DNA of 64,000 bases from Arenimonas oryziterrae DSM 21050 = YC6267. Its GTDB lineage: Bacteria; Pseudomonadota; Gammaproteobacteria; Xanthomonadales; Xanthomonadaceae. Position 1 is the first letter of the stretch. Every line of letters begins with the position of its first letter. This document shows positions 1 to 64,000 of the stretch, piece by piece. The DNA is taken from positions 124,001-188,000 of the forward strand of contig NZ_ATVD01000002.1 of assembly GCF_000420545.1 (NCBI RefSeq), read 5' to 3'. A program made the position numbers and the translations under genes. The notes below the pieces were generated by a model. The model did not search any database. It worked only from the letters and a program-made list of their open reading frames with translations, and was not told the DNA's origin.

Positions 1-145
1 ACAGCACCAGGGTCTTGATCAGACGCTCGCGCGCCTCCTCGACCTCGATGCTGAAGATGCCCAGATGCGACTGCAGCAAGCCCAGAAGGCTCGCCACCAG
101 GCGTTGCAGCGGACCGGGCGCCGGCTTGGCGGGCGCGTCAGTCAC
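1..145 (-). CDS. YqjE-family (phage holin superfamily) membrane protein, N-terminal part only
   Basis: The reading frame starts at a GTG at 145 and runs off the left edge, so only the first 48 residues are visible. They contain a short Ala/Pro-rich start followed by LQRLVASLLGLLQSHLGIF and an acidic helix with EVEEARERL, the usual beginning of YqjE/DUF1469 proteins, small inner-membrane proteins with two later transmembrane helices. The gene follows a DUF883/YqjD-type gene by 30 bases on the same strand, the same pairing as E. coli yqjD-yqjE. The assignment rests on the N-terminus and context. The catalytic or membrane part is outside the window. Confidence 0.6.
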   Translation of the reverse strand, partial: MTDAPAKPAPGPLQRLVASLLGLLQSHLGIFSIEVEEARERLIKTLVL

Positions 146-175
146 GGGAAACCTGCGCTGATTTCAAGACCGGGC

Positions 176-487
176 TCAGCGGCGCGAAACCAGCATGCCC
201 ACCAGGAAACCGACGCCGACAGCGACGCCGATCGACTGCCACGGATTCTCGTGCACGTATTCGTCGGTGGCCTTGGCGGCGACCTTGGCCTTGTTGGCGA
301 CCAGCTGCTCGGTTTCGATGAGCTTGGCCTTGACGTTCTGCAGATTCGACGCGATGCGCTCGCGCAATTCGCGCGCCATCTCGCCGCCCTCGCTGGCGAC
401 ATCCTTGATCATGGCTTCCGTATCGGCCAGCACATCCTGCAGGTCGGCCATCAGCTCTTCCTGGTCGGCTCTCGTTGCCTTTGCCAT
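176..487 (-). CDS. DUF883 family (ElaB/YqjD-like) ribosome-associated inner-membrane protein
   Basis: A 103-residue protein. An amphipathic, charged helical region (residues 1-80, repeated Ala/Glu/Lys) is followed by YVHENPWQSIGVAVGVGF and a single C-terminal transmembrane helix ending in two arginines. This is the signature of the DUF883 family (ElaB, YqjD, YgaM), tail-anchored proteins that in E. coli bind ribosomes in stationary phase. The ATG at 487 is chosen because GAGGAGT lies 8 bases upstream. Longer in-frame starts have no ribosome binding site. It is probably co-transcribed with the YqjE-like gene downstream. Family assignment is firm, but the role in this organism is inferred from E. 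coli. Confidence 0.85.
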   Translation of the reverse strand: MAKATRADQEELMADLQDVLADTEAMIKDVASEGGEMARELRERIASNLQNVKAKLIETEQLVANKAKVAAKATDEYVHENPWQSIGVAVGVGFLVGMLVSRR

Positions 488-693
488 TTCAATACTCCTC
501 GGGGGTGGTGATTGACGATGCTCGCCGGGCGAGTGGGACCAGTATAGGTCCCGAGCCCGCCGGCCATGCAACCTGGATATGAAGCGTCGGACTTCCTTGC
601 ACTATGCCCGCCAAGATCATGCGCCCGCCTCACGACAGCGGTTTTACCGTCGCAGATTGCACGGCGATTCAAAACCCGTCGCGACTATCCCAA

Positions 694-716
694 CCGGCGC
701 TAAACGCAGGCGCCGG
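694..716 (-). terminator. Weak hairpin downstream of sad
   Basis: CCGGCGC (694-700) and GCGCCGG (710-716) form a perfect 7-bp stem with a 9-nt loop, just after the stop codon of the minus-strand semialdehyde dehydrogenase gene. There is no strong U-run after it in that direction, so it may end the polyamine operon only inefficiently. Nothing else was recognised in the gene-free stretch 488-723 apart from the promoter side of the DUF883 gene. Confidence 0.35.
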
Positions 717-723
717 AAATCAC

Positions 724-2085
724 TCAATCGACGTAGACGGTTTTGATGTTCATGAACTCGTGGATGCCGTGCTCGGCCAACTCACGACCGAAACCAGAAG
801 CCTTGGTACCTCCAAACGGCAAACGCACGTCACTGCGGACGATCGCGTTGACGAAGCAGGCGCCGGCACGCAGCTGCCGGGCGACGGCTTCGCCGCGCGC
901 CTTGTCGGTCGTCCACACGCTCGCGCCCAGGCCAAAGCTGGTGTCGTTGGCCACGCGCACGGCCTCGGCATCGTCGCGGACACGCAGGATACTCGCGACC
1001 GGACCGAACAGTTCCTCGCTGTAGGCCGGCATGCCCGGCTGGACGAAGTCGAGAATCGACGCCGGATAATGCGAGGCGCCCTGCCCCGGCGCGCAGCCAA
1101 GCAGGGGCTTGGCGCCGGCGGCGATGCTCTTGCTCACCTGGCCATGCAGCTCGTCGCGCAGGTCGGCACGCACCATCGGGGCGAGCGTGGTCGCGGCGTC
1201 GTTCGGGTCACCGACCTGCAGCTTGCGGCTGGCTTCGACGAAACGTTGCACGAAGGCGTCGGCGATCTTCTCGGTAACGATGAAGCGCTTGGCCGCGATG
1301 CAGGTCTGGCCGGCATTGCCGAAGCGCGAGCTGACCGCCATCGGCACGGTTTTGTCGAGGTCGGCATCGTCGAGCACGACGAAAGGATCGCTGCCGCCGA
1401 GCTCAAGCACGCATTTCTTGAGGTTCTGGCCGGCGGTCGAAGCGACCGAGCGCCCCGCCTTATCGCTGCCGGTCAAGGTGACGGCATGCACGCGCGGGTC
1501 GGCGATGACCTTGGCCGCCATGGCATTGTCGATATGCAGTACGCCGAGCACGCCCTCGGGAATGCCCGCACGCTGCACCATCTCGGCGATGACGTCGGCG
1601 CAACGCGGCACGTTGGTCGCATGCTTGAGCAAGGCGACGTTGCCGGCCATCAGGCCCGGCACCAGGAAGCGGAATACCTGCCAGATTGGGAAATTCCACG
1701 GCATGACCGCGAATACGCAGCCCAGCGGCTCGTAGGTGACGTAGCTGCGCACGGCCTCGGTCTTGATCGGCTGGTCGGCCAGGTAGTCGGCCGCGTGGGC
1801 GGCATAGTAGTCGCAGGCGCCGGCGCATTTCTCGACTTCGGCAAGCGCTTCGCGACGAAGCTTGCCCATCTCGGCGGACATGATGCCGGCGATGCGCTCG
1901 CGGTGTTCGCGCAACTGCGCGCCGACCTTGACCACGAAGGCGCCGCGCTCGGCCAACGGCAGCGCCGACCAGGCCGGAAACGCCGTCTGCGAACGGGCAA
2001 GAATGACCTCGACCGCCGCCGCGTCGATGTAGTCGTAGCGATAGTCGACCTGCCCGGTCCAGGGATTGGTGATTTCAACTGTCAT
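724..2085 (-). CDS. sad: NAD-dependent succinate-semialdehyde dehydrogenase (Sad/YneI type)
   Basis: A 453-residue aldehyde dehydrogenase, the length of E. coli Sad/YneI rather than GabD. It shows the NAD-binding segment MPWNFPIWQ (128-136), the general base Glu228 in LELGG, and the catalytic Cys262 in GNAGQTC, 34 residues apart as in the family. It would oxidise succinate semialdehyde to succinate at the end of GABA breakdown. The gene lies 12 bases after potI, with GAGGG before its ATG, and closes the polyamine operon. No separate PuuC-type dehydrogenase for gamma-glutamyl-aminobutyraldehyde is present in the locus, so this enzyme could also act there. That second role is inference. Confidence 0.88.
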   Translation of the reverse strand: MTVEITNPWTGQVDYRYDYIDAAAVEVILARSQTAFPAWSALPLAERGAFVVKVGAQLREHRERIAGIMSAEMGKLRREALAEVEKCAGACDYYAAHAADYLADQPIKTEAVRSYVTYEPLGCVFAVMPWNFPIWQVFRFLVPGLMAGNVALLKHATNVPRCADVIAEMVQRAGIPEGVLGVLHIDNAMAAKVIADPRVHAVTLTGSDKAGRSVASTAGQNLKKCVLELGGSDPFVVLDDADLDKTVPMAVSSRFGNAGQTCIAAKRFIVTEKIADAFVQRFVEASRKLQVGDPNDAATTLAPMVRADLRDELHGQVSKSIAAGAKPLLGCAPGQGASHYPASILDFVQPGMPAYSEELFGPVASILRVRDDAEAVRVANDTSFGLGASVWTTDKARGEAVARQLRAGACFVNAIVRSDVRLPFGGTKASGFGRELAEHGIHEFMNIKTVYVD

Positions 2086-2097
2086 GACACCCTCGCT

Positions 2098-2940
2098 TCA
2101 GCCGTTCTGCACGGCCAATTGCATATCGCGCTGGCGGCGCTTTTCTTCCCGGTAGGACACCCACCAGCCGATCATCGCCGCCGTGGACACCACCAGCACG
2201 AGCAAGCTGGCCAGTGCATTGATCTTGGGATTCAGGCCCAGACGCACGGAGGAGAAGATCTTCATCGGCAAGGTCGTCGCATCCGGGCCGGCCACGAAGC
2301 TGGATATCACGACATCATCCAACGACAGCGTGAAGGCCAGCAGCCAGCCCGACATCAGCGCGGGCATGATGATCGGCAGGGTGATCACGAAAAACACCTT
2401 GACGCGGTTCGCACCCAGGTCCATCGCCGCCTCTTCCAGCGACTTGTCCAGCTCCGCCAGGCGCGAGGACACCACCACGGTCACGAAGGCCATGGTGAAA
2501 GTGACGTGCGCGATCCAGATCGAGACCATGCCCTTGGGCGAGAGCCCGAACGGTGCGAACAAGGTCACGAACATCAGCAGCAGGGACAGGCCGGTGACCA
2601 CTTCCGGCATCACCAGCGGCGCGGTGATCAGGGCGCCGAACAGGGTCTTGCCGCGGAAGGGTTTGAACCGCGTCATCACCATCGCCGCCAGCGTGCCCAG
2701 CACCACGGCGGCCGTCGCCGACAGGAACGCGATCTTCAGGCTAACCCACGCCGCGCGCAGCATCGAGTCGTCGTCGAACAGCGCGCTGTACCACTTCAGC
2801 GAGAAGCCGGTCCAGGTCGAGCCCAGGCGCGATTCGTTGAACGAGAAAACGATCAGCAACAGGATCGGCAGGTACAGGAAGGCATAGCCCAGTCCCAGCA
2901 CCACCCGTCCGCCCCAGTTCGCAGGCTGGCCCTTGCTCAT
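2098..2940 (-). CDS. potI: Putrescine ABC transporter permease PotI/SpuH
   Basis: A 280-residue inner-membrane permease with about six hydrophobic helices and the EAA loop, seen as EEAAMDLGANRVKVFFVITL, which contacts the ATPase. Size, the N-terminal YAFLYLPILLLIVFSFN and the loop match the PotI/SpuH half of the putrescine importer. It overlaps potH by 4 bases, so the two permease halves are translationally coupled. Gene order potF-potG-potH-potI supports polyamine rather than sugar or iron transport. Specificity is set by the binding protein and is inferred from context. Confidence 0.9.
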   Translation of the reverse strand: MSKGQPANWGGRVVLGLGYAFLYLPILLLIVFSFNESRLGSTWTGFSLKWYSALFDDDSMLRAAWVSLKIAFLSATAAVVLGTLAAMVMTRFKPFRGKTLFGALITAPLVMPEVVTGLSLLLMFVTLFAPFGLSPKGMVSIWIAHVTFTMAFVTVVVSSRLAELDKSLEEAAMDLGANRVKVFFVITLPIIMPALMSGWLLAFTLSLDDVVISSFVAGPDATTLPMKIFSSVRLGLNPKINALASLLVLVVSTAAMIGWWVSYREEKRRQRDMQLAVQNG

Positions 2941-3851
2941 GTCAGGCGACCCTCCAGCTCACGCTGCTGATAACGGTTGAACACGATGATCGGAATCAGC
3001 AGCAGGATCAGCATCACGATCGCGACCGCCGAGGCCATCGGCCAGTTGTTGGCGCTGAAGAACTCGCTCCACAGCAGACGACCGATCATCAGCGTGTCCG
3101 GTCCGCCAAGCAGCTCGGGAATCACGAATTCGCCGACCGCGGGAATCATCACCAGCATGCAACCGGCGATGATGCCGCCGCGCGACATCGGCACGGTAAT
3201 GCTCAGGAAGGCTTTCCAGGGCTTGGCGCCGAGATCGTAGGCCGCTTCCAGCAGGCGCATGTCCAGCTTCACCAGGTTCGCGTACAGCGGCAGGATCATG
3301 AACGGCAGGTACGCATAGACGATGCCGATGTACGCGGCCAGCGGCGTGTTCATGATGCGCAACGGCTCGTCGATCAGGCCGATACCGAGCAGGAACCGAT
3401 TGAGCAATCCGTTGCTTTGCAGGATGCCCATCCAGGCGTAGATGCGAATGAGGAAGGAAATCCACGAGGGCAGCACGACCAGCATCATCGCGATGTTGCG
3501 CGAGGATGGCGACATGCGCGCGATCGTGTAAGCCATCGGATAGCCGATCAGCAGGCAGAAGAAGGTCGAGACTGCGGCGATCTTTACCGAGCTCAGATAG
3601 GCCTGCACGTACTGCGCGTTGCTGACCAGCTCGAGGTAGTTGCTCAGGTTGAGCTTGAGCGTAACCGCGTCGTCGACGAATTCCAGGATTGGCGTGTACG
3701 GCGGAATCGCGATCGCCTGCGTCGCGAAAGAGATCTTCAGCACGATGAAGAACGGAATCGCGAAGAAGACCAGCATCCACACGTACGGCACCGAGATCAC
3801 GCCCCAGCGCGGCCCGGGCAGCCATCGTTTCAGCGCGCGCAGGGCGCTCAT
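2937..3851 (-). CDS. potH: Putrescine ABC transporter permease PotH/SpuG
   Basis: A 304-residue inner-membrane permease. The first transmembrane helix follows an Arg/Pro-rich N-terminus. The EAA loop reads LLEAAYDLGAKPWKAFLSIT, and the segment GEFVIPELLGG is typical of PotB/PotH proteins. It pairs with PotI to form the membrane channel. It overlaps both neighbours by 4 bases (potG stop/potH start and potH stop/potI start), so this is a tight operon with coupled translation. Assignment to the putrescine system follows from the adjacent PotF-like binding protein and the catabolic genes upstream. Confidence 0.9.
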   Translation of the reverse strand: MSALRALKRWLPGPRWGVISVPYVWMLVFFAIPFFIVLKISFATQAIAIPPYTPILEFVDDAVTLKLNLSNYLELVSNAQYVQAYLSSVKIAAVSTFFCLLIGYPMAYTIARMSPSSRNIAMMLVVLPSWISFLIRIYAWMGILQSNGLLNRFLLGIGLIDEPLRIMNTPLAAYIGIVYAYLPFMILPLYANLVKLDMRLLEAAYDLGAKPWKAFLSITVPMSRGGIIAGCMLVMIPAVGEFVIPELLGGPDTLMIGRLLWSEFFSANNWPMASAVAIVMLILLLIPIIVFNRYQQRELEGRLT

Positions 3852-4996
3852 GCGGTCAGCACCACGCCGGCGTTCTCGCCCCAGGACACCCAGACCTGGT
3901 CGTTCCAGGTGAAGGATTCGCTCGCCCAGCGCTTGCGATTGGCGAAGTTGGCCATGAGTTTGTAGCCGCTCGGCAGGCGCAGGTGGTAGACCGAATGGCT
4001 ACCGTAATAGGCGATGTCCTCGATGATGCCCTGCGCCTTGTTGTGCGGCTGATCGGGCTCTTCGCGGCTGATGGTGACTTTCTCGGGGCGGACCGCGAAC
4101 GCGACCTCCTGCCCTTCGAAGCCGCTGATGCCGTGGCCGATGTGGATCAAGTCCTGCAGCATCGGCGAACGGATGGTGACGTAGTCGGCTTCGTCGTTCT
4201 CGACCTTGCCTTCGATGACATTGAGCGAGCCGATGAACTCCGCCGCGAACCGGCTGGTCGGCTGCTCGTAGATCTCGTCGGGCGTGCCGACTTGTCGGAT
4301 GCGACCGGCGTCCATGAGCGCGATGCGATGCGCCATCGTCATCGCCTCTTCCTGGTCGTGGGTGACCATCACACAGGTCACGCCGAGTTTTTCGATGATG
4401 TTCACCAGCTCCAGCTGCATCTGCGAGCGCAGCTTCTTGTCGAGTGCACCCATCGGCTCGTCGAGCAGCAACAGCTTCGGGCTCTTGGCCAGCGACCGCG
4501 CCAGCGCCACGCGCTGCTGCTGGCCGCCGGACAACTGGTGCGGCTTGCGCTTGGCATACTTGCCCATCTGCACGATGCCGAGCATTTCTTCGACGCGCCG
4601 GGCGATCGCTTCCTTGCCGTGACCGTCCTGCTTGAGTCCGAACGCGATGTTCTGTTCGACCGTCATGTGCGGGAACAAAGCGTAGGACTGGAACATCATG
4701 TTGATCGGGCGATCGTAGGGCGCGAGGTCGTTGAGCACCTGGCCGTCGAGCTCGATCTTGCCCGAGGTCGGCCGTTCGAAGCCCGCCAGGCACCGCAGCA
4801 GGGTCGACTTGCCGCAACCCGAGCCGCCCAGCAGGGCGAAAATCTCACCCTTGCGGATCGACAAGCTGACATCGTCGACAGCCACGAAACCGTCGAACTC
4901 CTTGCGGACTTCGACGATGCGGACGTAGTTCTGGTCGCCCAGTTTTTCCGTCCGTGCGGACGGATCGGACGGCGGCGTGGCGGTCTGCGAAACCAT
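3848..4996 (-). CDS. potG: Putrescine ABC transporter ATP-binding protein PotG/SpuF
   Basis: A 382-residue ABC ATPase. Walker A is GGSGCGKST (57-65). The signature LSGGQQQRVALARS, Walker B LLLLDEPMGALD and the switch His in VMVTHDQEEA are all intact, and a C-terminal TOBE-type regulatory domain follows. It energises uptake through PotHI. The ATG at 4996 is preferred because AGGAG lies 8 bases upstream. An in-frame TTG 30 bases earlier sits right against an intercistronic hairpin and has no ribosome site. The downstream permease genes overlap its end by 4 bases. Confidence 0.92.
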   Translation of the reverse strand: MVSQTATPPSDPSARTEKLGDQNYVRIVEVRKEFDGFVAVDDVSLSIRKGEIFALLGGSGCGKSTLLRCLAGFERPTSGKIELDGQVLNDLAPYDRPINMMFQSYALFPHMTVEQNIAFGLKQDGHGKEAIARRVEEMLGIVQMGKYAKRKPHQLSGGQQQRVALARSLAKSPKLLLLDEPMGALDKKLRSQMQLELVNIIEKLGVTCVMVTHDQEEAMTMAHRIALMDAGRIRQVGTPDEIYEQPTSRFAAEFIGSLNVIEGKVENDEADYVTIRSPMLQDLIHIGHGISGFEGQEVAFAVRPEKVTISREEPDQPHNKAQGIIEDIAYYGSHSVYHLRLPSGYKLMANFANRKRWASESFTWNDQVWVSWGENAGVVLTA

Positions 4997-5026
4997 GGGC
5001 GCTCCTGCAATGGATTCCGAAAGCAA

Positions 5027-5049
5027 GCGGGGCCGGTTACCGGCCCCGC
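5027..5049 (-). promoter_or_regulatory. Intercistronic hairpin between potF and potG
   Basis: A perfect G+C-rich inverted repeat: GCGGGGCCGGT at 5027-5037 mirrors ACCGGCCCCGC at 5039-5049. In RNA this gives about a 10-bp stem with a 3-nt loop. It lies 10 bases after the potF stop and about 30 bases before the potG start. On the minus strand it is followed by TTGCTTT, only a weak U-tract. Such a hairpin could protect the potF message or end part of the transcripts, giving more binding protein than transporter. The structure is seen; the effect is inferred. Confidence 0.6.
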
Positions 5050-5059
5050 CCCGTGTCGC

Positions 5060-6202
5060 TTACCGGCTCTTGAGCGCGGTCCAGACCTCGGTGTACTTCT
5101 TGCTCACTTCCGGCGGCAGCACCGCGAGACCGAACAGCTTGGTATCGATGGTTTCCTTGCTCGGCGTGATCATCGGGTCCTCGGTGATCGACTTGTCGAC
5201 CAGGGACTGCGACGCGGCGTTCGCGTTCGGATAGGACACGTAGTTGGAAATCTCGGCGATGATTTCCGGGCGCATCAGGAAGTTGATGAACTTGTGCGCA
5301 TTGCCCGGATGCTTGGCCGACTTGGGGATGGCCAGCATGTCGAACCACATCGCCGCGCCTTCCTTGGGAATGCTGTAGCCGATGTGCACGCCGTTCTTGG
5401 CCTCTTCCGCGCGCGCCTTGGCCTGGATGATGTCACCCGACCAGCCGACCACCAGGCAGGCGTTGCCGCTGGCCAGGGCTTCGATGTATTCGGAGGAATG
5501 GAAGTTGGAGATCGAGGGACGGATCGCCTCCAGCGCGGCAGCGGCCTTGTCGATGACCGCGGGATCGAAGCTGTTCGGCGGCTGGCCGATCGCGTGCAGG
5601 GTCGAGGGAATGATTTCCGAACCGGCGTCGAGGAAGGTCACGCCGCAGCTCTTGAGCTTGGCCAGGTTCTCGGGCTTGAACACCAGGTCCCAGCTGTTGA
5701 CGACGTCGGTGGTGCCGAAGGCCGCCTTGATCTTGTCGATGTTGTAGCCGATGCCGGTCGTGCCCCAAAGATAGGGGACGGCGTAGGCATTGTCGGGATC
5801 AACGTCGGTGAGCTTGGCCATCAGGCCCGCATCCATGTTGCCCCAGTTGCTGAGCTGGCTGCGATCGAGTTTCTGGTAGGCGCCGGCCTTGATCTGGCGA
5901 CCCAGGAACGAAGACGAAGGCACCACGATGTCGTAGCCGGTGTCGCCGGCGAGGATCTTGGACTCCAGCGTTTCATTGCTGTCCATCTCGTCGTAGGTGA
6001 CCTTGATGCCGGTCTCGGCCTCGAACTTGGCGATGGTCTCGGGCGCGATGTAGTCCGACCAGTTGTAGACGTTGAGCACCTTCTCCTCTTCGGCGACGGC
6101 CGGACCGGCGCCGGGCTTGGGCGCATCAGCACTGGGTGCCGAGTTGTTGCAGGCGGCGAGCATCACGCCGGCGATCATCAAACCCATCAAGTGCCGTTTC
6201 AT
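5060..6202 (-). CDS. potF: Putrescine-binding periplasmic lipoprotein PotF/SpuD
   Basis: A 380-residue solute-binding protein of the PotD/PotF family. The signal peptide ends in a lipobox, LAAC with Cys18, followed by an Asn/Ser/Ala/Pro linker, so the protein is probably anchored as a lipoprotein in the periplasm. The motif YNWSDYI after the linker carries the Trp-Ser-Asp ligands of PotF-type proteins, and MDSNETLESKIL follows as expected. The ATG at 6202 has GGAGG 8 bases upstream. The longer frame adds residues unlike a signal peptide. It delivers putrescine, or another polyamine, to PotGHI. The exact ligand cannot be decided from sequence. Confidence 0.9.
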   Translation of the reverse strand: MKRHLMGLMIAGVMLAACNNSAPSADAPKPGAGPAVAEEEKVLNVYNWSDYIAPETIAKFEAETGIKVTYDEMDSNETLESKILAGDTGYDIVVPSSSFLGRQIKAGAYQKLDRSQLSNWGNMDAGLMAKLTDVDPDNAYAVPYLWGTTGIGYNIDKIKAAFGTTDVVNSWDLVFKPENLAKLKSCGVTFLDAGSEIIPSTLHAIGQPPNSFDPAVIDKAAAALEAIRPSISNFHSSEYIEALASGNACLVVGWSGDIIQAKARAEEAKNGVHIGYSIPKEGAAMWFDMLAIPKSAKHPGNAHKFINFLMRPEIIAEISNYVSYPNANAASQSLVDKSITEDPMITPSKETIDTKLFGLAVLPPEVSKKYTEVWTALKSR

Positions 6203-6317
6203 CGCTGAATCCTCCAAGGAAGGGAATCGGACTGGAAAACTTTCTTCGGGTCCGCCGGAACGCGGCGGCAAGACACCCCGGCAAAGATACTCCGATGCCG
6301 GGAAATGTCAGCTGGCC

Positions 6318-7694
6318 TCAGCGACCCGTCGCCATGCCGAGCTCGCGCGCGGTCAGGTCGAGGGCCTTCCAGGCTTTTTCCGCCATCTCGTCGATCTGCG
6401 CCTTGCTGATGACCAGCGGCGGCGAGAGCAACATCGAATCGTAGGTCGCACGCAGGATCAGCCCCTGGTTCAAGGCATGGTCGCGGCAGGTGACGCCGAC
6501 CTTGCCCCGGTCCTCGAAGTTCGTGCGCGCCGGTTTGGCCGGCACCAGCTCCAGCGCGCCGACCATGCCGACGATGCGCGCCTCGCCCACGAGCGGATGC
6601 TCGCCGAGCTGTGCCCATTTTTTCGCCAGGTACGGGGCAGTGTCGTTCTTGCACGTCTCGACGATTTTTTCGTCCTGCAGGATGCGGATATTTTCCAGCG
6701 CCACCGCCGCGCAGACCGGGTGGCCGGAATAGGTGTAGCCGTGCGCGAGCTCGCCGCCTTTTTCCTTGAGCACGCCGGCAACGCGATCGTTGAACATTAC
6801 CGCGCCGATTGGGATGTAGCCCGAACTCAGGCCCTTGGCGATCGGCATGATGTCGGCCTGGAAGCCGAAATACTGCTGGCCGAACCACTCGCCAGTGCGG
6901 CCGAAGCCACAAATCACTTCGTCGGCGATCAGCAGCACGTCGTATTTGCGGCAGATGCGCTCGATTTCCGGCCAGTAGCTCATCGGCGGAATCCATACGC
7001 CGATCGCGCCCATGATCGGTTCGCCGATGAAGGCGGCGACGCGCTCCGGTCCGAGTTCGAGGATCTTGTCTTCCAGACGCCGCGCCGCGACCAGACCGTA
7101 TTCCTCCGGCGACAGATCTCCGCCATCGCTGAACCAAAACGGCGGATCGATGTGGTGGATATCGGGAATCGGCAGCCCGCCCTGCTTGTGCATGCCCTTC
7201 ATGCCGCCCAGGCTGGCGCCGGCCACCGTGGAGCCGTGATACCCGTTATGCCGGCCGATGATGATGTTCTTCATTGGCTGGTCCTGCACGGCCCAGAAAT
7301 GCCGGACCAGGCGCAGGATGGTGTCGTTGGCTTCAGAGCCGGAATTGGTGAAGAACGCGTGGTTCAGATCGCCCGGCGTCAGCTCGGCGAGCTTGGCCGA
7401 GAGCTGCACCGTCGGCTCGGTCGTGCAGCTGAAGAAGCTATTGTAGTAGGCCAGCTGCTCCATCTGCTTCGCCGCGACCGCGCCCAGTTCCTTGCGGCCA
7501 TAACCGACGTTCACGCACCACAGACCCGCGAAAGCGTCGAGCAACTGGTTGCCCTCGGCATCCCAGACGTAGACGCCCTCGCCCTTGGTCAGGATGCGCG
7601 TGCCTTTCTTGGCCAGTGCGGCGTTGTCGTTGAACGGATGCAGGTGATGCGCGGCATCGAGCTGTTGCAGGGTCTGGCGGTGGTGCAGGTCCAT
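6318..7694 (-). CDS. spuC: Putrescine-pyruvate (class III) aminotransferase SpuC
   Basis: A 458-residue PLP-dependent class III aminotransferase. Asp258 in IADEV holds the cofactor ring nitrogen and Lys287 in MPIAKGLSSGY forms the Schiff base. FFTNSGSEANDT and TYSGHPV are further family motifs. The start LHPFNDNAALAKKGTRI and overall pattern match Pseudomonas SpuC, which transaminates putrescine with pyruvate. Members of this group also accept GABA. Its place between puuA and the transporter genes is the spuABC-D order. The ATG at 7694 has GGAG before it. The 115-base gap to potF holds G+C-rich inverted repeats and may contain a separate promoter or an attenuating structure. Confidence 0.87.
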   Translation of the reverse strand: MDLHHRQTLQQLDAAHHLHPFNDNAALAKKGTRILTKGEGVYVWDAEGNQLLDAFAGLWCVNVGYGRKELGAVAAKQMEQLAYYNSFFSCTTEPTVQLSAKLAELTPGDLNHAFFTNSGSEANDTILRLVRHFWAVQDQPMKNIIIGRHNGYHGSTVAGASLGGMKGMHKQGGLPIPDIHHIDPPFWFSDGGDLSPEEYGLVAARRLEDKILELGPERVAAFIGEPIMGAIGVWIPPMSYWPEIERICRKYDVLLIADEVICGFGRTGEWFGQQYFGFQADIMPIAKGLSSGYIPIGAVMFNDRVAGVLKEKGGELAHGYTYSGHPVCAAVALENIRILQDEKIVETCKNDTAPYLAKKWAQLGEHPLVGEARIVGMVGALELVPAKPARTNFEDRGKVGVTCRDHALNQGLILRATYDSMLLSPPLVISKAQIDEMAEKAWKALDLTARELGMATGR

Positions 7695-7717
7695 GGGATC
7701 TCCGGCGAAGTCGGGGG

Positions 7718-9106
7718 TCAGACGTTGAGCAGCAGGAACTCGCGCTCCCACGAACTGATGACCCGGAAATAAGTCTGGTATTCCTTTTGCTTGACTGCGA
7801 TGAAGGCGCGCACGAAGCGATCGCCGATCAATCCGCGCAAGGGCGCGCAGGCGTCGAGCATGCGCAGCGATTCTTCCAGCGAGCGCGGCAGCTGGTAGCC
7901 GATGTCCTGCGCGCTGCCGGCAACCGGTTCGGTCGGCAGCAGTTTTTCCTGGATACCCAGATAGCCGCAGGCCAGGGTCGCGGCCATGGCGAGATACGGA
8001 TTGGCGTCAGAACCGGCGAAGCGGCTTTCCACACGCGTGTTCTCGATGTCGTCCATCGGCACGCGCAGGCCGCAGGTGCGGTTGTCAAAGCCCCACTGCA
8101 CATTGATCGGCGCGACCTCGCCCATCGCCAAGCGGCGATAGGAATTGACGTTGGGCGCGAAGAACGGCATCGCCATCGGCACGTACTTCTGCAGGCCACC
8201 CAGGTAGTGCTGGAACAGCTTGCTGTGCTCGCCGGCTTTCTTGCCCGCAAACAGGTTCTTGCCGGATTTGGCGTCCACCATGCTCTGGTGGATATGCATC
8301 GAGCTGCCCGGCTCGTTTTCCATGGGCTTGGCCAGGAAGGTCGCGTAGATGCCGTGGCGCAAGGCCGCCTCACGCATCGTGCGCTTGAACAGGAACACCT
8401 GGTCGGCACGCGACATCGGATCGGCATGCTGGAAATTGACTTCCAGCTGCGCCGCGCCCGACTCGTGGATCAGGGTGTCGACGTCGAGCTCCATCGCCTC
8501 GGCGTAGTCGTACATCATGTCCAGGATCGGATCGAATTCGTTAACGGCGTCGATCGAATAGGACTGCCGCGCCGTTTCCGGCCGGCCGGACCGGCCCGCC
8601 GGCGGCTGCAACGGGAAATCGGGATCGGTGTTCTTCTGGACGAGGAAGAATTCCAGCTCCGGCGCGACGATGGGCTTGAGGCCCATCTCGTCGTACAGGG
8701 AAAGCATGTGCCGCAGCACGCTGCGCGGCGCCAGTTCGTGCGGCTTGCCGTCGCGCGTATAGCAGTCGTGGATGATCTGCGCGGTCGGATCGCTGGCCCA
8801 GGGCACCATGCGCACGGTTTCCGGGTCCGGACGCAGATACATGTCCGAATCGGAGGGAGACACCAGTTCGTAGTATTCGTCGGGATAGTCGCCGGTCACC
8901 GTGGTGACGAAAATGCCCTCAGGCAGGCGCGTGCCGTAGTCGTGCGAGAACTTCGCCGCCGGGATGATCTTGCCGCGCGCGTTGCCGGTGATGTCGGGCA
9001 CCAGGCACTCGACCTCGGTGATGCGCCGGTCCTTGAGCCAGCGCAGCAGCGAACTTTCCTGCGCCTGCGGGCTACTGTCCTTGGACGATGTCTTTTTCTT
9101 GGCCAT
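7718..9106 (-). CDS. puuA: Glutamate-putrescine ligase (glutamine synthetase family), PuuA/SpuB
   Basis: A 462-residue glutamine-synthetase-like enzyme that joins glutamate to putrescine or another polyamine using ATP, the first step of the gamma-glutamylation pathway. Visible family motifs are APELEFFLV (metal site), SSMHIHQSM (ATP/substrate loop) and NRTCGLRVP, followed by ESRFAGSDANPYLA. The N-terminal Lys/Ser tail is variable. It follows puuD by only 3 bases, so the two are surely co-transcribed. A second, divergent homologue lies at 10092-11468. Which polyamine each prefers cannot be told from sequence. Confidence 0.9.
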   Translation of the reverse strand: MAKKKTSSKDSSPQAQESSLLRWLKDRRITEVECLVPDITGNARGKIIPAAKFSHDYGTRLPEGIFVTTVTGDYPDEYYELVSPSDSDMYLRPDPETVRMVPWASDPTAQIIHDCYTRDGKPHELAPRSVLRHMLSLYDEMGLKPIVAPELEFFLVQKNTDPDFPLQPPAGRSGRPETARQSYSIDAVNEFDPILDMMYDYAEAMELDVDTLIHESGAAQLEVNFQHADPMSRADQVFLFKRTMREAALRHGIYATFLAKPMENEPGSSMHIHQSMVDAKSGKNLFAGKKAGEHSKLFQHYLGGLQKYVPMAMPFFAPNVNSYRRLAMGEVAPINVQWGFDNRTCGLRVPMDDIENTRVESRFAGSDANPYLAMAATLACGYLGIQEKLLPTEPVAGSAQDIGYQLPRSLEESLRMLDACAPLRGLIGDRFVRAFIAVKQKEYQTYFRVISSWEREFLLLNV

Positions 9107-9109
9107 GGA

Positions 9110-9865
9110 TCACGCTCGTTGTTCGGCGCGCGTGCGACAAGCCGCCGCGAACGCCTGGAAGATGCCGAGATAAAAAGGGTTTTCGCGCACTTTCCATTCC
9201 GGATGCCACTGGACGGCCAGCAGGAAACTGTCGTTGGACGCCAGCGACACCGCTTCGATCAGACCGTCGGGGGCAGTGGCCTCCACGCGCAGGCCAATCC
9301 CCAGGTCGCGCACGCCCTGCCCGTGCAGGGAATTGACGTCCGCTTCCGGGGCGCCGGCGATTTTCGCGAGCAGGCCTTCGGGCGCCAGACGCACCGGATG
9401 CGCCGGTCCGTACTGATCGTCGAGCGTGGCATTGAGGTCTTCGCGGTGATCATCGTAGTCGCCGGCCTCGTGCACCTTCTGGTACAGCGTGCCGCCGAGG
9501 GCCACGTTCACTTCCTGCAGGCCGCGGCAGACCGCGAGCACCGGCACCTTCATCTCGATCGCCAAGGGCACCAGGGGCAAGGTCGTGCCGTCGCGGGCAG
9601 GATCGTGCAGGTTGCCCGCGTAGCTGGGCTCGAGGCCGTAATGATGCGGTTCGATATTGCTGTAGGCGCCGGTGAGCAGCAGCCCGTCGAGGCGTCCGAG
9701 CAGGTCGCGCAGGTCCAGGGACGGGGTCAGGGACGGGATGAGCACGGGGACGCATTGGGCGCCGTCGACGATCGCGCGTATGTACTTCTCGCCCACCGCC
9801 TGGAAGGGGTGAAGCCCGATCTGCTTGCGGTCGGACGGAAGCCCGACGAGCGGTGCTGACGGCAT
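9110..9865 (-). CDS. puuD: Gamma-glutamyl-GABA hydrolase PuuD/SpuA
   Basis: A 251-residue class I glutamine amidotransferase-like hydrolase (peptidase C26). The nucleophile is Cys113 in LAVCRGLQEVNVALGG, and the His221/Glu223 pair is in QWHPEW. The oxyanion region GLLLTGAYSNIEPHHY is present. It releases GABA from gamma-glutamyl-GABA, undoing the protecting glutamyl group added by PuuA. It is the first gene of the minus-strand polyamine operon. The ribosome site before the ATG is weak. Confidence 0.9.
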   Translation of the reverse strand: MPSAPLVGLPSDRKQIGLHPFQAVGEKYIRAIVDGAQCVPVLIPSLTPSLDLRDLLGRLDGLLLTGAYSNIEPHHYGLEPSYAGNLHDPARDGTTLPLVPLAIEMKVPVLAVCRGLQEVNVALGGTLYQKVHEAGDYDDHREDLNATLDDQYGPAHPVRLAPEGLLAKIAGAPEADVNSLHGQGVRDLGIGLRVEATAPDGLIEAVSLASNDSFLLAVQWHPEWKVRENPFYLGIFQAFAAACRTRAEQRA

Positions 9866-9908
9866 GCGCGGCTCGGTGTGAAGAGTCTCCGAACACTACC
9901 CCGGCTGT

Positions 9909-9994
9909 TTGATTTTATCAACGGCCAACGAGAATATTCACCGTCCCGACATTTTGCTGCAAAGCACCAATCCGGCCTGCAATGGCCGTTGCAG
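9909..9994. promoter_or_regulatory. Palindromes in the divergent puuD/puuA2 control region
   Basis: The 226-base gap between the divergent genes holds three inverted repeats. TTGAT-TTT-ATCAA spans 9909-9921, TTTGC-T-GCAAA spans 9953-9963, and CTGCAA (9977-9982) mirrors TTGCAG (9989-9994). The first overlaps a minus-strand TAAAAT that could be a -10 box for the puuD operon. They are candidate sites for a polyamine-responsive regulator, but no regulator gene lies nearby. Confidence 0.4.
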
Positions 9995-10036
9995 CCCGAA
10001 ACCGGCCGATCCGGCCGAATCACGGTGATGAGTATT

Positions 10037-10065
10037 TTTTACGGTTTTTCGGACTCTGCTAGACT
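10037..10065 (+). promoter_or_regulatory. Candidate promoter of the second glutamate-polyamine ligase gene
   Basis: TAGACT at 10060-10065 resembles a -10 box, with TTTTAC 17 bases upstream. It sits 22 bases before the first possible ATG of the plus-strand ligase gene. The -35 match is poor, so an activator or another sigma factor may be involved. Confidence 0.35.
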
Positions 10066-10091
10066 CCGGCCAGCCACGCCGCCTTGAATGG

Positions 10092-11468
10092 ATGCCGATG
10101 ATGACAAGCAATCTCCTGCCCGATGACGATGCCGCCGAGCTGCAGCAAATCGCGGGCTGCGAAATGATCGATCTGCTGTTGCCGGACATGAACGGGCTCC
10201 TGCGCGGCAAGCGCATCACCCGCGATGCGCTTGAGAAGGTCTACGCGAATGGCGTGTGCCTGCCGATGTCGCTGATCGCCACCGACATCACCGGCAACAC
10301 GGTCGAGGAAACCGGCCTGGGCTACGACATCGGCGACGAGGACCGCATCTGCCGTCCGATTCCCGGCACACTGAAAGTCGTGCCCTGGCAGCGACGCCCG
10401 ATGGCGCAGGTGCTGCTGGGCATGGAAGACGGCAAGGGCGGCATGTTCGCGGCCAATCCGCGCGAGGTGCTCAAGCGCGTGCTCGCGCGCTACACGGCCA
10501 AAGGCCTGACGCCGGTCGTCGCGGTCGAACTGGAGTTCTACCTGCTCGACCAGGAGCTCGACGAGAAGGGCCGCCCGCGCACATCGATCAATCCGGCAAC
10601 CGGGGCGCGCAACCACAGCACGCAGGTCTACTACATGGAAGACCTGAACGACTATCAGGACTTCACCGATGCGGTGACGGAAGCCTGCCGGGCGCAGCAC
10701 ATCCCGGCCGACACAGCCGTGGCGGAATACGCGCCGGGGCAGTTCGAGATCAATCTCAAGCATCGCAAGGACGCGCTGGTCGCCTGCGACGACGCGATCC
10801 TGCTCAAGCGGGTGATCAAGTCCGCAGCGGCCGATCATGGGCTGATGGCGAGTTTCATGGCCAAGCCGTTCGTGGACCAGGCCGGCAGCGGCACGCATAT
10901 CCATGTCAGCGTGCTCGACAAGGACGGCAACAACATTTTTGCGTGCACGCCCGAACAACCCTGCGATGCGCTGCGCCACGGCGTCGCCGGTCTGCAGCAG
11001 GCGTCGAAGGACTGCATGCTGATGTTCGCGCCGCATGCCAACAGTTACCGGCGCTTCGTGTTGAATGCGTTCGTGCCGCTCAACGATTGCTGGGGCTTCA
11101 ACAATCGGACGGTGGCGATGCGGATTCCGCACAGCGACGAGGCGAATACACGCATCGAGCACCGGATCGCCGGCGCGGATGCCAATCCCTACCTGGTGAC
11201 GGCGGCGGTGCTGGCCGGCATCCTGTCGGGACTCGAAAGCAAGGGCGATCCGGGTCCGCCGATCGTCGGCAATGCCTATGAGCAGACGGAGGCGCGCGAG
11301 CTGTTCTGGCGCGACACGATCCGGGATTTCATGGGCAGTGCCTTCGTGAAGGACACGTTCGGTGCGGAGTTCCAGCACATCTACGGGCAGCAGAAGCTCA
11401 AGGAGATGCGCAGCTTCTACACCGAGGTGACGACGCTGGAAATCGACTGGTACCTGCGCCAGGTGTAG
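10092..11468 (+). CDS. puuA: Second glutamate-polyamine ligase (glutamine synthetase family)
   Basis: A 458-residue homologue of the puuA gene at 7718-9106 but clearly diverged from it. Motifs AVELEFYLLD, SGTHIHVSVLD, NNRTVAMRIP and EHRIAGADANPYLV mark the glutamine synthetase fold of gamma-glutamylpolyamine synthetases. The start is uncertain: ATGs at 10088, 10092, 10098 and 10101 compete and none has a clear ribosome site. It faces away from the puuD operon and is followed on the same strand by the oxidase puuB, so it probably feeds that enzyme. It may handle a different amine (spermidine, ethanolamine, diaminopropane) from the first copy. Confidence 0.85.
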   Translation: MPMMTSNLLPDDDAAELQQIAGCEMIDLLLPDMNGLLRGKRITRDALEKVYANGVCLPMSLIATDITGNTVEETGLGYDIGDEDRICRPIPGTLKVVPWQRRPMAQVLLGMEDGKGGMFAANPREVLKRVLARYTAKGLTPVVAVELEFYLLDQELDEKGRPRTSINPATGARNHSTQVYYMEDLNDYQDFTDAVTEACRAQHIPADTAVAEYAPGQFEINLKHRKDALVACDDAILLKRVIKSAAADHGLMASFMAKPFVDQAGSGTHIHVSVLDKDGNNIFACTPEQPCDALRHGVAGLQQASKDCMLMFAPHANSYRRFVLNAFVPLNDCWGFNNRTVAMRIPHSDEANTRIEHRIAGADANPYLVTAAVLAGILSGLESKGDPGPPIVGNAYEQTEARELFWRDTIRDFMGSAFVKDTFGAEFQHIYGQQKLKEMRSFYTEVTTLEIDWYLRQV

Positions 11469-11510
11469 GCGCCAGCTCGCTGGCGACCGATTTCGCCATT
11501 TGTCCGGCAC

Positions 11511-11612
11511 CGCGAACCACAGGGAATCGCGCGACTCGCCGTGAATACGTCCCTGTAGGCTCGGGGGCAGCATCCCTGCTGCCCACGGTCGCGCGACTCC
11601 CTGTGGCTCGCG
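11511..11612. repeat. Nested inverted repeat, likely a dispersed intergenic element
   Basis: A 25-base left arm (11511-11535) and right arm (11588-11612) are inverted copies matching at 23 of 25 positions. The core ACCACAGGGAATCGCGCGAC has its mirror on the other side. Between them sits a second perfect hairpin, GGGCAGC (11565-11571) with GCTGCCC (11578-11584). A smaller hairpin, CGCCAGC/GCTGGCG, lies just upstream at 11470-11485. The whole fills the gap between puuA2 and puuB. Its form fits a non-coding dispersed repeat. Only this copy is in the window. Confidence 0.65.
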
Positions 11613-11658
11613 ATGCCTCGTTTCTCGTGGACTGACCTGCCTGGGAAGCTCTTACCTC

Positions 11659-12936
11659 ATGATTGCCTCGCATATCCCTTCCTACTACACCGCCAGTGCG
11701 CCGCCCTTCCCTGCGCAGCCGGCGCTGGCAGGCGTCGAGCGCGCGGATGTGTGCATTCTCGGAGCGGGCATCACCGGCTTGTCGACAGCGATCGAACTGG
11801 CCGAGGCGGGATACCGGGTCATCGTGCTCGAAGCCGAACGTATCGGTTGGGGAGCCTCGGGGCGCAGTGGCGGCCAGGCGATCTTCGGATATGGCTGCGA
11901 TCAGTCGAAGATCGCGGCGCTGATCGGCAAGGAGGATTCGCGCAGGCTGTTCGACTGGTCGCTGGAAGGGGTGCGGCTGATTCGCGAGCGCTGCGCAAAA
12001 TACGCGATCGACTGCGACTGGCGCGACACCCATGCGCATGTGCCGATCAAGCCGCGGCAGGTGGTCGAGCTCAAGCTCTGGCAGCAGGATCTGGCCGAGA
12101 ACTATGGCTACGACGTGCAATGGTGGGAACGCGATCAGCTACGCGCGCAACTCGCCAGCGATCGCTATCTCGGCGCCCTGGTCGATCCGAACAGCGGGCA
12201 TCTGCATCCGCTGAAGTACACGCAGGGACTGGCGCGCGCTGCGCTGTCGCTCGGCGTGCGCATTTTCGAAGGTTCGAAGGTCACGGCGCTGGTTCGCGGC
12301 GACAAGCCGGTGCTCCAGACAGCGGCCGGTGAAGTGCATTGCGATTTCGCGGTGCTCGCGGGCAATGCCTATGTGCGCGGCATCGCGCCCGAGCTCGACA
12401 GCAAGATCATGCCGGTCGGCACCTACATCGGCGCAACGGAGTCTCTCGGGCCCGAGCGGGCATCCGCGCTGATCGGCAACGATATGGCGGTCGCGGACAT
12501 CAACTGGGCGCTGGACTATTTCCGCTTGAGCGCCGATCACCGGCTGCTGTTCGGCGGACGCGCCAGCTATTCCACGCTGCCGCCGCCGAATCTTTCCGGC
12601 ACGATGCGCCGGCGCATGACCCGGGTGTTTCCGCAGCTGGCGGGCGTGAGGTTCGAATACGTCTGGGGCGGTTATGTCGACATCAGTCTCAACCGTGCGC
12701 CGCACTGGGGCCGACTGGGCGGCAATGTCTATTTCGCGCAGGGATTCTCCGGCCACGGCATCGCCGCGACCGGCTTGGCCGGGCGCCTGATGGCCGAAGC
12801 GATCCGCGGGCAGTCCGAGCGGCTGGATGTGTTCGCGAAGATTCCGCACCTGCCCTTCCCCGGCGGCCGCGCGTTCCGCACGCCGATGCTGGTGGCCGCG
12901 ATGGCCTGGTACAAGCTGCGCGACGCGATGTTCTGA
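11659..12936 (+). CDS. puuB: Gamma-glutamylputrescine oxidase PuuB (FAD-dependent)
   Basis: A 425-residue DAO-type flavoprotein. The dinucleotide motif GAGITG at Gly35-Gly40 is followed by the family segment GWGASGRSGGQ and a C-terminal FAQGFSGHGIAATGLAG that closes the FAD site. It oxidises gamma-glutamylputrescine to the aldehyde with release of ammonia and peroxide, the step after PuuA. The ligand pocket residues cannot be judged from sequence alone. It lies 190 bases after the second ligase gene with a nested repeat between them, so co-transcription is possible but not assured. Confidence 0.87.
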   Translation: MIASHIPSYYTASAPPFPAQPALAGVERADVCILGAGITGLSTAIELAEAGYRVIVLEAERIGWGASGRSGGQAIFGYGCDQSKIAALIGKEDSRRLFDWSLEGVRLIRERCAKYAIDCDWRDTHAHVPIKPRQVVELKLWQQDLAENYGYDVQWWERDQLRAQLASDRYLGALVDPNSGHLHPLKYTQGLARAALSLGVRIFEGSKVTALVRGDKPVLQTAAGEVHCDFAVLAGNAYVRGIAPELDSKIMPVGTYIGATESLGPERASALIGNDMAVADINWALDYFRLSADHRLLFGGRASYSTLPPPNLSGTMRRRMTRVFPQLAGVRFEYVWGGYVDISLNRAPHWGRLGGNVYFAQGFSGHGIAATGLAGRLMAEAIRGQSERLDVFAKIPHLPFPGGRAFRTPMLVAAMAWYKLRDAMF

Positions 12937-12949
12937 GGCGACTGACCCG

Positions 12950-13792
12950 ATGCCGCCCGTCCGGATTCTCGTGTTGACCGTGCTGGCGATGCTGGCGTTC
13001 GCGGCCAATTCCCTGCTCTGCCGGTTGGCCCTGCGCGAGACCGCGATCGATCCGGCGACGTTCACCGGATATCGCGTGATCTCCGGTGCGCTGGTGCTGT
13101 ACGTGTTCGTGCGATTGCGCGGCGACCGCGCGCGCCTTTGGGATGGTGGCTGGGCCTCCGCGCTGGCGCTGTTCGTGTACGCCGCAGCGTTCTCCTTGGC
13201 CTATGTCAGCCTGTCCGCGGGTACGGGTGCCCTGCTGTTGTTCGGCGCGGTGCAGGTGACGATGCTCGTCGGTGGCTGGCGGGCCGGCGAACGCCCGTCT
13301 CCGCTTCAGGCGCTGGGTTTGCTGCTCGCCTTTGCCGGCCTGCTGGTCCTCGTGCTGCCGGGCGTCAGTGCGCCGCCCTGGACCGGTTCGGCACTGATGT
13401 TGCTCGCCGGCATCGCCTGGGGCCTGTATTCGCTGCGCGGACGCGGTGTGAAAGATGCGGCGGCGGCGACCGCTGGCAACTTCGCACGGGCGATTGTGTT
13501 TGCGCTGATCTTTTCCGGCGCGATGGCCGGCTCGGCGCACTGGGATGCCCGGGGCGCGCTCTACGCCGTTGCGTCGGGCGCGATCGCCTCCGGTCTCGGA
13601 TACGCGATCTGGTACACGGCTTTGCGCGGGCTGCGGGCGAGCAGCGCCGCGTCGGTGCAACTGAGCGTGCCGGTTCTCGCGGCGATCGGCGGCGTGCTCT
13701 TTCTCGGCGAATCGCTCACGCTGCGCCTGGTCGTGGCGACTCTGACCATTCTCGGCGGCATCGCCCTGGTGCTGCGGCCGGTGCGCGCCTAG
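12950..13792 (+). CDS. EamA/DMT-family membrane exporter
   Basis: A 280-residue hydrophobic protein with about ten transmembrane helices in two EamA halves. The second half carries AIASGLGYAIWYTALRGL and ends LGGIALVL, the standard pattern of drug/metabolite transporters. It starts 13 bases after puuB at an ATG with GAGGCG upstream, so it is likely co-transcribed and might export an amine or amino acid. The substrate is unknown. Its stop overlaps the convergent DUF1697 gene by 4 bases. Confidence 0.8.
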   Translation: MPPVRILVLTVLAMLAFAANSLLCRLALRETAIDPATFTGYRVISGALVLYVFVRLRGDRARLWDGGWASALALFVYAAAFSLAYVSLSAGTGALLLFGAVQVTMLVGGWRAGERPSPLQALGLLLAFAGLLVLVLPGVSAPPWTGSALMLLAGIAWGLYSLRGRGVKDAAAATAGNFARAIVFALIFSGAMAGSAHWDARGALYAVASGAIASGLGYAIWYTALRGLRASSAASVQLSVPVLAAIGGVLFLGESLTLRLVVATLTILGGIALVLRPVRA

Positions 13793-14328
13793 GCCACCGG
13801 ATACTTCGAAACCAGCTTTCGCACCGTGGTGATGTTGCGGAACGTGGCCTTGCCCTGCAGGGCGCGTTCGATCGTGGCATTGGACAGCTTGGAATCGGCC
13901 TGGTTGATGTGCGCCAGCCAATAGACCTCGCGACCGGCGACGTGGAATTCGTGCGCATTGTCGGCCAGTGCGAGAACGGCCGCCTTGGCGCTCACCGTCA
14001 GCGGGGCCGCCAGGAAGCCCACATACAGTCCATGCGCCTTCGCGATGGTGCCCGCGGGAAACGGCGAGTATGCGGCGACCTCGGCCAGTTCGGCATTCGT
14101 CCGCAGGAAGGTCGCGACTTCATAGCCGAGCGCCTTGTGCAGGCCCGTGGCAATGCGCTTTTCCAGCGCTGCGGCATCCGCCGAGCGCGAGCGGAAGATC
14201 ACATTACCGCTGGCGATGAAGGTCTCGACCTCCTGCAGCTTCATGGCTTCGAACAGCGCCCGCAACGCGTCCATCTTGACGATGCGGCCGCCGACATTGA
14301 TCGCACGCAGGAAGGCGAGGTAGATCAC
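13789..14328 (-). CDS. DUF1697 domain-containing protein
   Basis: A 179-residue cytoplasmic protein beginning VIYLAFLRAINVGGR, the hallmark of DUF1697, followed by ASGNVIFRS. The function of the family is unknown. The start is taken as the GTG at 14328 because family members begin only a few residues before the LRAINVGG motif. An upstream in-frame ATG would add a Gly/Ala-rich, unlikely extension. It overlaps the upstream 112-residue membrane protein gene by 4 bases and ends across the stop of the exporter gene. Confidence 0.8.
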   Translation of the reverse strand: MIYLAFLRAINVGGRIVKMDALRALFEAMKLQEVETFIASGNVIFRSRSADAAALEKRIATGLHKALGYEVATFLRTNAELAEVAAYSPFPAGTIAKAHGLYVGFLAAPLTVSAKAAVLALADNAHEFHVAGREVYWLAHINQADSKLSNATIERALQGKATFRNITTVRKLVSKYPVA

Positions 14329-14663
14329 GGGCTTGCACCCTGTCCGTTCGCCACCGGCGACCCCAGCGTGCGCAGCCACAGGCGGGCCTGCAGGAACCAG
14401 AATACGAAGGCCGGCGATAACACGAACAGGCCGATCATCAGCGGCTCGCGCGCCCGCACCGGCGTATCGGAGCCATGCAGGCAGTCGTTATGGGCGCAGC
14501 CCACGACGAGAAACAGCACGAACAGCAGCGCCGGCGCGGCATAGAGCAACGCATGCCGCAGACAGGACCAGAACGCCGGCCAACGCCGGGTCGCCGCGAA
14601 GAACACGAATCCGAACACCAGCCAGACTGCCCCGACCACGAAATGGCCGAAGAGCAGCTTCAT
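14325..14663 (-). CDS. Small membrane protein of unknown function
   Basis: A 112-residue protein with about three hydrophobic helices: LLFGHFVVGAVWLVFGFVFF, then ALLYAAPALLFVLFLVV, then LFVLSPAFVFWFL. A Cys-containing loop (CAHNDCLHGSD) lies between the second and third. The ATG at 14663 has GGAG 9 bases upstream. It overlaps the DUF1697 gene by 4 bases, so the two are coupled. No family was recognised. A conserved-looking cysteine pair in the loop may face the periplasm and form a disulfide. Confidence 0.65.
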   Translation of the reverse strand: MKLLFGHFVVGAVWLVFGFVFFAATRRWPAFWSCLRHALLYAAPALLFVLFLVVGCAHNDCLHGSDTPVRAREPLMIGLFVLSPAFVFWFLQARLWLRTLGSPVANGQGASP

Positions 14664-14740
14664 GAAAATTTCTCCGACCTGTAGTGCGAGCATGGGACTA
14701 CCGTTTCGTCTGGCTATTCTTAGAAGAAACGATCTCTTGA

Positions 14741-15148
14741 TCAGTCTCGAACATAGAACGGCTCCGCCTTGGCTTGGGCGATCACTTTCCGCTGGAGATC
14801 GGGCGTCAAAAGCAGGACTTCGAGCTCCTTCTCCGGAGGTGCAACACCGGCAAACGCCGAAATCGCAGCATTAATCGCCTCACTGTTGGCCTCACCGTCA
14901 AAGACGATACTCAGGGTAAAGTGACTGACCCCGCCTTCGTCAAACCGCTTCAACAGATACGCACACTGGACATCGCGATATTTTTTTAAGACGGCAGTCA
15001 TTGCCGACTTGGCTGTACGGTCTAACTGCTCCCATTCGGCCGACATTGGCTTGTCGTAGGGAGTCAATAGCGGCGGCTCTTGGCTGTGGCCAGAACGGGC
15101 GCAACCAAGCAGCGCCAGACACACTAGTGCGACGGTAAATAATTTCAT
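14741..15148 (-). CDS. Small predicted lipoprotein, unrecognised
   Basis: A 135-residue protein starting MKLFTVALVCLALLGC, a signal peptide with lipobox ending at Cys16. The mature part has no recognisable domain; it contains an Asp-Arg-Thr-Ala-Lys helix and a single later Cys. The ATG at 15148 has no clear ribosome site. Base composition is lower than in neighbouring genes (27 G+C of 60 at 14941-15000), which may indicate recent acquisition or relaxed selection. It lies 44 bases after the multi-helix membrane protein gene. Confidence 0.6.
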   Translation of the reverse strand: MKLFTVALVCLALLGCARSGHSQEPPLLTPYDKPMSAEWEQLDRTAKSAMTAVLKKYRDVQCAYLLKRFDEGGVSHFTLSIVFDGEANSEAINAAISAFAGVAPPEKELEVLLLTPDLQRKVIAQAKAEPFYVRD

Positions 15149-15192
15149 GAAAATACGGCCATTGATTGGGCCAACGTCACGGCGTTCATGCC

Positions 15193-16263
15193 TCATGTTC
15201 CATAAAACACATGGTGCAGCCCGTAGTAAGCCATGAACATCACGACCAGGGCCAGCGTGTAAAGGCCGGTCATGAAATACGCCTCGGTCCACAGGCCCTT
15301 GTCGCGCAGCACCAGCATGTTGCGGGCCTCGGTCGGGCCGCGGAAGAACAGCACGAACAGGATCGCGATGATCATCAGATGGCCGATCGCGTCGATCATC
15401 CCGAACTCGAAGATCGCGAGCACGAATACCGACTGCAGTCCGAACGCGACCACGCGCCCGACCATCGAGGCGGCGCCGAGCAGCACGAAGGTGATGTTGA
15501 ACTCGACGAAGCCGGCCAGGATCATGTAGTTCATCGGCGTCATGCCCATCAGCATGCCGGGCTTGGCGGCCAGCAACGGGTAGGTCCATTGCGGATACGC
15601 GAATTTTTCGATCGCCGCCCAGGTCAGGGTCAGACCGGTCGCGGCGAACAGCACGATGAAGCCCGACTTGCGCCAGGCGCCCTGCTCGATCGCCGAGACA
15701 AGAAAGAAATAACCGATGCCCAGGAAGATCATGTAGTCGATCAGGTGATACAGGCCGTAGTCGCCGATCGCGGCGGCGTACAGCACCAGGATGCCGGCTC
15801 CGGTGACCGGCGCGGTGCGCCGCCATAGCGCGCAGAGCGCCATCACCAGATGCAGCCAGGGCACCCAGGCAGCATGGGTCAGCAGTTCCGGCGTCAGATA
15901 GAAACTTGTGCCGTAGATCCAATGCCAGGCAGCGAGCGCGAGGAAAAAAATCGCCGCGCAGACACGCATGACCCAGATCGACGAGCCGTCGAAACGGCGC
16001 ATGCGCGCATCGAGATCGGCCAGGAAACCGCGGCGCACGGCCAGTCGGTCGACGATGAAGAAGAAGTAGATCGCCACCAGGGACAGCATCAGCATGTCCA
16101 CGAAGAACGGCTCGCTCAGCACCTCGCCGATCGGCCGCGGCACTTCGGCCGGATCGGCCTTGGCGAACCATTTGACGTGCGCCTCCGCAGCGCCGGCGAC
16201 CAGAAGCAAGCCCAGCCACACTCGGGATGGAATTCGTGCAAGCCAGGATCGTGCAGTGGTCAT
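15193..16263 (-). CDS. Multi-pass membrane protein, DoxX-like
   Basis: A 356-residue protein with about nine hydrophobic helices. The N-terminal helix ends in GAAEAHVKWF, and later segments include FFVDMLMLSLVAIYFFFI and a central EKFAYPQW. The AHVKWF segment and helix layout resemble proteins annotated as DoxX family, but the match is from memory and weak. The ATG at 16263 is preferred for its GAGGAAG ribosome site. An ATG 33 bases earlier is possible. Function is unknown, perhaps linked to respiratory or redox enzymes as for DoxX. Confidence 0.6.
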   Translation of the reverse strand: MTTARSWLARIPSRVWLGLLLVAGAAEAHVKWFAKADPAEVPRPIGEVLSEPFFVDMLMLSLVAIYFFFIVDRLAVRRGFLADLDARMRRFDGSSIWVMRVCAAIFFLALAAWHWIYGTSFYLTPELLTHAAWVPWLHLVMALCALWRRTAPVTGAGILVLYAAAIGDYGLYHLIDYMIFLGIGYFFLVSAIEQGAWRKSGFIVLFAATGLTLTWAAIEKFAYPQWTYPLLAAKPGMLMGMTPMNYMILAGFVEFNITFVLLGAASMVGRVVAFGLQSVFVLAIFEFGMIDAIGHLMIIAILFVLFFRGPTEARNMLVLRDKGLWTEAYFMTGLYTLALVVMFMAYYGLHHVFYGT

Positions 16264-16312
16264 CGAGGCTTCCTCGCCGGGACTATCGGAAGACATGCCG
16301 CACTCTCAGGAG

Positions 16313-16666
16313 CTAGTTCCCTGCCACTTTCCCCGCCACGCACCGCTCCATTTCCGGCATCGATCCCGACGACATCGTGCACTCGAACTGCGGACGCGCC
16401 ATGTCCTTCAGGGCTTCGCATTCCTGCAGGTAGCCTTCTTTCAGCGTCATCGACTCGCGGTCGACGTTGTTGCGGTATTCGGCGGGCAGCTCGGCAAGAA
16501 TCATCGTCAGCTGCTTTTCTTTCATCTGCTTGCATTCACCGGCGGTGAGCGGTTCGCGGCTACCGCGGCCACTGCCGCTGCAGCCGGCAAGGCCGGCCGC
16601 CAGAAGCAAAAGGCCTGCCGAACCGAGCTGGAATTTTGACAAGGATTTCCCGCGAACCCGGCTCAT
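16313..16666 (-). CDS. Small predicted lipoprotein with conserved-looking cysteines
   Basis: A 117-residue protein. A basic start and hydrophobic stretch end in the lipobox LAGC, followed by a Ser/Gly linker. The mature part has four further Cys residues and a Met/Lys/Glu-rich helix. Its ATG overlaps the stop codon of the upstream gene as TAATG, so it depends on translational coupling with that gene. The function is unknown. Spaced cysteines suggest two disulfides in the periplasm. Confidence 0.65.
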   Translation of the reverse strand: MSRVRGKSLSKFQLGSAGLLLLAAGLAGCSGSGRGSREPLTAGECKQMKEKQLTMILAELPAEYRNNVDRESMTLKEGYLQECEALKDMARPQFECTMSSGSMPEMERCVAGKVAGN

Positions 16667-17064
16667 TACGGCGCTGCCGGCGGCTGGTAGCTTTCCTGCC
16701 ATTTTTCACAGGCGCTGGCCTTTTCCGCGTCGCCGAGCTTGGCGAACTTGAGCTTGAAGTCGGCGACCATCGCCGTGTTGAATTCCTCGATGGATTTCCA
16801 CTTTTCCGGCAACCCGCTCACGGCGACTACTTTGCCGCGCGCGATGGCCTCGGCATTGGCCTGCAGCCACTGCTCGGTGGCCGTCGACATCGCCTGCTTG
16901 TCCGCGACAATCGGTGCGCACAGGTCCAGCGTCGCGGGCGCGCCGACGCTCTTTAGATACACGAACCAATCGTCGAGCTCCGCCTTGGTCGGCTCAGCGG
17001 CGAAACACAGGCCGGAAGCAAAAACGAGGCTGGAAACAAAAAGGGACCGGACAATATTCTTCAT
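16666..17064 (-). CDS. Small periplasmic protein of unknown function
   Basis: A 132-residue protein with a cleavable signal peptide, MKNIVRSLFVSSLVFASG, ending near Cys-Phe-Ala-Ala. The mature part is helical with Cys in LDLCAPIV and a second in ASACEKW, probably a disulfide. GGAG lies 11 bases before the ATG at 17064. It is translationally coupled to the small lipoprotein downstream through TAATG. The shared cysteine-rich helical character suggests the two may work together. No family was recognised. Confidence 0.65.
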   Translation of the reverse strand: MKNIVRSLFVSSLVFASGLCFAAEPTKAELDDWFVYLKSVGAPATLDLCAPIVADKQAMSTATEQWLQANAEAIARGKVVAVSGLPEKWKSIEEFNTAMVADFKLKFAKLGDAEKASACEKWQESYQPPAAP

Positions 17065-17173
17065 GACGTACCAAGCTCCAGAAACGACGGGACCCCGGTA
17101 TCGGGGCATGATCCCAGTATCGGGAGAAACAACGCGCGGAACAACACCATTCGTCCCTCGCCCGCCAAGAAAA

Positions 17174-17192
17174 AGCCCCGCATCGCGGGGCT
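17174..17192 (-). terminator. Intrinsic terminator of the dksA-like gene
   Basis: AGCCCCGC (17174-17181) and GCGGGGCT (17185-17192) form a perfect 8-bp stem with a 3-nt loop. On the minus strand the stem is followed by TTTTTCTT. It lies 43 bases after the stop of the dksA-like gene. Another 7-bp hairpin, TCCCGGC/GCCGGGA, lies between at 17212-17229. Confidence 0.8.
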
Positions 17193-17235
17193 CTTCTTTT
17201 CGATCGGTCGATCCCGGCTTTCGCCGGGAAGGCGA

Positions 17236-18210
17236 CTAGTCGCCCATCTGCTTCTGCAGATGTTCCCAGCGCTCCTGCGCGTCGAGCGTACGCTCGGCGG
17301 TCAGGCGGGCTTCGAGGCGGTCGAGGCCGATTTCTTCGCCGGTGTCGACGCAGTAACCATAGCTGCCGTCTTCCACGCGCTTGAGCGTGCTGTCGATCTT
17401 GTTGATCAGCTTGCGGTAGCGGTCGCGCGTGCGCAGTTCCAGCGAGTTCTCGGTTTCGCGCGTGGCACGTTCGGCTTCGTCGCCGACGTCACGCACTTCT
17501 TCCTTGAGGTTCTCGATGGTCTGCTTGGACTCTTCGATCAGGTCGGTCTTCCACTGCAGCAGGCGCTGGCGGAAATACTCGAGCTGGTACGGGCCCATGT
17601 ACTCCTCGCTGGCCTTGGGCTTGTAGCCCGCCGGCAAGGTGACGCGCACGCGCGCGGCAGCGGGCTTGACGCGTTCCGGACGCGGTTTGGCCGGCTTCAC
17701 GTAACCGGCGCGCACGCCGACATCGCGCGGCTTGGCCGGTTCGACCTTGACCACCGGCGCAGGCGCCGGAGCGGCCTTGCCCGTGGATTTCGCAGCCGGC
17801 TTGGCGGCAGGAACAGCAACGGGCTTCGCCGCGGGCGCCGCTTTCGCGGGCGGAGCGGCCTTGACAACGGGTTTTGCGACGGGCTTGGCAGCGGGCTTCG
17901 GAGCCGGCTTGGCAGCAACGACGGGTTTCTTGACAGGCTTGACGGCGGGCTTGGCGGCTTGCTTCTTGGCAGGCGGCGCAGCCTTCTTGACCGTTTTCGC
18001 CGGAAGTTTCTTGGCTACGGTCTTAATGGTCTTCTTCACTGGTTTGGCGGCGGCCTTCTTGGCCGGGGCCTTCTTGATGGGTTTGGCAGCCTTCTTGACC
18101 GGCTTGGGCGCAGGTTTGCCCTTCACCGTCTTCTTGACCGGCTTCGCAGGCTTGGCGGGCTTCTTGGCGGCCGGCTTCACGGCCTTCTTAGCGGGTTTCT
18201 TGGCGGCCAC
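17236..18210 (-). CDS. dksA: DksA/TraR-family protein with long Lys/Ala/Pro tail and degenerate zinc finger
   Basis: A 324-residue protein. Residues 1-185 are a low-complexity Lys/Ala/Pro tail like histone H1 C-termini. Residues 205-324 match E. coli DksA closely (SLELRTRDRYRKLINKI). DksA binds the RNA polymerase secondary channel and adjusts transcription with ppGpp. Of the four zinc cysteines only Cys287 remains; the others are Thr290, Thr308 and Ala311. At the coiled-coil tip the DxxDxA motif reads Asp244-Glu-Ala-Glu247-Arg-Ala. Zinc-free DksA paralogues are known in Pseudomonas. The start is a GTG at 18210. The tail may bind nucleic acid, which is inferred. Confidence 0.85.
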   Translation of the reverse strand: MAAKKPAKKAVKPAAKKPAKPAKPVKKTVKGKPAPKPVKKAAKPIKKAPAKKAAAKPVKKTIKTVAKKLPAKTVKKAAPPAKKQAAKPAVKPVKKPVVAAKPAPKPAAKPVAKPVVKAAPPAKAAPAAKPVAVPAAKPAAKSTGKAAPAPAPVVKVEPAKPRDVGVRAGYVKPAKPRPERVKPAAARVRVTLPAGYKPKASEEYMGPYQLEYFRQRLLQWKTDLIEESKQTIENLKEEVRDVGDEAERATRETENSLELRTRDRYRKLINKIDSTLKRVEDGSYGYCVDTGEEIGLDRLEARLTAERTLDAQERWEHLQKQMGD

Positions 18211-18253
18211 TCGGGCGTATCCTCTCTCTGTCCTTGAGGCTCAAAGGCGGCGT

Positions 18254-18282
18254 GTTATAGCCTAGTCCTTCACGAGCGGCAA
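18254..18282 (-). promoter_or_regulatory. Promoter of the dksA-like gene
   Basis: On the minus strand, TTGCCG (18277-18282) and TATAAC (18254-18259) are spaced by exactly 17 bases, a good sigma-70 match. They lie about 45 bases upstream of the GTG start. Confidence 0.65.
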
Positions 18283-18310
18283 CCTTAGCCCGCACTGCCC
18301 GGCCGCGCAA

Positions 18311-18553
18311 ATGATCAAATATCTGGTGTTGTTCCTGCTTCGCGGCTACAAGTTGTTGATAAGTCCGCTGTTAGGCCAACGCTGCCGTTTCTACCCCAGT
18401 TGCTCCACGTACACGATGCAGGCGGTCGAACGTTTCGGCGCCGTGCGCGGCAGTTGGCTGGGCCTGAAGCGGATCGGGCGCTGCCACCCCCTCCATCCCG
18501 GCGGGCTCGACCCCGTCCCCGACGAATACCCCTGCGGACACCGACATGACTGA
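18311..18553 (+). CDS. yidD: Membrane protein insertion efficiency factor YidD
   Basis: An 80-residue protein with an amphipathic N-terminal helix ([13 protein letters not shown]) and the family core [19 protein letters not shown], then [10 protein letters not shown]. YidD helps YidC insert membrane proteins. The gene normally sits between rnpA and yidC near the origin. Here it lies alone, divergent from the dksA-like gene, and overlaps the start of the dihydroorotase gene by 8 bases. There is no good ribosome site before the ATG. Confidence 0.92.
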
Positions 18554-19880
18554 TTTGCTGATCCAGAACGCCCGCATCGTCAACGAGGGCCGCGAATTCG
18601 ACGGCGACCTGCGCATCCGTGGCGACCGCATCGAGACCATCGGCACTGGCCTCTCGGCCCGCCCTGGCGAAAAAGTGCTCAACGCCAACGGTCGTGTGCT
18701 CATGCCCGGCGTCATCGACGCCCAGGTGCATTTCCGCGAACCGGGCATGGAATACAAGGGCAATCTCGACACCGAACCGGCGGCTGCGGTCGCGGGCGGC
18801 GTCACCAGCTATCTCGACATGCCCAACACCAAGCCGCCGGCGCTGAGCAACGATGTGCTCGAGGACAAGTACACCCGCGCCGCCGGACGCTCGCGCGCGA
18901 ATTTCGGTTTCTACTTCGGCGCCAGCAACGACAACCTCGAGAACATCCGCCGCATCAATCCGAAAACGACGCCCGGCCTGAAGATCTTCATGGGCGCCTC
19001 GACCGGCAACATGCTCGTCGACGACCCGGCCGTGCTCGAAGGCATGTTCGCCGACTGCCCGACGCCGATCATCACGCACTGCGAAGACACGCCGATGATC
19101 GACGCGGAGATCGCCAAGGCACGCGCGATCTACGGCGAAGACATCCCGGTCGACCTGCACGGCGAGATCCGTTCGCGTGCAGCCTGCTTCAAGTCGACCG
19201 AACTCGCGATCTCGATGGCGAAGCGGTTCGACACCTCCCTGCATGTGCTGCACATCAGTACCGCCGAGGAACTGATGCTGTTCTCGCCGGGCCCGGTCAT
19301 GGGCAAGCGCATCACCGCCGAAACCTGCGTGCATTTCCTGCATTTCGCGCGCGAGGACTATGCGCGCCTGGGCAACCTGATCAAGTGCAATCCCGCGATC
19401 AAGGAAGCCAGCGACCGAGCCGCCCTGCTGCGCGCCGTTGCCGAGGACCGCGTCGACGTGCTCGCGACCGATCACGCGCCGCATACCTGGGACGAGAAAC
19501 AGCAGAAATACGAAAAAGCCCCGTCGGGTCTGCCGCTCGTGCAGTTTTTCCTTGTTTGCGCGCTGCAAAAAGTGCGCGACGGGCATTTCTCCCTGCCCCA
19601 CCTCGTGCGCAAGATCTGCCATGCGCCGGCGCAGCGATTCGATATCGCCGACCGCGGTTTCCTGCGCGAAGGCTATTTCGCCGATCTGGTGCTGGTCGAA
19701 CCGGACGGCGGCACGACGGTCACGCGAGAGAGCGTGGTCAGCCGCTGCGGTTGGTCGCCGTTCGAGGGCGAGCGCTTCGATGCCCGCGTTGCGGCCACCT
19801 TCGTCAATGGCGAACTCGCCTGGAACGGATCGCAACTGGTCGGTCCGCCGATCGGACGCCGTCTGGAGTTCGCACGATGA
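18546..19880 (+). CDS. pyrC: Dihydroorotase
   Basis: A 444-residue amidohydrolase of pyrimidine synthesis, making dihydroorotate from carbamoyl aspartate. Family motifs are [24 protein letters not shown], the lysine that becomes carboxylated in [16 protein letters not shown], and DHAPHTWD near the C-terminus. The usual His-x-His metal motif reads Gln60-Val-His62, a change I recall as typical of the Bacteroidetes-type subfamily rather than loss of function. It overlaps yidD at its start and the M23 lipoprotein gene at its end (ATGA), so the three form one operon. Confidence 0.88.
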
Positions 19881-20731
19881 AGCACGGTTTCGCGGTCCTG
19901 TTGCTGCTGGCGTGTGCCGCCTGCGCGAGTACGCCGATGCAGTCGGCGCCGGCGCAGGCATCGGTGGATGCTCGCATGGTCATCCCTGAAAAAGCCCTCC
20001 AAGGCTCGCTCGTGGAAGGCCGGGTGACGCCGGGCAGTCGCGTGGTTTATGACGACAAGAGTTTGCGCGTCGCGGCCAACGGTCGTTTCGTGTTCGGTGT
20101 CTCGCGCGAGCAGACCGGCGTGGCGACGCTCAAGATCACGCCGCCCGGCGGGCCAACCCTCACCGTCAACGTGGCGATCGTCGACCGCGAATTCCCGCAT
20201 GAACGCATCGATGGCGTGCCCGAATCGACCGTCAACCCGCCGCCGGACATCGCCGCACGCATCGAACGCGAGCAGGCGGAAGTCAGCACCGCACGCCTGC
20301 GCGACGACGACCGCACGGATTTCGACGTGGCCTTCATCTGGCCGGCGTCGGGTCGCATCAGCGGCGTGTTCGGCGGCCAGCGCATCTACAACGGCACGCC
20401 GAAGTCGCCGCATTCGGGCCTGGACGTCGCTGCGCCGAAAGGCACGGCGATCCAGGCACCGGCCGCCGGCATCGTCACCTTCGCCAACCCCGATCTGTAT
20501 CTGACCGGCGGCACCGTGCTCATCGATCATGGCCACGGCGTGAGTTCGAATTTCCTGCACATGAGCCGCATCGACGTGAAAGTCGGCGACCGTGTGGAAC
20601 AGGGCCAGGTCATCGGCCTCGTCGGCGCCACTGGCCGTGCGACCGGTCCGCATATGCACTGGGGCGTGAACTGGTTCAACGTGCGTGTGGATCCGCAGTT
20701 GCTGGTGGATCCTAAGGCGAATCCGCAATAG
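19877..20731 (+). CDS. M23-family metallopeptidase lipoprotein (LytM/envelope type)
   Basis: A 284-residue protein. The signal peptide [16 protein letters not shown] has a lipobox at Cys16 (or Cys13). An N-terminal beta-rich domain (residues 30-130) precedes a C-terminal M23 domain with HSGLDVAAPKG, DHGHGVSSNFLHMS and GPHMHWGV, which supply the zinc ligands, so it should be an active peptidoglycan endopeptidase in the periplasm. Its ATG overlaps the pyrC stop by 4 bases. A role in cell-wall remodelling is known for the family; its link to pyrimidine genes is probably only positional. Confidence 0.87.
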   Translation: MKHGFAVLLLLACAACASTPMQSAPAQASVDARMVIPEKALQGSLVEGRVTPGSRVVYDDKSLRVAANGRFVFGVSREQTGVATLKITPPGGPTLTVNVAIVDREFPHERIDGVPESTVNPPPDIAARIEREQAEVSTARLRDDDRTDFDVAFIWPASGRISGVFGGQRIYNGTPKSPHSGLDVAAPKGTAIQAPAAGIVTFANPDLYLTGGTVLIDHGHGVSSNFLHMSRIDVKVGDRVEQGQVIGLVGATGRATGPHMHWGVNWFNVRVDPQLLVDPKANPQ

Positions 20732-20771
20732 TTCTCGCCATTGGCGAGACCCCTCATCCGGCCTGCGGCCA

Positions 20772-20902
20772 CCTTCTCCCCGGTGGGGAGAAGGGAATCT
20801 CGCTGCGGCAGATGACTCCCTCTCCCGCTCGCGGGAGAGGGCCGGGGTGAGGGCCGCCTTTGACTCCCTCTCCCGCTCGCGGGAGAGGGCCGGGGTGAGG
20901 GC
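20772..20902. repeat. REP-like palindromes with a tandem identical 42-bp pair
   Basis: The gap between two convergent genes holds a perfect 10-bp hairpin (20772-20781 with 20785-20794, arms CCTTCTCCCC/GGGGAGAAGG). Two identical 42-bp copies follow at 20813-20854 and 20861-20902, 48 bases apart. Each copy carries CCCTCTCCCGC-TC-GCGGGAGAGGG. This is the look of REP/BIME elements found between convergent genes in many proteobacteria. They may act as transcript ends for both flanking genes. Confidence 0.8.
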
Positions 20903-20908
20903 AGCTAC

Positions 20909-22264
20909 TCAGCTCGCCGGCGGCGCCTTGAGCAACTTCAACACCATCACAATCACCACCACCGCACCCAGCAGCAACACGCCCCACAACACCCAGGTGC
21001 GCTTGTCTTCGCTGCTGTAGGCCTTGAGCGCATCGACGCCGCCGGCCTCGCGCATCGGGCCCAGGCTCGCGGACGTCGGCTGCCAGTCAGCGCCGTATTT
21101 CGAACGCACCTGACCGACCAGCGCCTCCAGCGGGAAATCGCTGCGCTGCGCACGCGGGCTGCCGGCAGTGATCACGTACGGGCCTTTGCCGTGCGTGAGC
21201 AGCAGCCAGGGCTCGGGCCGGAACGCGAGTTTCAGCGCCGGCGCTTTTTCCAGATCGATGTTCGCCTCGATACGCCATTCGCGACGTCGCTCGATCGCGG
21301 TGTCCAGCGGCTCGTTGTCGAGCTCCAGACCGGCGCCGCGCAGGCGGAACGCGGTCAGGCTGCCGACGTATTGCCAGTCCGCGCGCGCGTCGTCGCGCAC
21401 CGAGATCGTGAAGGCGGCGATGGTGTTGTCGTCGGCGAGATCGATCGCAACCTGCTCGACCGGAATGCGCGCCGGCAAGGAATACGTGAACGCGCGGCCA
21501 TCGCGCTTGCCGACAGCGGCGGTGAACCAGCGTCGCGCCGGCGGCTGGGCACGCAGGCCCGGCGGTCGCAGCTGCAGACGCACTTCCGACACCGGCAGGC
21601 GCACGTCGGCCGCGAGCGGACGAATACGCAGATAGCGCGCTTCGGTCGGCGGAATGTCGATATGGCGGCGCGCGAGCATCTGCCCGCTCTGACGCAGTTG
21701 CGCGATCGTCGCCGAGCCCACCAGGGTGTGCCAGTTCTCGAGATCGTCGCTCGCGTCGATGGCGACCTGCGCAGTGATGTCCGGAGCGTTTTCGCCTAGT
21801 CCGAACGAAATACCTTCGATCAGATGGTCCTTGGCGCGGACATCCACCAGCACATCGCGACCGCCCGGCGCATCGCCGGCATTGAAACTCGCGTCCAGTT
21901 GCAGTTCGCCATCGGTGCCGCGGCTCACATGCAGGTGCATGTCCGAGCCCGGCGCGGCGCCGACGGTCGACGCCGCAGAGGACGACGGCACCGCGAACCA
22001 CACCGCCTCGCGCCACACGCTCGGCGGCGGGCAATAGCTCGGCGGCATCGGCCCAAACGGCAGCGGCTCGCCATCGGCGTTGAACGCCGCGATATCGAGC
22101 AGGTCCGGGCGCAGCGTCTGTCCGTATACCGATTCATCAAGCTGCAGCGCATACGCGCCCTCGCCTTCCGCGACGACGGGCCACTGTTTGGCGAAATCGG
22201 CCGGCTTGCTCGCGGCGGCGGTGCCGCTGAGCAACAGGCCTGCGATGACGAGCGACAACCTCAT
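20909..22264 (-). CDS. DUF3999 domain-containing envelope protein
   Basis: A 451-residue protein with a cleavable signal peptide (MRLSLVIAGLLLSGTAAAS), a long beta-rich extracytoplasmic region with repeated RYLRIRPLA-type strands, and one C-terminal transmembrane helix (WVLWGVLLLGAVVVIVMVL). This is the DUF3999 layout. Its ATG overlaps the stop of the DUF2339 gene (ATGA), and the two families are commonly encoded as neighbours, so they likely form a membrane complex. The function of both is unknown. It ends against the REP-like repeats. Confidence 0.85.
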   Translation of the reverse strand: MRLSLVIAGLLLSGTAAASKPADFAKQWPVVAEGEGAYALQLDESVYGQTLRPDLLDIAAFNADGEPLPFGPMPPSYCPPPSVWREAVWFAVPSSSAASTVGAAPGSDMHLHVSRGTDGELQLDASFNAGDAPGGRDVLVDVRAKDHLIEGISFGLGENAPDITAQVAIDASDDLENWHTLVGSATIAQLRQSGQMLARRHIDIPPTEARYLRIRPLAADVRLPVSEVRLQLRPPGLRAQPPARRWFTAAVGKRDGRAFTYSLPARIPVEQVAIDLADDNTIAAFTISVRDDARADWQYVGSLTAFRLRGAGLELDNEPLDTAIERRREWRIEANIDLEKAPALKLAFRPEPWLLLTHGKGPYVITAGSPRAQRSDFPLEALVGQVRSKYGADWQPTSASLGPMREAGGVDALKAYSSEDKRTWVLWGVLLLGAVVVIVMVLKLLKAPPAS

Positions 22265-25086
22265 GCGGACTCTCCCTCTTCGATTTTCGGCGGCGAGGGC
22301 GCGATGTAACCCACGCCGACCAGCAACAGGCCCACGACCAGGCAGGACACGATGCCGGTGACATTGCCCAGATACAGACGGTCCACCAGGGCCAGCTTGA
22401 ACAGCACGATGCCCAGCAGCACCGCACCGCCCATCCACAGTCCGCGATCCACGCGACGCGAGCCCAGGATCCAGGCACCGACGCCGAGCAGGCTCCAGAC
22501 TACGGTCAGGCAGGTCTGCGTGAAGCCCGAATCCAGAATGTCCGGACCCCAGGGCTCGCCATGCCAGTGGTGCACGGTGCGCAGTACGGCCAGGCTCACG
22601 AATACGAAGCCGACGAACGGCCAGGCGCCGCGCATTCCCGAGAAGGCCGACTTCGTCCGCAGCAGCTTGCCGTACAGCATCGCGGCGAGCGCCATCAGGC
22701 CCAGCTCCAGCGGATTGAGCAGCGGCAGATACGGCAAGGGAGCCGCACTGCCTTCGAGGAACAGGCCAACGCCAAACGCGAACAACAGCAAGGGAATCGC
22801 CAGTCCGAACCAGCCCAGGGCATAGCCTTCGAAAGCCTCCGCACGCGGCCAGCCAAACCACGGCGGCGCACGCCACAGACCCAGCGTGAGCAGACCCACC
22901 GGCGCGAGATCGGCGACGAAACGCCAGCCCTGCGCGAGTCCCTGCGCATCGCTGAAGTCCTCGAGCTGCAAGGTCGCGAGCAGGGCCAGCGTCCACAGAC
23001 CGAGAATGTGCGACAGCGCCAGGCTGCGCGACGGCTGCTCGCGTCCGCCCCACAACGCCGCGATCAGCACGGCGCCGTACAGCGCCCACATCGCCACGGC
23101 CGGTGCATTGAGCGGCGCGCCGAACTCTTCCTGCGCGTAGAGCCCCATCAGCAGACCGAAGATCGCGCTGACACCGACAAACCAGTTCAGGCGCAGCCAG
23201 GACAGCAGATGGCGCAGCGCGGCGGCAATCGCGATCGTGGCCGTCAGATACAGCATGAAGTAGCGCCACAGACCGACAATTTCCTCGGCCGGATCGACCT
23301 GGGTGATCGCTGCGAGGAACCACCAGCCCATCCCCCACAGGAACAACAGCGCCGACAGTCCGCGCACCGGACGATGTCGATCGTGGATGAAGGCCAGCAG
23401 CACGCCCGAGAACGCGAGAATCGCCGCACCCAGCCACGAAGGATTGAGCAGGAGATTGTCCGGCGACAGATAGTCGCCGGTGTTCGCGAACAGGCTGATC
23501 ACGTACGAGCCCGCGGCGAGCAATTGCAGCAGCAGGCCGCTGATCCACGGGAAGGTGCGGTTCTGGCGGATACCGAGCCAGGCTACGCCGGCGCCTTCGA
23601 GCGCCCACAAGGTCGCGGTCGTGCCGGCCGAGAACGCCAGCGGAATCGCGAGCGTGGCGAAACCCAGCGCGAGCGCGCCGTAGGCTTCGGTGAGCAGGCG
23701 TTCGTCGCGACGACGGCGCAGATAGAACACCAGGCCGGCGTACACGATCGCCACGACCAGCGCGCTGAATGCCAGACCGATGCGATCGTCCTTGAGTAGC
23801 ACCGCCTGCAAGGGGAAAGCCACCATCGGCGTGCCGAACACCAGGGTGCCGTCCACCCAGGGGCGCCGGTGCTCGGTCTGGCGAATGACGTACAACAGAC
23901 CGATGACGACGTAGAACACGAAGAACAGGATCAGGAAGGGTTCGACCGTGGAGAACATTTCCGGCCGGTAGTTTTTCGCGCCCCAGACCGAACCGACACC
24001 AAAGGTGAAAGCAAAGCCCATCAGGTTGAGCAAGCGCCAGCTCTGCTTCCAGGAAATCGCGAACACCGCGGCATTGAGCACCGCGTAGTAAGAGAACAGG
24101 CCGATGTAGTTGTTGCTGCCGCTGTTGATGAGCACCGGCGCCAGATAGCCGCCCAGGAAGCCGAGCACGGCCAGCGGCATGTTTTTCTGCAGCACGGACA
24201 GGAAGGCCGCACCGCCGACCAGCACGACGATCATCGCAAAAGCCGGCATCGGATCGAGCAGACCGTACATCTTGTACGCGCCGAACACCGTCAACAGCAG
24301 GATGCCGATGCCACCGCCCTGCAGACTCAGACCGAAGGCCGGACGGCTCGTCCGTTCGCGGAAACCGAACGCCAGGGCGAGCAGACCCGCGACGCCCGCA
24401 CAGATGAAGCGCATCGCGACCGGGAAAGTGAAATAGCCTTCCGCGGCGGCATAGCGCAGGGCCGCCGCGACGCCGGCGAACAGCACCAGCACGCCGATCT
24501 TCACCGGCACATTGCCTTCGGTAAACCAGGCCTTGATGCTGCCCGCGAATTTCTCCAGCGGGCCGGGCTCGGCGGGTGCGCGCGGACGCGGCGGCGCTTG
24601 CGGACGCGGCGGCGGCATCGCACCGGCGCCGCCGGTGGCCGAAGAAGACAAGGGACTGCCGGCACGTTCGGCGAAACGCGCACGCGCGGCGGCGATGCTG
24701 GCTTCGTCCAGTCCTGGCGGCAAGGGGTCGGCCGACGGACTGCGCGGCGTGGGCATCGCGGGAATCGGCGGCGGACCGCCGGTCGCACGAACCGGCGCCG
24801 GCGTTTCCGCGGCGGCGGCGGCCGCGGGCGTCTGCGCGGGCGTTTCAGCCGGTGCGGGCGTGGCTGGGCGCGGCGCGGCGGCAGGCGACGGCATCGCCGG
24901 CGTCAGCAGACGCAGATGCATTTCCTGCAGTTCGCGATCCTGCGCATCGATACGCCGGCGCAATTCCACCAGGGACCACAGCAGGTAGGGAATGAGGAAG
25001 CCGACGACGCCACCGAACAGCCATCGGTTGGTCCCCGACAAGATCACGCCGATGAAGAGACCGAGTATTCCCAAGACCCAATTCAT
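22261..25086 (-). CDS. DUF2339 multi-pass membrane protein
   Basis: A 941-residue protein. A short N-terminal transmembrane pair is followed by a coiled coil (LRRRIDAQDRELQEMHLRL), then a Pro/Ala-rich linker (about residues 60-165), then some 25 hydrophobic helices to the C-terminus. The size and layout are those of DUF2339 (COG5373). No enzymatic motif is visible. AGGGGC precedes the ATG. It is coupled to the DUF3999 gene. A role in the envelope is inferred from topology only. Confidence 0.85.
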   Translation of the reverse strand: MNWVLGILGLFIGVILSGTNRWLFGGVVGFLIPYLLWSLVELRRRIDAQDRELQEMHLRLLTPAMPSPAAAPRPATPAPAETPAQTPAAAAAAETPAPVRATGGPPPIPAMPTPRSPSADPLPPGLDEASIAAARARFAERAGSPLSSSATGGAGAMPPPRPQAPPRPRAPAEPGPLEKFAGSIKAWFTEGNVPVKIGVLVLFAGVAAALRYAAAEGYFTFPVAMRFICAGVAGLLALAFGFRERTSRPAFGLSLQGGGIGILLLTVFGAYKMYGLLDPMPAFAMIVVLVGGAAFLSVLQKNMPLAVLGFLGGYLAPVLINSGSNNYIGLFSYYAVLNAAVFAISWKQSWRLLNLMGFAFTFGVGSVWGAKNYRPEMFSTVEPFLILFFVFYVVIGLLYVIRQTEHRRPWVDGTLVFGTPMVAFPLQAVLLKDDRIGLAFSALVVAIVYAGLVFYLRRRRDERLLTEAYGALALGFATLAIPLAFSAGTTATLWALEGAGVAWLGIRQNRTFPWISGLLLQLLAAGSYVISLFANTGDYLSPDNLLLNPSWLGAAILAFSGVLLAFIHDRHRPVRGLSALLFLWGMGWWFLAAITQVDPAEEIVGLWRYFMLYLTATIAIAAALRHLLSWLRLNWFVGVSAIFGLLMGLYAQEEFGAPLNAPAVAMWALYGAVLIAALWGGREQPSRSLALSHILGLWTLALLATLQLEDFSDAQGLAQGWRFVADLAPVGLLTLGLWRAPPWFGWPRAEAFEGYALGWFGLAIPLLLFAFGVGLFLEGSAAPLPYLPLLNPLELGLMALAAMLYGKLLRTKSAFSGMRGAWPFVGFVFVSLAVLRTVHHWHGEPWGPDILDSGFTQTCLTVVWSLLGVGAWILGSRRVDRGLWMGGAVLLGIVLFKLALVDRLYLGNVTGIVSCLVVGLLLVGVGYIAPSPPKIEEGESA

Positions 25087-25143
25087 GCTGCCCCTGCGTG
25101 TGTTGGTTTCGTGCAGTCTGCATGAACGCCGGGCGCAATAACA

Positions 25144-25173
25144 ACGAAGGCCGGGCGATTGCCCGGCCTTCGT
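25144..25173 (-). terminator. Intrinsic terminator downstream of folE2
   Basis: ACGAAGGCCGGGC (25144-25156) and GCCCGGCCTTCGT (25161-25173) form a perfect 13-bp stem with a 4-nt loop, 58 bases after the folE2 stop and 57 before the DUF2339 start. The minus-strand side has only TGTTATT after the stem, so termination probably relies on the strong stem. Confidence 0.75.
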
Positions 25174-25231
25174 GTTTGATTTTCGTTATTCGCCGATGCC
25201 GATGCGAGGCAGCGGCACGATCGGACGCCGA

Positions 25232-26176
25232 TCAGTACCCGCCGGCCACACCCTTGGTGGCGACAGCGACGGCGTTGTGCGCGTGCAGGCTTTCGAAATG
25301 CGTGGCGCGCACCCAAAAATCGGCGACGCGTTCGTCTTCATCGAGCGTCTTCTGCATGCGCCGCGCCGCGTCTTCGCAGAACATCAAATTCTGGCCGTTG
25401 AGACGCGCAAACGCCTGCTCGTCGACACGTTTCACCGCGGTCTGCACGGGCGTTTTCAGCGCCGCTTCGATGCGATCGATGATGTCGATGAACGGCAGGT
25501 TCTGGAACGACGGCACCAGCCGGACCTTGACCTCGGCCGTGCTGCGCTGGCTGTGCGGCGTCGCCATGATGCCCTGCTCGCTGCCCAGCCATTGCAGGAC
25601 CGCGTCGTGGTCGAGCGGCGAGCCAGCGGCGAAATCTTCGCGGAAGCGTTCCTGGATCAACTGCCGCGCGAGCGCGGCCGAACACGGACACGTGCTCGAG
25701 TAGGTCACGTCCACACCGACCTCAAGCGAGAACTGGCCGCGGTCGAGCAAGGCGTTGACGCTGACCGGATACGACTTCCAGCCGGTGTTGTCGCTGACCA
25801 GGGCGGGACGGCGCACGAGATAGTCGAAATGGATCTGCAGCATCGCGCGGTCCGACAGATCGGCGTGCGAGTCGAGGAAATCCTTGAGCAGGCGACGGAT
25901 GCTGCACGGCGACACCGGCTCCGACGACAGCGCCTTGTCGACGTGCAGGTACAGGCGCGACATGTGGATGCCGCGCGCTTCCGGACGCGTGAGATTGACG
26001 AAGGCGTTGACGCGCGCACCGCTGGTGATCGTCTGGCCATCCGCGCCGACGACGCCGACCGGCGCGTGGATCTCGCCCATGCCGACCCACTCGAGCGCGC
26101 CGGCGACCGACGGACGCGCCTCGTTGGCGATGTCGGGCAGGACGCGGGCCAGGTTTTCCTGGTTGATGGGGGCCAT
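25232..26176 (-). CDS. folE2: GTP cyclohydrolase FolE2 (type IB)
   Basis: A 314-residue enzyme converting GTP to dihydroneopterin triphosphate for folate, and for queuosine where made. Motifs include YLHVDKALSSEPVSPCSIRR, SSTCPCSAALARQL and PHSQRSTAEV, characteristic of FolE2, which tolerates metals other than zinc. Type IB enzymes are often used when zinc is scarce; whether a FolE1 exists elsewhere cannot be seen. The upstream 101 bases include a minus-strand TTGACG that could be a -35 box. The gene ends before a strong terminator. Confidence 0.92.
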   Translation of the reverse strand: MAPINQENLARVLPDIANEARPSVAGALEWVGMGEIHAPVGVVGADGQTITSGARVNAFVNLTRPEARGIHMSRLYLHVDKALSSEPVSPCSIRRLLKDFLDSHADLSDRAMLQIHFDYLVRRPALVSDNTGWKSYPVSVNALLDRGQFSLEVGVDVTYSSTCPCSAALARQLIQERFREDFAAGSPLDHDAVLQWLGSEQGIMATPHSQRSTAEVKVRLVPSFQNLPFIDIIDRIEAALKTPVQTAVKRVDEQAFARLNGQNLMFCEDAARRMQKTLDEDERVADFWVRATHFESLHAHNAVAVATKGVAGGY

Positions 26177-26277
26177 TGGCGCTCCGGGAAGAATTCGGCA
26201 GTGGAAGGTAAATGGGGACGGGTGCAGGGTACGTCAAGCGCTCCGACGGGGCCATGACGGCGCCGCAACAGCGTGTT

Positions 26278-27060
26278 TCAGGCATCGCGCGCGGCGCGCC
26301 AGGCGCGCCAGAGCGTTGCCGGCGGGAGCGGCTCGGAAAATCCCCGCCCGCTCGCCAACCGCGCCAGACGCGCCGCATCGAAGCGTCGGCGCCCGCGCCG
26401 GATCAATGCCGCCGGGCCCGGGCAGCGCGCGAGTTCGGTCGCCAGTTCCCCGGCCCAGTCGCGCAGCAGCGCCTCGCCCTGCCCCGCGGCAATCTGGCTG
26501 AGGCTCAGGCCATGGCGCGCGAGCAGATGCATCGGCAGCCGCGCCTGATCCTCGGCCGCGAGTCCTTGCGGCAATCGCTGCAGCAACCAATGGATGGCCA
26601 GCGCGCGCGCGGCCGGCTCCTTGCCGTCGACGGCGAACAACGCGGTTTCGACCGCGATGACGGCCCGCGCGAGCGGCAGAAGCGCCGCGATCGCTTCGGC
26701 GGTATCGGCCGGTCGCGACTCATCGCCAACCGCGTCGAGCAAGGCGCGCCCCAACGCCGGCCACGGTGCAGCCTGCGCGGAAAGCACCTCGGTCAGAGGA
26801 TGACGATGCCGGCCCTGGCCCATGCCGATGAGTTCCTCGGCCCACCAGCCGCATTTCACGCCGGTCACGCGCGCATCGCTGAGCTCGAACAGCGCCTCGC
26901 GCAATTCATGCAACAACGCGCCCCAGGCCAGAAGCCGGTACTGCTCTTCCGGCGCGCAGAACACCGGCAGCACGCGCATCTCGGGCTCGCGCGCCTGCCA
27001 CTTGCCCACGTAATGCGCGATGGCATCGACCGCGGGCACGGTGTCGGAAGAATCTGACAT
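26278..27060 (-). CDS. Squalene/phytoene synthase-like protein, probably non-catalytic
   Basis: A 260-residue helical protein with the general pattern of the squalene/phytoene synthase fold: a helix with LLAWGALLHELREALFE, then KCGWWAEELIG, and a C-terminal helix. The two Asp-rich diphosphate-binding motifs of active prenyl synthases are not seen, so catalysis is doubtful. Similar proteins, such as the NDUFAF6 assembly factor, act without synthase activity. It follows the MupP-like phosphatase gene by 6 bases and is the last gene before folE2. Family assignment is moderate; function is unknown. Confidence 0.55.
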   Translation of the reverse strand: MSDSSDTVPAVDAIAHYVGKWQAREPEMRVLPVFCAPEEQYRLLAWGALLHELREALFELSDARVTGVKCGWWAEELIGMGQGRHRHPLTEVLSAQAAPWPALGRALLDAVGDESRPADTAEAIAALLPLARAVIAVETALFAVDGKEPAARALAIHWLLQRLPQGLAAEDQARLPMHLLARHGLSLSQIAAGQGEALLRDWAGELATELARCPGPAALIRRGRRRFDAARLARLASGRGFSEPLPPATLWRAWRAARDA

Positions 27061-27066
27061 CGGAAT

Positions 27067-27738
27067 TCAGCGAACGAGAATGCCGGGCGCAAGCAGGCCC
27101 GAGGGTTGCTCGACCAGGACATCGGCCTGCCAGGCCGACGGGTCTTCGTGCGCCTCGCGGTATCCCCACAGGGCCGCGATCGATTTCATGCCGGCATGAC
27201 GCGCTGCGATGATGTCGCGCTCGTCGTCGCCGACATACACGGCGTCGGCGGCCTGCACGCCCAGGGTTTCGGCGGCGAGAAACAGCTGGTCGGGATCGGG
27301 TTTCTTGCGCGGCAGCGTGTCGCCGCCGATCAGGACCGCGCAACGCCGACTCCATTGCATCGTCGCGACGACTGCCTCCGCCAGATAGTGCGGCTTGTTG
27401 GTGACGATGCCCCAGCGGGCGCCGGCGCCTTCGATGGCGTGCAGGACGTCTTCGATACCGGCGAACGGCGTGCTGTGTTCGGCGACGGCCTGTGCATACA
27501 CCTCAAGGAATGCCGGCACCAAGGCCTCGCGGGCGGCGGCATCGCGATCGGGGAACGCCACAGCAAGCATCGCCCGCGCGCCCTTGGACACGACGGGCCG
27601 GATCGCGGCGAGCGGCAAGGGCTCGCCGCCCTCGCGCCGCACGATGACGTTGAGCGCATTGAGCAGATCCACGGCACTGTCGACCAGGGTGCCATCGAGA
27701 TCGAACAGCACCACGGGTGTGCAAACCATCAGGCTCAC
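27067..27738 (-). CDS. mupP: HAD phosphatase, N-acetylmuramic acid 6-phosphate phosphatase (MupP)-like
   Basis: A 223-residue HAD hydrolase. Asp13 and Asp15 lie in [11 protein letters not shown], the motif II/III regions read GIVTNKPHY and RKKPDPDQL, and the last motif is GDDERDI. Annotation as phosphoglycolate phosphatase would be usual. However, the gene order mtaD-ubiG-this gene matches that of Pseudomonas, where the gene after ubiG is mupP, and the segment [13 protein letters not shown] resembles MupP as I recall it. MupP dephosphorylates MurNAc-6-phosphate during cell-wall recycling. It overlaps ubiG by 4 bases. Confidence 0.72.
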
Positions 27739-28436
27739 GCCTTCACCGCGCAGGCCAGGTAGTTGATGTCCGTGCGCCGGTTGACCCAGGCCTTGTGGCG
27801 CAGGGGATCGTAGGCCAGGCCGCTGACGTCCTCGAGGGCGAAACCGGCGTCACGCAGCCACGCGGACAACTCGGCCGGCCGGATGAAACTCTTGTAGTCG
27901 TGCGTACCGCGCGGCAACAGATTGGCGAGGTACTCGGCACCGACGATCGCAACCGCGAATGCCACCGGCGTGCGATTGAGCGTGGACACGAACAAGCGGC
28001 CCCCGGGCTTGAGCAGACGCGCGCAGGCGCGCAGCACGGACGCGGGATCGGGCACGTGCTCGAGCATTTCCATGCAGGTGATCGCGTCGAACGTGCCGGG
28101 CGCTTCCTCGGCCAAGGCTTCGACCGATTGCAGCTTGTAGTGCACGCTCAGGCCCGATTCGAGCAGGTGCAGCTTGGCGATTTCCACGAGCTCGGGCGCG
28201 AGATCGAGCGCGGTGACGTGCGCGCCTTCGCGCGCGAGTGCTTCGCTGAGCAGGCCGCCGCCGCAGCCGACGTCGAGCAGCTGCGCACCGCGCAGGCTCA
28301 CGCGCTCGGCGACATAGCCCAGACGCGCGGGATTGAGTTCGTGCAAGGCGCGCTGCGGACCGTTTTCGTCCCACCAGCGGTTGGCGAGTTCGCCGAACTT
28401 GGTGATTTCGGCCTGACTGACGTTCACGGTGCTCAT
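27735..28436 (-). CDS. ubiG: Ubiquinone biosynthesis O-methyltransferase UbiG
   Basis: A 233-residue SAM-dependent methyltransferase. It begins with the UbiG-specific [20 protein letters not shown]. The SAM site is [16 protein letters not shown], followed by [10 protein letters not shown]. It performs both O-methylations in ubiquinone synthesis at the membrane surface. The ATG at 28436 overlaps the mtaD stop (ATGA) and its own end overlaps the phosphatase gene, so the three are coupled. It matches family length. Confidence 0.95.
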
Positions 28437-29776
28437 GACTGCTTCCCGATCGCGGCGATGCGCCGCTGCCACTGTCCGGCCTTGGCGCGCAGCGCGACCG
28501 AATCCATGTCGACGAGTTCGCCGTCGGCGAGCTTGCGCTGGCCGGCGATCCAGACATCGCGGACCTGATGCCGGCCGGTCGCGTACACCAGTTGCGAAAT
28601 CACGTGATAGAGCGGTTGCGTTTCCAGTGCGTCCATCGACACCAGGCTCAGGTCGGCCTGCTTGCCGACGGTGATGCTGCCGATGCGGTCGTCCATGCCG
28701 ATCGCCTTCGCACCGCCGAGGGTGGCAATGCGCAGGGCGCTGGCGGCGTCGAGCGCGGTCGCGTCCATCGCCACGCCCTTGGCCAGCAGCGCGGCGGTAC
28801 GCATTTCGTCGAACATATCGAGATCGTTGTTGCTCGCGCAGCCGTCCGTGCCCAGGCCAATGTTGACGCCGGCGCGGCGCAGTTTCTCGATCGGGCTGAA
28901 ACCCGAGGCGAGTTTGAGGTTGGATTGCGGGCAATGCAGGACCGAGGTGCCGCGTTCGGCGCACAAGGCGATTTCCGCGTCGGTCAGCTGGGTCATGTGC
29001 ACGGCGATCAGGCGTTCGTTGACCAGGCCCAGACGATCCAGGCGCGCGAGCGGGCGCTGGCCGTGCTGCTTGATGGAATCCTCGATTTCCTGCGCGGTTT
29101 CATGCACATGGCAATGCACGGGCACGTCCAGCTGTTCGGCGAGCATGCGGATGCGCTCGAAACTCGCATCGCCTACCGTGTACGGCGCATGCGGCGCGAA
29201 CGACAGGCGCACGAGGGAATCGCGCCGGTAGTTGTCGTGGACTTCCAGGCCCTTGTCGAAGTATTCGGCTGTGCTCGCGGCCCAGGCCGACGGGAACTCG
29301 ATGACCGGCAGGCCGACCAGCGCGCGAAAGCCGAGGCGGCGATAGGTCGCGGCCTGGGCATCGGGGAAGAAATAGCTTTCGTTGCAGCAGGTGGTACCGC
29401 CGCGAAGCATCTCCGCGACCGCGAGCTCGCAACCGTCGGCGACGAATTCCGGACTCATCACCGAGGCCTCGATCGGCCAGACGTGTTCGGTGAGCCAGGG
29501 CATCAGCGGCAGATCGTCCGCAACGCCGCGCATGAGCGTCATCGGATTGTGCGTGTGGGCATTGACCAGGCCGGGAATCAACGCGGCCTCGGGCCGGCTG
29601 ACGGTCTGGGCGGGTGCGTAAGTCGCGCGCGCTTCGGCGCGCGGCAGCACGGCGATGATCGCGCCGCCGGAAACAGCGACGGCGTGGTCGGTGAGGACCA
29701 CGCCGTGCGGTTCGACGGGCACCACCCAGCCGGCTTCGATCAGGAGATCACAGGGCAGCAGGGGGTCGTCGGTCAT
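28433..29776 (-). CDS. mtaD: 5-methylthioadenosine/S-adenosylhomocysteine deaminase (TRZ/ATZ family)
   Basis: A 447-residue amidohydrolase. Metal ligands are in [10 protein letters not shown] (His74, His76), HCHVHET, and the aspartate of [15 protein letters not shown]. It most resembles the enzymes annotated MtaD that deaminate 5-methylthioadenosine or adenosylhomocysteine. In Pseudomonas the same gene precedes ubiG. It lies 23 bases after efp with no terminator between, so transcription may continue from efp. The ribosome site before its ATG is poor. Confidence 0.85.
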
Positions 29777-29799
29777 CAAATTTTTCCGTGGCAGGGGGC

Positions 29800-30366
29800 T
29801 TACTTCACGCGGCTGACGTATTCGCCGGTGCGCGTGTCGACCTTGATGATTTCGTCCTGGCCGACGAACAGCGGCACGCGGACCACGGCACCGGTTTCGA
29901 GCTTGGCCGGCTTGCCGCCGCCGCCCGAGGTGTCGCCGCGCACGCCCGGATCGGTCTCGACGATCTTGAGCTCGACGAAGTTCGGCGCCTGCACGGCGAT
30001 CGGCGTGCCGTTCCACAGCGTGACCACGCAGGGCTCTTCGCCCTTGAGCCAGTTCTTGGTCTCGCCCACGCCCGTGGCGTCGGCCTGGACCTGCTCGAAG
30101 GTTTCCTGCTGCATGAAGTGCCAGTACTCGCCGTCGCTGTAGAGGAACTGCATGTCCGTGTCCATGACGTCGGCGGCCTCGAGGTTGTCGGTGGCCTTCA
30201 TCGTCAGTTCGACCACGCGGCCGGTCTTGATGAAGCGGTACTTCACGCGGGTAAAGGCCTGGCCCTTGCCCGGCTTGACGTATTCGGTGTCGGTGATGAC
30301 GCACGGCTCGCTGTTGACGATGATCTTCATGCCGTTCTTGACGTCGTTCATGCCGTAGCTGGCCAT
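29800..30366 (-). CDS. efp: Translation elongation factor P
   Basis: A 188-residue factor that rescues ribosomes stalled at polyproline. Lys34 at the tip of domain I, in KPGKGQAF, is the site of beta-lysylation by EpmA after EpmB makes beta-lysine. The EpmB gene lies divergently 98 bases away, supporting that modification here. AGGAG lies before the ATG at 30366. The KOW-like domain I and two OB domains are complete. It may be the first gene of the mtaD-ubiG-mupP operon. Confidence 0.97.
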
Positions 30367-30393
30367 GGGTAAAGCTCCTGAAAAACCGCGCCG

Positions 30394-30422
30394 CTGATGC
30401 CATCGCTGGCGGCGGCTACAAT
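30394..30422 (+). promoter_or_regulatory. Promoter of epmB in the divergent efp/epmB gap
   Basis: CTGATG (30394-30399) and TACAAT (30417-30422) are 17 bases apart on the plus strand. The same A+T patch read on the minus strand gives TATTGT, a possible -10 for efp, so the two promoters would overlap and compete. Confidence 0.5.
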
Positions 30423-30464
30423 AGATGGACGAATCGGGGCCAACCGGCCCTGCGCTAGCCCGCC

Positions 30465-31469
30465 ATGATAACCGCCCCAACCCCCACTCCCCAAGCCAAG
30501 TCCTGGCAGCTGCACTGGCGCGAGGCCGTCCGCGATCCGCGCGAGCTCCTGCGCCTGCTCGGCCTGGATGCCGAAGCGGCCCGGATTTCCGAGACGGCCG
30601 CGGCCCAGTTCCCGCTGCGGGTCCCGCGCGGCTTCGTAGCCCGCATGCAGCCCGGCGACCTGGGCGACCCCCTGCTGCGGCAGGTCCTCCCGGTCGTCGA
30701 TGAAGACCGCCTCGTGGCCGGCTTCGACCTAGACGCGGTGGGCGACGCGGCCGCGCGCGGCGCGACCGGCCTCATCCATAAATACGAAGGCCGCGCGTTG
30801 CTGATCGCGACCGGCAGCTGCGCCGTGCACTGCCGCTACTGTTTCCGGCGGCACTTCCCCTACGGCGAAGAAACCGCCGCAGCGAACCACTGGCAGGCCG
30901 CCCTCGACTACCTGCGCGCCGATCCGGGTATCAGCGAGGTGCTGCTCTCGGGCGGCGACCCCCTGTCCCTGGCGACGGGCAAACTCGCCGAACTCACCGA
31001 TGCCCTCAGGACCCTGCCCCAGATCCGCCGTCTGCGCCTGCATACGCGCCTGCCCGTGGTCCTGCCCGAGCGCATCGACGAGGAACTGCTGACCTGGCTG
31101 GCGCGACTGCCCTGGCCGGTGGTCGTGGTCATCCACGCCAACCACGCCCGCGAGATCGACGCCTCGGTCGGCCAGGCGGTGGCCGCGCTGCGCCGCACCG
31201 GCGCGACCGTGCTCAACCAGGCCGTGCTGCTGCGTGGAATCAACGACGAGGCCGGCCGCCTCGCCGAGCTGTCCGAGCGCCTGTTCGAGATCGGCGTGCT
31301 GCCCTACTACCTGCATCAGCTCGACCGCGTCGCGGGCGCGGCCCATTTCGAAGTCGACGATGCCACGGCGATCGCACTGCATCGTGAACTCATGACCCGG
31401 CTTCCGGGCTATCTTGTCCCCCGGCTGGTCCGGGAAATTCCCGGCGAGGCCAGCAAGACCCCGGTGTGA
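30465..31469 (+). CDS. epmB: EF-P beta-lysylation protein EpmB (lysine 2,3-aminomutase family)
   Basis: A 334-residue radical SAM enzyme. The iron-sulfur cysteines are Cys119, Cys123 and Cys126 in [22 protein letters not shown] and the C-terminal PLP region with [10 protein letters not shown] follow. It converts L-alpha-lysine to beta-lysine for attachment to EF-P. It is shorter than clostridial lysine aminomutase, as EpmB is. It is transcribed away from efp. Confidence 0.95.
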
Positions 31470-31544
31470 TTGGCTTTCGCCCACATGCTTCTGGTATTGT
31501 TGAAAGCCCACGTGCAAGTCCTTGAACAATAAGGAGTGCCATAG

Positions 31545-33620
31545 ATGGCACAGCAGGACGCAGTGATCCGCCTGCTTTTGGTCGAAGACCAGCTGGAAGA
31601 CGCTGAACACCTCATCAGCATGCTGCGCAATGGCGGCATGGCAATCCGTCCGCAACGTCCTGAATCCTCGGACGAGCTCGATGCGCTGCTCGCCAACCAG
31701 AGCATCGACGTCGTGCTGGCCGGCTATACGGCCAAGTACATCGATTTCACCAGCGTCGCCAAGCGCGTCGAAGCCACCGGCAAGGATATTCCGGTGCTCG
31801 CGTCGACGGTCGCGCTGGATGAGGCCACCGTGCTCGGCGCCATCGCCGCCGGTGCCCGCGACGTCGCCCTGCGCACCAAACCCGAACATGTCCAGTTCGT
31901 CGTGCGCAACGAATTCAACGCCCTGCTCGCCCGCCGCGGCCTTCGCCACATCGAAGCGGCCCTGCGCGAGACCGAGCGCCGCTGCGACGCGCTGATTTCC
32001 TCGTCGCGCGATCCGATCGCCTACGTGCACGAAGGCATGCATATCCGCGCGAACCAGGCCTATCTGGAAATGTTCGGTTTCGAAGGCTTCGACGAGATCG
32101 AGGGCCTGTCGGTGCTGGATCTCATCGCACCGGCCAACGCCGATACGTTCAAACAGTTGCTCAAGAAGATCAGCAAGGGCGAAGCGCCGCCGCGCCAGCT
32201 GGAAATCGGCGCGCAGCGCGTGGACGGCAGCAAATTCGACGCCGTCATGGAGTTCACGCCGGCGACTTACGAAGGCGAATCCTGCCTGCAGATCGTGTTC
32301 CGCCAGCAGACCGTCGATGCCAACATGGCCGCCGAGCTGGACAATCTGCGCCAGCGCGATCCGCTGACCAGTCTGTACAACCGCCAGTACTTCATGACCG
32401 AAGTCGAGACCGCGGTCGCCGCCGCCGCCGACGGCAAGGGCAAGCAGTCGCTGCTGCTGGTCGAGCCGGACAACTACGAAGCGCGCGTCGACGAAATCGG
32501 CCTGGCATTGGCCGACGATCTGCTCAAGGAGATCGCCAAGCGCCTGTCGGCGAACCTCGAAGGTGAGCCCGTCGTCGCCCGCTTCAGCGATCACACGTTC
32601 GCCGTGCTCTGCCACGATCACGACCACAAGCAGACCCAGGCGCAGGCCGAGCGCATCCGCGCCGCCTTCGACGGCCACGTGCTGGACCTGGGCAAGCAGT
32701 CGATCACGATGACCGTGAGCATCGGCGGCGTGCAAATCGGCGAGAAGATCGCCAGCGTTCCGCAGGTACTGGGCAAATCCAATCAGTGCCTGCAATCGGC
32801 CGAAGGCGTGGGCGGCAACCGCATCGAGATCTTCGATCCGGCCGCACGCGACCGCGCCGAGGAAGAACGCCTGCAGGCCTGGGTGCAGCGCATCAAGGAA
32901 GCTCTCAGCGAAGACCAGTTCGTGCTCAATTTCCAGCCGATGATCAGCCTCACCGGCGATCCGGCGGAAAACTACGAAGTGCTCGTGCGCATGAAGGCCC
33001 CGTCCGGCGAAATCGTCTCGCCCGACCAGTTCATGCCCATCGCCGAGGAACATGGCCTGCTTACCGACATCGATCGCTGGGTCATCGGCCGCACGATCGC
33101 GTTGCTCGCCGAGCGCAAGAAGGCCGACAAAGACACGACGCTGTACGTGAAGCTCACCCCGGCCTCGCTGGCCGAAGGCGATCTGCACAACTTCATCAGC
33201 ACCCAGCTCAAGGCGAACGGCGTCACCGGCGACAAACTGGTGCTGCAGCTGCCGGAATCGAAGATCTACACGCATCTGCGCCCGCTGCAGGCGTTCCAGA
33301 AGATCGTCGGCGCGTTCGGCGTGCGTCTGTGCCTGGAGCAGTTCGGCACCAGCCTCAACTCGTTCCAGATGCTGTCGCATTTCGACCCGGCGATCCTCAA
33401 GATCGACCGCAGCTTCATCCTCGAGCTTGCCAAGAACGCCGACAGCCAGAAGAAGGTGCGCGAGTTCGCCGAGGAAGCGCGCAAGCGCGGCAAGATGACC
33501 ATCGCCGAGTTCGTGTCCGACGCCGGCAGCATGACCGTGCTGTTCTCGATCGGCGTGGATCTGGTGCAGGGCAACTTCCTTGCGCCACCGGCACCGACGA
33601 TGAACTACGAGTTCGGCTGA
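31545..33620 (+). CDS. fimX: FimX-like c-di-GMP receptor with degenerate GGDEF and EAL domains
   Basis: A 691-residue protein, the length of Pseudomonas FimX. Domains in order: a receiver-like domain (1-125) whose phospho-acceptor region reads DVVLAGYTAK with no aspartate; a PAS domain (about 145-255); a GGDEF domain (262-430) where the motif is FSDHTF at 347; and an EAL domain (445-691) where EAL is EVL at 478-480. FimX-type proteins bind c-di-GMP without making or breaking it and control type IV pilus assembly at the cell pole. AAGGAG precedes the ATG. No pil genes are in the window. Confidence 0.88.
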   Translation: MAQQDAVIRLLLVEDQLEDAEHLISMLRNGGMAIRPQRPESSDELDALLANQSIDVVLAGYTAKYIDFTSVAKRVEATGKDIPVLASTVALDEATVLGAIAAGARDVALRTKPEHVQFVVRNEFNALLARRGLRHIEAALRETERRCDALISSSRDPIAYVHEGMHIRANQAYLEMFGFEGFDEIEGLSVLDLIAPANADTFKQLLKKISKGEAPPRQLEIGAQRVDGSKFDAVMEFTPATYEGESCLQIVFRQQTVDANMAAELDNLRQRDPLTSLYNRQYFMTEVETAVAAAADGKGKQSLLLVEPDNYEARVDEIGLALADDLLKEIAKRLSANLEGEPVVARFSDHTFAVLCHDHDHKQTQAQAERIRAAFDGHVLDLGKQSITMTVSIGGVQIGEKIASVPQVLGKSNQCLQSAEGVGGNRIEIFDPAARDRAEEERLQAWVQRIKEALSEDQFVLNFQPMISLTGDPAENYEVLVRMKAPSGEIVSPDQFMPIAEEHGLLTDIDRWVIGRTIALLAERKKADKDTTLYVKLTPASLAEGDLHNFISTQLKANGVTGDKLVLQLPESKIYTHLRPLQAFQKIVGAFGVRLCLEQFGTSLNSFQMLSHFDPAILKIDRSFILELAKNADSQKKVREFAEEARKRGKMTIAEFVSDAGSMTVLFSIGVDLVQGNFLAPPAPTMNYEFG

Positions 33621-33650
33621 GCGACGCCCCGCGGCGTTCCATCCGGACAG

Positions 33651-33678
33651 AAAAAACCCGCCGAAAGGCGGGTTTTTT
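33651..33678. terminator. Bidirectional intrinsic terminator between fimX and htpX
   Basis: AAAAAACCCGCC (33651-33662), loop GAAA, GGCGGGTTTTTT (33667-33678): a perfect stem with U-runs in both directions, so it can end both converging transcripts. Confidence 0.95.
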
Positions 33679-33698
33679 CGTTACAGCGCACGCAAACC

Positions 33699-34574
33699 TC
33701 AGGATTCGCGCAGCTTCTGGATGCGCACTTCCAGCGGCGGGTGACTCATGAAGAGCCCCTGCACGCCGCGCGCGATGCTGCCGGAAATACCGAAGGCACT
33801 GATCGCCGTCGGCAAGGCCGCCGCCTGGCCGTGATTGAGCGCCAGACGCTCCAGCGCCGCGATCATCTTTTCCTTGCCGGCCAGACGGGCACCGCCGGCA
33901 TCGGCGTGGAATTCGCGCCAGCGGCTGAACCACATGACCACGATCTGGGCGAGCAGGCCGAACGCGATATTCAGCAAGGTCACGATCAGAATGTAGGCCA
34001 GGCCACCGCCCTCACGATTACCGAAGATGGCCGAGTCGATGATGCGGCCGACCACGCGCGACAACACGATCACGAAGGTGTTCAGCACACCCTGGATCAG
34101 CGCCATCGTCACCATGTCGCCGTTGGCTGCGTGGCTGATTTCGTGTCCGAGCACCGCTTCGGCTTCATCACGACTCATCGATCGCAGCAGGCCGGTCGAC
34201 ACCGCGACCAGCGAATTGTTGCGGCTCGGTCCAGTCGCGAAGGCATTGATGTCGGGGGCATCGTAGATGCCGACCTCCGGCATCTTGATGCCGGCCGCGT
34301 CGGCTTGGCGGCGCACCGTCGACACCAGCCACTGCTCGAGCTCGTTGCTCGGCTGCTCGATCACGTGCATGCCGGTCGAGCGCTTGGCGACCCATTTGGA
34401 GATGAGCAGCGAAATCATCGCGCCGCCAAAGCCAGCCAGCGTGGCGATGACCAGGGTGATCCCGGTATTGCCCAGCCGGATGCCGAAGTAACCCTCCAGC
34501 ACCATGAGCACCAAATTCAGCAGGACGATGACCGCCAGGTTGGTGGCCAGGAACAGACCGATTCGCTTGAACAT
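33699..34574 (-). CDS. htpX: Membrane zinc protease HtpX
   Basis: A 291-residue inner-membrane metalloprotease for quality control of membrane proteins. Two N-terminal transmembrane helices precede the zinc motif HEISH (His144-His148); two more helices follow, then the third ligand region RWREFHADAGGARL. MFKRIGLFLATNLAVI is the classic HtpX start. GGAG precedes the ATG at 34574. It usually responds to envelope stress (Cpx or sigma-32 in E. coli). No such site was identified in the 99-base gap to gluQ. Confidence 0.95.
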   Translation of the reverse strand: MFKRIGLFLATNLAVIVLLNLVLMVLEGYFGIRLGNTGITLVIATLAGFGGAMISLLISKWVAKRSTGMHVIEQPSNELEQWLVSTVRRQADAAGIKMPEVGIYDAPDINAFATGPSRNNSLVAVSTGLLRSMSRDEAEAVLGHEISHAANGDMVTMALIQGVLNTFVIVLSRVVGRIIDSAIFGNREGGGLAYILIVTLLNIAFGLLAQIVVMWFSRWREFHADAGGARLAGKEKMIAALERLALNHGQAAALPTAISAFGISGSIARGVQGLFMSHPPLEVRIQKLRES

Positions 34575-34673
34575 GCATTTTCTCCGTGCCGGCGCAGGGC
34601 CGGCGTCAAGGCAACAGATGGAGCAGTTCCCTGCTAAATTCAAGATGATACCCATCTCGCCAGGCATTGCCTC

Positions 34674-35582
34674 TTGAGTCCGCCCGCCGTCGTCTCGCCC
34701 TACCGCGGCCGCTTCGCGCCCTCGCCCACCGGCCCCCTGCATCTGGGCTCGCTTCTCGCGGCGCTGGGCAGCTGGCTCATCGCGCGTCATCACAACGGTG
34801 AATGGCTGTTGCGCGTGGAGGACATCGATCCGCCGCGTGAAGTCGCCGGCGCCGCAAGCGAGCAGATCCGCGTGCTGGAGGCGTTCGGCCTGGTGTCCGA
34901 CCACCCCGTCGTCTGGCAGAGCCGGCGCAGCGATCTGTACGCCGCCGCCCTGCGCCGCCTGCTCGATCAGGGCGACGCGTTCACCTGCCGGTGCAGCCGC
35001 AGCGACCTGATGGCGAGCGATGGCCTGCATCGGCAATGCGTCGCGCATCCTTCCGGACGCGTGCACGCCTATCGACTGCGCGTACCGGACGCGACGCTCG
35101 GCTTCGACGATCGCCTGCGCGGCCGGTACGAACAATCGCTGCGCCAGCAGGTCGGCGATGTCGTGCTCAAACGTGCGGACGGGCTCTGGGCCTACCAGCT
35201 GGCCGTCGTGGTCGATGACGGCGAACAGGGCATCACTGACGTCGTGCGCGGCGCCGACCTGCTCGACTCCACGCCGCGGCAGATCCTGCTGCAGCAGCGG
35301 CTCGGCTTGCCCACGCCGACCTATGCGCACCTGCCCCTGCTGCTGGATGAAAAAGGCAGCAAATTGAGCAAGTCGACAGCGAGTCTGCCCGTCGATCCGG
35401 ACGATCCCTTGCCGGCCTTGCGCCTGGTCTACGGTGCGCTCGGGCAGCCGACAGCAGCACTAGGCACCGGGCAAACCACCAGCGTGCTCCAACGCGCGCT
35501 GGCAAGCTTTGATCCGGCTCTCATTCCTGCCAAGGAACGGCGTGTTATCGACCTTCACCCGGGCGCCTTTCCATACGCCTGA
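34674..35582 (+). CDS. gluQ: Glutamyl-Q tRNA(Asp) synthetase
   Basis: A 302-residue truncated glutamyl-tRNA synthetase lacking the anticodon-binding domain. The HIGH-type motif is RFAPSPTGPLHLGSLLAAL and the KMSKS-type is KLSKS. A Cys-x-Cys pair followed by a distant Cys (FTCRCS...RQC) may bind zinc. It attaches glutamate to the queuosine base of tRNA-Asp, so queuosine must be made or salvaged. The start is TTG at 34674 with a weak ribosome site. Divergent from htpX. Confidence 0.92.
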   Translation: MSPPAVVSPYRGRFAPSPTGPLHLGSLLAALGSWLIARHHNGEWLLRVEDIDPPREVAGAASEQIRVLEAFGLVSDHPVVWQSRRSDLYAAALRRLLDQGDAFTCRCSRSDLMASDGLHRQCVAHPSGRVHAYRLRVPDATLGFDDRLRGRYEQSLRQQVGDVVLKRADGLWAYQLAVVVDDGEQGITDVVRGADLLDSTPRQILLQQRLGLPTPTYAHLPLLLDEKGSKLSKSTASLPVDPDDPLPALRLVYGALGQPTAALGTGQTTSVLQRALASFDPALIPAKERRVIDLHPGAFPYA

Positions 35583-35620
35583 TCGTGCTTAGCGGCTGTG
35601 CAGAATAATCACCACCCGTG

Positions 35621-35645
35621 CGCTTGCAAGCGGCCTGTCGACAGG
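35621..35645. promoter_or_regulatory. Two adjacent perfect palindromes upstream of phaR
   Basis: CGCTTGCAAGCG (35621-35632) and CCTGTCGACAGG (35634-35645) are each perfect 12-bp palindromes separated by one base. They lie 53 bases before the phaR start. PhaR proteins repress their own gene by binding TGC/GCA palindromes in other bacteria, so the first is a plausible operator. This is inference. Confidence 0.45.
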
Positions 35646-35697
35646 CGATGCTCAGCCTCTTCGCGGCCGTCTTTTGCGGCTGCATTCCGGGGTGGTC

Positions 35698-36219
35698 ATG
35701 TCACAAGTACGCATCATCAAGAAGTATCCGAATCGTCGTCTTTACGACACCGAGATATCGAGTTACGTCACGTTGGAGGATCTTCGCCAACTGATCGTCG
35801 ACGGCGAAAGCATCGAAGTGCGCGACGCACGCAGCGGCAACGACCTGACGCGATCGGTCCTGCTGCAAATCATCGCCGAGCATGAGGATATCGGTCAGCC
35901 GATTTTCTCGACCTTGCTGCTCAGTCAACTCATTCGCCTGTACGGCGATTCGTTGCAGGGCGTCATTGGAAGTTATCTCGAGCGCAGCCTGCAATCGTTC
36001 AACGAACAGCAGCAGCAGATCCGCGGCCATCTCGGCAGCCTGATGGGCCAGACGCCGTGGTCGCTGATCAACCAGATCACCGAGCGCAACATGGAAATCT
36101 GGAAGGGCGTGCAGCAGGGCCTGATGAACGGCCTGTCGACGCCGCCGGAAAAACCCAAGGCGACGGTCAAACCCGTGGCCAAGCCGCGTAGCCGCGCGCG
36201 GGTCAGCGTCAGGCAATGA
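35698..36219 (+). CDS. phaR: Polyhydroxyalkanoate synthesis regulator PhaR
   Basis: A 173-residue DNA-binding regulator. The N-terminal PHB/PHA accumulation domain reads IIKKYPNRRLYDTEISSYVT, followed by a helical region, FNEQQQQIRGHLGSLMGQTP, and a basic C-terminal tail. PhaR senses PHA granules and represses phasin genes. The ATG at 35698 has GGGGTGG upstream. It overlaps phaB by 4 bases. No PHA synthase or phasin gene is in the window. Confidence 0.9.
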   Translation: MSQVRIIKKYPNRRLYDTEISSYVTLEDLRQLIVDGESIEVRDARSGNDLTRSVLLQIIAEHEDIGQPIFSTLLLSQLIRLYGDSLQGVIGSYLERSLQSFNEQQQQIRGHLGSLMGQTPWSLINQITERNMEIWKGVQQGLMNGLSTPPEKPKATVKPVAKPRSRARVSVRQ

Positions 36220-36956
36220 ATCATCGCGTCGCGCTGGTCACCGGCGGCCTGGGCGGTATCGGAACGCAGATCTGCCGGCGACTGGCCGGCGACGGTCTGC
36301 GCGTGATCGCCGCCGACCTGGCGACGGATGCCGCACGTCGCCAGGGTTTTTTCGACGCCCTGGCGGGGCTCGACGTGCACGTCGAAACGGTCGATGTCAG
36401 CAGTTACGACGACTGCGCGGCCCTGGTGCAGCGTATCGAAGCCACGCATGGCCCGATCGACGTGCTGATCAACGGCGCCGGCATCACCCGCGACGCCAGC
36501 TTCCGCAAGATGACGCAGGAGCAGTGGAATGCCGTGCTCGGCGTCAACCTCGACAGCGCCTTCAACCTGTGCAAACAGGTTGTCGACGGCATGTGCGAGC
36601 GCGGCCGCGGCCGCATCGTCAACATCAGCTCGATCGTCGGCCAGGCTGGCGCGTTCGGACAGGTCAACTACGCGGCGGCGAAAGCCGGCATGCACGGATT
36701 GACCATGGCGCTGGCGCGGGAAGTCGCGCGCAAGGGCGTGACGGTGAACAGCATCAGCCCGGGCTACATCCAGACGGCGATGACCGCCGCGATTCCCGAC
36801 GAGGTCCGGAATCAAATGATCGCCAACATTCCGATGGGACGCATGGGGCAGCCGGACGACATCGCGCAGGCGGTCGCCTTTCTGTGCAGTGACGCGGCGT
36901 CCTACCTGACCGGCGTGAACCTGCCGGTCAACGGCGGGCTGTTCATCAGCTTCTAG
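36216..36956 (+). CDS. phaB: Acetoacetyl-CoA reductase (SDR family) PhaB
   Basis: A 246-residue short-chain dehydrogenase. The NADPH motif TGGLGGIG spans residues 9-16. Catalytic residues are Ser138/139, Tyr152 and Lys156 in NYAAAKAGMHGLTMALA, and NSISPGYI follows. It closely resembles PhaB, which reduces acetoacetyl-CoA to (R)-3-hydroxybutyryl-CoA. The 4-base overlap with phaR supports this over the related FabG. It ends 16 bases from the converging M48 gene. Confidence 0.87.
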   Translation: MNHRVALVTGGLGGIGTQICRRLAGDGLRVIAADLATDAARRQGFFDALAGLDVHVETVDVSSYDDCAALVQRIEATHGPIDVLINGAGITRDASFRKMTQEQWNAVLGVNLDSAFNLCKQVVDGMCERGRGRIVNISSIVGQAGAFGQVNYAAAKAGMHGLTMALAREVARKGVTVNSISPGYIQTAMTAAIPDEVRNQMIANIPMGRMGQPDDIAQAVAFLCSDAASYLTGVNLPVNGGLFISF

Positions 36957-36972
36957 ACGGCGCGGAAGCGGT

Positions 36973-37890
36973 CTAGCGCGCGGGCGGCTGGCCCTGGCAA
37001 TACTTCGCGTAGAACTGCTCGGCCTTCGGCATCAGCGTCTGCAGATGCTGGATGCGGTTGGCCGGATCGGGATGCGTCGAGGCGAATTCAGGCGGACGCT
37101 GGCCGCCGGATTGCTCGGACATGCGCTCCCACAAACCGATCGCCTCATGCGGATTGAAACAGGCGGCCGCCGCGAGCATCAGACCCACTTCGTCGGCCTG
37201 CGATTCGTGATCGCGCGAAAACGGCAGCAGCACGCCGTACTGCGTGCCCGCGCCGAGCGCCGACATCACCATCTGCTGTTGTTGCGGATCCATGTCGCCG
37301 ACCGCGACGCCGGCGGCCATCTGGCCGAGCTGCACGAGCTTCTGCTGTGCCATGCGCTGCGAGCCGTGACGCAGCAGGGCGTGGGCGATCTCGTGGCCCA
37401 TGACCACGGCCATCGCATCCTGGTTCTGCGCGACCGGAATCAGGCCGGTATACACCGCCATCTTGCCGCCGGGCAGGCAGAAGGCATTGGCCTGGTCGGA
37501 CTGGATCACACTGACATCCCACTGGAAGCTGTCAGCGATGTGCTGCGGTTCGGCGCCGTTGGCCTTGGCCAGATCGTTTTCGACGTCGTTTGCCCGCGCC
37601 TCGAGCCGCGCCGCGATCGCCTTGATCTGCCGCGAGGCTTCGGCGGAGGAATCGAGCACCGGTTCCTGGCTCAATACTTCGTTGTAGGCCTGCAGGCCGA
37701 GCATCGCTTCCTCTTCGATCGAGGTGTCGATCATCGCCTTGTTGCCGGTGTACGGGTCGATCGTCTGATTCGAAAAGTAGTAATAGAGCGCGTACGCGCC
37801 GAACAGCAGAATGACCCACCAGCGCAGGCCGCCGCGCCGCTGTCCGCCGCTCGCGTAGCTCGATTGCTGGCTCGTCGGGTCCATGCGCAT
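36973..37890 (-). CDS. M48-family zinc metalloprotease, membrane-anchored
   Basis: A 305-residue protein. A short basic N-terminus is followed by one transmembrane helix (WWVILLFGAYALYYYF) and then a periplasmic M48 domain. Zinc ligands are His166 and His170 in GHEIAHALLRHG and the Glu of HESQADEVG. It resembles LoiP/YcaL-type peptidases in envelope quality control but is anchored by a helix, not a lipid. GGAG lies before the ATG at 37890. It follows the SUMF1-domain lipoprotein gene by 13 bases, likely as one operon. Confidence 0.87.
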   Translation of the reverse strand: MRMDPTSQQSSYASGGQRRGGLRWWVILLFGAYALYYYFSNQTIDPYTGNKAMIDTSIEEEAMLGLQAYNEVLSQEPVLDSSAEASRQIKAIAARLEARANDVENDLAKANGAEPQHIADSFQWDVSVIQSDQANAFCLPGGKMAVYTGLIPVAQNQDAMAVVMGHEIAHALLRHGSQRMAQQKLVQLGQMAAGVAVGDMDPQQQQMVMSALGAGTQYGVLLPFSRDHESQADEVGLMLAAAACFNPHEAIGLWERMSEQSGGQRPPEFASTHPDPANRIQHLQTLMPKAEQFYAKYCQGQPPAR

Positions 37891-37903
37891 GCTGCTTCTC
37901 CGC

Positions 37904-39733
37904 TCAGAGTTCGCGTACGACCCGGAATCCGAGTCGCGCGCCGGTGGTATCGGCGTCCATCGGCAGTCTAAACGCCGATCGTGCCTGATCCAAGGAACTG
38001 CCCCAGGAAGCGCCGCGCACCACGCGCTGCTCGCAACCGGGGTTCACCCAGGCGCTGCCGTCGACGGGCGCGCGCTGGTAGCTTTCGTGCCAGCAATCGA
38101 GCGTCCATTCCGACAGATTGCCGGTGAGATCGAACGCGCCGAATTTCTCCGGCGGGAAACTGCGCACCGGCGCCGCGCCCCAATAACCGTCGCGATAGCT
38201 CGGAATCGCATTCGCCCACCGGCGACCGCTGCGCGAGACGTCGCCTTCGCCGGTCAGATTGCCGACCAGACGATCGGGTGCGCCGGCGCCCCAGGGATAG
38301 GCTGTCTTGCTGCCGCCGCGCAGCACATATTCGAACTCCGCCTCGCTCGGCAAACGGTAACGCTGACCGGTCTGCTTGCTCAGCCAGGCGGCAAACGCCT
38401 GCGCGTCTTCGAAAGCGACATGCATCACCGGTAAGTTCGGCGCCGCCGGTCGGCCGATATGGTCGCGCCGCCAGTCGACGCCCTCGTGTTCGCTCATCAG
38501 GCCGCCTTTTTCGTCGTAAACGGTCGAGCGGCCCGTGCGCGAAGCGAGCGGACGATAGCCGCTGGCGACGATGAAACGCCGGAATTCGGCGACGGTGACT
38601 TCGCTGCGCGCGATCGCGAATCCACGCGCGAACACCACCGCATGCACCGGATTCTCGTTCGCGGTGCGCTCGGCCTCGTCCTCGGGCGAGCCCATGTCGA
38701 AGCGGCCGTAGGGAACAACCACCATTTCCGGACCGCGACCGCCGCTTGCCAGGGTTTCGGCAAAGGCCTGTGCGGGTTTGAACGGGCCGTAGTGGCGCGC
38801 CAGATGGATGCGCTCGCGAAGGGCCTCGACGGCAGCCGGTTGCGCGGCGATCCGCGCCAGATGCGCGAGCGTTTCGTCAGCCTGATCCAGGGCGAGTTTG
38901 TCGACCGCGGCATTGCCCTGGTCGATCAACGCGCCGGTGAGCGCCTGGCGCAATTCGACGATGCGCATATCCATGACGGCGGTTTGCGGCGCGCCCGGCA
39001 GCACGCGCTGCGCTTCGAGCAGATAGCCATCCGCCGCCTCGAAATCCTCGGCGCTGGCGGCTTTCCAGGCCAGACGCAGGCGCTCCTCGTGCAGTCGCGC
39101 CAAGGCCTGCCGCGCCGGCGCGTAGTCGGGCAAGGCCTTCAGCGCACGCTGCAACAGGTCGCGCGCGCTCTTGCCCGCGGGCTCGAGCACATGACCTTTT
39201 TCGGCTTCCTGCTGCGCACGGGCGATCAGGGCGTCGGCGCCATGCGCCTGCGCGAGCGTCTTGCGATACGGCGCCAGCAGCGGCGCCTCGGGCGAGGTGG
39301 CGATGGCCATCGCCTCGATGCGCTCGGCCTGCTTCAGATCGCCGGCGGCGATGCGCAGCGCGCCCTCCGCGAGCAGGGCCTCGACTGTCGTCTGCAGACC
39401 TTTTTTTGCCTCTTCGTTGGCCGGCTCCAGCCGCGACACCACCCAATACAATTCCAGCGCACCCGGACCGGGACTGCTGCCCCGCTCCAGCTGGCCGCGG
39501 GCCAGCGCCTGGCGGGCCAGGGCCAGGGTCTGTGCGACCTGTCCAGGTTCGACCGTCGGCAGATTCGGCACCCAAGCCGGCGGCGCGACAGCCGGACCGT
39601 CGCTGAGCGTAAGGTCGACCTCGGCGTCGGGAGCGGTGCGGGGCGGTGCTTCGGCCGGTGCACGCGAATCGCTGCAGGCGGACAGGAAGCAACACAGCAC
39701 CAGACACGTGGTCAGCAATCGCAGCCGGGTCAT
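37904..39733 (-). CDS. SUMF1/formylglycine-generating-enzyme-fold lipoprotein
   Basis: A 609-residue protein. The signal peptide ends at lipobox Cys20 in FLSAC. Residues 30-340 are helical, Ala/Leu-rich with TPR-like spacing. Residues 355-609 form the SUMF1 fold, with RFDMGSPEDE, the RSEVTVAEFRRF strand, RLPSEAEFEYVLRGG, FDLTGNLSEWTLDCW and a final RVVRGASWG. Cysteines at DCW and NPGC may pair. The fold occurs in sulfatase-modifying enzymes but also in many non-catalytic proteins, so function is open. The ATG at 39733 has AAGGCG upstream. It is transcribed with the M48 peptidase. Confidence 0.8.
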   Translation of the reverse strand: MTRLRLLTTCLVLCCFLSACSDSRAPAEAPPRTAPDAEVDLTLSDGPAVAPPAWVPNLPTVEPGQVAQTLALARQALARGQLERGSSPGPGALELYWVVSRLEPANEEAKKGLQTTVEALLAEGALRIAAGDLKQAERIEAMAIATSPEAPLLAPYRKTLAQAHGADALIARAQQEAEKGHVLEPAGKSARDLLQRALKALPDYAPARQALARLHEERLRLAWKAASAEDFEAADGYLLEAQRVLPGAPQTAVMDMRIVELRQALTGALIDQGNAAVDKLALDQADETLAHLARIAAQPAAVEALRERIHLARHYGPFKPAQAFAETLASGGRGPEMVVVPYGRFDMGSPEDEAERTANENPVHAVVFARGFAIARSEVTVAEFRRFIVASGYRPLASRTGRSTVYDEKGGLMSEHEGVDWRRDHIGRPAAPNLPVMHVAFEDAQAFAAWLSKQTGQRYRLPSEAEFEYVLRGGSKTAYPWGAGAPDRLVGNLTGEGDVSRSGRRWANAIPSYRDGYWGAAPVRSFPPEKFGAFDLTGNLSEWTLDCWHESYQRAPVDGSAWVNPGCEQRVVRGASWGSSLDQARSAFRLPMDADTTGARLGFRVVREL

Positions 39734-39801
39734 CGACACGCCTTGGCCCGTTGAGAGGTTCCGTAGGCTAACCTGTGCGCTTTGGGCAATCAAAGGACAC
39801 C

Positions 39802-40890
39802 GTGAGCGACTGGATCGATACGCCCGAGGCGCTGCGCGCCCGGCTTCAGGCCTGGGGCAACCCGGAAATCGTCGCCCTGGACACGGAGTTCATCCGCGAG
39901 CGCACCTACTATCCGCAGCTCGCCCTGGTGCAGCTGGCGATCCCCGGCGAGGTCCTGCTGGTCGATCCGCTGGCGCCCGGCGTCGCGGAGGCGTTGCGGC
40001 CGCTGCTGATCGATCCGTCGATCATCAAACTCATGCACAGCGCCAGCGAAGACCTGCAGGCCCTGTCGCGCGGCTGCGGTGTCCTGCCCTCGCCGCTGTT
40101 CGATACCCAGGTCGCCGCCGCGATGGGCGGTTTCGGTGCCGGGCTGGGCTACCAGAAACTCGTGGAACAGATGACGGGCGTGACGCTGGAAAAAGGCGAG
40201 ACGCGCTCGGATTGGCTGCGCCGCCCCTTGTCGGAATCGCAGCTCAAGTACGCCGCCGACGACGTGCTGTATCTGCACGCCGCGCACACGGTACTCGCGG
40301 CGAAACTCGCCGAACTTGGCCGCTCCGCCTGGCTGCAGGCCGATTGCGAACGCGCGATCCGCAACGCCGGCAGCGACGCCGACGACGTGCATCCGCACCT
40401 GGCCGTGCGCAGCGCGCAGATGCTCGATGCCGACGGTCAGGCGCGCCTGTGCCGCCTGCTGCGCTGGCGCGATGTCGAAGCGCGGCGTTCGGACAAACCC
40501 AAGAGCTGGATTCTCGACAACGAACTCGCGGTCGCGCTGAGCCGGCGCGTCCCCGACGATATCCATCGTTTCAATGAATTCCTCGACCGCAATCCGAAAG
40601 CGCCGCGCAAATCGCGGCGGGAATTGTTCGCCCTGCTCAGCGAACCGCTGACCGAGGCCGAACGCGCGATCCCGCTCAACCGCAGCGGCGAGAACCTCGA
40701 CAAGCAGCGCCTGAAGGCGATGCAGGAAGCAGTCGCCGCCGTGGCCCTGCCGCTGGAACTGCCCGAAGGCCTCTTGTGCGCGCGCAAGCATCTCGAAGCC
40801 CTGCTCGAAGGCCGCGGCTGGCCGCCGGCGCTCGAAGGCTGGCGCCGCGATCTGCTCGAACCGGTGCTCGCGCCCCTGATCCCGGCTTGA
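39802..40890 (+). CDS. rnd: Ribonuclease D
   Basis: A 362-residue 3'-5' exoribonuclease for tRNA and stable-RNA maturation. The DEDDy catalytic set is Asp27 and Glu29 in ALDTEF, Asp84 in HSASEDL, and Tyr150 with Asp154 in KYAADDV. Two HRDC domains follow. The GTG at 39802 is taken as the start because AAAGGA lies 6 bases before it. The stop codon lies inside a TTGACA that may be the -35 box of the thr operon. Confidence 0.93.
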   Translation: MSDWIDTPEALRARLQAWGNPEIVALDTEFIRERTYYPQLALVQLAIPGEVLLVDPLAPGVAEALRPLLIDPSIIKLMHSASEDLQALSRGCGVLPSPLFDTQVAAAMGGFGAGLGYQKLVEQMTGVTLEKGETRSDWLRRPLSESQLKYAADDVLYLHAAHTVLAAKLAELGRSAWLQADCERAIRNAGSDADDVHPHLAVRSAQMLDADGQARLCRLLRWRDVEARRSDKPKSWILDNELAVALSRRVPDDIHRFNEFLDRNPKAPRKSRRELFALLSEPLTEAERAIPLNRSGENLDKQRLKAMQEAVAAVALPLELPEGLLCARKHLEALLEGRGWPPALEGWRRDLLEPVLAPLIPA

Positions 40891-40915
40891 CAGGGGCCCG
40901 TGCCATCGGTTCCAC
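40887..40915 (+). promoter_or_regulatory. Candidate thr operon promoter
   Basis: A perfect -35 box, TTGACA, spans 40887-40892 and overlaps the rnd stop codon. The -10 region 16-18 bases on reads GTTCCACT, a poor match. If used, transcription would start at about the leader-peptide AUG at 40923. The same geometry is found at the leu-ilv operon. Confidence 0.45.
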
Positions 40916-40922
40916 TCGGGTC

Positions 40923-41000
40923 ATGACCTTCCGCACCACGACGACTATTACCACCTCCACTACCGGTACCCGGTCGGTGCGGTGGCTCGTTCGCGGATAA
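40923..41000 (+). CDS. thrL: thr operon leader peptide
   Basis: A 25-codon reading frame beginning MTFRTTTTITTSTTGT, with nine threonine codons and one isoleucine codon between residues 5 and 16. It ends in TAA 96 bases before thrA. Its composition is that of ThrL, whose translation senses charged tRNA-Thr and tRNA-Ile. There is no Shine-Dalgarno sequence before its ATG, and the predicted promoter lies only 36 bases upstream, so it may be translated from a leaderless transcript. Followed by mutually exclusive RNA structures. Confidence 0.88.
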   Translation: MTFRTTTTITTSTTGTRSVRWLVRG

Positions 41001-41093
41001 GTTTCTCTTCGCAAACCCTGGCCCCGCACCTCGTCGAGGATGCGGACGCGCCCAGCCCCCTTCCCGACGAATGCAGGGCCTCCCTTTGGAGGC
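40976..41093 (+). promoter_or_regulatory. thr leader RNA switch ending in a thrA RBS-sequestering hairpin
   Basis: Three competing pairings can be drawn. 40976-40986 pairs with 41021-41030 (GGTGCGG/CCGCACC, then GGC/GCC past one bulge). 41020-41028 pairs with 41072-41080 (GGCCCCGCA/TGCAGGGCC, one mismatch). GCCTCC (41078-41083) pairs with GGAGGC (41088-41093). The last stem hides the GGAGG ribosome site of thrA and has no U-run, so it should block translation rather than transcription. A ribosome stalled at late Thr codons would cover the first segment, favour the middle pairing and free the ribosome site. Confidence 0.65.
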
Positions 41094-41096
41094 TTC

Positions 41097-43598
41097 ATGA
41101 ATTCGCCCGCTGTCGTTCCTGCCGATCACGCCGCTGCGGCCCCCGTCACCGTCGCCCACAAGTTCGGCGGATCTTCGCTCGCCGATGCCGGCTGTTTCCG
41201 GCGCGTCGCCGCGAACCTGCGTGAGCGCAGCGAACGTGAACAAGTGATCGTCGTCTCGGCGATGCAGGGCGTGACCAATGCCCTGCTCGCGCTCGCCGAC
41301 GCCGCCGTCGCACAGACGAACGATTGGCAGAACGACTGGGCGGCGCTGCGCGACCGCCATCTCGCCGCCGCAGCCGCACTCACCGGTGAGGCCAGCGAAA
41401 CACAGGATTGGCTGCAGTTGCGCTTCGAAGAACTGCACGGCCTGCTCAATGCGTTGTCGGTGCTCGGAGCGCCTAGCCGCGAGGCGCTGGAACTGATCCA
41501 GGGCCTGGGCGAAGTCTATTCGGCGCGTCTGCTGGCCGATCACTTCCGTCGCGAAGGCGAGGCCTGCGCCTGCCTGGACGCGCGCGAGGTCCTGCTGGTC
41601 GCACACGGCGAACTCGGCGTCTCCGTGGACTGGCCGGCGAGCAGTGCACGCCTGGCCGATTGGCGCAGCGCGCATCCGGAACCGCGGATCGTCGTCACCG
41701 GTTTCGTCGCACGCAATGCCCAAGGCCGCGCGACCACCCTGGGCCGCAATGGCAGCGATTATTCCGGCGCGATTTTCGCGGCGCTGTTCGACGCGGCCGA
41801 ACTGCATATCTGGACCGATGTCGACGGCGTGCTCTCGGCCGACCCGCGCGTGGTTCCCGAAGCCGTGCCGCTGGCCACGCTGTCCTATCACGAGGCCTGC
41901 GAGCTCGCGTACTTCGGCGCCAAAGTCATCCATCCGCAGACGATGACGCCGGCGCTCGCGCGCGGCCTGCCCATCTATATCCGCAACACCTTCCGTCCGC
42001 ACCTGCCCGGCACGCGCATCGCCGCCGAGAGCACGCCCGACGGTCCGGTGAAGGGACTGACGCTATGCCCGGACCTGGCCCTGCTCAATGTCGAAGGTGC
42101 GGGCATGATCGGCGTGCCGGGCACGGCGCAGCGCGTGTTCGCGGCGCTGCGCGTGGCCGGTGTATCGGTGGTGATGATCTCGCAGGGCTCGTCGGAGCAT
42201 TCGATCTGCTGCGTCGTCCGGGCCGCGGAGTCGGCGCGTGCGCAAACGGCGGTCGCCGATGAATTCGCGGCCGAACTGGCGCGCGGGCAGCTCCAGAGCA
42301 TCGGCGTGGTACCCGACATCAGCGTGCTCGCCGCCGTCGGCGATGGCATGGCCGGCACGCCCGGCGTCGCCGCGCGTCTGTTCGATTCGCTGGCCCGGGC
42401 GCGCGTCAACGTGCGCGCAATCGCGCAGGGCGCCTCGGAGCGGAACATCTCCGTCGCCCTGGCCAGCAAGGATGCCGAACGCGCGCTGCGCGCGGCGCAT
42501 GCCGGTTTCTGGCTGTCGCCGCAGACGATCTCGATCGGCGTGATCGGTCCGGGCAAGGTTGGTGCCGCCCTGCTCGAACAGCTGCAGGAAGCGATCCCGC
42601 GCCTGCGCCGCGAGGCGAATCTGGATCTGCGCCTGCGCGCGCTCGCGAACAGCCGCACGATGTGGCTCGATCCGCTCGGACACGCACCCGAACACTGGCA
42701 GGCGCATCTCGATGGCGCCACCGAGGCCTGCGACCTCGCCCGCTTCGCCGCGCACGTGCGCACCGAGCATCTGCCGCACGCGATCATCCTCGACTGCAGC
42801 GCCAGCGATCACGTCGCCGCGCACTACGCCGACTGGCTGGCACAGGGCATCCATGTGATCACGCCCAACAAACATGCCGGCGCGGGCCCCTGGCCGCGTT
42901 TCCAGGCGATCCGTGCCGCGAGCGCGGCGACCGGCGCGCGCTTCCGCTACGAAGCCACCGTCGGTGCCGGCCTGCCCGTCATCCAGACTCTGCGCGACCT
43001 GCTCGATACCGGCGACAGCCTGCATTCGGTCGAAGGCATCTTCTCCGGCACGCTCGCCTGGCTGTTCAACCGTTACGATGGCCGCATGCCCTTCTCCGAA
43101 CTCGTCCATGAAGCCCACGCCCTGGGCTATACCGAACCCGATCCGCGCGACGACCTGTCGGGCACGGATGTCGCGCGCAAGCTCGTCATCCTCGCGCGCG
43201 AAGCCGGCTTGCCGGTGTCGCTCGAGCAGGTGCGCGTCGAGAGTCTGGTGCCGGCATCGCTGGCCGGCGTGTCGCGCGAGGATTTCATGGCCCGACTCGG
43301 CGAAGGCGATGCAGCGATGCAGGCCCGGCACGCGCAGGCCACCGCGGCAGGAAAGGTCCTGCGCTACGTCGCGCGCTTGGACCAGTCGGGCGACGCGCAG
43401 GTCGGTCTGGTCGAATTGCCGGGTGACCACGCCTTCGCGCATCTGCGCTTGACCGACAACGTCGTGCAGTTCAGCACGCGTCGCTACGCGAGCAATCCGC
43501 TGGTCGTACAAGGCCCCGGCGCCGGACCGGAGGTTACCGCCGCCGGCGTGTTTGCCGATCTGCTGCGCGTCGCTTCCTCGCTCGGAGCGCGGGTATGA
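41097..43598 (+). CDS. thrA: Bifunctional aspartokinase / homoserine dehydrogenase I
   Basis: An 833-residue fusion. The aspartokinase domain starts at KFGGSS (Lys22). Two ACT regulatory segments are centred near residues 330-460. The homoserine dehydrogenase domain begins with [18 protein letters not shown] at about 480. It carries out the first and third steps from aspartate to homoserine and is usually inhibited by threonine. The ATG at 41097 is preceded by GGAGG inside a hairpin. An upstream in-frame start would read through the leader structures. It overlaps thrB by 4 bases. Confidence 0.95.
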
Positions 43599-44518
43599 GT
43601 TCGGACATCCGCGCGTTCTCGCCCGCGAGCGTGGGCAATGCCGGCGTCGGTTTCGACATTCTCGGCCACAGCATCGACGGACCCGGCGATCTGGCGATCG
43701 TGCGCCGGATCGCCGAACCCACCGTGCGCATCGCCGCGATCCGCGGCACCACGGTGGATTTGCCAAGGGTGGCCGAGAAGAACACGGCCGGCATGGCCTT
43801 GCTGTCTTTGCGCGAAGGGCTCGGGCTGGAACACGGATTCGAAATCGAGCTGGAGAAAGGCATTCCACTCGGCTCGGGCATGGGTGGGTCGGCGGCGTCC
43901 TGCGTTGCTGCTCTCGTTGCCGCGAACGCCCTGCTGGCGACGCCGCTGACACCCGAACAGTTGTATCCGCATGCGCTCGCCGGCGAAGCGGTCGCGAGTG
44001 GCAGCCTGCACGGCGACAACGTCGGGCCGATGCTGCTCGGTGGCTTGGTACTGGCGACGAAGGATGCGCTGGTGCGCATTCCCGTGCCGGCGCACTGGCA
44101 TTGCGTGCTCGTGCATCCCGACGCGGTGCTCGAGACACGGCGTGCGCGCGAGGCCCTGAAAGGTCACTACGCGCTCGGAGACTTCGTCGCGCAGAGTGCG
44201 AATCTCGCGCTGGTGCTGGCCGGATGTTTCCAGGGCGATGTCGCCCTGGTGCGGCGGGGCTTGAGCGATGTGCTGGTCGAACCGCGGCGGGCGCCACTGA
44301 TCACCGGATTCGCGGAAGTGAAAACCGCCGCGCTCGACTGCAACGCCCTCGGCGCGAGCATCTCGGGCGCGGGCCCGAGCGTCTTCGCGTGGTTCGAGAG
44401 CCGCGCGGACGCCGAGGCCGCCGCCACCGCGATGCGTGCGGCATTCGCGACTGCGGGCTTTGCGAGCGAAAGTTTCGTGTCGCCAATCGCTGGTCCGGCT
44501 GCGCGGGTACTGCCATGA
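43595..44518 (+). CDS. thrB: Homoserine kinase
   Basis: A 307-residue GHMP-family kinase that phosphorylates homoserine. The ATP-binding motif is [17 protein letters not shown]; the N-terminal [18 protein letters not shown] and the C-terminal [14 protein letters not shown] complete the fold. Both ends overlap their neighbours by 4 bases (ATGA), so thrABC is translated as a coupled unit. Confidence 0.96.
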
Positions 44519-45819
44519 ACTTCGTCAGCACGCGTGCACAGGCGCCCGCCGCGTCATTGAGCGCCGCGATCGCGGCGGGACTGGCGCCTGATGGCGGCTT
44601 GTACGTCCCCGATACGCTGCCCCGGTTTTCACCAGAAGAGTTTTCCGCGGATGAGACGCTCGCCGAGATCGCCGCGCGACTGCTGCGGCCCTTCTTCGCC
44701 GGCGATGCGCTGGCGCCCGAGTTGGACGCTATCTGCCGCGAGGCATTCGATTTCCCCACGCCCCTGCGCGCCCTTGCCTCGCCCGGCGATCACGTGCTCG
44801 AGCTGTTTCATGGACCCACGGCCGCGTTCAAGGACGTCGGTGCGCGTTTCCTCGCCGCCTGCCTGTCGCGCCTGCAACGCGGCCAGACGCGGGAGCTGAC
44901 GATTCTCGTGGCGACCTCGGGCGATACCGGCGCGGCGGTCGCCGCCGCATTCCACCGGAAACCGCATCTGCGCGTGGTCGTGCTGTATCCCGACGGGCGC
45001 GTGTCGCCGCGACAGGCGCACCAATTGGGTTGCTTCGGCGACAACATCCTCGCCCTGCGCGTGGCCGGCAGTTTCGACGACTGCCAGGCGCTGGTGAAAC
45101 AGGCGCTCGCCGATCGCCCGCTGCAGGCGCGAGTGCCGCTCAGTTCGGCCAACAGTATCAGCCTGGGTCGTCTGCTGCCGCAGATGAGCTACTACGCGGC
45201 GGCGGCCCTGCAACACTGGCGGCGCGAACACACGCCGCTGCATTTCGTCGTGCCGACCGGCAATCTCGGCAATGCGTTCGCCGGCATCCTGGCGCGCGCC
45301 TGCGGACTGCCGATCGGTCGGATCGCGCTGGCGAGCAACGACAATCGCGTGCTGCCGGATTTTTTTGCCGGCGGCGACTACACGCCGCGGGCAAGCCGCG
45401 CCACGCTCGCCAACGCGATGGACGTCGGCGCGCCGAGCAATTTCGAGCGCTTGCGCTGGCTCTATCCGGACCCCATCGCCCTGCGCGCCGCCTTCGAGGC
45501 CCTCGCCGTGCCCGACGAAGCGATCCGCGCGGCGATTTTTGAAAGCCGGCGCCGCCTCGACGAGACCGTCTGTCCGCATACCGCCACCGCCCTGGACCTG
45601 CTGGTTCGCCTGCGCGCCCGCGGCGAAACCGGGGCCTGGGCCGTGGTCGCGACCGCGCATCCGGCCAAGTTCGAGAGCATCGTCGAACCCCTGATCGGCG
45701 AACCCGTGCCGGTGCCACCCGCCCTAGCCGCCCTGTTGGAACGGCCCGCCCGGGCCGAGCCGCTGGCCGCGGACTACGCGGCACTGCGGGCGCGATTGCT
45801 CGCCGCGTCGCCCGGGTGA
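44515..45819 (+). CDS. thrC: Threonine synthase
   Basis: A 434-residue PLP enzyme converting homoserine phosphate to threonine. The cofactor lysine is Lys106 in [13 protein letters not shown]. The phosphate-binding [13 protein letters not shown] and the [15 protein letters not shown] segment are typical of the long gammaproteobacterial type. Last gene of the operon. No hairpin was seen after its stop, and a tRNA gene with its own promoter follows 52 bases on. Confidence 0.95.
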
Positions 45820-45828
45820 AGATCGGAT

Positions 45829-45858
45829 TTGGCGACTCGGCGCGACGCGTTGTATCAT
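45829..45858 (+). promoter_or_regulatory. Promoter of the tRNA-Ala gene
   Basis: TTGGCG (45829-45834) and TATCAT (45853-45858) are separated by 18 bases, ending 13 bases before the first base of the tRNA. Confidence 0.6.
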
Positions 45859-45871
45859 TCGCCTACCCCGT

Positions 45872-45947
45872 GGGGGGGTAGCTCAGCTGGGAGAGCGCAT
45901 CGTTCGCATCGATGAGGTCGTGGGTTCGATCCCCATCCTCTCCACCA
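45872..45947 (+). tRNA. tRNA-Ala (anticodon CGC)
   Basis: A 76-base cloverleaf with encoded CCA. The acceptor GGGGGGG pairs with CCTCTCC and includes G3:U70, the alanine identity pair. The D arm is GCTC-loop-GAGC, the anticodon stem is CATCG/CGATG, the loop TTCGCAT gives anticodon CGC (positions 45905-45907), and the T loop is TTCGATC. It reads GCG, a frequent Ala codon in this G+C-rich genome. Confidence 0.95.
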
Positions 45948-45961
45948 CAGATTCAACAATG

Positions 45962-45986
45962 AAGCCCGCCTCGCGCGGGCTTTTTT
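45962..45986 (+). terminator. Intrinsic terminator after tRNA-Ala
   Basis: AAGCCCGC (45962-45969) and GCGGGCTT (45975-45982) form a stem with a 5-nt loop followed by a run of T, starting 14 bases after the CCA end. Confidence 0.9.
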
Positions 45987-46030
45987 GTGCCCGATGGATT
46001 TCGGGAGTAGTCTCGGGACAGGGGGCTTCC

Positions 46031-48955
46031 ATGAAGGATCTGGGCGATCTTCTGAGCGCGCGGTTGCCGGTTCGTCCATCGCGCGCCGAGGGTGCGGCTG
46101 ACCGGTTTCTCGCGCTCGTGCAGACACGGACCGCCGCCGCGCTGACCGAAGTCGCGACGCAACTGGTCCGCGATCTGCTCGGCACGCGCCGGGTCGAACT
46201 GCTCCTGCCCGTCGCTTCGTCCCCGGCCGACACGCCCGCGACACGCGCCGACGTCCAGCAGCACCCCGATGGCAGTCTGTCCCTGACGATCCCGCTGGTC
46301 GCCGGTGCGGCGCGACTGGACATCGATCTGTCCGCCGATCAGACCCGCCTCGACGACACCCTGCCGGTGCTGTGCGAACTCGTCGATCTCATCGATCTGC
46401 GCCTGTCGGAATTGCTCGCCGCCGACCAGTTGCGTCAGGCCGTCGCCGCCGCACAGCGCCAGGAGCACCTGCAGCACGCGCTCTACACGATCGCCGATCT
46501 CGCCTATGCCGATCTGGACATGCGCGAAATGCTCGCCCGCGTGCACGCGATCCTCAGCGGCCTGACCTATACCGAGAATCTGTTCATCACGCTCTACAAC
46601 GTCGAGCGCGATGCGATGACCTTTTGCTACGACGCCGACCAGGGCAGTCCGCAGCTGCTGCGCGACGGCATCGAGATGGCCGGCGTCGACTATCCCAACA
46701 GCCTGACCCTGGCCCTGCTGCGTCGCGGTCGCTCGATGATGGGACCGAGCGCGGTGCTGCGCAGCGAACTCGGCCTTACGCACGATCCGCGCCTGGGCCC
46801 GGAATGCGTGGACTGGCTGGGCGTGCCGATGATGGAAGGCGACCGCGTGCGCGGCGCGGTGGTCGTGCAAAGTTACGACGAGGCCATGCGCTATACCGAA
46901 GAGGACCGTGCGCTGCTGTCCTTCGTCGCCCAGCACATTCTCGTCGCGGTCTCGCGCAAGCAGGCGCAGGACGAACTCGAACGCGAAGTCGAACGTCGCA
47001 CCAGCGAGCTGGCCGAAGCCAATGCCGTCCTGCGCGGCGAAGTGCAGGAGCGCGAGCGCGCGCAGCAGCTGCAGGCCGCGCTGTTCCGCATCGCCGAACT
47101 CGCCGGCGCGCACGGCAGCTTGGACGAATTCTACGCCGGCATCCACGGCGTGCTGGGCGAGCTGCTGGACGCGCACAATTTTTTCATCGCCATGCTGTCG
47201 GAGTCGGGCCAGGAGCTGTCCTTCCCGTATTTCGTCGACGAGCGCGACGATCGCCTGCCCACGCGCCGGCTCACCAATGGCATCACCGAATACGCCCTGC
47301 GCAATCGTCGCCCCTTGCTGGCGCATGCGGCGGAAATCCGCGCCCTCATCGAGGCCGGCGAAATGGTCATGTTCGGCACCCTGCCCGAATGCTGGCTGGG
47401 CGTGCCGCTGCTGCTGGAAGGACGCGAAGTGGGCGTGCTCGTGGTGCAGAGTTACGACCCCGATGTGGGCTTCACACTCGAAGACCAGGAAGTGCTGGAA
47501 TTCGCCTCGTACCACATCGCGACCGCGCTCGAGCGCAAGCAGGCCCAGGATCGCCTGCGCAGCGCCTACGACGAACTCGAGCAGCGTGTGCGCGACCGGA
47601 CCCGCGAACTCGAACACGCCAACGTCGAGCTGCGCGAGCAGATGGTGGTACGCGAGCACATCGAATCGCGCCTCAAGCACGAAGCTCTGCACGATGCGCT
47701 GACCGGGCTGCCGAACCGGGCCTCGATGCTGGAACGGCTGACCCTGGCCCTGCGCCGCTACCGCGCCGACCGCTCGCGGCAGTTCGCGGTGCTGTTTCTC
47801 GATCTGGACCGTTTCAAGGTCGTCAACGATTCGGTCGGGCATCTGGTCGGCGACGACCTGCTGATTGCGGCGGGCCGGCGCATCGCCGCCTGCGTGCGCG
47901 ACCCGGGTTCGGTCGCACGCCTGGGCGGCGACGAGTTCACCGTCGTGCTCGAGGACATCAACGGCGTCGAGGATGCCAACCACGTGGCGATGCGCATCCT
48001 CGCCGCCCTCGTCGATCCGATCCGCATCGGCGACAAGGAAATCTATACCTCGGCCAGCATCGGTATCGCGCTCGCCGACCCGCGCTACACCAGCGCCGAA
48101 GAACTGCTGCGCGATGCGGACGTGGCGATGTACCGCGCCAAATCACGCGGCCGCCAGCGCTACGAATTGTTCGACCAGACCCTGCACGAGGAAGCGCTGC
48201 ACGTGCTGGATCTGGAAAGCGACCTGCGCCGAGCGATCGTACGCCGCGAGTTCATGCCGTATTTCCAGCCGATCGTGCGCCTCGACGACGGCGCGATCGT
48301 CGGCTACGAGGCCTTGCTGCGCTGGCAGCACAAGGAACGCGGACTGATGCTGCCGCACGAATTTCTCGGAATCGCCGAGGATTCGGGCAGCATCGAGCTG
48401 ATCGACTGGCAGATCTACGAACGCGTGTTCGACGCCATCCCGCGCCTGGGCGCCGCCCCGCTGTACACGGCGATCAACGTGTCGGCACGGCATTTCCGCT
48501 CGCCCTATCTCGCCGAGCGCCTGCTGGAACTGCTCGAGACCTACCAGGTCGCGCCCGATCGCGTACGCATCGAAGTGACCGAAGGCGCGCTGCTGGAAAA
48601 TCCCGATCAGGCACGGCAGACGATGCTGCGCCTGCGCGATGCCGGCGTGCTGTGCGCGCTCGACGATTTCGGCACCGGCTATTCGTCGCTGTCGTACCTG
48701 CACCGGTTCCCGCTGTACGCGCTGAAGATCGACCGATCCTTCGTGTCCGACCTGCAACCCGATCTCGGCGGCAGCAGCGCCGCGGTCGTTCGCGCGATCC
48801 GTGCGTTGGCCGGTTCGCTGGGCATGGAAGTGATCGCCGAAGGCATCGAGACCAGCGCCCAGCGCCAGGCGCTGATCGAACTTGACTGCCGGGTTGGCCA
48901 GGGCTTCCTGTTCGCGCAGCCGCAGCCGCTGCCCAAACTCGCGACCGTGAATTGA
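46031..48955 (+). CDS. GAF-GAF-GGDEF-EAL cyclic di-GMP turnover protein
   Basis: A 974-residue cytoplasmic signalling protein with no transmembrane helix. Two GAF-type sensor domains (about 145-300 and 355-520) each follow a coiled coil. An intact GGDEF at 632-636 (RLGGDEF) and an intact EAL at 760-762 (YEALLRW), with DDFGTGYSSLSYL and EVIAEGIET, follow. Both synthesis and breakdown of c-di-GMP are possible. The inhibitory RxxD site before GGDEF is not seen. AGGGGG lies upstream of the ATG; an earlier in-frame start would run through the tRNA and is rejected. The signal sensed is unknown. Confidence 0.9.
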   Translation: MKDLGDLLSARLPVRPSRAEGAADRFLALVQTRTAAALTEVATQLVRDLLGTRRVELLLPVASSPADTPATRADVQQHPDGSLSLTIPLVAGAARLDIDLSADQTRLDDTLPVLCELVDLIDLRLSELLAADQLRQAVAAAQRQEHLQHALYTIADLAYADLDMREMLARVHAILSGLTYTENLFITLYNVERDAMTFCYDADQGSPQLLRDGIEMAGVDYPNSLTLALLRRGRSMMGPSAVLRSELGLTHDPRLGPECVDWLGVPMMEGDRVRGAVVVQSYDEAMRYTEEDRALLSFVAQHILVAVSRKQAQDELEREVERRTSELAEANAVLRGEVQERERAQQLQAALFRIAELAGAHGSLDEFYAGIHGVLGELLDAHNFFIAMLSESGQELSFPYFVDERDDRLPTRRLTNGITEYALRNRRPLLAHAAEIRALIEAGEMVMFGTLPECWLGVPLLLEGREVGVLVVQSYDPDVGFTLEDQEVLEFASYHIATALERKQAQDRLRSAYDELEQRVRDRTRELEHANVELREQMVVREHIESRLKHEALHDALTGLPNRASMLERLTLALRRYRADRSRQFAVLFLDLDRFKVVNDSVGHLVGDDLLIAAGRRIAACVRDPGSVARLGGDEFTVVLEDINGVEDANHVAMRILAALVDPIRIGDKEIYTSASIGIALADPRYTSAEELLRDADVAMYRAKSRGRQRYELFDQTLHEEALHVLDLESDLRRAIVRREFMPYFQPIVRLDDGAIVGYEALLRWQHKERGLMLPHEFLGIAEDSGSIELIDWQIYERVFDAIPRLGAAPLYTAINVSARHFRSPYLAERLLELLETYQVAPDRVRIEVTEGALLENPDQARQTMLRLRDAGVLCALDDFGTGYSSLSYLHRFPLYALKIDRSFVSDLQPDLGGSSAAVVRAIRALAGSLGMEVIAEGIETSAQRQALIELDCRVGQGFLFAQPQPLPKLATVN

Positions 48956-48961
48956 GCGCAC

Positions 48962-49019
48962 TTGCCCGCGACGGCGCAAGAGAGTAAATTTTCGCAACTT
49001 TCAGCAATTACTGAAACTT
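48962..49019 (+). promoter_or_regulatory. gbsR-cydAB promoter with operator palindrome across the start site
   Basis: TTGCCC (48962-48967) and TAAATT (48985-48990) are 17 bases apart. AACTTTCAG (48996-49004) mirrors CTGAAACTT (49011-49019) with one mismatch; the core TTTCAG-N6-CTGAAA is perfect. The palindrome covers the expected start site and ends 4 bases before the regulator's ATG. Self-repression by the GbsR-type protein is the natural reading, but this is inference. Confidence 0.6.
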
Positions 49020-49023
49020 CCGA

Positions 49024-49581
49024 ATGAACCTGCCCCCACTGACTCAGAGCTTTGTCCTGCACTTCGGCGAGATGGGCAGCCGCTGGGGCATCAACCGTAC
49101 GGTGGGGCAAATCTACGCCCTGATCTTCGTCTCCAGCCGGCCCGTCCACGCGGATGAAATCGTAGATAAATTAGGGGTTTCCCGCTCAAACGTGAGTATG
49201 GGCTTGAAGGAGCTCATGGCCTGGCGACTGGTCAAACTCGAGCACCTGCCGGGCGACCGTCGCGACTATTTCACCGCCCCGGGCGAAATCTGGACCATCT
49301 TCACCACCCTGGCCGAGGAGCGTCAGCGCCGCGAAGTCGAGCCGACCCTGTCGATGCTGCGGGTGGCCCTGCTCGAGTCGACCGACTCGCCCGAGGACCT
49401 GCATGCGCAGGCGCGCATGCGCGAGATGTACGAATTGATGGAGCTGATGACGACCTGGTTCGCCGAGGTGCGCAAGCTCTCGCCGTCGACCCTGGTCAAG
49501 CTCATGGAACTCGGCGGCAAGGTCAATCGCCTGCTCGAGCTCAAGGACAAGCTGATGGTGGTGCCGGGCGGCAAGCCCTGA
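49024..49581 (+). CDS. GbsR/MarR-type transcriptional regulator
   Basis: A 185-residue winged-helix protein of the GbsR branch of MarR regulators: an N-terminal FGEMGSRWGINRTVGQIYAL, the recognition helix VSRSNVSMGLKEL, then the wing GDRRDYF, and a long C-terminal helix pair for dimerisation. It starts a three-gene operon with cydAB, 19 bases before cydA. It most likely controls the oxidase, sensing an unknown signal. The ribosome site is weak and lies within the operator palindrome. Confidence 0.85.
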   Translation: MNLPPLTQSFVLHFGEMGSRWGINRTVGQIYALIFVSSRPVHADEIVDKLGVSRSNVSMGLKELMAWRLVKLEHLPGDRRDYFTAPGEIWTIFTTLAEERQRREVEPTLSMLRVALLESTDSPEDLHAQARMREMYELMELMTTWFAEVRKLSPSTLVKLMELGGKVNRLLELKDKLMVVPGGKP

Positions 49582-49600
49582 ACCCTTGCAGGAGAGTTTG

Positions 49601-50938
49601 ATGGATCCGCTCGTCCTCGCCCGCATCCAGTTCGCGGCGAACATCTCGTTCCACATCCTGTTTCCGACCGTCACGATCGCGATGGGCTGGCTGCTGCTGT
49701 TTTTCAAGCTGCGCCATCGCGCGACTGGCGAGAAGAAATGGATGGACGCCTACGGCTTCTGGGTGAAGATCTTCGCGCTGAGCTTCGCGCTGGGTGTGGT
49801 CAGCGGCATCACCATGAGTTTCCAGTTCGGCACCAACTGGCCCGGCTACATGCAAACGGTCGGCAACATCGCCGGTCCGCTGCTCGCCTACGAAGTGTTG
49901 AGCGCGTTTTTCCTCGAAGCGACCTTCCTCGGCGTCATGCTGTTCGGCCGCCGCCGCGTGAGCGAGAACATGCACACGCTGGCGACCTTCCTTGTCGCGG
50001 CGGGTACGACGCTGTCGGCGTTCTGGATCCTGGCGCTGAATTCGTGGATGCAGACGCCCGCCGGTTTCGAAATGATTGGTGGCCAGGCGCATGTCACCAG
50101 CTGGTGGCAGGTGATCTTCAACCCCTCGTTTCCGTACCGTCTCGTGCACATGCTGCTGGCATCGGGCCTGACTGCGAGTTTCCTGATGGCCGGCGTCTCG
50201 GCCTACCAGTGGCTGCGCAGCGATCGTGCACCGGCGGTGATGGCCGCCCTGCGCACCGGTGTCTTCGTCGCTGCGATGCTGATTCCGGTGCAGATCTTCG
50301 TCGGCGACCAGCACGGCCTCAACACCTTCGAACATCAGCCGGCGAAAGTCGCGGCGATGGAAGGCGTCTGGGACACCGAGCGCGGCGCGCCCGCCCTCGC
50401 CTTCGGATTACCCAACGCGAAAGATCGGCGCAACGACTATGCGATCGGCATTCCGAAGCTCGCCAGCCTCATCCTCACCCATCATGTCGACGGCGAGATC
50501 CGCGGCCTCAATGAGTTCGGCGATCGTCACCCGCCGGTCGCACCGGTGTTCTGGGGCTTCCGCGTGATGGTCGGCACCGGCGTGCTGATGCTCGGCATTT
50601 CCTGGTGGTGTGCCTTCCGGCTGCGGCGCGGCGGCGAACCCAGCCCCTGGCTCGCGCGCGCCCTGGTCGGCATGACCTTCTCCGGCTGGCTCGCCACGCT
50701 CGCCGGTTGGTACGTCACGGAAATCGGCCGACAGCCCTATCTCGTTACCGGCGTCCTGCTGACCCGCGATGCTGCCGCCGCGACGCCGGTGCCCCTGCTC
50801 GGCATTTCCTTGACCCTGTACCTGACGATCTATGCGCTGCTGATCGTTTCCTACGTCAGCGTGGTTTTCCATCTCGCGCGCAAGCGCAAGCTCGTCGATC
50901 GCGATGCCGAAGACCTGGGCCAGGAGCTGCCGCAATGA
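49601..50938 (+). CDS. cydA: Cytochrome bd-type quinol oxidase subunit I (short Q-loop, CioA type)
   Basis: A 445-residue inner-membrane protein with about nine helices. Haem ligands His18 (ISFHILFP) and His183 (YRLVHMLL) and proton-path residues Glu98 and Glu106 are in place. It is about 75 residues shorter than E. coli CydA because the quinol-binding Q-loop is short, the form found in cyanide-insensitive oxidases (CioA). It reduces oxygen at high affinity without pumping. AGGAG precedes the ATG at 49601. Confidence 0.93.
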   Translation: MDPLVLARIQFAANISFHILFPTVTIAMGWLLLFFKLRHRATGEKKWMDAYGFWVKIFALSFALGVVSGITMSFQFGTNWPGYMQTVGNIAGPLLAYEVLSAFFLEATFLGVMLFGRRRVSENMHTLATFLVAAGTTLSAFWILALNSWMQTPAGFEMIGGQAHVTSWWQVIFNPSFPYRLVHMLLASGLTASFLMAGVSAYQWLRSDRAPAVMAALRTGVFVAAMLIPVQIFVGDQHGLNTFEHQPAKVAAMEGVWDTERGAPALAFGLPNAKDRRNDYAIGIPKLASLILTHHVDGEIRGLNEFGDRHPPVAPVFWGFRVMVGTGVLMLGISWWCAFRLRRGGEPSPWLARALVGMTFSGWLATLAGWYVTEIGRQPYLVTGVLLTRDAAAATPVPLLGISLTLYLTIYALLIVSYVSVVFHLARKRKLVDRDAEDLGQELPQ

Positions 50939-51924
50939 ACGACCTGTATCCGCTGATCTTCGTTTTCCTGATGGCGCTGTCGATGCTGATCTATGTCGTG
51001 CTCGACGGCTACGACCTCGGCGTCGGCATCCTGTTGCGCCGCGCCAGCGACGCGCACAAGGACGAGATGATTTCCTCGATCGGTCCGTTCTGGGACGCGA
51101 ACGAAACCTGGCTCGTGCTCGGCGTCGGCATCCTGCTCGTGGCGTTTCCGCAGGCGCATGGCGTCATCCTCGGGGGTCTGTACCTGCCGGTCGCGTTCAT
51201 GCTGATCGGACTGATCCTGCGCGGCGTCGCCTTCGACTTCCGCGTCAAGGCGCACGACGACCATCGCAAGTGGTGGAATCGTGCGTTCTATGCCGGCTCC
51301 TTGCTGGCGGCGGTCTCGCAAGGCTTCATGCTCGGCATCTATCTGCTGGGCTTCGACTATTCGTTCGCCAGCGTGGTATTTGCGGCCTTCGTCGGCCTCG
51401 GCCTCGCTGCGGGATACACCCTGCTCGGTGCGACGTGGCTGATTCTCAAGACCGAGAATGCGCTGCTCGATCGCGCGGTGCGCTGGGCCCGCGGCAGCCT
51501 GTGGCTGACCGGCTTCGGCATCGTGGCGGTCTCGGTGGCGACGCCCTGGGTGAGTTCGCGCATCTTCGACAAATGGTTTTCGATGCCGAACCTGTTGCTG
51601 CTCGCGCCGATTCCGCTGCTGACGGCCGTGCTGTTCTTCGCCTGCGAACGCCAGCTCAAGCACATGATCGAGGGCCGTCCGCATCGCGCCTGGCTGCCGT
51701 TCGCGTCCGCCGTCGGCCTGTTCGTGCTCGCGTTCGTCGGTCTGGCCTACAGCCTGTTCCCTTACCTGGTCGTCGACCGCCTGACCTATCTCGACGCCGC
51801 AACCGCCCCCGAATCGATGAAGGTCATGCTCATCGGCATCGCGATCACCTTGCCGGCGATCCTGGGCTACACCGTGTACTCGTACCGTGTGTTCTGGGGA
51901 AAAACGCGGGAGCTCAGCTACTAG
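50935..51924 (+). CDS. cydB: Cytochrome bd-type quinol oxidase subunit II (CioB type)
   Basis: A 329-residue membrane protein with eight helices and the family start VVLDGYDLGVGILL, then FWDANETWLVLGVG. It stabilises the haem subunit. It overlaps cydA by 4 bases. No CydX-type small subunit was recognised after it, and no clear terminator was seen between 51925 and 52000. Confidence 0.94.
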   Translation: MNDLYPLIFVFLMALSMLIYVVLDGYDLGVGILLRRASDAHKDEMISSIGPFWDANETWLVLGVGILLVAFPQAHGVILGGLYLPVAFMLIGLILRGVAFDFRVKAHDDHRKWWNRAFYAGSLLAAVSQGFMLGIYLLGFDYSFASVVFAAFVGLGLAAGYTLLGATWLILKTENALLDRAVRWARGSLWLTGFGIVAVSVATPWVSSRIFDKWFSMPNLLLLAPIPLLTAVLFFACERQLKHMIEGRPHRAWLPFASAVGLFVLAFVGLAYSLFPYLVVDRLTYLDAATAPESMKVMLIGIAITLPAILGYTVYSYRVFWGKTRELSY

Positions 51925-52000
51925 CTAAGGAAGGCATTCCCTAGCGAAGTGGTGGGATTGCGAATCGCCGTCGGCTAGAACCCTGGCTCTAATCTGGTGG

Positions 52001-52028
52001 TTGACAAGCGTTTCGACGCGCGCTTAGT
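52001..52028 (+). promoter_or_regulatory. leu-ilv operon promoter
   Basis: A perfect -35 box, TTGACA (52001-52006), is followed 16 bases later by CTTAGT (52023-52028), a modest -10. Transcription would begin within a few bases of the leader AUG at 52037. Confidence 0.6.
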
Positions 52029-52036
52029 CTCGACCC

Positions 52037-52174
52037 ATGCCTCGCCACCACACCACTGCCAACGCAATCACCGCCCGGGTCCTCCCGGTCGCTGATGCGT
52101 TCGTGGTCAATGGCCTGGCCCTCGCAGCGCTCGTACTCGTACTCGTCCTTATTATCCCCGGAGGTGCGGGCTGA
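52037..52174 (+). CDS. leu-ilv operon leader peptide
   Basis: A 45-codon frame ending with LALAALVLVLVLIIPGGAG and TGA. The run of Leu, Val and Ile codons (residues 32-40, 52130-52156) matches the three products of the operon and is the ribosome-stalling control region of an attenuator. No ribosome site precedes its ATG, which lies 36 bases after the start of the TTGACA. Its last codons can pair with the terminator downstream. Not similar in its first half to known leader peptides, as expected for such peptides. Confidence 0.85.
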   Translation: MPRHHTTANAITARVLPVADAFVVNGLALAALVLVLVLIIPGGAG

Positions 52175-52246
52175 GGGCGTTCGTCTAACGAGTAAAACCA
52201 GACGAGACCGAAAACCCCGCACCCGGAAACGGATGCGGGGTTTTTT
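52158..52246 (+). terminator. leu-ilv attenuator (antiterminator and intrinsic terminator)
   Basis: Terminator: CCCCGCA (52215-52221) pairs with TGCGGGG (52234-52240), with an inner CCG/CGG and GAAA loop, followed by six T. Antiterminator: GTGCGGG (52164-52170) pairs with CCCGCAC (52216-52222) and CCGG (52158-52161) with CCGG (52223-52226), 11 bp with a 2-nt bulge. The two are mutually exclusive. A ribosome finishing the leader covers 52158-52170 and allows termination; stalling at Leu/Val/Ile codons leaves it free. Confidence 0.85.
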
Positions 52247-52271
52247 GTTGCCCGGCTCGCCAAAGCGAACC

Positions 52272-53855
52272 ATGCAAACAGTCAACCAACCCACGCAAAA
52301 CAACGACGAAGCGCCGCGCGAACGCGTACGCATCTTCGACACCACCCTGCGCGACGGCGAACAGGCTCCCGGCTATTCGATGACGCGGGCGCAGAAGCGG
52401 CGCATCGCCCAGGCGCTCGCCGAACTCGGCGTCGACATCATCGAAGCAGGCTTCGCCCAGGCCTCCGACGATGATTTCGCGGCCGTGCAGGCGATCGCCG
52501 GCGACCTGCGCGGACCGACCGTCTGCGCCCTCGCCCGCTGCCAGTTCGGCGACATCGAAGCCGCCGCCCGCGCGCTGGAACCGGCGCATCACGCGCGCAT
52601 CCACGTGTTCATCGCGACCAGCCCGCTGCATCGCGAGCACAAGCTGGGCATGAGCAAGGCCCAGGTCATCGACAACGCGGTCGCCGGCGTGCGCCGGGCG
52701 CGCGAGTTGTGCGGTGACGTCGAGTTCTCCGCCGAAGACGCGCTGCGTACCGAACCGGAATTCCTCGCCGAGGTCCTGAGCGCGGTCATCGCCGCTGGCG
52801 CTTCGACCCTCAATGTGCCCGACACGGTCGGCTATACGACGCCGGCGGAGATGGCCGAGCGCATCGCCTACCTGCGCCGGCACGTGCAGGGCATCGAACG
52901 CGCCGTGCTCAGCGTGCACTGCCATAACGACCTCGGCATGGCCGTCGCGAACAGCCTGGCGGCCGTCGGCGCCGGTGCGCGCCAGGTCGAGTGCACGCTG
53001 ACCGGCATCGGCGAACGCGCCGGCAATGCCGCGCTCGAAGAAGTGGTCATGGCCCTGAAAACGCGCAGCGAGCTGTATCGCGTCGACACCGGCATCGCCA
53101 CGCAGCGCCTGTATCCGACCGCGCGTCTGCTGACCAATCTGCTGGGCATGCATCTGCCGCGCAACAAGGCCGTGGTCGGCGAGAACGCGTTCGCACACGA
53201 AGCGGGCATCCATCAGCATGGCATGCTCAAACACCGCGGAACCTACGAAATCATGCGTCCGGAAGACGTCGGGTTCGCGCGCTCGCAGCTGGTGCTGGGC
53301 AAACACAGCGGCCGACATGCCCTGCGCGAACGCCTGGCCACGCTCGGCCACGAGCCGGACGAGGCGCAGCTCGACGAGCTGTTTACGCGCTTCAAGACGC
53401 TCGCCGACAAGAAGCGCGAGGTGTTCGACAACGATCTGGAAGCGTTGGCGCTCGGCCGCGATCCCGATGCGCTCGGTCCCTGGCGCATCGTGCAGTTGCA
53501 CACCAGCAGCCACGTTGGCGGCATGGCCTCGGCGACGGTCAAGCTGACACACGAGGACGGCCGCCAGGCCAGCGAAGCCTCGATCGGCGATGGGCCGGTG
53601 CATGCGGTGCTGCGCACGATCGAGCGCGCGACCGGCCACGCGCTGGAGATCGGCGATTTCCAGATCCGTTCGCTGAGCGTGGGCGGCGATGCCCAAGGCC
53701 AGGCAACGTTGTCGGTCGAGCACGAAGGCCGCGAGGTCCGCGGCAAGGGCGTATCCACCGACATCGTCGAGGCGGCGGCGCTCGCTGCCCTCGAGGTGGT
53801 CAATCGCATCGAACGCCTGAGCGCGCCCACGCGCCGCGCCGCCAACCAATCCTGA
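52272..53855 (+). CDS. leuA: 2-isopropylmalate synthase
   Basis: A 527-residue enzyme condensing acetyl-CoA with 2-ketoisovalerate, the first leucine step. The TIM barrel starts with FDTTLRDGEQAPG. The metal ligands are in VHCHNDLGMAVAN, and GIGERAGNAALEEV follows. The C-terminal dimer domain that binds leucine (from about residue 395) is complete, so feedback inhibition is expected. The ATG at 52272 follows the attenuator by 26 bases with no strong ribosome site. Confidence 0.95.
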   Translation: MQTVNQPTQNNDEAPRERVRIFDTTLRDGEQAPGYSMTRAQKRRIAQALAELGVDIIEAGFAQASDDDFAAVQAIAGDLRGPTVCALARCQFGDIEAAARALEPAHHARIHVFIATSPLHREHKLGMSKAQVIDNAVAGVRRARELCGDVEFSAEDALRTEPEFLAEVLSAVIAAGASTLNVPDTVGYTTPAEMAERIAYLRRHVQGIERAVLSVHCHNDLGMAVANSLAAVGAGARQVECTLTGIGERAGNAALEEVVMALKTRSELYRVDTGIATQRLYPTARLLTNLLGMHLPRNKAVVGENAFAHEAGIHQHGMLKHRGTYEIMRPEDVGFARSQLVLGKHSGRHALRERLATLGHEPDEAQLDELFTRFKTLADKKREVFDNDLEALALGRDPDALGPWRIVQLHTSSHVGGMASATVKLTHEDGRQASEASIGDGPVHAVLRTIERATGHALEIGDFQIRSLSVGGDAQGQATLSVEHEGREVRGKGVSTDIVEAAALAALEVVNRIERLSAPTRRAANQS

Positions 53856-53867
53856 CGGAGTCGTCTC

Positions 53868-54815
53868 ATGAAAGCCCCCACCCTGCTCTGGCACAACGGC
53901 CGCATCAAGTCCTGGCACGAGGCCAGCGTGCATGTCGGCGCGCATGCGCTGCACTACGGCTCGTCCGTGTTCGAAGGCGAACGCGTCTACGCGACGCCCT
54001 CGGGCCCGCAGTATTTCCGCCTGGCCGAACACACCGAGCGCCTGTTCAATTCCGCGCGCATCTACGACCTGGTCATCCCCTACACGCCCGATGAAATCAA
54101 TGCCGCCTGCCACGAGGTGATCCGCGCCACCGGCCTCAAGAGCGCGTATGTCCGTCCGATCGCGTACCGCTCGGGCTTCACCTTCAGTCTCGCGCCCACG
54201 GCGGACGTCGCCGTGGACGTCGCGATCATCGCGATCGAATGGGGATCAATGCACGGCGCCGCCGCGCTGGAGAACGGCGTCGATGTCTGCGTGAGTTCGT
54301 GGACGCGCGCCGCGCCGAACACCTATCCGACCGGCGCCAAGGCCGGCGGCAACTACCTGTCGAGTCAGCTGATCGCCCAGGAAGCCGTGCGCGGCGGTTT
54401 CGTCGAAGGCATCGCGCTGGCGCCGGGCGGTCTGCTCAGCGAAGGCGCCGGCGAGAATCTTTTCGTCGTGCACAAGAACCGCATCTACACGCCGCCGGCG
54501 GGCGCCAGCATTCTGTGTGGCATCACCCGCGACAGCGTGTTCACGCTTGCACGCGAGCTCGGCTACGAGGTGCAGGAGCAGGCCTTGCCGCGCGAAATGC
54601 TGTATTTCGCCGACGAGGTGTTCATGACCGGCACCGCGGCGGAAATCACGCCGGTGCGCTCGGTCGACCGCAAGCCGGTCGGCAAGGGCGAACCCGGCCC
54701 GGTGACGAAAGCGCTGCAGAAGGCGTTCTTCGGTCTGTTCGACGGCAGCACCGTCGATCGCTGGGGCTGGCTCACACCGGTGACCGAGGCGACCCAGTCC
54801 CAGGAGGCCGCGTGA
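53868..54815 (+). CDS. ilvE: Branched-chain amino acid aminotransferase
   Basis: A 315-residue class IV PLP aminotransferase doing the last step for leucine, isoleucine and valine. The cofactor lysine is Lys158 in [29 protein letters not shown] and [13 protein letters not shown] are family motifs. GGAG precedes the ATG. Its stop overlaps the leuC start by one base (TGATG). Confidence 0.93.
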
Positions 54816-56257
54816 TGAATCCGTCCGCCCGCACTCTGCTCGACAAGCTCTGGGACGCGCATCAGGTCGTCGCCGAAACGGCCGCGGCGCCCGGTGTGCT
54901 CTACATCGATCTGCATCTGATCCACGAAGTCACGACGCCGCAGGCCTTCACCGAACTGCGTGCGCGCGGCCTGTCGGTGCGCCGTCCCGAACGCATTCTC
55001 GCCACGCTCGACCATTCCACGCCGACGACGCCGCGCGATGCGCAGGGTCAGCATGTCTACGCCAGCGAGGAAGCGGCCGCCCAGGTCGCGCAGTTGGAAC
55101 TGAACTGCCTGCAGTTCGGCATCGACCTGCAAGGCTGGAGCAGCGAATCGCGCGGCATCGTCCACGTGATCGGCCCGGAGCTGGGCGCCACCCAGCCGGG
55201 CATGACCATCGTCTGCGGCGACAGCCACACCTCGACCCACGGTGCCTTCGGCGCGCTCGCGTTCGGCATCGGCACGACCGAAGTCGGCCATGTGTTGGCA
55301 ACGCAATGCCTGTTGCAACGCAAGCCGAAGAACTTCGCGATCCATGTCGAAGGTCGTCTGGCGCCGGGCGTGACGGCAAAAGACCTGGCCCTGCATCTGA
55401 TTGGCCGCATCGGCGTCAACGGCGGCACGGGCCATGTCCTCGAATACCGCGGCAGCGCCATCGAGGCCCTGACCATGGAAGAGCGCATGACCCTGTGCAA
55501 CATGTCGATCGAGGCCGGTGCACGTGCCGGGCTGATTGCACCGGACGAAACCACGTTCGCGTATCTGCAAGGTCGCGAACGCGCTCCGAAAGGCGCCGCC
55601 TGGGATCAGGCGCTGGCTTATTGGCGGACGCTGCCCAGCGATGCCGGCGCGCGCTACGACCGCGAACTGCGCTTCGATGCCGCCGACGTGCGCCCGACGA
55701 TCAGCTACGGCACGCATCCGGGCATGGTCGTCGCCCTGCACGCCCCCGTGCCTGCCGCGAAAGACCTGCCCGAGCGTCGCGCGCTCGATTACATGCGCGT
55801 TGATGCCGGCAAGCCGATGACCGGCATGCCGGTCGACCTCGTGTTCCTCGGCAGCTGCACCAATTCGCGCATCAGCGATCTGCGTGCGGCGGCGAGCCTG
55901 CTGCAGGGCCGGCGGATCGCCGCGAACGTGCGCATGCTGGTCGTGCCCGGTTCGGTCACGGTGCAACGCGAGGCCGAGAAAGAAGGCCTGGACCAGGTGT
56001 TCCGCGACGCCGGCGCCGAATGGCGCGAGCCCGGCTGTTCGATGTGCATCGCGATGAACGGCGATCTCGCCCAGCCGGGACAACTGGTCGTCAGCACGAG
56101 CAATCGCAATTTCGAAGGCCGACAAGGTCCGGGCGCTCGCACCGTTCTTGCCAGCCCCCTGGTCGCCGCTGCTTCCGCCCTGGCGGGCTGCATCGCCGAT
56201 CCGCGCGACGTCGGAAAGTCCGGCGATACCTCATCGACCCGGGAGCAAGCGGCATGA
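54815..56257 (+). CDS. leuC: 3-isopropylmalate dehydratase large subunit
   Basis: A 480-residue aconitase-family subunit. The [4Fe-4S] cluster ligands are Cys348 (GSCTNSR), Cys408 and Cys411 (GCSMC). [18 protein letters not shown] is diagnostic. With LeuD it isomerises isopropylmalate. AGGAGG lies 7 bases before the ATG within the end of ilvE. A GTG one codon earlier is an alternative start. It overlaps leuD by 4 bases. Confidence 0.96.
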
Positions 56258-56838
56258 AACCCCTGACCCATCTGCGTTCGCGTACCGCGGTGCTCACGCA
56301 CGAAAACATCGACACCGACCGCATCATCCCGGCGCGGTTTCTCACCACGACCGAGCGCAACGGCCTGGGTCGTTACGCGTTCAACGACTGGCGCTACCGC
56401 GCCGACGGCAGCGCCGACCCCGAGTTCGCGCTGAATCGCCCGTCTTCGCAGGGCTGCGAGATCCTGGTCGCCGGCCGCAATTTCGGCTGCGGTTCCTCGC
56501 GCGAGCACGCGCCCTGGGCCTTGCTCGACTATGGCCTGCGCGCCGTGCTGTCTTCGGAGATCGCCGACATCTTTCGCGGCAACGCGCTCAAGAACGGCCT
56601 GCTCGCAGTCACGCTCAGCGAGGCCGAGCACCGCTATCTGCTCGCGCATCCGGGCATCGAACTGGCGATCGACGTCGCCGCCGGCACGATCGAACTGCCC
56701 GATGGCGGCCGCTTCCGTTTCGAACTCGACGCGTTCGCGCGCCACTGCCTGACCCAAGGAGTCGACCAACTCGGTTTCCTGCAACAGCACGGCGCGCAGA
56801 TCGATGCCTTCGAAGCCCGGCGCGAGGTGCACGCATGA
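56254..56838 (+). CDS. leuD: 3-isopropylmalate dehydratase small subunit
   Basis: A 194-residue swivel-domain subunit that completes the active site with Leu[14 protein letters not shown] and [17 protein letters not shown] are the family motifs. It overlaps both neighbours by 4 bases, which keeps the two subunits of the dehydratase in balance. Confidence 0.96.
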
Positions 56839-57908
56839 AGGCGAACCTTGTCCTGCTGCCCGGCGACGGCATCGGCCCGGAAACCACGGCTGCTGCGGTC
56901 GCGGTGCTGCGCGCCATCGCGACGCGTCATGCGCACGATTTCGTATTCACTGAACACGCGATCGGTGGCTGCGCGATCGATGCGACGGGCGCGGCCTTGC
57001 CGGCGGCCACGCGCGCCGCCTGCCTGCAAGCCGACGCCGTGCTGCTGGGGGCGGTCGGCGGACCGAAGTGGTCCGATCCGGCGACGCCGGCGCGTCCGGA
57101 ACAAGGGCTGCTGCAATTGAGGGCTGCACTCGGCGTGTTCGCGAACCTTCGCCCGGTGCGCGTGCATCCGCGCGCGGCCGCGCTGTCGCCGATCAAGCCC
57201 GAACGGCTCGCCGGCGTCGACCTGCTGTTCGTGCGTGAACTCACTGGCGGCAGCTATTTTGGTGCGCGCACCCGCGACGCCGCCAGCGCCAGCGACGAAT
57301 GCCGCTACACCGTGGTCGAAATTGAGCGCGTGCTGCGCCGCGCCTTCGACCTCGCACGCGGCCGGCGCGGCCGTGTCACCTCGATCGACAAGGCCAATGT
57401 GCTGGAAACCTCGCGTCTGTGGCGAGAGACCGCAGTGCGGGTCGCCGCTGACTATCCCGATGTCGTGCTGGAACACCAGCTCGTCGATTCGATGGCGATG
57501 TTGCTGCTCACGCGACCGGCGGACTACGACGTGCTGGTCACCGAAAACCTGTTCGGCGACATCCTCACCGACGAGGCCGCCGTGCTCGCCGGCTCGCTCG
57601 GCCTGCTGCCTTCGGCCTCGCTCGGCGACGGCCGTCGCGGCCTGTACGAGCCCATCCACGGCTCGGCACCGGACATCGCCGGCCGCGGCGTCGCCAATCC
57701 GATCGGCAGCATCCTCAGCGCGGCCCTGTTGCTGCGGCATTCGTTGGGTCTGGAATCAGAAGCGCGCGAAATCGAAGTGGCGGTCGACGCCGTGCTCGAT
57801 GCCAACGAGCTACCCCGCGACCTCGGTGGCCAAGCCGGCACACAGGACATCACCGCCGCCGTGCTGGCCGCCCTCGCCCACTCCCACGCCGCACAAGCGG
57901 CGGCCTGA
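56835..57908 (+). CDS. leuB: 3-isopropylmalate dehydrogenase
   Basis: A 357-residue NAD-dependent decarboxylating dehydrogenase. [10 protein letters not shown] opens the fold, [12 protein letters not shown] and [14 protein letters not shown] carry substrate contacts, and [11 protein letters not shown] plus HGSAPDIAG bind metal and NAD. It finishes the leucine branch before the aminotransferase. It overlaps leuD by 4 bases and ilvD follows 12 bases later. Confidence 0.96.
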
Positions 57909-57920
57909 CCCGGACTCGAC

Positions 57921-59573
57921 ATGCGCAGCAATGCCATCAAACACGGACCCGATCGCGCCCCCGCCCGCGCGATGCTGCGCGCCACCGGACTCGACGATGC
58001 CGATATCGCCAAGCCCCTGGTCGCGATCGTGCACACCTGGTCGAACGTCTCGCCCTGCAATCTCAACCTGCGCGATCTGGCGCAGGCCGCCTGCGACGGC
58101 GTGCGTGCGGCCGGCGGTACGCCGATCGAATTCAACACGATCGCCGTGACCGATGGCATCGCCATGGGCACCTCGGGCATGCGTGCCTCGCTGGTGTCGC
58201 GCGAACTCATCGCCGATTCGATCGAACTCGCCGTCGACGGTCATTGCCTGGATGCCGTGGTGGTGTTGTGCGGCTGTGACAAGACCATTCCGGCCGCGGC
58301 GATGGCGCTCGCGCGCATGAACATCCCCGGCGTGGCGCTGTATGGCGGCAGCATCGCGCATGGCCAACTCGCCGGCCAACCGATCACGATCCAGGAAGTG
58401 TTCGAGGCCGTCGGTGCACACGGCGCCGGCAAGATGAGCTGCGCGCAGTTGGCCGAGGTGGAAAAGAAAGCCTGCCCTGGCGCGGGCGCCTGCGGCGGCC
58501 AGTTCACCGCGAATACGATGGCGATGGTGCTGACCGCGCTGGGCCTGTCGCCGCTCGGACTCAACGATATCCCTGCGACCGATCCGGCGAAGCGCGATGC
58601 CGCGTTTCGCTGCGGCGAGCTGGCGATGCAATGCCTCGCGGACGGTTTGCTGCCGCGTGCCACGCTGACACCCGAGGCCTTCCGCAATGCCGCCCGACTG
58701 GTCGCCGCGACGGCAGGTTCGACCAATGCCGTCCTGCATTTGCTGGCAATCGCGCACGAAGCCGGCGTCGCGCTGACGCTGGAGGATTTCGAGCAGGCCT
58801 CGCGCAACACGCCGGTGATCGCCGATCTCAAACCCGGCGGCCGCTACACCGCGGTCGAGCTCACGCTCGCCGGCGGCACGGCCTTGGTCGCCCGCGAATT
58901 GCGCGCCGCCGGCATGCTCGACGATGCGCCGACGGTGACCGGCCACTCGCTGTTCGCCGAACTCGATGCCGCGGCACCCGCATTCGAAGGCCAGCAGGTC
59001 GTGCGCACGATCGCCGATCCGCTCAAGCCGCGTGGCGGCTATTCGATCCTGTACGGCAATCTCGCGCCGGAAGGCTGCGTGCTCAAGCTCGCCGGCCAGG
59101 GCAAGGTGCATTTTGACGGTGTCGCGCGCGTGTTCGAAAGCGAGGAGGAAGCCTTCGCCGCCGTGCAGTCCGACCGCATCCGCGCCGGCGATGTGCTGGT
59201 GATCCGCAACGAAGGACCGGCCGGTGGTCCGGGCATGCGCGAAATGCTCGCCGTGACTGCCGCCCTCGTCGGGCGCGGACTCGGCAACGAGGTGGCCCTG
59301 ATCACTGACGGCCGCTTCAGCGGTGCCACGCACGGCTTCATGGTCGGACATGTCGCACCGGAGGCCGCGCGCGGTGGTCCGATCGCCCTGCTGCGCGAAG
59401 GTGACCGCGTGGTCATCGACGCCGACACGCGCCGTCTCGACACCGATGCCGATCTCGAGACGCGACGCGCGCAATGGCAGGCGATCGCACCGACGGTCAT
59501 CCGCGGCGCCCTGGCCAAGTACGCCCGCCTGGTCGGCTCCGCCGCGAAAGGCGCCGTGACTGACGGCGTCTAG
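57921..59573 (+). CDS. ilvD: Dihydroxy-acid dehydratase
   Basis: A 550-residue iron-sulfur dehydratase for valine and isoleucine. Cys46 (SPCN), Cys119 (CGCDKT) and Cys191 (GAGACGGQF) match the three [2Fe-2S] ligands. [16 protein letters not shown] and [11 protein letters not shown] are family motifs. It is shorter than E. coli IlvD (616) and nearer the compact type. A 54-base gap to ilvC contains a fresh ribosome site but no clear promoter. Confidence 0.94.
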
Positions 59574-59627
59574 GCAACCCATTCCAACCCCCCTTCCTCA
59601 ACCCACCCTGCTTACCGGAGAAACACC

Positions 59628-60614
59628 ATGACCACCCCCGCCACTACCGACGCCCTGAAGTCATCGCGTCTTGCCATCCTCGGTTACGGCAGCCAGGGTC
59701 GTGCCCATGCTTTGAACCTGCATGAATCCGGACTCGACGTGATCGTCGGCGTGCGCAAGGGCGGCCCCAGCTGGGAGAAAGCGCAGGCCGACGGTCTGCG
59801 CGTGGCCGAACCGGCCGAGGCGGTGAAACAGGCCGATCTCGTCGCCGTGCTCACCCCCGACATGGTGCAGCCGGCGCTGTATCACGAAGCGATTGCGCCC
59901 TACCTCAAGCCGAACGCGGCGCTGTTGTTCGCGCACGGCTTCAATGTGCATTTCGATCAGATCCAGCCGCGCGCGGACATCGACGTGATCCTCGTCGCGC
60001 CCAAGGGACCGGGTGCCCTGGTGCGTCGCGAATACGAAAAGGGCCACGGCGTACCCTGCTTGTACGCGATCCACCAGGACGCCAGCGGCGAGGCGCGTGC
60101 CAAGGTGCTCGCCTATGCCGCGGGCATCGGCGGCGCGCGCGCGATGCTCATCGAAACCGAATTCGCCGAGGAAACCGAAACCGATCTGTTCGGCGAGCAG
60201 GCCGTGCTCTGCGGCGGCGCCACCGAACTCGTGCTGCAGGGTTTCGAAACGCTGGTCGAAGCCGGCTACAAACCCGAGGTCGCGTACTACGAGTGCCTGC
60301 ACGAGCTCAAGCTCATCGTCGACCTGCTGCATGAGGGCGGCCTGGCGAAGATGCACCAGTTCGTTTCCGAGACCGCGCAATACGGCGACCTCACCCGCGG
60401 CCCGCGCGTGGTCAACGACGAAACCCGCAGTCGCATGCGCGAAGTACTCGCCGAGATCCGCGACGGCCGTTTCGCCAAGGAGTGGGTCGACGAATACAAG
60501 GCCGGCAATGGCAACTACCGCGCCATGAAAGAGCGCGATCTGGCGCATCCCATCGAACAGGTCGGCGCGACGCTGCGTGCGCGCATGCCCTGGTTGGCAC
60601 CCGCAGGAGGCTGA
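59628..60614 (+). CDS. ilvC: Ketol-acid reductoisomerase (class I)
   Basis: A 328-residue class I enzyme (E. coli has the longer class II). The NADPH motif is [14 protein letters not shown], with VRKG after strand two. [15 protein letters not shown] and the metal ligands in [16 protein letters not shown] complete the site. GGAG lies before the ATG. It ends one base before ilvG. Confidence 0.96.
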
Positions 60615-60615
60615 C

Positions 60616-62295
60616 ATGGACGGTTCCAAGGAACAACGCACGATCACCCGCACCGGCGCGCAATGGCTGCTGCAGGCGCTGGAGGCGGAAGGTTGCGAGG
60701 TCATGTTCGGCTATCCGGGCGGCGCGATCATGCCCGTGTACGACGCCCTCGTGGACAGTCCGATCCGGCACATCCTCGTGCGTCACGAACAGGGCGCGGC
60801 ACTGGCCGCCGATGGCTACGCCCGCGCCTCGGGCAAGGTCGGCGTGTGTCTGGCGACGTCCGGACCGGGCGCGACCAATCTGCTCACCGGCATCGCGAAC
60901 GCGTATCTGGATTCGGTGCCGATGGTCGCGATCACCGGCCAGGTGCAGACGATGATGATGGGTACGGATGCCTTCCAGGAAGTCGACGTGTTCGGCATGA
61001 GCCTGCCGGTGGTCAAGCACAGCTACGTCGTGCGCCGTGCCGAAGATGTGTATGCGACCGTGCGCGAGGCTTTCGCGATCGCGCGCTCGGGTCGGCCGGG
61101 ACCGGTGCTGATCGACTTGCCGAAGGATGTCGCCGTCGCTTCGGCGCTGGCACGCGCGCCGCGCTACCAGACCCGCCGCGGCAACGACGACGAACCGGAG
61201 GCCTTGATGCAGGCGCGCGCCCTGGTCGCGCAGGCCGAACGGCCGCTGCTGTATGTCGGCGGCGGCGTGAGCATGGCCAACGCCGAATGGGCCCTGCGCT
61301 CGTTGATGCGTTCGACCGGCTTGCCGGCGGTCTACACGCTCAAGGGCCTCGGCGCGGTGGATCCCGATGCGCCGTTCAATCTGGGCATGCTCGGCATGCA
61401 CGGCAATCCGGCCGCGAATCACGCCGTGCAGGAATGCGATCTGCTGATCGTCGCCGGTGCCCGCTTCGACGACCGCGCGACGGGCAAGCTGGCGACGTTC
61501 GCGCCCAACGCGCGCGTGCTGCACCTGGACATCGATCCGGCCGAAATCGGCAAACTGCGCACGGCCGATGTCGGTCTCGGCGGCAAGCTCGGTGAAATCC
61601 TGCCGGCGCTGGCGCAGCCTTTGCACATCGGAGCCTGGCAGCAGCATTGCCGGCAAATGAAAACCCGCCACGCGGAACGCTACGACGCACCCGGCGACGG
61701 CGTGTTCGCACCGGCCCTGCTCAAGCAGTTGTCCGAAGCCGGCGGCAATCGTCTGATCGTCGCCAGCGATGTCGGTCAGCACCAGATGTGGGTCGCGCAA
61801 CACTGGCGGGTCAACCGCACTGCCGCGCATCTGTCGAGCGGCGGCCTGGGCACGATGGGCTTTGGTCTGCCGGCCGCGATCGGTGCGCAACTGGCGAAAC
61901 CCGAGGCCTGCGTGGTCTGCGTCAGCGGCGACGGCTCGATCATGATGAACATCCAGGAGCTCGCCACGCTCAAGCGTTACGGCATCCCGGTCAAGATCGT
62001 GCTGCTCGACAATGCCTGCCTGGGCATGGTGCGGCAGTGGCAGGAATTGTTCTTCGGCGAGCGCTACAGCGAAGTCGATCTGTCCGACAATCCAGACTTC
62101 GCGCAACTCGCACGGGCATTCGGTATCGCCGCCTTCACCGTCGAGCGCCGCGATCAGGTGGCGGATGCGATCGAACGCCTGCTCAGCGAAGACGGCCCCG
62201 TGCTGTGCCACGTCAAGATCGATCCGCGCGCGAACGTCTGGCCGCTGGTGCCGCCGGGCAAATCGAACGCAGAAATGATGGGCTGCGCCGCATGA
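60616..62295 (+). CDS. ilvG: Acetolactate synthase large subunit
   Basis: A 559-residue thiamine-diphosphate enzyme. It opens with [14 protein letters not shown] and the catalytic glutamate in [19 protein letters not shown]-region motifs follow, and the ThDP motif is [16 protein letters not shown] to LLDN. It makes acetolactate or acetohydroxybutyrate. AGGAGG lies before the ATG at 60616. It overlaps the small-subunit gene by 4 bases. The IlvG/IlvM pairing suggests isozyme II, though the regulatory properties cannot be read from sequence. Confidence 0.95.
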
Positions 62296-62570
62296 GCCGC
62301 GCCTTCGCCATCGAACTCGAGCAGGCCGAGGGCGCCCTGCTGCGTCTGCTCGGCACCATCGAACGGCGCGGCTTTGCGCTCGCCGGCCTGCAGGCCGATC
62401 CGACCGGAAGTGGCGGACTGTCGGTGCGCCTGAGCGTCGACGGCGAGCGCGATCCGAACGTGCTCTGCCGCCAGCTGGAGCGCCTGGTCGACGTCCGCGA
62501 AGTGCGTCTTCTGCCCGAACCCCCCGAAGAAACTCCCGACACCTTCCAGGCCACCTGGCTGCAAGGCTGA
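62292..62570 (+). CDS. ilvM: Acetolactate synthase small (regulatory) subunit, IlvM type
   Basis: A 92-residue single ACT-domain protein: [20 protein letters not shown], then [10 protein letters not shown] and [10 protein letters not shown]. This short form is IlvM-like rather than the 160-residue IlvH. It overlaps the large-subunit gene by 4 bases. ACT domains here usually bind valine or stabilise the large subunit. Confidence 0.9.
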
Positions 62571-62612
62571 TCCTTCATCCCCATGAAACCTCATCCACTT
62601 ACGGAGATCGCC

Positions 62613-62732
62613 ATGAACCGTCGAATTACCAGCAAGTCGTCGCCCCACCCTTCCCGCGCACCCTGCGCCACGACTTGCGATCACCCTCATGACCTCTTCC
62701 TTCGAGTACGCCGCCCTTCCCGTTTCGACTGA
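62613..62732 (+). CDS. Possible 39-residue upstream ORF overlapping the ilvA-like start
   Basis: An ATG at 62613 with GGAG 8 bases upstream opens a frame of 39 codons (starts MNRRITSK, Pro/Arg-rich) ending at 62732. It overlaps the first 44 bases of the ilvA-like gene in another frame. The ilvA-like ATG at 62689 itself has no good ribosome site. The small ORF may feed ribosomes to ilvA or be chance. It has no recognisable product. Confidence 0.3.
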   Translation: MNRRITSKSSPHPSRAPCATTCDHPHDLFLRVRRPSRFD

Positions 62733-63723
62733 CACCGCGTTTCCGCCTGCCGTTCGCACTACGCGCCGCGTCGCCGCCGCGGCACCCCCACCGTTGCATG
62801 TCGTGACCCCGCTGTTGCCCGCCGATATTCTCGGCCGCCGGGTGTTGCTCAAGCTCGACAATCTGCAGCCCTCCCGCTCCTTCAAACTGCGTGGCATCGG
62901 TCACCTGTGCCAGCACCACGCTGCGCGCGGCGTCACGCGTTTCGTCTGTTCGTCCGCAGGAAACGCCGGTTATGCCGTCGCCTGGGCAGGACGCGCCCTG
63001 GGCATCGCGGTCACTGTCGTCGTCCCCGCCTGCACACCGGAATTCGTGCGTCGTCGCATCGCCGCGCTCGGTGCCGAGGTGCGTTCGGTCGGAACGGTCT
63101 GGGACGAAGCGAACACCGCCGCGCTGGAGCTGGCCGCGCAACCGGGCTGCGCCTTCATTCCGCCGTTCGATCATCCGCTGCTCTGGCAGGGCCACGCGTC
63201 CCTGGTCGACGAGCTCGTGCAGCAATGCGAGGCGCCGCCCGATGCGATCCTGCTCGCGGTGGGTGGCGGCGGGCTGTTGCTCGGCGTGCTCGAAGGCCTG
63301 CGCCGCGTCGGCTGGCAGCACACACGCGTGTTCGCCGTCGAACCCGAACGCGCCGCCGCTCTTGGTCCCAGTTTGTTGTCGGGCAACATCGTCGAGTTGT
63401 CGCAGCCGCGTTCGGTCGCGACCAGTCTGTGCGTGCGACGTCTCGCACCGTCGCTGATCTCCGCCTGTCGCGATCGCCCGGTCACCGCGTTGACGGTCAG
63501 CGATGCGGAAGCTACGCAGGCTTGTGTGCATCTCGCTGAAGACCAGGGTCTGATGGTAGAGCCGGCCTGCGGTGCAGCGCTCGCGCCCCTTTACGCATCG
63601 CATCCGGCGCTGGCCGACGCCCAACGCGTCGTCGCCATTGTCTGTGGCGGCATGGTGGTGACGCTGGATCAGTTGGCGCAGTGGCGCCATGCCGCGGAGG
63701 ACGCGCCGACGGCCCTCGGATGA
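62689..63723 (+). CDS. ilvA: Threonine/serine dehydratase-like PLP enzyme (no ACT domain)
   Basis: A 344-residue fold-type II PLP enzyme. The cofactor lysine is Lys66 in QPSRSFKLRGIGHLC. SSAGNAGYAVAWAG binds substrate and VGGGGLLLGV binds phosphate. It lacks the C-terminal regulatory domains of biosynthetic IlvA and looks nearest to the eukaryotic-type serine/threonine dehydratases. Its place after ilvGM suggests it supplies 2-oxobutyrate for isoleucine, but serine use is possible. The first 35 residues are Ala/Thr/Pro-rich and may be disordered. It ends 13 bases from the converging last gene. Confidence 0.8.
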   Translation: MTSSFEYAALPVSTDTAFPPAVRTTRRVAAAAPPPLHVVTPLLPADILGRRVLLKLDNLQPSRSFKLRGIGHLCQHHAARGVTRFVCSSAGNAGYAVAWAGRALGIAVTVVVPACTPEFVRRRIAALGAEVRSVGTVWDEANTAALELAAQPGCAFIPPFDHPLLWQGHASLVDELVQQCEAPPDAILLAVGGGGLLLGVLEGLRRVGWQHTRVFAVEPERAAALGPSLLSGNIVELSQPRSVATSLCVRRLAPSLISACRDRPVTALTVSDAEATQACVHLAEDQGLMVEPACGAALAPLYASHPALADAQRVVAIVCGGMVVTLDQLAQWRHAAEDAPTALG

Positions 63724-63736
63724 GGACTGGGCAAAA

Positions 63737-64000
63737 CTAGCGCGTGTCGACGACTTGTGCGTCCAGCCAGGTCACGACCTGCGCACGCGCCGCGAGATTG
63801 TGCACGGGCAGAACGACGACATCGCCGGCACGCGCCCAGGCCAGCATCGCCTGTGCCGCTTCGACTTCCGGAAGAATCGTGCGCAAGTTCGTTTCCGGCA
63901 GGCCGTGCCGGAGCAGTTCGTCGCGCAGGATGCCGGGCACCTCGCCGATGGCGCGACCGCGCATATAGCCGTCGAGATCCTTGAGCACGACGAAGTCGGG
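63737..64000 (-). CDS. Cyanophycin-synthetase-like Mur ligase, C-terminal end
   Basis: Only the last 87 residues lie in the window; the frame is open to the right edge. They read DLDGYMRGRAIGEVPGI, then a helix with an LPEVEAAQAML segment and RAGDVVVLPVHN, the C-terminal pattern of Mur-ligase-type cyanophycin synthetases. The ATP and amino-acid binding domains are outside. Such homologues occur in genomes that do not make cyanophycin, so function is uncertain. Confidence 0.6.
   Translation of the reverse strand, partial: PDFVVLKDLDGYMRGRAIGEVPGILRDELLRHGLPETNLRTILPEVEAAQAMLAWARAGDVVVLPVHNLAARAQVVTWLDAQVVDTR

Follow-up and report, generated by a model that had tools for sequence, protein, structure and literature searches.

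The window analysed in this study is a 64,000-nt stretch of the genome of Arenimonas oryziterrae DSM 21050 = YC6267 (assembly GCF_000420545.1, contig NZ_ATVD01000002.1, positions 124,001–188,000, forward strand). Two of its operons, thr and leu-ilv, are each preceded by a short open reading frame (ORF) for a leader peptide and by the promoter elements given below.

40887–40892, + strand: -35 hexamer of thr, TTGACA, read from the sequence; TTGAC is invariant in the 29 thr leaders counted
40911–40916, + strand: predicted -10 hexamer of thr, TCCACT, at an 18-bp spacer; its first and sixth T are conserved in relatives
40923–41000, + strand: thr leader peptide MTFRTTTTITTSTTGTRSVRWLVRG, predicted to be leaderless with +1 on or next to A40923; no Shine-Dalgarno (SD) sequence
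41097–43598, + strand: thrA, aspartokinase-homoserine dehydrogenase (PF00696, PF00742)
52001–52006, + strand: -35 hexamer of leu-ilv, TTGACA, read from the sequence
52025–52030, + strand: predicted -10 hexamer of leu-ilv, TAGTCT, at an 18-bp spacer, from comparison with leuA-type leaders
52037–52174, + strand: leu-ilv leader peptide MPRHHTTANAITARVLPVADAFVVNGLALAALVLVLVLIIPGGAG, predicted to be leaderless from its sequence and relatives
52272–53855, + strand: leuA, first gene of the leu-ilv operon (PF00682, PF08502)

The Pfam matches of the neighbouring genes included a 3'-5' exonuclease (RNase D-like) upstream of the thr leader, a GHMP kinase at the thrB position, LeuA and a class IV aminotransferase. 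The stop codon TGA of the exonuclease gene (40888–40890) is within the thr -35 hexamer on the same strand. This gene thus ends within the thr promoter, and a leadered thr transcript could also be made via read-through from it.

The preliminary description of this DNA had reported a perfect TTGACA 36 nt before both leader AUGs and no SD sequence at either of them. Both observations were confirmed. The hexamers start at 40887 and 52001 and the AUGs at 40923 and 52037, respectively, and the duplex energies with the 16S rRNA end were -2.4 kcal/mol for thr and +1.0 kcal/mol for leu-ilv. With the 18-bp spacer, both -10 hexamers are followed by a gap of 6 nt and then by the A of the AUG. A simple sigma-70 scan listed no promoter at either leader, because it required the second hexamer to match at four or more of six positions and the -10 hexamers of the window match at three.

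Conservation of this geometry was assessed upstream of thrA, leuA and ilvD in three families of the order, which were the window's own family (f1), f12 and some genomes of f3. ThrA matches (E ≤ 1e-150) were found in 87 of the 151 genomes of the order, and the upstream regions of 70 of them were analyzed. LeuA matches (E ≤ 1e-140) were found in 92 of the 151 genomes; 50 of their upstream regions were analyzed, and the 42 outside the sample included 20 from the window's family. IlvD matches (E ≤ 1e-200) came from 49 of the 119 genomes of the family. Of these, 47 loci were analyzed; one other match was left out, and the window's own ilvD was omitted because of its position inside the operon. The anchor was ilvD instead of ilvC because most family members have ilvC at a later position in the operon; among 30 ilvC-anchored loci, which are outside the main counts, TTGACA was 36 and 37 nt from the leader in two (L081 and L086). 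In addition, a set of 80 loci with genus titles was searched, which included Xanthomonas, Stenotrophomonas, Pseudoxanthomonas, Arenimonas, Rudaea and Tahibacter, which are genera of Xanthomonadaceae and Rhodanobacteraceae.

Leader ORFs were called only by runs of Thr or runs of Leu/Ile/Val codons. The best -35 match was then sought 30–60 nt upstream of each in-frame start, and the best-matching start was retained, a choice that biases each ORF toward a positive result. The geometry was scored as present when at least five of six positions matched TTGACA 35–39 nt upstream of an in-frame ATG. No leader candidate was found at 39 of the 70 thr loci, 20 of the 50 leuA loci and 2 of the 47 ilvD loci.

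The geometry was present in 102 of 106 leader ORFs (29 of 31 thr, 28 of 30 leuA-type and 45 of 45 ilvD-type). Conservation of the 36-base spacing, which had been named beforehand as a test, thus held within 35–39 nt, and the distances among the 102 leaders were 35 nt in 4, 36 nt in 36, 37 nt in 53, 38 nt in 7 and 39 nt in 2. Among the 29 thr leaders counted, TTGAC was invariant and the sixth base was A in 97%, at least five matches out of six being the selection rule. The four ORFs scored as misses were either unfitting or spurious (L161 and L165 of thr, L202 and L056 of leuA); in L056, TTGCTG was seen by eye 36 nt before another in-frame start. In the titled set, whose genomes are partly shared with the main set, leaders were found at 47 of the 80 loci, and 46 of their 48 ORFs had the geometry, with loci of all six genera named above among them. 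The misses were L284, in which TTGCGG was seen by eye 37 nt upstream, and the second ORF in L303.

The preliminary description had also called the -10 boxes poor. This is true of the window, where they reach only three of six consensus positions, but the pattern T....T is kept: with a spacer of 18, T was at the first and sixth hexamer positions in 83 of the 102 leaders, vs 1–21 of 102 for spacers of 14–17 and 19–21. Moreover, the second position was A in 82% of the 28 leuA-type leaders, and the ilvD-type leaders had TGn ahead of the -10 hexamer (84% for T and for G). The end of the -10 was 5–9 nt, mostly 6–7 nt, from the A of the AUG in the 102 leaders. Given that a sigma-70 promoter at such a distance usually starts transcription at or beside the A of the leader AUG, T....T at the 18-bp spacer predicts a transcript that starts on or next to the leader AUG.

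The lack of an SD sequence was also general. When positions -20 to -4 were paired with the 16S rRNA end, the mean duplex energy was -1.79 kcal/mol for the leaders, -2.30 kcal/mol for shuffles of the same bases and -4.40 kcal/mol for ilvD genes, whose 44 control starts were assigned by position and were GTG in 35 cases, so that some may be misplaced. Energies of -4 kcal/mol or below were found for 11 of 102 leaders, 17.8% of shuffles and 34 of 44 ilvD genes, and a core SD tetramer for 3 of 102 leaders vs 33 of 44 ilvD genes. A second in-frame ATG was found within the first 14 codons of 17 of the 102 leaders. Over their first 18 nt, the leaders were only a little more open than shuffles (0.63 vs 0.54). 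Two further features were rejected as specific evidence: the C at position -1 (98 of 102 leaders), which was also found at 34 of 44 ilvD starts, and the C+A-rich first codons, as the C+A content of ilvD genes was about equal (0.71).

Many ilv/leu leader peptides start with M(T/S)QR(N/S/T), far from their control codons (L034–L051, L114–L142 and L172–L188); residues 2–5 were TQRN in 21, TQRS in 12 and SQRN in 6 of the 102 leaders. For 20 loci, the 940 nt ahead of the HisG domain were searched for a His leader of the same kind, and none was found in 19 of them, hisG not necessarily being the first operon gene in every genome. The one match (L258) had a GTG start and a -35 matching at four of six positions and was judged to be spurious. 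In the whole 3.09-Mb genome, TTGACA-N29..32-ATG had 8 matches vs 14 for a reversed control pattern, that is, no enrichment. A chance origin of the pattern at the leaders was nevertheless rejected, since relatives have retained the pattern at the same loci. Four loci of this genome (G000; L143, L144, L145 and L149) have other genes with TTGACA 35–38 nt before ATG, which are possible leaderless genes. Judged by eye, L149 looks like a regulator of the TetR type, and L144 like a small HTH regulator whose boxes enclose a palindrome.

Outside this group the arrangement mostly differs. In E. coli thrL, TTGACT is 79 nt before the ATG, which leaves room for a 5' untranslated region (UTR), whereas the distance is 36 nt in Arenimonas thr. 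In the order of genome G359, 30 of 52 thrA loci were sampled and 26 had a leader. TTGAC[AT] was 57–85 nt upstream in 14 of these, a match at 35–39 nt was found in 5, and 7 were ambiguous. As most of the clear cases were at 57–85 nt, a distance of 35–39 nt is not imposed by the detector. Four of the five short-distance loci (L343, L345, L346 and L349) represent all four genomes sampled from family f120, and L347 was ambiguous. The f120 thr leaders, judged by the -35 alone, have TTGACA, TTGACT or a similar hexamer 35–36 nt upstream of the ATG. The leaderless geometry, as far as sequence comparison indicates, may have arisen more than once.

From these comparisons, both operons are probably regulated by leader-peptide attenuation from an mRNA whose 5' end is on, or within about 2 bases of, the leader AUG. 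With TTGACA, an 18-bp spacer and T....T, a promoter of the housekeeping type would set +1 at the A of the AUG; a ribosome would therefore load on the 5' end without an SD sequence while the RNA emerges from the polymerase, and the loaded ribosome would then read the Thr or Leu/Val/Ile control codons. The earlier suggestion of leaderless leaders is thus supported in that the spacing is conserved, the -10 is kept and SD sequences are absent, while the position of +1 itself is a prediction from spacing only.

Other starting points would also account for some of these observations. The transcripts might have a very short 5' UTR of about 1–5 nt or start inside the AUG, and the leaders would then be non-SD but not strictly leaderless. 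The distance varies from 35 to 39 nt with the -10 fixed at a spacer of 18, so that the gap between -10 and AUG varies from 5 to 9 nt, as this reading would have it. However, the modal gap of 6–7 nt agrees with +1 at the A. C, which precedes the AUG in 98 of the 102 leaders, is moreover a poor starting base for transcription. A short UTR has a precedent in the leader of ilvBNC of Corynebacterium glutamicum, for which +1 is reported one nucleotide from the start codon (PMC11857589), but we consider it unlikely here. It is far less probable that TTGACA is no working promoter at all and that the leaders are part of longer transcripts started upstream and translated by ordinary non-SD initiation. 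The overlap of the thr -35 with the exonuclease stop codon and the negative sigma-70 scan at both leaders would fit such a reading, but many genera and three types of operon share both hexamers and the distance, which is unexpected for a non-functional box. The promoter that would start transcription at the leader AUG is thus retained as the preferred reading.

Downstream of the promoters, the two operons have the following elements.

40976–40982, + strand: leader segment GGTGCGG, complementary to the 5' arm of the thr attenuator hairpin; 97.7% of cells paired in 38 sequences
41024–41045, + strand: thr attenuator hairpin CCGCACC..GGATGCGG without a U-tract; TTTT absent
41076–41095, + strand: hairpin GGGCCTCC/GGAGGCTT over the thrA SD sequence; a local pairing, absent from the RNAalifold consensus
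52214–52246, + strand: leu-ilv intrinsic terminator CCCCGCACCCGGAAACGGATGCGGGG, a strong hairpin followed by a T run

In leu-ilv, control codons in the leader and a terminator with a U-tract are both present, and in the window sequence the leader end GGTGCGGGC is by eye complementary to the terminator 5' arm. Stalling of the leader ribosome would thus, in the classical scheme, choose between an antiterminator (GGTGCGGGC with the terminator 5' arm) and the terminator with its T run. A simple terminator scan did not list this terminator on the + strand, probably because of mismatches in the stem. The window LeuA shares 78% identity with the LeuA of G012 of family f12 but 58% with the one of G119 of the window's own genus. 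The window leader precedes leuA, as in f12, and in 45 of 47 other members of the family examined the leader is before ilvD. Because of this identity pattern and leader position, a relative of f12 may have been the donor of the leu-ilv operon (52272–62295).

The thr region differs in its terminator. A TTTT run was found in 0 of 75 thr regions, which, as some titled loci are from genomes of the main set, do not represent 75 genomes, vs 26 of 28 leuA-type and 36 of 45 ilvD-type regions; hence there is no U-tract terminator before thrA. The simple terminator scan also listed no site before thrA, but the same scan missed the leu-ilv terminator. In 68 of 72 loci with an identifiable SD sequence, the thrA SD was part of a local hairpin with 5 bp or more. 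Hairpins of at least 6 bp were found at 56 of 62 distinct loci vs 16% of shuffles and 10 of 33 ilvD genes. In an alignment of 38 of the 62 distinct regions, 91% of the cells of the SD-hairpin helix were paired and 4 of its 7 pairs had changes on both sides. The values for the two thr hairpins together were reached by 0 to 3 of 500 shuffles. When the partners were slid by one column, 53% of cells were paired vs 90% for the two-hairpin structure, but 6 pairs and 8 cells had changes on both sides vs 5 and 7 for the structure itself. The attenuator 5' arm can also pair with the stretch before the thrA SD (89.8% paired), and its pairing with GGTGCGG showed no covariation in the 38 sequences.

A hairpin without a U-tract and a thrA SD within a hairpin of its own suggest that the output of the thr attenuator may be translation of thrA. 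In Xanthomonadaceae and Rhodanobacteraceae, translational attenuation might thus have replaced the terminator type at thr, with a leaderless Thr-rich peptide controlling an SD-hiding hairpin, while leu-ilv in the same cell keeps its terminator, and leaderless leaders would have a separate origin in one or more families of another order of gammaproteobacteria. We put this scenario forward tentatively, as possible but on the whole not probable. The idea that thr is an ordinary transcription attenuator like that of E. coli, its terminator either needing no U-tract or acting together with Rho, is a stronger candidate, although it too falls somewhat short of an even chance. The hairpin arms and the leader segment pairing with the 5' arm are kept and resemble those of E. 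coli thrL. For the 38 sequences, RNAalifold predicted the attenuator hairpin and a long-range pairing but not the SD hairpin, its covariation term being almost nil. Equilibrium folding with the leader ribosome at various positions gave no switch in SD access, the mean probability of an unpaired SD being 0.06–0.17 at every position. The SD was thus never opened much, which leaves the on-state unexplained. Two observations speak against an E. coli-like terminator: the TTTT run, kept in most leu and ilv regions, is missing from all thr regions, and the thrA SD is covered by a hairpin. Control at the level of thrA translation is thus a serious possibility but not a result.

As predicted for the leaders found here, several amino-acid leader peptides of other bacteria are at or next to the start of their transcripts. 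Leaderless cysteine-rich attenuator ORFs have reportedly been found in mycobacteria. In Sinorhizobium meliloti, an RNA, rnTrpL, is reported to begin at the ATG of the attenuator ORF trpL (PMC7298713). As predicted for the thr and leu-ilv leaders, the attenuator ORF is thus at the transcript start, but S. meliloti is an alphaproteobacterium, the operon is trp and the 14-aa peptide has functions in trans (PMC7298713). Accumulation of the peptide peTrpL under tetracycline was reported to be equal with leaderless trpL::egfp and SD-bearing constructs (PMC7298713), and this comparison weighs mildly against a special dependence of leaderless leaders on 70S initiation and growth state, which the preliminary description had proposed as a possible consequence. 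The ilvBNC leader of C. glutamicum is likewise a branched-chain leader with +1 next to its start codon and with attenuation; different from the leaders of this study, it is from Actinobacteria, encodes a 15-aa peptide and has another leader sequence (PMC11857589). In Streptomyces lividans, leuL, ilvL, trpL and thrL are reported to be leaderless amino-acid leader peptides. The species also belongs to Actinobacteria, its thrL precedes thrS, and a typical terminator is described as absent from the leader before leuA (PMC8079986). Leaderless attenuator peptides are thus not new as a kind, being known in Actinobacteria and Sinorhizobium.

Among gammaproteobacterial leaders, E. coli thrL (Rfam RF00506) is also a Thr/Ile leader before thrA with a similar hairpin and a complementary leader end, but a T run follows its hairpin, which is absent in Arenimonas thr. 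In the window, neither Rfam leader model reached its gathering threshold (14.7 vs 55 bits for Thr_leader and 19.1 vs 50 bits for Leu_leader). A literature search, which left subscription journals mostly uncovered, found no report on leaderless leader peptides of Xanthomonas or Stenotrophomonas, for which start-site maps may exist.

Judged by the sequence comparisons, the finding is real and has a broad phylogenetic basis. With it, the range of leaderless attenuator peptides would come to include a large group of gammaproteobacteria in which one promoter-AUG geometry serves three operon types. Such leaders would easily be overlooked by gene finders that rely on SD sequences, as well as by the Rfam leader models, which scored below threshold here. 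Finally, the leadered thr leaders of the E. coli type and the leaderless ones predicted here would provide a clean comparison for the effect of leaderless initiation on amino-acid sensing.
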